From an uncultured Bacilli bacterium (GTDB lineage Bacteria; Bacillota_I; Bacilli_A; RF39; UBA660): a DNA stretch of 18,966 bases. The position numbers and the translations under genes were made by a program. Below are positions 1 to 18,966 of this stretch, piece after piece (position 1 is the stretch's first letter; each line of letters begins with the position of its first letter). The notes beneath the pieces were generated by a model. It saw only the letters and a program-made list of their open reading frames with translations, searched no databases and was not told the origin of the DNA. The stretch covers positions 1 to 18,966 of the forward strand of contig CALVSV010000063.1 of the NCBI GenBank assembly GCA_944359595.1, in the 5' to 3' direction.

Positions 1-128
1 TTTTCTATTTCATAATATTTATTTGAATTAGCATTGTTTTCATCTTCATAATATATTCTATTATTAACAATTCTATAATTTTTTTTTTTTTTTTTGTTAT
101 CGTATATTATTATTTCTTTATCACTCAT
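1..128 (-). CDS. hypothetical protein, 5' part only (runs off left edge)
   Basis: An open frame starts at the ATG at 128-126 and is still open at the window edge, giving the first 42 residues (MSDKEIIIYDN, then a Lys run, then NYRIVNNRIYYEDENN and so on). It is hydrophilic, with no signal peptide or membrane segment in the visible part. A weak GAAAG ribosome-binding site lies about 10 nt upstream. It follows the small gene at 165-422 on the same strand after a short gap, so the two may be co-transcribed. The striking feature is an uninterrupted 17-nt A tract in the coding strand (79-95 on the plus strand) encoding five Lys and part of an Asn. A one-base length change would shift the frame. 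I do not recognise a family. It may be a real small gene or a degenerate intergenic ORF. Confidence 0.4.
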   Translation of the reverse strand, partial: MSDKEIIIYDNKKKKKNYRIVNNRIYYEDENNANSNKYYEIE

Positions 129-164
129 AATTTTATAACTTTCAAATTTAATATTTTCTGTATT

Positions 165-422
165 TTAATTTAATCTTTCTAAAAACACAAACAGAGGTTT
201 CTCATCTTCATATTTTGCTTCTAATTGATATTCACCAAATATTGTTTTATTTTCTCTTTCTATAATAATATTATCTATTGTAGTTTCATGGTAATACTTT
301 TCTTTTTTATCAGTTTTTCTTTTTACTATAAAATTACCTTTAGAAGTATTTACACTATATTCCCCATCCTTTAATTCTAGTATTTTTTCTATTAATCTTA
401 ATTCAATGCTGTCTTTTACCAT
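165..422 (-). CDS. small hypothetical protein (85 aa)
   Basis: An 85-residue protein rich in charged residues (Lys, Glu, Asp), with no hydrophobic stretch long enough for a membrane segment and no signal peptide. It reads like a small soluble beta-rich protein (alternating patterns such as NFIVKRK and TIFGEYQLEAKYE). The ATG at 420-422 has a good GGGAG ribosome-binding site about 8 nt upstream, and a convincing sigma-A-type promoter sits in front of it. It therefore looks expressed separately from the mnmE cluster, which ends 104 nt upstream. I do not recognise the family and assign no function. The place downstream of mnmE is often held by mnmG or rsmG in Bacillota; this protein resembles neither. 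Confidence 0.6.
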   Translation of the reverse strand: MVKDSIELRLIEKILELKDGEYSVNTSKGNFIVKRKTDKKEKYYHETTIDNIIIERENKTIFGEYQLEAKYEDEKPLFVFLERLN

Positions 423-445
423 TATATCAACTCCCTGCTAAGTTT

Positions 446-474
446 ATTCTATCATAATGAAAATCATATGGCAA
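446..474 (-). promoter_or_regulatory. predicted sigma-A promoter for the 85-aa gene
   Basis: Read on the minus strand: TTGCCA at 474-469, a 17-nt spacer, and TAGAAT at 451-446. This places a start site roughly 20 nt ahead of the GGGAG ribosome-binding site of the small gene. Both hexamers match the housekeeping consensus at 5 of 6 (TTGCCA) and 5 of 6 (TAGAAT) positions. Confidence 0.55.
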
Positions 475-526
475 TTTATTTTTACAATTTTTCTTTGTTG
501 GTAGTGTGCAATGATTTATTAAATTA

Positions 527-1879
527 TTATTTTCCAAGACAGAAGTTTTTAAACATTGTATCAATAAGTTCTTCACTATAATTTTCACCAATTATTTCTC
601 CAAGTAAATTCCATATTTCTTTTAAGTCTATCTCTATCATATCAATTGGTAAATTGCTATTAATTGAATTATCAATTTCATTTATTAAGTTGTTGCATTT
701 TTTTAATATACTAATTATTCTTGCGTTAGATAGATAAGTTAAATCTTCTTCAGTTATTTTACCTATATTAAATACTTCTAATATTTTATCTTTTAAATCA
801 TCTAATCCATGTTCTGTTAATGTATTACCATATACAATATTTTTTTCCACGATATTGTGGATATCTATTTTTTTATCTAAATCATTTTTATTAATAAATA
901 TTATTCTTGTCTTATTTTTAGTAAGTTCCAACAACTCTTTATCATAGTCCGATAGTTCTTGATTTGAATTTAACACAAGTATTACAAGATCTACCATATC
1001 TAATACTTCTAAACTTTTTTTAACACCAATTTGTTCGATTACATCGTCTGTTTTTCTAATTCCTGCAGTATCATATAAATTTATTATAATATCATTTATT
1101 TTAAAACTAGATTCAACTACATCCCTAGTTGTTCCCTCAATATTTGTAACTATTGCTTTTTCTTCTTCAATTAATTTATTAAGTAAACTACTTTTACCAA
1201 CATTTGGTTTACCAAACAAACCAACTTTAATTCCGTTTTTAATCAATAAATTATTTTTTGATTTAGTAAGTATATTATTAATTTGCTTTTTAAATTTTAT
1301 AATATTTTCGTCTAACAATTTATTAGTTACAACTACTTCATCAATATATTCAGGATAATCTATATTAACTTCAATATTAGCTAAAACTAAAGCAATATCC
1401 CCTCTTAATTCACTAATTATTTTAGATAGTTTTCCCCCAACTCCATTAAGTGCCATCTTTCTTGTTAACTCTGTTTTAGAACTTATTAAATCAGATACTG
1501 CCTCTGCTTCAAGTAAGTCAATTCTTCCGTTTAAATATGCTCTTTTAGTAAATTCACCGGGTTCTGCTAATCTAGCACCATTATCTAGAAGAAGTTCTAA
1601 GATTTTCTCTGTTGTTGCATGTCCACCATGGCAATTGATTTCTACTATATCTTCTTTAGTATAAGTTTTTGGAGCTTTAAAAACACTTACAAGTACTTCA
1701 TCAATTTTTTCATTATTATCCATAATATGACCATAAGTTATTGTATGAGAATCTTTATTAAGTAAAGTTCTAGAAAATAATTTATCAACTAAATTAATAG
1801 ATCCATTACCACTTACCCTAACAATTGAAATAGCGCCAACAGTTGGAGCTGTTGAGATACAAGCAATTATATCATTCAT
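527..1879 (-). CDS. mnmE: tRNA uridine-5-carboxymethylaminomethyl modification GTPase MnmE
   Basis: MnmE (TrmE) works with MnmG to install the 5-carboxymethylaminomethyl group on wobble uridine 34 of certain tRNAs, using GTP and a tetrahydrofolate one-carbon donor. At 450 aa it is full length. The N-terminal folate-binding domain is recognisable (DIIACISTAPTVGAISIVRVSG). The G domain has P-loop GKPNVGKS at 223-230, GTTRD at 249-253, DTAG at 270-273 and NKND at 330-333. The protein ends in CLGK (447-450), the family's C-terminal Cys signature. The ATG overlaps the 3' end of jag by 8 nt, with an AAAGG ribosome-binding site inside jag, so translational coupling is likely. It is the last gene of the leftward rpmH cluster. 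mnmG is not visible next to it. Confidence 0.97.
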   Translation of the reverse strand: MNDIIACISTAPTVGAISIVRVSGNGSINLVDKLFSRTLLNKDSHTITYGHIMDNNEKIDEVLVSVFKAPKTYTKEDIVEINCHGGHATTEKILELLLDNGARLAEPGEFTKRAYLNGRIDLLEAEAVSDLISSKTELTRKMALNGVGGKLSKIISELRGDIALVLANIEVNIDYPEYIDEVVVTNKLLDENIIKFKKQINNILTKSKNNLLIKNGIKVGLFGKPNVGKSSLLNKLIEEEKAIVTNIEGTTRDVVESSFKINDIIINLYDTAGIRKTDDVIEQIGVKKSLEVLDMVDLVILVLNSNQELSDYDKELLELTKNKTRIIFINKNDLDKKIDIHNIVEKNIVYGNTLTEHGLDDLKDKILEVFNIGKITEEDLTYLSNARIISILKKCNNLINEIDNSINSNLPIDMIEIDLKEIWNLLGEIIGENYSEELIDTMFKNFCLGK

Positions 1880-2477
1880 CTATATCACTTACCTTTTCAA
1901 TTATTATATATCTGTTCGGTTCTTCTCCATAACTTTTAGATTTTAAATTGTCAAATTTCTTAATTGTGTTATGAACGATTAATCTTTGATACGAATTCAT
2001 TGGGTCTAATTTATATTCTACTCCTGTCTTTAGTACTTCGCGAGCTAATCTTCTTATTTCTCTTACGAATCGTTCATCTATACGTTTTTGATAAGAATCA
2101 ATATCTAATTTCACTTTAATATCATTATACTTTTTTACATATTCATTTAAAATAGTTCTTAATGATGATAAAACAATACCATTTTTACCAATTAATATCT
2201 TATTAGATGTTCCAAATACATTAATAAAAATAATATTATCTTCATATTTAGTTTTTAATTCATATGTTACTTCCATAGCATCTAAAATACTTTTAAATTT
2301 ACCTATAACATCATTTATTATTTCATCTATTAAATAAACTTCTATTGTAACTTTTTTTATTAACCCTTTTTTATCATCAATTACTTTATATTTTATTTTA
2401 TCAGCGCTTACATTTAGTTGAGACATTGCCTTATTTAAAGCAATGTCTAATGTTTTCCCACTATATATATTATTCAC
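1872..2477 (-). CDS. jag: Jag/KhpB (EloR) RNA-binding protein
   Basis: Jag, also called KhpB or EloR, is an RNA-binding protein that partners KhpA and influences cell elongation in Gram-positive bacteria; it is commonly encoded beside yidC. Order of domains: an N-terminal Jag_N segment (VNNIYSGKTLDIALNKAMSQL), a KH domain with GKNG at about 97-100, and a C-terminal R3H domain with R165 and H169 (RLIVH) and the conserved SYGEEPNRYI tail. I chose the GTG at 2477-2475 (201 aa). It is preceded by AAAGGA at suitable spacing, and the Jag_N homology begins there; the GTG overlaps the yidC stop by 8 nt. A TTG at 2498 would add seven residues but has no ribosome-binding site of note and would overlap yidC by 29 nt. 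Confidence 0.93.
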   Translation of the reverse strand: MNNIYSGKTLDIALNKAMSQLNVSADKIKYKVIDDKKGLIKKVTIEVYLIDEIINDVIGKFKSILDAMEVTYELKTKYEDNIIFINVFGTSNKILIGKNGIVLSSLRTILNEYVKKYNDIKVKLDIDSYQKRIDERFVREIRRLAREVLKTGVEYKLDPMNSYQRLIVHNTIKKFDNLKSKSYGEEPNRYIIIEKVSDIDE

Positions 2478-3399
2478 TTTTCTTATCCTTTTTGACAATC
2501 AAATTTTGGAAAATTGTAAATGCTGATGAAGCTATCCAATATAAAGCGATAGCTGTTGGTAATGAGAATGACGCTATTGTAATAAATATAATCATAAATC
2601 TCATCATAAATTTCATTTGTTTTTCTTGATCTGGTGCGGCAGCTGTTCTGTTTAATTTAAATGAAAAATATGTTGTACCAATAATTAGCGCAATCAATAA
2701 TATATATAAATAATGTCCTTTTGATAATGCCACTAAAGGTGTTGTACCTAAATCCATCCCAAGAAATTTACCTTCAAATAATGCAGGTACCCTATTTACT
2801 GCTTCTAAGAAAGCAAAGAAAACAGGAATTTGTAATAATGAAAATATACAGCCACTCATAGGATTAATATTATATTTTTTATAAACCATCATAGTTTCTT
2901 GTGTTTTCATCATCATGACATCTTTATCATCTTGTGGTTTGTTTGCATATTTTTTTTCTATTTTTGCAATTTCAGGTTGAGCTTTTTTTAAGTTTTCTGA
3001 TTGCATAGCAGTAGATCGTGTAATTGGAAATGTAATTAATCTAATTAATAAACTCACTATTATAATTGATAAACCATAATTTTTAATTAATAGTCCAAGT
3101 TTAATAATAACCCATGCTAATGGTTTTACAAAAATTGATGTCCACAATCCTTCATAACCACCTGATGTCACTTTAAAATCTTCACATTCAACTAATTTGT
3201 CTACATCTACATTATTTTTTTTATATAAATCAATTACTTCTTTATTAGTTGGTTTACATAATATATTTTCAGTTAGAGTTTGACCAGTTTCTTTATAAGT
3301 TACAACCTTTTTATCTTTACCAACTAAATTTTTTGTACAGCCCGTTGTTAAAAATAACATACATACTAAAAGTATAACAATTTTTTTTGATTTTTTCAT
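2470..3399 (-). CDS. yidC: YidC/Oxa1 family membrane protein insertase (lipoprotein)
   Basis: YidC inserts and folds membrane proteins, alone or with SecYEG. This 309-aa version has a lipoprotein signal peptide: KKSKK, a hydrophobic core, then the lipobox LTTGC with Cys21 as the lipidation site. Residues 22-90 form an extracytoplasmic region longer than usual for Bacillus SpoIIIJ/YqjG. The core follows, with the first core helix carrying the conserved Arg (R120 in SIIIVSLLIRLITFPIT), a charged cytoplasmic loop (about 131-175), and further membrane segments near 184-200, 229-247 and 265-298. The C terminus is basic (KKDKKSE). A GAAAGGAA ribosome-binding site precedes the ATG. Its placement between rnpA and jag is the standard Bacillota order. 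Confidence 0.96.
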   Translation of the reverse strand: MKKSKKIVILLVCMLFLTTGCTKNLVGKDKKVVTYKETGQTLTENILCKPTNKEVIDLYKKNNVDVDKLVECEDFKVTSGGYEGLWTSIFVKPLAWVIIKLGLLIKNYGLSIIIVSLLIRLITFPITRSTAMQSENLKKAQPEIAKIEKKYANKPQDDKDVMMMKTQETMMVYKKYNINPMSGCIFSLLQIPVFFAFLEAVNRVPALFEGKFLGMDLGTTPLVALSKGHYLYILLIALIIGTTYFSFKLNRTAAAPDQEKQMKFMMRFMIIFITIASFSLPTAIALYWIASSAFTIFQNLIVKKDKKSE

Positions 3400-3422
3400 T
3401 TAGAGAAACATTCCTTTCTTTG

Positions 3423-3743
3423 TCACTTAATTTTTTTTATTAGTAATAATAATTTATTTTCTTTTTCATCATATTTTTTTAAGGCATAGCCCCTTCTTAT
3501 CATTATAATATATTCCTTATTATTTGGAAATAGTTTTTTATTATTATGAATAATATTTCTAATTTGCCTTTTAATCTTATTTCTAACATAAGCTTTACCT
3601 ATTTTTTTAGATACAGTAATTCCAAATTTTTTAACATTACTATTAATATAATATATAGTAAAAGCATCGTTACATACAAATTGTTGATTATTAATTATTT
3701 CTTGAAATCTTTTATTTTCTTTTACAATATCTTCCTTATTCAT
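3423..3743 (-). CDS. rnpA: ribonuclease P protein component
   Basis: RnpA is the protein subunit of RNase P, which removes 5' leaders from pre-tRNAs. The family signature is present as RNKIKRQIRNII (residues 54-65), with the upstream strand FGITVSKKIGKAYV and a downstream YIIMIRRGYA strand. I place the start at the ATG at 3743-3741 (106 aa, MNKEDIVKENKRF), because GGATGTGAT precedes it and RnpA proteins begin close to such a KxxxF helix. An upstream in-frame start at 3776 would add 11 hydrophobic residues and run through the rpmH-rnpA hairpin, so it is unlikely. It lies 50 nt after rpmH and 23 nt before yidC. Confidence 0.95.
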   Translation of the reverse strand: MNKEDIVKENKRFQEIINNQQFVCNDAFTIYYINSNVKKFGITVSKKIGKAYVRNKIKRQIRNIIHNNKKLFPNNKEYIIMIRRGYALKKYDEKENKLLLLIKKIK

Positions 3744-3764
3744 AATATCACATCCAATTATTAG

Positions 3765-3790
3765 AAAAAAAACCACTCTAAAAAAAGTGG
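3765..3790 (-). terminator. attenuator-like hairpin between rpmH and rnpA
   Basis: On the minus strand CCACT (3790-3786) pairs with AGTGG (3777-3773) across an 8-nt loop and is followed at once by eight T residues. The stem is only 5 bp, so it probably lowers rather than stops transcription into rnpA. That would suit the far higher demand for L34 than for RnpA. Confidence 0.5.
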
Positions 3791-3793
3791 AAT

Positions 3794-3916
3794 TTATTTA
3801 CAAAGTCTTTTACGACCTTTTCTTCTTCTACTTGCTAATACATTAGAATCTTTACGAGCAAAAAAACCATGTTTCTTTTTCATTCTTTTTTTATTTGGTT
3901 GATAAGTTCTTTTCAT
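3794..3916 (-). CDS. rpmH: 50S ribosomal protein L34
   Basis: L34 is a small, very basic protein of the large ribosomal subunit. The 40 residues MKRTYQPNKKRMKKKHGFFA and onward match the family from the first residue (KRTYQPN start, then the HGFxxR and GRxxxxxRRxKGR patterns). The end is KGRKRLCK, slightly shorter than the usual 44-45 residues and with an uncommon Cys. A strong GGAGGTG ribosome-binding site lies 6 nt before the ATG at 3916-3914. It heads the leftward operon and diverges from dnaA across the origin, the classic arrangement in Bacillota. Confidence 0.96.
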   Translation of the reverse strand: MKRTYQPNKKRMKKKHGFFARKDSNVLASRRRKGRKRLCK

Positions 3917-3962
3917 TTTTCACACCTCCAAGCAATATATAAACTTTTTCTTCGCATATATA

Positions 3963-3990
3963 ATTATAAATAAATTATTTTTTTTGTCAA
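3963..3990 (-). promoter_or_regulatory. predicted sigma-A promoter of rpmH operon
   Basis: On the minus strand a perfect TTGACA (3990-3985) is separated by 16 nt from a perfect TATAAT (3968-3963), about 47 nt ahead of the rpmH ATG. This is the strongest promoter by sequence in the left arm and should drive rpmH, rnpA, yidC, jag and mnmE. Confidence 0.8.
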
Positions 3991-4027
3991 TATTTTTTAG
4001 ACATTTTATTATATATAAATTTAAATT

Positions 4028-4041
4028 ATTTCCCGAGAAAT
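4028..4041. promoter_or_regulatory. Noc-binding-site-like palindrome
   Basis: ATTTCCCGAGAAAT differs at one position from the Bacillus subtilis Noc-binding consensus ATTTCCCGGGAAAT. Noc is a ParB paralogue that blocks division over the nucleoid and binds many sites around the origin-proximal chromosome. noc itself is not in this window, so function is inferred from the site alone. Confidence 0.5.
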
Positions 4042-4074
4042 ATAACAAACTTTTAAAATTTATTTCCCAAAACA

Positions 4075-4305
4075 CTTTCCACAATCACTTGTGGAAAACT
4101 TTTCCCTATAACATATAGGGAAAAGTTAGTTATCCACAGTTTCCACAGGGCTGTGGAAAAAGTTATTAACAGTTGTGCAAAAGTTATCCACAGGTATGTG
4201 GATAACTAATATTTCCCTATATAAAATCTAGGTTTTAGTTGTGGAAAACTTTGTGGAAAACTTTTTTTTATGATTTTTTATAAAATTGCTTTTATTTTAT
4301 CCACA
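4075..4305. other. oriC: oriC, left part: DnaA-box cluster upstream of dnaA
   Basis: Four perfect DnaA boxes (TTATCCACA) lie at 4130-4138, 4184-4192 and 4297-4305 on the plus strand and at 4197-4205 on the minus strand. Related boxes (one or two changes, mostly TTTTCCACA) lie at 4075-4083, 4090-4098, 4139-4147, 4152-4160, 4174-4182 (TTTTGCACA type), 4240-4248 and 4252-4260, in both orientations. Two of them form an inverted pair around GG (4140-4159). The cluster sits between the divergent rpmH and dnaA genes, as in other Bacillota. The last box lies between the likely -35 and -10 of dnaA, consistent with autoregulation. The remainder of the rpmH-dnaA gap holds the Noc-like site, an inverted repeat and the two promoters. 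Confidence 0.92.
4097..4127. repeat. perfect 14-bp inverted repeat inside oriC
   Basis: AACTTTTCCCTATA at 4097-4110 is followed by a 3-nt spacer (ACA) and its exact reverse complement at 4114-4127. It contains two copies of TATAGGGAAA in opposite orientation and lies directly before a perfect DnaA box. No T tract follows and no gene ends here, so it is not a transcription terminator. Confidence 0.75.
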
Positions 4306-4318
4306 TTTAGTTTACAAT
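4291..4318 (+). promoter_or_regulatory. possible dnaA promoter overlapped by a DnaA box
   Basis: TACAAT at 4313-4318 is a reasonable -10. The best -35 at suitable distance is the poor TTTATT at 4291-4296 (16-nt spacer). A perfect DnaA box (4297-4305) occupies the spacer, so bound DnaA would repress its own gene. The hexamers are weak, so the exact position is uncertain. Confidence 0.35.
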
Positions 4319-4353
4319 ATGTAGTGTGAGGAGCAAATAAGGGAGGTGGTTCA

Positions 4354-5712
4354 ATGAATGTGAATAGTATTTGGAACAATTTCTTGGAAAACATTAAACT
4401 TCAAATTACGAGTTTATCCTATGAAACATGGTTTAAAAATACTAGATTATTAGAGATTAAAGATGGGGTAGCTAAAATTGTAGTCGAAACATATGTACAT
4501 AAAAAACATTTGTTGGAAAACTATACCGACTTAATTATAGAAACATTAAATTTAGTAACAGGTACAAATTTTTATATAGAGTTTGTATTGGAAGAAGAGA
4601 TAAATAATGATCAAGCAGAAATTGATGTTGATCTTATTGGTGTTCCTAATAGTAAAAATAGAATAGAATCTAATTTAAATTTAAAATATGATTTTGATTC
4701 ATTTATAGTAGGAGAGAGTAATAGATTTGCTCATGCAGCAGCATTATCAGTAGCTGAGAATCCTGGTAAAATGTATAATCCACTATTTATATACGGAAAA
4801 AGTGGGTTAGGGAAAACACATCTTATGCACGCAATAGGAAATTATATTGAAAATAATTCTTCAAAAACTGTATTATATGTTACTAGTGATCAATTTATTA
4901 ATGATTTTGTTGAGGTAAATAAAAAAGACAAAGATGATACAAATTATGATTATGTTGATTACTTTAAAAATAAATATAGAAATGTAGATGTGCTTATAAT
5001 AGATGATATACAATTTTTAGGTAGTGCAGCTCAAACACAACAAGAGTTTTTCCACACATTTAATAAATTATATGATGATAATAAACAAATTATTATATCA
5101 TCTGATAGATCACCAGATGATTTAAAAATATTGGAAGATAGATTAAGAACTAGATTTAGCTGGGGATTATCAGTGAATATTTTTCCACCTGATTTTGAGT
5201 TAAGAAAAAATATTTTAACAAAAAAAATTGCTGCTCAAGGAGTAAGTAGTAAAGTACCAAACGATGTAATAGAGTATATAGCTAATAATTGTCAATCTGA
5301 TATTAGACAATTAGAAGGTGCGGTGACTAGATTGTTTGCTTTTGCAACAATGATGAATGGATGCGATATAACACTAGATGTTGCGATTGATGCACTAAAG
5401 GATTATCTTCATAAATCAATTGGAGAAAAAAACAGCGTAACTAGAATTCAAAGAATTGTTGCAGATTATTATCACATTACCGTTGAAGATTTAAAAAGTA
5501 AGAAAAGAAGTATTGCAGTTTCTTTTCCTAGACAAATTGCTATGTATTTAACTAGAGTATTAACGAATGAATCATTTCCTAAAATAGGAATTGAATTTGG
5601 TGGAAGAGATCATTCAACTGTTATGCATTCAATTGATAAAATAGAAGGCGAGTGCAAAAAAAATGAAGAGCTAAAAAAGATAATAGAAACATTAAAACAA
5701 CAAGCAAAATAA
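4354..5712 (+). CDS. dnaA: chromosomal replication initiator protein DnaA
   Basis: DnaA binds DnaA boxes, forms an ATP-dependent filament at oriC, melts the unwinding element and loads the helicase. The 452-aa protein has all four domains: domain I (about 1-75, IWNNFLENIKLQITSLSYETWF), a short linker, the AAA+ domain III starting at YDFDSFIVGESNRFAHAAA with Walker A GKSGLGKT (148-155) and Walker B IIDDIQF with Asp217-Asp218, and the DNA-binding domain IV ending in the signature GGRDHSTVMHSI (DHSTV at 419-423). The ATG has a strong GGGAGGTGG ribosome-binding site. It is flanked on both sides by DnaA-box clusters, the bipartite origin layout known from B. subtilis. Length and motifs are normal for the family. 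Confidence 0.98.
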   Translation: MNVNSIWNNFLENIKLQITSLSYETWFKNTRLLEIKDGVAKIVVETYVHKKHLLENYTDLIIETLNLVTGTNFYIEFVLEEEINNDQAEIDVDLIGVPNSKNRIESNLNLKYDFDSFIVGESNRFAHAAALSVAENPGKMYNPLFIYGKSGLGKTHLMHAIGNYIENNSSKTVLYVTSDQFINDFVEVNKKDKDDTNYDYVDYFKNKYRNVDVLIIDDIQFLGSAAQTQQEFFHTFNKLYDDNKQIIISSDRSPDDLKILEDRLRTRFSWGLSVNIFPPDFELRKNILTKKIAAQGVSSKVPNDVIEYIANNCQSDIRQLEGAVTRLFAFATMMNGCDITLDVAIDALKDYLHKSIGEKNSVTRIQRIVADYYHITVEDLKSKKRSIAVSFPRQIAMYLTRVLTNESFPKIGIEFGGRDHSTVMHSIDKIEGECKKNEELKKIIETLKQQAK

Positions 5713-5719
5713 ATATGGT

Positions 5720-5860
5720 TGTGGAAAACTTAGTAGTTATCCACAGAGTTTTCCACAGCTCAAGATGCTTGTAAAACCTTATTTTATAGGGAAATATAAA
5801 GTTATCCACAGTTTTCCACAGTAATAACAATAATATATATAATATTAATATATAATAATA
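5720..5860. other. oriC: oriC, right part: DnaA boxes and A/T-only unwinding element
   Basis: Perfect DnaA boxes lie at 5737-5745 and 5802-5810. TTTTCCACA boxes lie at 5749-5757 and 5812-5820, and on the minus strand at 5720-5728. Each perfect box is followed closely by a TTTTCCACA box. Immediately after the last box the sequence is nearly pure A/T (5822-5860, with one C), a good candidate for the DNA unwinding element. Its first 12 nt (TAATAACAATAA) read as triplets resembling the DnaA-trio pattern described for B. subtilis. The boxes lie between dnaA and dnaN, the same place as the unwinding half of the B. subtilis origin. Confidence 0.85.
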
Positions 5861-5873
5861 GGGAGGTAAAGAG

Positions 5874-6995
5874 ATGAATTTAAAAATTAAAAAATCAATT
5901 TTATTAGAAAACTTATTAAAAGTTGAAAAAGCTATTTCAACAAAAAATATTATACCAATATTATCAGGTATAAAATTTGACTTAACAGAAAAGGGACTAT
6001 ATTTAATGGCTAGTGATAATGATATGACTATCCAAACATTTATAGATAAAGCTAATATAGAAGAAATTAAAACAATTGGGAGTGTTGTATTACAAGGTCG
6101 CTATATCGTAGAAATTATTAGAAAATTACCTGGTGAAGATATTTCTTTAGTAATGGTAGATGAATATAAAGTGTGTATTACAAGTGATTCTTCTACATTT
6201 AATTTAAATGCTATAGACCCTAATGAATTTCCAAAAATAAATATGGAAGATGGAAAAGTACAAGTTGAGTTATCTAAGGAAATGTTTAAAAATATTATTA
6301 ATCAAACTTCTTTTGCAACTTCAACACAAGAAACTAGACCACTATTAACTGGTATTAATTTAAAAATAGATGGAGATGTGTTAGAATGTACAGCAACTGA
6401 CTCATATCGACTTGCTAAACAATCAATTAAATTAAATAATTTTTATCAAGAAAAAATTAATATAGTAATTCCTTGTAAAAATATATTGGAATTAATGAAA
6501 ATACTTAAAGAAGATGAAGATATGCTTCACATACATATTTTTCAAAATAGAGTATTATTTAAATTTGATAATGTTCTTTTACAAAGTAGATTATTAAATG
6601 GTACATATCCAGATACATCTAAACTTATTCCAACTGAATATACATTAAAAATAGAAGCACCTTTGATGCAATTATATAATGTAGTTGATAGAGCATCATT
6701 ATTATCTAATGATAAAGAAAAAAATGTTATTAAATTAGTAACAGATAAAAATATTATGATAATATCTTCTAACTCTCCAGAAATTGGTAGGGTTGAAGAA
6801 AAACTAAGTATTGAAAAATTAGTTGATAGTGATATATCTATTGCTTTTTCATCAAAATATATGATGGATGCTTTAAGAGCACTAAAATGTGAAAAAGTAA
6901 TAATATTATTTAGTAGTGAAGTTAAACCAATAATATTAAAAAATCCAGAAAATGATAATATTACACAATTAATTTTACCAATTAGAACATACTAA
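5874..6995 (+). CDS. dnaN: DNA polymerase III beta subunit (sliding clamp)
   Basis: DnaN is the ring-shaped processivity clamp that tethers polymerase III and other repair and replication proteins to DNA. At 373 aa it has the usual three-fold domain architecture and family landmarks: N-terminal MNLKIKKSILLENLLKVEKAIS, the segment TSTQETRPLLTGINLKI, ATDSYRLA, the LLNGTYPDTSKLIP motif and the C-terminal LILPIRTY. The ATG follows GGGAGG at 8 nt, just after the A/T-rich element of oriC. It is likely co-transcribed with dnaA, although an internal promoter in the A/T-rich stretch cannot be excluded. A terminator begins at its stop codon, so dnaN closes the dnaA-dnaN unit. Confidence 0.98.
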   Translation: MNLKIKKSILLENLLKVEKAISTKNIIPILSGIKFDLTEKGLYLMASDNDMTIQTFIDKANIEEIKTIGSVVLQGRYIVEIIRKLPGEDISLVMVDEYKVCITSDSSTFNLNAIDPNEFPKINMEDGKVQVELSKEMFKNIINQTSFATSTQETRPLLTGINLKIDGDVLECTATDSYRLAKQSIKLNNFYQEKINIVIPCKNILELMKILKEDEDMLHIHIFQNRVLFKFDNVLLQSRLLNGTYPDTSKLIPTEYTLKIEAPLMQLYNVVDRASLLSNDKEKNVIKLVTDKNIMIISSNSPEIGRVEEKLSIEKLVDSDISIAFSSKYMMDALRALKCEKVIILFSSEVKPIILKNPENDNITQLILPIRTY

Positions 6996-7026
6996 ATAAT
7001 GGTTTTTGACCATTATTTTTAATTTT
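6995..7026 (+). terminator. rho-independent terminator after dnaN
   Basis: AATAATGGT (6995-7003) pairs perfectly with ACCATTATT (7009-7017) around a TTTTG loop and is followed by a T-rich tract. The last base of the dnaN stop codon is the first base of the stem. It separates dnaA-dnaN from comK. Confidence 0.8.
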
Positions 7027-7036
7027 TTGAATAAGG

Positions 7037-7062
7037 TCGACAAATTTTTACAATTTTCGACA
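7037..7062. promoter_or_regulatory. two Spo0A-box-like sites upstream of the comK homologue
   Basis: TTCGACA at 7056-7062 is the exact complement of the Spo0A box TGTCGAA, and GTCGACA at 7037-7043 matches it at 6 of 7 positions in the same orientation. Starts are 19 bp apart. No clear sigma-A hexamer pair was found in this intergenic region. Binding by Spo0A is inference and depends on the genome encoding it. Confidence 0.3.
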
Positions 7063-7126
7063 TTTTTTTATGTTATTTTTTAGGTGTAGGCAAATATTGT
7101 CTATATAGGGAAGGGGGTAATGTTTT

Positions 7127-7582
7127 TTGAATTATTATGAAATAAACGATAATACTTGTGCACTTGTGCCCGTTAGTGAGGAGAAAACTAAAGTATATGA
7201 ACTTGATAATACTTTTATTGTTGAACAAAATGTATTAAAAATATTAAATAACAGTTGTTTAAAATACGGTAGTTCATATGCGGGTAGGGCAGCTGCAACA
7301 AAATATGCAACCGGTTATACACATAAAGCACCAATATGTATTAATGAAAATAAAGTAACTATATTTTTTCCAACTAAATCACCAAGACTTAATACGTGTG
7401 CATGGATAAACTATAATAATATATATATTTATAGTAAACTTGATAAAAGATGTAGCGTTACATTTAAAAATAAAAAAACAATAGTTATTAACGTTAGTTA
7501 CTTAACGATTCAAAACCAAATGTTTAGATCTTCAAGATTAGAATACTACTTTAATAATGCTTTTCCACAGAGTTGTGGATAA
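7127..7582 (+). CDS. comK: ComK-family competence transcription factor homologue (short)
   Basis: ComK is the master activator of DNA-uptake genes in Bacillus and also exists in Listeria and Staphylococcus. This 151-aa protein shares the family's conserved core in order: YEINDNTCALVPV, the GSSYAGR motif (48-54), THKAPI (65-70), FFPT (80-83), CAWI (91-94) and SYLTIQNQMFRSSRLEYYF near the end. The last resembles the SYNSFENQVYRTAWLRTKF segment of B. subtilis ComK as I recall it. The start is a TTG with a good GGGGG ribosome-binding site 9 nt upstream; no in-frame ATG fits. It is about 40 residues shorter than the 192-aa B. subtilis protein and lacks the C-terminal part with the MecA-binding FMLYPK motif. 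It sits between dnaN and recF, an unusual place, and is flanked by terminators, so it is a separate transcription unit. Its final codons and stop lie in two DnaA boxes. Confidence 0.8.
   Translation: MNYYEINDNTCALVPVSEEKTKVYELDNTFIVEQNVLKILNNSCLKYGSSYAGRAAATKYATGYTHKAPICINENKVTIFFPTKSPRLNTCAWINYNNIYIYSKLDKRCSVTFKNKKTIVINVSYLTIQNQMFRSSRLEYYFNNAFPQSCG
7561..7582. promoter_or_regulatory. inverted pair of DnaA boxes at the comK stop codon
   Basis: TTTTCCACA (7561-7569) and TGTGGATAA (7574-7582, a perfect box on the minus strand) face each other across four bases. They encode the comK C-terminal residues FPQSCG and the TAA stop. This is a third, smaller DnaA-box cluster about 1.7 kb from the unwinding element. 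Confidence 0.7.
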
Positions 7583-7589
7583 CAAAAAT

Positions 7590-7625
7590 GAAAAAGTAAA
7601 AATTTTAATACTTTTTCTTTTTTTT
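7590..7625 (+). terminator. rho-independent terminator after comK
   Basis: GAAAAAGTA (7590-7598) pairs perfectly with TACTTTTTC (7609-7617) over a 10-nt loop and is followed by eight T residues. The 9-bp stem is A/T-rich. It separates comK from the recF-gyrB-gyrA unit. Confidence 0.7.
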
Positions 7626-7638
7626 AACAGTATTTTTG

Positions 7639-7647
7639 TGGTATAAT
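7639..7647 (+). promoter_or_regulatory. extended -10 promoter for recF-gyrB-gyrA
   Basis: TGGTATAAT is a perfect extended -10 element (TGN then TATAAT at 7642-7647), about 68 nt ahead of recF and just after a terminator. No good -35 is present at the usual distance, which is tolerated with an extended -10. Confidence 0.65.
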
Positions 7648-7714
7648 TGTATTGTGCGTATAGGTATACTAATATTATCATAAGGGTGGTTAAAATTTAT
7701 GAAAACGAGAAAAT

Positions 7715-10748
<3,034 letters not shown>

Positions 10749-10760
10749 GAGGTGTAATTG

Positions 10761-13211
10761 ATGGAACATGATAAATTAGAATCAAGAAATATTGTAGAAG
10801 AAATGGAAACTTCGTTTTTGGAATATTCGATGAGTGTTATTGTAGCTCGTGCACTTCCTGACTTAAGAGATGGATTAAAACCAGTGCATAGAAGAATATT
10901 ATACTCTATGTACGAAAGTGGATATACGCCAGATAAGCAGTATAGAAAAAGTGCGAAAACAGTAGGGGAAGTAATGGGTAATTATCACCCTCACGGAGAC
11001 TCTGCTATATACGAATCTATGGTAAGAATGGCTCAACCATTTAGCTATAGACATATGCTTATTGATGGTCATGGTAATTTTGGATCAATGGATGGTGATG
11101 GAGCTGCAGCAATGCGTTATACTGAAGCAAGATTATCAAAGATATCAATGGAAATGCTTAGAGACATAAATAAAAACACAGTTGACTTTGAAGCAAATTT
11201 TGATGGGACATCTAAAGAACCTACGGTACTTCCGTCGAGATTTCCTAATATATTAGTTAACGGTACTATGGGAATAGCTGTTGGTATGGCAACAAATATT
11301 CCACCACATAACTTAGGTGAAGTTATAGATGGGTGTGTTGCATATATTGAAAATGAGGATATTACAACAAATGAATTAATGCAGTATGTAAAAGGTCCTG
11401 ATTTTCCAACAGGAGCAATAATATTAGGTAATAGCGGTATAAGAAAAGCATATGAAACTGGTAAAGGAACAATTACTTTACGTGGTAAGGTTGAAATAGT
11501 AGAAAATCATGGTAAAAGTCAAATTATAATTACGGAATTACCTTATCAAGTAAATAAAAAAACATTTCAAGAACGAATTGGTGAACTTGTAAGAGATAAG
11601 GTTATTGATGGTATTTCTGATTTACATGAAGAAACTAATCTTGAAAATGGTATTAAAATAGTTGTTACTTTGAAAAAAGAAGCTAACGCTAACGTTGTGT
11701 TAAATAATTTATACAAACATACACAATTGCAAACAACATTTGGTATTACATTCTTAATGCTTGATGAAGGTCAACCAAAAACCTTGGGACTAAAAGATAT
11801 TATTTCAAAATATATTAATTTTCAACGAAGTGTAATTGTTAGAAGAACAAAGTTTGAACTTGATAAGGCTGAAAAAAGAGCACATATATTAGAGGGATTA
11901 AAAATAGCCCTAGATAATATTGATGAAGTAATTCAAATCATTAAAGAAAGTGAATCTGATATAGTTGCCAAAAATACATTAAAAGTAAAATATAATTTAG
12001 ATGATGTTCAATCAGAAGCAATTCTTGAAATGCGACTAAGAAGATTAACAGGATTAGAAAGAGAAAAAATAGAAAACGAAATAAAACAATTGTTGGAACT
12101 TATCGCAAATTTAAAATCAATATTAGCAGATGATAATAAAGTTTTAAATATTATAAAAGAAGAATTATTAGATATTAAAAACAAATATGCAGACGAGAGA
12201 AGAACACATATTGATATGACTGCAATAGAATATATTGAGGATGAATCATTAATACCTGTTGAAGATGTTATTATAACTTTAACAGATAATGGATACATTA
12301 AAAGAGTAAGTACTGATACTTATAAAACACAACATAGAGGTGGTGTCGGTATAAAGGGTATGAGTACTAACGATGAAGATAATGTAAAATATCTTTCTTC
12401 AGCGACGACGCATGATCATATATTATTCTTTACAAACAAAGGTAGGGTTTATCGTATGAAAGGATATGAAATTCCTGAATACAGTAGACAATCTAAAGGG
12501 TTACCAATAGTTAATTTGCTACCACTTGATAAAGATGAAAATATTAATAGTATATTGTCTGTAGCAAAACATAGTGAATATAAATATTTATTATTTGTAA
12601 CAAAATACGGAATTGTAAAAAGAACTAGCGTCGAAGAATTTTCTAATATAAGAAATAATGGAAAAATAGCAATTACTTTAAAAGAAAATGATGAACTTAT
12701 TGGTGTTAAAAAAACTACAGGAGAAAATTATATTTTAATTGGTTCTAATAAAGGAAGAATGATTCGCTTTAAAGAAAGTGAAATTAGAGTAATGGGAAGA
12801 AGTGCAAGTGGGGTAAGAGGAATAAATCTTCCAGACGACGCAATATGTGTTGGTGGAGAAATTTCAAACAACACTGATGAAGTATTAATTGTTACTGAAA
12901 ATGGATATGGTAAGCGTACTAATGTTGATGAATTTAGAGAAACAAAAAGAGGAAGTAAAGGTGTTAAATCACTTAACATTACTGAAAAAAATGGTACAAT
13001 AGTTGATTTTAAAACAGTAACAGATAACGAAGATTTAATGATTGTTACTAATAACGGTATGATGATTAGATTAGATATAAATAATATTTCTACAATGGGT
13101 AGAGCAACACAAGGTGTTAAACTTATTAATCTTAAAGAGGGTCAAAAAGTTTCAACTATTACTATTGTAACATCTGAAAACAATAATGAAGAAATTAAAC
13201 AAGAAGAGTAA
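10761..13211 (+). CDS. gyrA: DNA gyrase subunit A
   Basis: GyrA cuts and rejoins DNA during supercoiling. The 816-aa protein starts at the ATG at 10761, 6 nt after an AGGAGGTG ribosome-binding site that overlaps the gyrB stop; a TTG just before it is too close. The catalytic Tyr is Y120 (AAMRYTEAR). The quinolone-determining region reads [14 protein letters not shown]: it has the Ser equivalent to E. coli Ser83 and Glu at the Asp87 position, the usual sensitive state in Gram-positives. The C-terminal beta-pinwheel carries a variant GyrA box, QHRGGVG (524-530), against the usual QRRGGRG type. Later blades contain NGYIKR, NKGRVYR and NGYGKR repeats. The tail is acidic ([10 protein letters not shown]). 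It is the last gene of the recF-gyrB-gyrA unit. Confidence 0.98.
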
Positions 13212-13237
13212 GCATATAAAGCATGCTTGCTTTTCTT
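13210..13237 (+). terminator. possible weak terminator after gyrA
   Basis: AAGCAT (13210-13215) pairs with ATGCTT (13223-13228) over a short loop and is followed by a broken T tract. An alternative palindrome AAGCATGCTT lies at 13219-13228. The structure is modest and may only attenuate. Confidence 0.4.
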
Positions 13238-13238
13238 A

Positions 13239-13254
13239 TGTTCCACGTGAAACA
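13239..13254. promoter_or_regulatory. parS: parS site 1
   Basis: TGTTCCACGTGAAACA matches the bacterial parS consensus TGTTNCACGTGAAACA. It is the ParB (Spo0J) loading site used for origin segregation. Confidence 0.9.
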
Positions 13255-13576
13255 TAAATTTTACAATTAAGCAAATATTGTATATTATAAACGCTAAAAG
13301 TTTTGTATATCAACCGATAGTTGAGTTGGTTGATTTTGGGATTTCAGTTATTTTTTATGGTTAAAATATAATTCCTATATAATATATAGTTATTAAATGC
13401 AATCAAACTCATTAACTTAAATATGTATAACAAAAATAATTTTTATCAGCGTAACATATGTGCTTTATAAAAAAAATAAAAATAATTTTTGTAAAATTTT
13501 TTTGTTGTTGCTGATTTATATTTTTTTAAATTGTTTTTGTGTCAATGTTTTGAATAAAATTTTTGAATATGTCTTA
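13239..13576. repeat. parS-containing tandem repeat, unit 1 (338 bp)
   Basis: The unit begins with a parS site and a shared TTTTACAATT block, then carries a hairpin at 13309-13334 (ATCAACCGA / TTGGTTGAT around TAGTTGAG). It continues with a block containing two TATAAT-like words (13367-13372 and 13378-13383) and a long A/T-rich tail with TTGTTGTTGCTGATTTAT. No ORF of note, no tRNA and no transposase are present. It is nearly identical to unit 2 in its second half. Confidence 0.85.
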
Positions 13577-13592
13577 TGTTCCACGTGAAACA
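13577..13592. promoter_or_regulatory. parS: parS site 2
   Basis: TGTTCCACGTGAAACA, identical to site 1 and 338 bp from it. Confidence 0.9.
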
Positions 13593-13916
13593 TTAATTTT
13601 ACAATTTGATGTATATTTTCGAGATAAATACTAAAAAAAAAGGCATATCAACCAATAGTTGAGTTGGTTGATATTGAGATCTCTGTTATTTTTTTGTATG
13701 GTCAAAGTATAATTCCTATATAATATATAGTTATAAAATGCAATCAAACTCATTAACTTAAATATGTATGACAAAAATAATTTTTATCAGTGTAGCATAC
13801 GTGTTTTATAAAAAAATAAAAATAATTTTTGTAAAATTTTTTGTTGTTGCTGATTTATATTTTTTTAAATTGTTTTTAAATTAATATTTTAAGCATAAAT
13901 TTTTGAATATATCCTA
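13577..13916. repeat. parS-containing tandem repeat, unit 2 (340 bp)
   Basis: It has the same order of elements as unit 1: parS, ATTTTACAATT, hairpin, TATAAT-like block, A/T-rich tail. The hairpin here is the best of the three: ATATCAACCAA (13645-13655) pairs perfectly over 11 bp with TTGGTTGATAT (13664-13674) around the invariant TAGTTGAG. The stretch between parS and hairpin has diverged more than the rest. No gene is seen in it. Confidence 0.85.
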
Positions 13917-13932
13917 CGTTTCACGTGAAACA
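13917..13932. promoter_or_regulatory. parS: parS site 3 (one edge mismatch)
   Basis: CGTTTCACGTGAAACA is a parS core with the first base C instead of T. It lies 340 bp after site 2. Confidence 0.85.
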
Positions 13933-14191
13933 TAAATTTTACAATTAAGCAATTATTGTGTGCTATCAACGTCAAAAGTTTTGTATATCAACCAATAGTT
14001 GAGTCAGTTGATATCAAGATTTCAAATATTTTTTACACTGTTTTGGTAGGACAATATTATAATATATAGTGACAAGTATAATTTAAATTATTAAAGTGGG
14101 GGGGAGAATAACAAAACAGTTTTTTTGATAAAATAGTATATGTGTTTTATCAAATTGTTTTATTTCAATTTAATATTTTAAATACATTTTA
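13917..14191. repeat. parS-containing tandem repeat, unit 3 (275 bp, diverged)
   Basis: This unit keeps the parS, the TTTTACAATTAAGCAA block and the hairpin (13985-14014, stem reduced to 8 bp by changes on the 3' side but loop TAGTTGAG unchanged). It then diverges and lacks roughly 60 bp of the A/T-rich tail (the TTGTTGTTGCTG part) relative to units 1 and 2. It has gained a G7 run (14098-14104) and an inverted repeat CTGTTTTG / CAAAACAG (14038-14045, 14112-14119) followed by T7. Confidence 0.75.
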
Positions 14192-14207
14192 TGTTTCACG
14201 TGAAACA
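14192..14207. promoter_or_regulatory. parS: parS site 4 (perfect palindrome)
   Basis: TGTTTCACGTGAAACA is the fully palindromic parS form. It closes the array 275 bp after site 3 and lies just upstream of the SRP RNA promoter. Confidence 0.92.
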
Positions 14208-14233
14208 TTGTTGTGTTTTTTTAAATAATACTA

Positions 14234-14262
14234 TTGAAATAATCAATGGTATATAATATAAT
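14234..14262 (+). promoter_or_regulatory. sigma-A promoter of the SRP RNA gene
   Basis: TTGAAA (14234-14239), a 17-nt spacer and TATAAT (14257-14262) place the start site at about 14269. That is exactly where the SRP RNA stem begins. Confidence 0.8.
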
Positions 14263-14268
14263 ACTATT

Positions 14269-14342
14269 GCGCAACAAATATGTTGGAACCAGGTCAGAGT
14301 TGGAAGACAGCAGCCTTAACAATCTCTATTTGTGTGCGCTTT
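14269..14342 (+). ncRNA. ffs: signal recognition particle RNA (4.5S-like, compact)
   Basis: The conserved SRP domain IV is present: CCAGGTCAG, a GTT-GGAA-GAC tetraloop stem, then ACAGCAGCC (about 14289-14314). These give the symmetric CAGA/AGCA internal loop that binds the Ffh M domain. The outer ends pair well: GCGCA-ACAAATA (14269-14280) with TATTTGT-G-TGCGC (14327-14339), with one bulged G. Four T residues follow, suggesting termination there. The RNA would be only about 72 nt, a minimal hairpin without the Alu domain of the 6S-type B. subtilis scRNA. It neighbours tadA and dnaX, as scr does in B. subtilis. Confidence 0.9.
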
Positions 14343-14361
14343 TAATTTGTGGGTGAAAAAA

Positions 14362-14787
14362 ATGAGTGTATATTATAATGAGTTAATTAGATTATCTTGT
14401 AAGGCGGCAAATAATAACTGTGTCCCAGTTAGTGCAATGATTATATATAAAGATAAAATAATATCAAAAGCATATAATTTAAGAGATAAAACAAATAATG
14501 TTTTAGATCATGCAGAGGTTATAGCGATTAAAAAAGCAGCTAAAAGATTGAAAACATGGAATTTATCTGAATGTGAATTGTATGTGACAATGAAACCGTG
14601 TAATATGTGTACTTCTATTATAAATGAAGCGCGAATAAAAAAAATACACTACGTTTTAGAAAATAAAAAGTATGAAAATATAAAAATCAATGATAATGAT
14701 AGAATAGAATATATAATTGAAGAAGATGAAAATGATGATTATAAAAATATACTGAAAGATTTTTTTAAAAATTTGAGAAAAAAATAA
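14362..14787 (+). CDS. tadA: tRNA-specific adenosine deaminase TadA
   Basis: TadA deaminates adenosine 34 of tRNA-Arg(ACG) to inosine for wobble decoding. The 141-aa protein has the zinc-dependent deaminase motifs: DHAE with zinc ligand His50 and catalytic Glu52, and KPCNMC with Cys80 and Cys83. The family pattern normally reads EPCxMC; Lys here replaces the first Glu. I place the start at the ATG at 14362, after GGGTG. An upstream in-frame start at 14332 would begin inside the SRP RNA. The C-terminal tail is acidic and then basic (EEDENDDYKNILKDFFKNLRKK), as in many TadA proteins, which favours TadA over guanine or cytidine deaminase. Location next to SRP RNA and dnaX also supports this. Confidence 0.9.
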   Translation: MSVYYNELIRLSCKAANNNCVPVSAMIIYKDKIISKAYNLRDKTNNVLDHAEVIAIKKAAKRLKTWNLSECELYVTMKPCNMCTSIINEARIKKIHYVLENKKYENIKINDNDRIEYIIEEDENDDYKNILKDFFKNLRKK

Positions 14788-14794
14788 TTAATTA

Positions 14795-14824
14795 TTGAAT
14801 TTGATTTATATAAAATGTTATAAT
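14795..14824 (+). promoter_or_regulatory. predicted promoter for the dnaX operon
   Basis: TTGAAT (14795-14800) lies 18 nt before TATAAT (14819-14824). The -10 is extended (TGTTATAAT). It sits in the tadA-dnaX gap, 30 nt before the dnaX ATG. Confidence 0.65.
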
Positions 14825-14853
14825 CAATGTATCGATTTGTGAGGTGGAAAATG

Positions 14854-16449
14854 ATGTATAAAGCTTTGTATAGAAAATATAGACCAAAAAGTTTTGATGA
14901 AATATATGGGCAAGATGTTATAAAAAAAACTATTATAAACGAAATAAAAAATAATAAAATATCTCATGCTTACTTATTTTGTGGTCCTAGAGGTACTGGT
15001 AAAACAAGTGTTGCAAAACTTGTGGCAAAACTTATAAATTGTGAAAATTCTAAAAATGGTGTTGCGTGTAATGAATGCGAATCATGCAAACAAATAAATA
15101 ATAATTCAAACTTAGATATAATTGAGATTGATGCTGCATCAAATAATGGAGTGGATGAAATAAGAGAATTAAAGGATAAAGTAAAGTTTTTGCCAACAAT
15201 TTCAAAATATAAAGTATATATTATTGATGAAGTCCATATGTTATCGACAGGTGCTTTTAATGCACTTTTAAAAACATTGGAAGAACCACCTAAACACGTG
15301 GTATTTATTTTAGCAACAACAGAAGTTAATAAAATACCAATAACAATAATTTCTAGATGTCAAAGATTTGATTTTAAAAAAATTAGTTCTGAAAATATAT
15401 ATAATAGGCTAAAATATATTGTTAATGAAGAAAATATTAATATCACTGATGATGCTATTAAAGAAATAAGTATTTTATCTGATGGTGGATTACGTGATGC
15501 AATTGGACTATTAGATAAACTTGTATCTTACTCTGATGCAAAAATAACCGATGAAGACGTACATGCGGTGAACTATACCGTTACAAAAAAAGATATAAAA
15601 GAGTTACTAGAAGATATTAATAATAATAAAATTAATGAATACATATTAAAGATTAATGACTTAGATGATAAAGGTAAAGATTTAAATAAACTAATAGATG
15701 AAATTATAATATATTTAAGAGATGAATTATTATATAACAATAACAATTTTATGAAACCGGATAAAATAATAGAATTTATTAATTATTTTAATGATTTGTC
15801 AAATAAAATTAAAAACTCTAAATATCCGAAAATACTTTTGGAAACCGTCGTTTTTTCGTTAAATAAAACTACAAATTCAGATGTTGTAGTAAATATGAGT
15901 AGTAGTAACGATGTGATAAAAAAAGTTTCTAAACAAAGTAATAAAAAAACTGAAGAAGTTGAAGAAGCTAGAAAAATAAATAATTTTAAAGAACTTAAAG
16001 AATTAAGAATAAATAATACGTTTGCTAAAGCTAATAAAGGAGAACTTAATAAATTAAAAACAATGTGGCATAAAGTGCATGAATATTCTATTGATAATGT
16101 ATATGGTGTTGCTTCCGGTATGCTAATTGATGCTGAAATAGTAATGGCTTCAAAAAATAATATACTTGTAACATTTCCATATGAGTCAATGGCAGAAAGG
16201 GCAAATAATATAGTATATTTAATAGAATTTGTTTTAGAAAAATCATTTGATAATGATTATAAATTTATCGCTATATCAAATAGTGAATGGGATAAATTAA
16301 AAAAAGAATATATAAAAAATATTAAAAATGGTGTACAATATAAATATATAAATGAAATTGTTTCATATGATGATATTTTGAATAGTGAAAATACTATTAT
16401 TAATGATTCAATTGAATTGTTTGGCAGTGAATTGCTACAAATTGTATAA
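14854..16449 (+). CDS. dnaX: DNA polymerase III subunits gamma and tau
   Basis: DnaX forms the clamp-loader ATPase. The 531-aa protein starts MYKALYRKYRPKSFDEIYGQ; I chose the second of two adjacent ATGs, 7 nt from GAGGTG. Domains: AAA+ with Walker A GPRGTGKTS (44-52), a zinc module with Cys63, 72, 75 and 78, Walker B region YIIDEVHML (122-130), SRC arginine finger (167-169) and the sensor LSDGGLRDAI; an alpha-helical collar to about residue 350; a polar Lys/Ser/Glu linker; and a C-terminal domain (about 385-531) like tau. A run of seven A (15918-15924) in frame as A AAA AAA lies at the collar-linker junction. A -1 shift there would end two codons later, giving a 359-aa gamma-like form. It heads dnaX-ybaB-recR. 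Confidence 0.96.
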   Translation: MYKALYRKYRPKSFDEIYGQDVIKKTIINEIKNNKISHAYLFCGPRGTGKTSVAKLVAKLINCENSKNGVACNECESCKQINNNSNLDIIEIDAASNNGVDEIRELKDKVKFLPTISKYKVYIIDEVHMLSTGAFNALLKTLEEPPKHVVFILATTEVNKIPITIISRCQRFDFKKISSENIYNRLKYIVNEENINITDDAIKEISILSDGGLRDAIGLLDKLVSYSDAKITDEDVHAVNYTVTKKDIKELLEDINNNKINEYILKINDLDDKGKDLNKLIDEIIIYLRDELLYNNNNFMKPDKIIEFINYFNDLSNKIKNSKYPKILLETVVFSLNKTTNSDVVVNMSSSNDVIKKVSKQSNKKTEEVEEARKINNFKELKELRINNTFAKANKGELNKLKTMWHKVHEYSIDNVYGVASGMLIDAEIVMASKNNILVTFPYESMAERANNIVYLIEFVLEKSFDNDYKFIAISNSEWDKLKKEYIKNIKNGVQYKYINEIVSYDDILNSENTIINDSIELFGSELLQIV

Positions 16450-16450
16450 T
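16421..16450 (+). promoter_or_regulatory. possible internal promoter for ybaB-recR
   Basis: TTGGCA (16421-16426), an 18-nt spacer and TATAAT (16445-16450) lie at the 3' end of dnaX. It could supply ybaB and recR independently of dnaX. Confidence 0.4.
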
Positions 16451-16470
16451 ATAGAAAGAGGATGATATAG

Positions 16471-16770
16471 ATGAATATGCAAGCAATAATGAAACAAGCA
16501 CAAAAAATGCAAAAAGATATGATTAAAGATCAAGAAGAGATTCAAAATATGATATTTGAAGAAGAAAATTCTCAAGTATATGTTAAGGGAAATGGAAAAA
16601 AAGAAATACTTGAAATAAAATTCAAAGATATGGATAGTTTAGATAAAGATGATTTAGAAATGTTAAGCGATAGCTTAGTAGTAGTTATTAATAAATTTAT
16701 TGATAATGTTGATAAAGAAACTGAAAAGAAAATGTCAAAATATGGTAACGGATTAAACGGATTATTTTAG
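16471..16770 (+). CDS. ybaB: YbaB/EbfC family nucleoid-associated protein
   Basis: YbaB/EbfC proteins are small dimeric DNA-binding proteins almost always encoded between dnaX and recR, as here. The 99-aa sequence fits: an N-terminal Met/Gln/Lys-rich helix (MNMQAIMKQAQKMQKDM), a central beta region with VYVKGNGKKEILEIKF matching the usual V.G.g.v..i.i pattern, and a C-terminal helix before the MSKYGNGLNGLF tail (family: M..LTgGL.lPGLF). AGAGGA lies about 10 nt before the ATG. The function in this organism is inferred from the family; its exact role is not well defined anywhere. Confidence 0.92.
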   Translation: MNMQAIMKQAQKMQKDMIKDQEEIQNMIFEEENSQVYVKGNGKKEILEIKFKDMDSLDKDDLEMLSDSLVVVINKFIDNVDKETEKKMSKYGNGLNGLF

Positions 16771-16779
16771 GAGTAATAT

Positions 16780-17397
16780 ATGAAATTTCCAGAAAGTATA
16801 GTAAGCTTAATAAATGATTTCAAACACTTACCTGGAATCGGTGAAAAAAGTGCTGAAAGATTTGCATATCATATTATTGATATGGATAAAGAAGATGTTG
16901 AACATTTAGCGCAATCTTTATTGGATGTTAAAAATAAAATTAAGTTTTGTCCAAAATGTAATTTTATTACTGAAGATGATGAATGTTATATATGTTCTGA
17001 TAAAACTAGAAATAATGAACTACTTTGTGTTGTTGAAGATGTTAAAAGCGTAGTAATGTTTGAAAAACTTAATGTATATGATGGGAAATATTTTGTTTTA
17101 AACAATTTAATTTCTCCATTTGATAAGATAGGTCCTGATGAAACAAATATTGATGATTTAATAAACAATATTACTACTAATAACATAAAAGAAGTTATAT
17201 TAGCTATTAAACCAACCATTGAGGGAGAAGCAACTTCTATGTATATAGAAAAGTTATTAGAAGAAATAAACAAATCAACGAATAAAAATATTGTGATTTC
17301 TAAAATAGCGCATGGTATTCCCCTTGGTGTTGAGATGGAATATTTAGATTCATTGACTATTGAACTAGCTTTTAAAGATAGAAAGAAAATATCATAA
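16780..17397 (+). CDS. recR: recombination mediator protein RecR
   Basis: RecR acts with RecF and RecO in gap repair. The 205-aa protein has a helix-hairpin-helix (LPGIGEKSAERFA, 17-29), a four-cysteine zinc finger (Cys57, 60, 69, 72) and a TOPRIM domain from about residue 80 with LCVVEDV (Glu86), KPTIEGEATSMYI and the C-terminal HGIPLGVEMEYLDSLTIELAF. Family members normally have N(P/L)T(V/I)EGEAT, so the match is close. Its AGGAG ribosome-binding site overlaps the ybaB stop and only 9 nt separate the genes, so it is co-transcribed with ybaB. recF is in the same window. Confidence 0.97.
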   Translation: MKFPESIVSLINDFKHLPGIGEKSAERFAYHIIDMDKEDVEHLAQSLLDVKNKIKFCPKCNFITEDDECYICSDKTRNNELLCVVEDVKSVVMFEKLNVYDGKYFVLNNLISPFDKIGPDETNIDDLINNITTNNIKEVILAIKPTIEGEATSMYIEKLLEEINKSTNKNIVISKIAHGIPLGVEMEYLDSLTIELAFKDRKKIS

Positions 17398-17436
17398 TAT
17401 TTAATTCATCTCATAAATATTATTGAGGTGGACAAA

Positions 17437-17625
17437 ATGTTAAAAAAAATATTTGTTTTAATACGTAAAATTATTGTATCATGTTTTATTTTATATAGTT
17501 TTAATTTATTAGTTTCACCATTGTCAATAAATATACCTATTAATTATTATAGTGTCGCTATATTAACTTTATTTGAATTTCCTGGATTGTTATCGCTAGT
17601 TATAATATTTTTAGTAGCATTGTGA
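17437..17625 (+). CDS. BofA-like small membrane protein
   Basis: A 62-aa hydrophobic protein with a basic N terminus (MLKKIFVLIRK), a first membrane segment (about 11-27) and a second at 38-62. The stretch INIPINYYSVAILTLFEFPGLLSLVIIFLVAL resembles the C-terminal half of B. subtilis BofA, which as I recall it carries LHIPIN followed by GIPGLAALV; IPIN is at 33-36 and FPG at 48-50. BofA inhibits processing of pro-sigma-K in the forespore membrane of B. subtilis and is encoded right after recR there, as here. This protein is shorter than the 87-aa BofA because it lacks the first helix. The ATG at 17437 follows GAGGTGG; an upstream GTG overlaps that site. The stop is 11 nt before the holB ATG. 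A sporulation role is uncertain. Confidence 0.65.
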   Translation: MLKKIFVLIRKIIVSCFILYSFNLLVSPLSINIPINYYSVAILTLFEFPGLLSLVIIFLVAL

Positions 17626-17636
17626 GTGTGATTATA

Positions 17637-18476
17637 ATGAGTAATATAAATAATAGCATATTAGATAAAATAATTGAAAATGGCAAAATTTCTCACGCAT
17701 ATTTATTTGAAACAAATTATAGTGAAGAAAACATGAAAATTATTTATGATTATGTTAAAAATATTTTTTGCACAAATTTTGATGATAATTTATTAGAAAA
17801 TATTAAAAGGCGAATTGATGAAAATAATTATCCTGATTTAAAAATAATAAAAAAGGATACATCAGTTATAAAAAAAGAACAAATTATTGAATTAAAAGAA
17901 TATTTTTCGGTTACACCACAAGAAAACGAAGAAAGAATATATATAATTTATGAAGCAGAAAAAATGAATGAAAGTGCTGCAAACACATTACTTAAATTTT
18001 TAGAAGAACCAGAAGGAAAAATAATTGGTATATTGTTAACTGAAAATAAAAATTCGGTTATTTCAACACTTGTTTCTAGATGTCAGATTATATCGCTTGA
18101 TAAGAAACTTGATTTTATTGAACCTGAAAATTATATGTTAATTACTGAATTTTTACTTTCATTATTTAAAGACAAAATAAATATATATACAAAACTTAAT
18201 TCATATGATGAATTATTTGTTACAAAAGATATTTTATTAAATACAATGGAGGTAATGTTAGTAATATTATCTGATATAATTAATTATAAAGTTACTAATA
18301 AATTTATATATATTAAGTCTAATAAAAACATTGATTATATTTTAGATAAGTATGATGAATATTTTATTTCTAAAAAAATAACTATATTAAATGATTTAAT
18401 AGATAAACAAAAATATAATTTAAATTTAAATTTATTTTTAGATAACTTAATAATACAGTTGTGTGGAGATGATTAA
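17637..18476 (+). CDS. holB: DNA polymerase III delta' subunit
   Basis: Delta' is the clamp-loader subunit that works with DnaX and HolA to open the DnaN ring. The 279-aa protein has ISHAYLFET (18-26) at the start, IKKEQIIELKEYFSVTP, the IYIIYEAEKMNESAANTLLKFLEEPEG segment (101-127) typical of the family, and SRCQ (147-150) at the place of the arginine finger. It has no P-loop and no zinc-binding cysteines, as expected for a delta' with a degenerate ATP site. It is shorter than B. subtilis HolB. I chose the ATG at 17637, after GAGTGTGAT; a GTG at 17622 overlapping the preceding stop has no ribosome-binding site. Its neighbours bofA-like and ricT are close, with a 1-nt gap to ricT. Confidence 0.9.
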   Translation: MSNINNSILDKIIENGKISHAYLFETNYSEENMKIIYDYVKNIFCTNFDDNLLENIKRRIDENNYPDLKIIKKDTSVIKKEQIIELKEYFSVTPQENEERIYIIYEAEKMNESAANTLLKFLEEPEGKIIGILLTENKNSVISTLVSRCQIISLDKKLDFIEPENYMLITEFLLSLFKDKINIYTKLNSYDELFVTKDILLNTMEVMLVILSDIINYKVTNKFIYIKSNKNIDYILDKYDEYFISKKITILNDLIDKQKYNLNLNLFLDNLIIQLCGDD

Positions 18477-18477
18477 T

Positions 18478-18966
18478 ATGGTTGTAATTTCCAAAATAAG
18501 TGAACAAAAAAAACATATTTATTGTGAATGCAATATCAGTGATATTAAATTTAATGATATTGTTGTTTTGTCATATAATAATTTTGAATATTTAGCTACT
18601 GTTGTACAAGCTGATGTGGAAAACAAAAATAACGAGATAGAAGCAACCGTTATTAGAAAAGCTACTAATAAAGATATAAAAATAAACTTAGAAAATATTA
18701 ATGACAGTAGATTTGCTTATAAAAAATGTAAAAATCTTATAAAAAAGTATAATTTAGATATGAAATTACTAAGTGCTAGTTATTCACTAGACAAGAAGCG
18801 ATTGTTATTTAAATATGTTGCTGATGAAAGAATAGATTTTAGAAATTTAGCCAAGGATCTTGCATCAATATATAAAACACGTATTGAATTGAGACAAATT
18901 GGTATACGTGATAAAGCATCATTAGTATCTGGAATAGGTATGTGTGGAAGAGAACTATGTTGTGCA
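18478..18966 (+). CDS. ricT: PSP1-family protein RicT/YaaT (5' part, runs off right edge)
   Basis: The window contains the first 163 residues. The diagnostic PSP1 segment is VADERIDFRNLAKDLASIYKTRIELRQIGIRDKASLVSGIGMCGRELCC, which closely follows the family (FRELVKDLAS.F.TRIE.RQIGVRD.A...GG.G.CGR.LCC), including the C-rich CGRELCC. In B. subtilis YaaT is RicT of the Y complex (YaaT-YlbF-YmcA). That complex binds RNase Y, supports mRNA processing and affects competence, sporulation and biofilm formation. A GGAGATGAT ribosome-binding site lies within the holB end, and the ATG follows the holB stop by 1 nt, so they are co-translated. It matches the B. subtilis holB-yaaT order. Confidence 0.92.
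   Translation, partial: MVVISKISEQKKHIYCECNISDIKFNDIVVLSYNNFEYLATVVQADVENKNNEIEATVIRKATNKDIKINLENINDSRFAYKKCKNLIKKYNLDMKLLSASYSLDKKRLLFKYVADERIDFRNLAKDLASIYKTRIELRQIGIRDKASLVSGIGMCGRELCCA

Follow-up and report, generated by a model that had tools for sequence, protein, structure and literature searches.

In the replication-origin region of an uncultured Bacilli bacterium, four parS sites form an array in tandem repeats between gyrA and ffs, the gene for the small SRP RNA, and a parS array in the interval between gyrA and dnaX is a trait of the bacterial family to which the organism belongs. Comparison of genomes within the family establishes the location, conservation, near-exclusivity and turnover of these arrays, as well as the presence of ParB and SMC. 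Judged from sequence, the array is probably the centromere of the chromosome, that is, its one place of ParB loading.

The stretch of DNA analyzed, referred to here as the window, is 18,966 nucleotides long and comprises the origin region of a 1.19-Mb genome (G000) assembled in 166 contigs. Gene names in the window were largely assigned by reading translations. One side carries mnmE, a jag-like gene, yidC and rnpA (mostly read in this way), while the other carries dnaA, dnaN, comK, recF, gyrB, gyrA, the array, ffs, tadA and dnaX, with a ybaB-like gene, recR, a bofA-like gene and a holB-like gene located 3′ of dnaX. None of the translated open reading frames (ORFs) of the window reads as a par gene. 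Coordinates are given in Table 1.

Table 1. Positions of the array, its borders and other reference features in the window.
Feature	Position	Strand	Remarks
dnaA	4354..5712	+	replication-origin reference point; name read from translation
Noc-site-like palindrome, TATTTCCCGAGAAATA	4027..4042	.	only one in G000 (≤2 mismatches); 327 bp upstream of dnaA
gyrA	10758..13211	+	left border of array; ORF and tblastn anchor; name read from translation
Repeat unit 1	13234..13571	+	338 bp
parS site 1, TGTTCCACGTGAAACA	13239..13254	.	1 mismatch to TGTTTCACGTGAAACA
Repeat unit 2	13572..13911	+	340 bp; 86% identical to unit 1
parS site 2, TGTTCCACGTGAAACA	13577..13592	.	1 mismatch to TGTTTCACGTGAAACA
Repeat unit 3	13912..14186	+	275 bp; shortened and diverged
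parS site 3, CGTTTCACGTGAAACA	13917..13932	.	1 mismatch to TGTTTCACGTGAAACA
parS site 4, TGTTTCACGTGAAACA	14192..14207	.	0 mismatches; closes array, 55 bp before ffs
ffs, small SRP RNA	14263..14348	+	right border; Rfam RF00169, 54.7 bits
tadA-like deaminase	14362..14787	+	
dnaX	14827..16449	+	

A preliminary description of this DNA had noted four origin-proximal parS palindromes spaced 338, 340 and 275 bp apart. These positions are confirmed, with the array beginning 8,885 bp from the start of dnaA, and the number of sites is far above that of shuffled sequence: four or more parS matches occurred in none of 200 dinucleotide shuffles of the window (shuffle mean 0.09). The chromosomal parS consensus is given as TGTTNCACGTGAAACA (PMC7022226). 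Sites 1, 2 and 4 fit this consensus fully, TGTTCCACGTGAAACA being a permitted form of it, and site 3 is off at the first base. At ≤1 mismatch, all four of the parS in G000 lie inside the array; at ≤2 mismatches, a fifth parS-like site is found outside of it.

It had also been proposed that every parS starts a homologous unit. This is true of sites 1–3 but not of site 4, which closes the array beside ffs. Downstream of sites 1, 2 and 3, a segment of 124 nt is similar in all three units (75% and 85% identity to unit 1), and a further 154 nt are common to units 1 and 2, at 88%. By BLAST, unit 2 matches unit 1 over 337 bp (86% identity) and unit 3 over 123 bp (74%). The window contains head-to-tail units with one ParB palindrome each, and the suggested resemblance to a plasmid centromere is borne out as far as this layout is concerned. 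An imperfect 29-bp palindrome, read by eye, also recurs in the three units (at 13308, 13646 and 13986).

The distribution of the array was surveyed using recR as an anchor, with matches in 178 of 193 genomes of the same family. Up to ~10 kb upstream of recR was fetched for 100 loci (two as 15-kb stretches), chosen from among the matches listed, in order of similarity, and later batches skipped those near a contig start. Together with the window this gave 101 loci, in 76 of which a single contig carries both gyrA and dnaX, although 76 of 101 is not an unbiased fraction of intact loci, since loci were chosen by hand and those near contig starts passed over. In the other 25 a contig ends before gyrA; these were excluded from the 76, and those with parS were used in the flank and variant statistics described below. 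Sites were scored at ≤2 mismatches from four canonical forms, and the gap was taken to start 30 bp short of the point where the gyrA match stops.

Between two and 19 parS are found in the gyrA–dnaX gaps (median length 1,056 bp) of 74 of the 76 intact loci, window included. The expectation that relatives would carry parS in the gyrA–ffs interval thus held good, with at least two sites in the gaps of 73 of the 75 relatives whose interval is intact. The two loci with zero or one gap site (L147 and L158) have further parS inside dnaX. Altogether, the 76 loci contain 332 parS, of which 325 are in the gaps (264 between gyrA and tadA, 55 between tadA and dnaX, and six in a locus without a tadA match) and seven are inside dnaX. 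None was found before the end of gyrA (minus 30 bp) or after dnaX in the stretches fetched for these loci. Gap counts of 0 and 1 were each seen in one locus, with the remainder distributed as follows: 2 sites (18 loci), 3 (20), 4 (12), 5 (6), 6 (7), 7 (2), 8 (1), 9 (5), 11 (2) and 19 (1).

Sites of this kind are nearly exclusive to the interval. Across the 76 genomes, 321 of 364 parS-like sites at ≤2 mismatches fall in the gyrA–dnaX span, and the 43 outside of it are near background, as a reversed control gave 35 matches in the same genomes. At ≤1 mismatch, no parS was detected in the dnaA neighborhoods of 38 relatives (8.2–8.5 kb each); 40 such regions had been fetched, and two (L257 and L259) were dropped for want of a dnaA, leaving 38 plus the window. 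The family also stands out by number. Up to 22 parS-like sites per genome were found among 36 family genomes at ≤1 mismatch, and up to 28 among all 193 at ≤2, compared to a maximum of four per genome in 258 genomes of the same class outside the family, searched with the same pattern at ≤1 mismatch (at least one in 147). In a comparison set consisting of the best 80 of 593 dnaX loci, many of them contig pieces without gyrA, eight have parS within the stretch from gyrA to the end of dnaX (L009, L019, L020, L029, L031, L039, L047 and L053) and two have it elsewhere (L052 and L071). Since two of the eight, L029 (titled Erysipelotrichaceae) and L053 (Erysipelotrichia), have two parS each, the address of the array may predate its amplification.

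The full-length repeats of the window had been taken to mean that sequence between the parS sites is under selection or was recently duplicated. Duplication fits; selection on the whole spacer is not supported, as the unit lacks a good match elsewhere and flanks are nearly free of information across genomes. Elsewhere in its own genome the 340-bp unit gave just two weak matches, 26 and 46 bp long. Against six near relatives it gave five short matches, none better than E 1.4e-5, in two of the six genomes; one of these matches falls on a parS site. A comparison of 396 sites and their 20-bp flanks, drawn from 95 genomes, gave a mean flank identity of 0.578 for pairs within an array and 0.401 for pairs from different genomes; the corresponding values for parS are 0.962 and 0.917. 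When one site per genome is considered, information is limited to parS and 1–3 bases on each side. Spacers are thus unrelated between genomes while parS is constant, which argues that parS, and not the spacers, is under selection.

In 33 of 91 arrays, some pair of flanks exceeds the 99th percentile of between-genome pairs; flanks of the other 58 are not recognizably repeated. Exact parS variants also tend to be held in common within arrays (0.575 versus 0.226 when shuffled, sd 0.024, maximum 0.296; 93 arrays, 401 sites), a result that common ancestry of the copies alone would yield as well. Turnover can be read as tandem duplication and homogenization, followed by decay of all but parS. Some arrays are strictly regular, including those of L123 (19 sites at 36–38 bp), L145 (10 at 55 bp) and the contig-end locus L141 (11 at 42 bp), and the others are irregularly spaced. 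In the gaps of intact loci the minimum spacing is 29 bp and the median 103 bp (244 spacings <600 bp), with shorter spacings of 26 and 28 bp in the contig-end loci L161 and L109, respectively. No helical phasing of parS was detected at 10.0–11.0 bp (smallest P 0.071, n = 89 genomes).

Such turnover invites the explanation that the arrays are neutral satellites, in which one parS suffices and extra copies are functionless by-products of slippage or unequal recombination near the origin. In keeping with this, spacing and copy number vary widely within a single genus (four sites at 156–163 bp in G075 versus 14 in view at 42–44 bp in G207), regular short-period arrays resemble products of slippage (L123, L143 and L145), and variants are homogenized within arrays. 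However, most arrays have flanks decayed almost to the between-genome level (per-genome median 0.458) and yet retain an intact parS, and two or more sites persist in nearly every intact locus. A neutral origin of the extra copies is considered unlikely.

It is far less probable that the arrays are artefacts of assembling or binning metagenome-assembled genomes. G000 is admittedly fragmented, and in 20 of the 25 contig-end loci the break occurs within 186 bp of a parS (the other five, L115, L116, L119, L152 and L174, have no parS in view). Nevertheless, units in the window differ by 14–26%, which makes a simple assembly duplication unlikely, and clusters are found inside long contigs, such as those of G030 (297 kb, 11 sites) and G026 (245 kb, two sites). 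The 76 intact loci are free of contig ends, and the breaks suggest under-counting as opposed to invention. Since assemblies often break in the array, parS counts are lower bounds. In ten genomes, contigs that carry the end of gyrA (L297–L305, L308 and L310) show 1–12 parS beside it, with L305 and L308 extending to tadA.

The preliminary description envisaged that the array could concentrate loading of ParB and SMC, and both proteins are encoded in the family. ParB-type proteins were found in 191 of the 193 genomes, G000 included, mostly two per genome, and ParB was not found in the other two. SMC was detected in 22 of 24 family genomes searched, G000 included, without a match in G003 and G019; the G000 SMC is split between contigs C57 and C144, and either piece scores below the model cut-off. 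The G000 ParB (L211:194-1081, ~296 aa) has Spo0J as its best solved match and is encoded on a separate contig from the array. This contig, C112, begins just before parB, and soj was not seen on it. In both relatives read (L213 and L219), soj adjoins parB. Gene order in one relative was read as rsmG, a noc-like gene, soj and parB, not beside the array, whereas G201 has soj and parB without the noc-like gene. The G000 protein contains an HTH region and the motif GERRVKA, in which K replaces the final R of GERRxRA. GERRx[RK]A is present in all 50 distinct ParB ORFs, although GERR was itself required by the filter that selected them, the ParB and Noc ORF sets being those that passed motif filters.

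A recognition stretch of SRS[HY] occurs in 48 of the 50 ParB ORFs, with SRTH (G192) and NRTH (G034) as exceptions; the ParB of G140, read separately, has SRTY. In G034, nine of nine sites in the span are TGTTACACGTGTAACA, and in G140, four of four sites have A at parS position 5 (A5) in one or both half-sites. This possible covariation of a serine-to-threonine change in ParB with A5, seen in two genomes, is weak but suggestive, and would favor ParB as the protein that reads the arrays. G192 has no exact TGTTACACGTGTAACA in its genome. Against the covariation, A5 half-sites accompany an SRSH ParB as a minority in G083 (three of nine sites) and G203 (two of 19), and are also seen in one of three sites in G180. 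Two A5 sites occur in G148. The array of G166 contains an unusual parS variant in five copies, and its ParB has MSHAK versus MGHAR in most; MSHAR is found in three other ParBs.

The centromere of the F plasmid, sopC, is a tandem array of 12 repeats of 43 bp, every one of which contains an inverted repeat. The family's arrays are similar in having short head-to-tail units with one palindrome apiece, and periods of 36–44 bp recur among them, as in L123, L141 and L173 (14 sites at 42–44 bp). Unlike sopC, they are chromosomal, have chromosomal parS and a Spo0J-like ParB, are located away from parAB where this was read, and in many relatives have spacers that no longer look repeated. Chromosomal ParABS systems, such as those of Bacillus subtilis, Pseudomonas, Caulobacter and Myxococcus, share with the arrays a 16-bp consensus, a canonical-looking ParB and proximity to the origin. 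Reported parS numbers are 10 in B. subtilis (eight in the ori domain), 22 in Myxococcus xanthus (all 22) and nine in P. aeruginosa (four) (PMC7022226). In contrast to such systems, sites in the family share one gap with a median of ~1.06 kb, where distances between them run from 29 bp up to several hundred, have repeated flanks in about a third of arrays (the 33 of 91 above) and variants homogenized within a genome, and at times are located inside dnaX or, in many relatives, mixed with Noc-like sites.

By sequence, the array belongs to the chromosomal ParABS class, while in its working it would be plasmid-centromere-like, of the tandem-repeat type. That it is an actual plasmid centromere captured by the chromosome is suggested by the layout of tandem units with one palindrome each, but is very improbable given conserved synteny in the family loci fetched, with gyrA on one side and ffs/tadA/dnaX on the other, parS of chromosomal type, and a Spo0J-like ParB encoded away from the array.

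In a few relatives, parS has entered a coding sequence. Seven sites are located inside dnaX in four of the 76 loci (two in L147, one each in L149 and L154, three in L158), the one in L149 being weak. In-frame sites in L147, L154 and L158, as well as in L020 and L047 of the comparison set, encode VSRET, VPRGT, VPRET or VSRGT. They fall in a variable stretch (linker) before the C-terminal part of the protein, and adjacent copies are a whole number of codons apart (L158, 54 and 48 bp; L147, 162; L020, 45 and 45; L047, 66). Such sites within dnaX, along with up to 19 sites per locus, a sequence equal to the chromosomal parS consensus and the prevalence of ParB in the family, make it highly implausible that the CACGTG palindromes serve some other regulator, e.g., of gyrA or ffs transcription, even though the last site of the window lies close to ffs and is directly followed by what reads, by eye, as a sigma70-like promoter.

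If the array is the centromere, its operation can be pictured by analogy with known ParABS systems, from which loading of ParB-CTP clamps, ParA-driven movement and recruitment of SMC at the array are inferred. ParB-CTP dimers would bind each parS, close as clamps and slide to neighboring DNA, and the loaded ParB would recruit SMC and ParA. Adjacent parS sites would raise the loading rate and buffer the loss of single sites, and clustering would keep SMC loading at one address. The array itself would grow and shrink through tandem duplication and homogenization, with selection keeping parS while spacers drift. In many relatives, and more tentatively, Noc-like sites may have joined the array, leading to joint loading of Noc. 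A review likewise raises the possibility that having multiple parS close to oriC makes the system more robust (PMC7022226). The range in parS copy number, from two to 19, is an observation that weighs against a benefit of clustered sites.

A centromere of this kind would mean that a rapidly evolving array serves a bacterial chromosome, as satellites do in eukaryotes and as arrays do in some plasmids, with the binding site conserved while the surrounding repeats turn over. Natural arrays that differ this much in parS number, with spacings down to 29 bp, would also offer a ready test of why bacteria keep several parS and could probe the packing limits of ParB clamps and of SMC loading.

Many relatives have a second kind of palindrome in or near the array. 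The Bacillus Noc site (NBS), which we take to be TATTTCCCGGGAAATA, was used as a search pattern. The string CCCGGG was not found in the main text of PMC4331003. In 880 kb from the 101 loci, TATTTCCCGGGAAATA has 102 exact matches and 37 at one mismatch, while nine composition-matched control palindromes have none at 0–1 mismatches. Three controls gave 102–131 matches at two mismatches because they lie two changes from NBS. At least one NBS is present in 168 of the 193 family genomes, whereas the reversed control matches just once across the 193, and the other 25 genomes are NBS-free. A search of relatives found NBS in 33 of 36 family genomes versus two of 23 others. Numbers per genome range from 0 to 23 at ≤1 mismatch in the 193 genomes, with a median of two in the 76. 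Of 175 NBS in these 76 genomes, 111 are in the gyrA–dnaX span at ≤1 mismatch (85 in gaps and 26 inside dnaX, where copies occur in some relatives), 10 are elsewhere in the fetched stretch and 54 are beyond it. By locus, NBS are found in the gaps of 39 of 76, in gaps or dnaX of 50, and in neither in 26.

Some NBS appear to have been amplified together with parS. In the 24 loci with at least two gap NBS, offsets from NBS to the nearest parS are equal within 2 bp for 0.285 of NBS pairs, versus 0.023 under random placement (1,000 draws, maximum 0.113). Shared offsets are seen in L104 (35–36 bp), L121 (44–46 bp), L179 (27–28 bp) and L088 (59–60 bp), and in many loci offsets are unlike one another. 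In G004, 66-bp units carry both parS and NBS. The array after gyrA in G022 has 13 NBS and 12 parS alternating every 78–80 bp up to the contig end, counts that may mix strains, as the end of gyrA is found on two contigs (C1 and C53) of this genome. The arrays of many relatives are perhaps, then, a dual loading platform for ParB and Noc.

The second ParB-type protein of the family is Noc-like, with an open frame of 328–595 aa among the matches listed. In G000, its best solved matches are chains of nucleoid occlusion protein. Against the curated Noc family model TIGR04285 (cut-off 315 bits), the Noc-like proteins of G000 and L213 score 281 and 297 bits, below the cut-off, and the ParBs of the same two score 246 and 244 bits. 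Like Noc of B. subtilis, it is a paralogue with QS-x-x-[AS]NK and ERHAR stretches, and the sites equal the Bacillus NBS consensus. It differs in its N-terminus, which, judged by length in the 15 ORFs that passed the motif filter, has 12–26 residues before PNRFQPR at the longest ATG/GTG/TTG start (16 in G000), and in a long linker. Residue 8 of the G000 protein aligns to residue 27 of chain 7nfu_A. In three aligned Noc-like proteins, the linker precedes the C-terminal part and is absent from ParB; its composition reads as that of a disordered segment. As so short an N-terminus leaves little room for a membrane helix, the family's Noc is argued not to be a classical membrane tether. In B. subtilis, ~70 Noc sites are spread round the chromosome (PMC4331003), as opposed to the few sites per genome, largely in one span, seen here.

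Taken further, the arrays may be dual-protein, satellite-like centromeres, with parS and Noc sites co-amplified as composite units in some genomes. Noc, in its classical role a dispersed division blocker tethered to the membrane, would here have been repurposed to act with ParB at the origin, its membrane helix lost and its linker long and disordered. The chances of this fuller picture are judged to be about even. Co-amplified sites would show two ParB paralogues, separate in B. subtilis, sharing one address, and would raise the question of what role Noc has without a membrane anchor.

The window itself has no NBS in its repeats at ≤3 mismatches, its sole match being the palindrome at 4027. 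An NBS upstream of dnaA was rejected as a rule for the family, being present in two of 39 loci, window included. Exactly one NBS (≤2 mismatches) is found in G000 and in each of its two nearest relatives, G201 and G067, and that of G201 is likewise upstream of dnaA, at a distance of 318 bp.

Arrays of parS and of palindromes matching the Bacillus Noc site (NBS) adjoin the gyrA end on two contigs in one relative, G022, of which contigs C1, C53 and C68 were viewed. One of these arrays consists of 13 NBS and 12 parS in alternation (78–80 bp). The presence of two gyrA ends in this genome possibly reflects a mixture of strains.

Sites are also found inside dnaX. The reading frame of this gene holds parS copies in the fetched stretches L147, L154, L158, L020 and L047, where the encoded peptides are VSRET, VPRGT or similar, and 26 NBS copies lie within dnaX among the 76 loci that have gyrA and dnaX on one contig. 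In the relatives G034, G140 and G166, unusual parS variants in the arrays occur together with changes in the ParB recognition region, although G083 and G203 are counter-examples to such pairing. The Noc-like protein of the window's own genome (see table) has a long linker rich in Asn and Gln, and its N-terminal part seems too short to accommodate a membrane helix easily.

Positions of the additional features (window coordinates unless a stretch is named)
Feature	Position	Location or size	Basis
ComK-family gene	7127-7582	between dnaN and recF	PF06338, E 2.7e-41
Imperfect palindrome TATCAACC...GGTTGATA	13308-13336	repeat unit 1	read by eye
Same palindrome	13646-13674	repeat unit 2	read by eye
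Same palindrome, arm mismatch	13986-14014	repeat unit 3	read by eye
BofA-like protein	17428-17625	3′ of recR	PF07441, 36 bits
Noc-like ParB paralogue	L251:505-2055	517 aa	

A ComK-family gene occupies the dnaN-recF interval in every one of the 50 loci (of 101) in which both flanking genes were matched. An origin-region location for this family, that of the competence master regulator, is surprising. The very small genome to which the window belongs also encodes a BofA-like protein.
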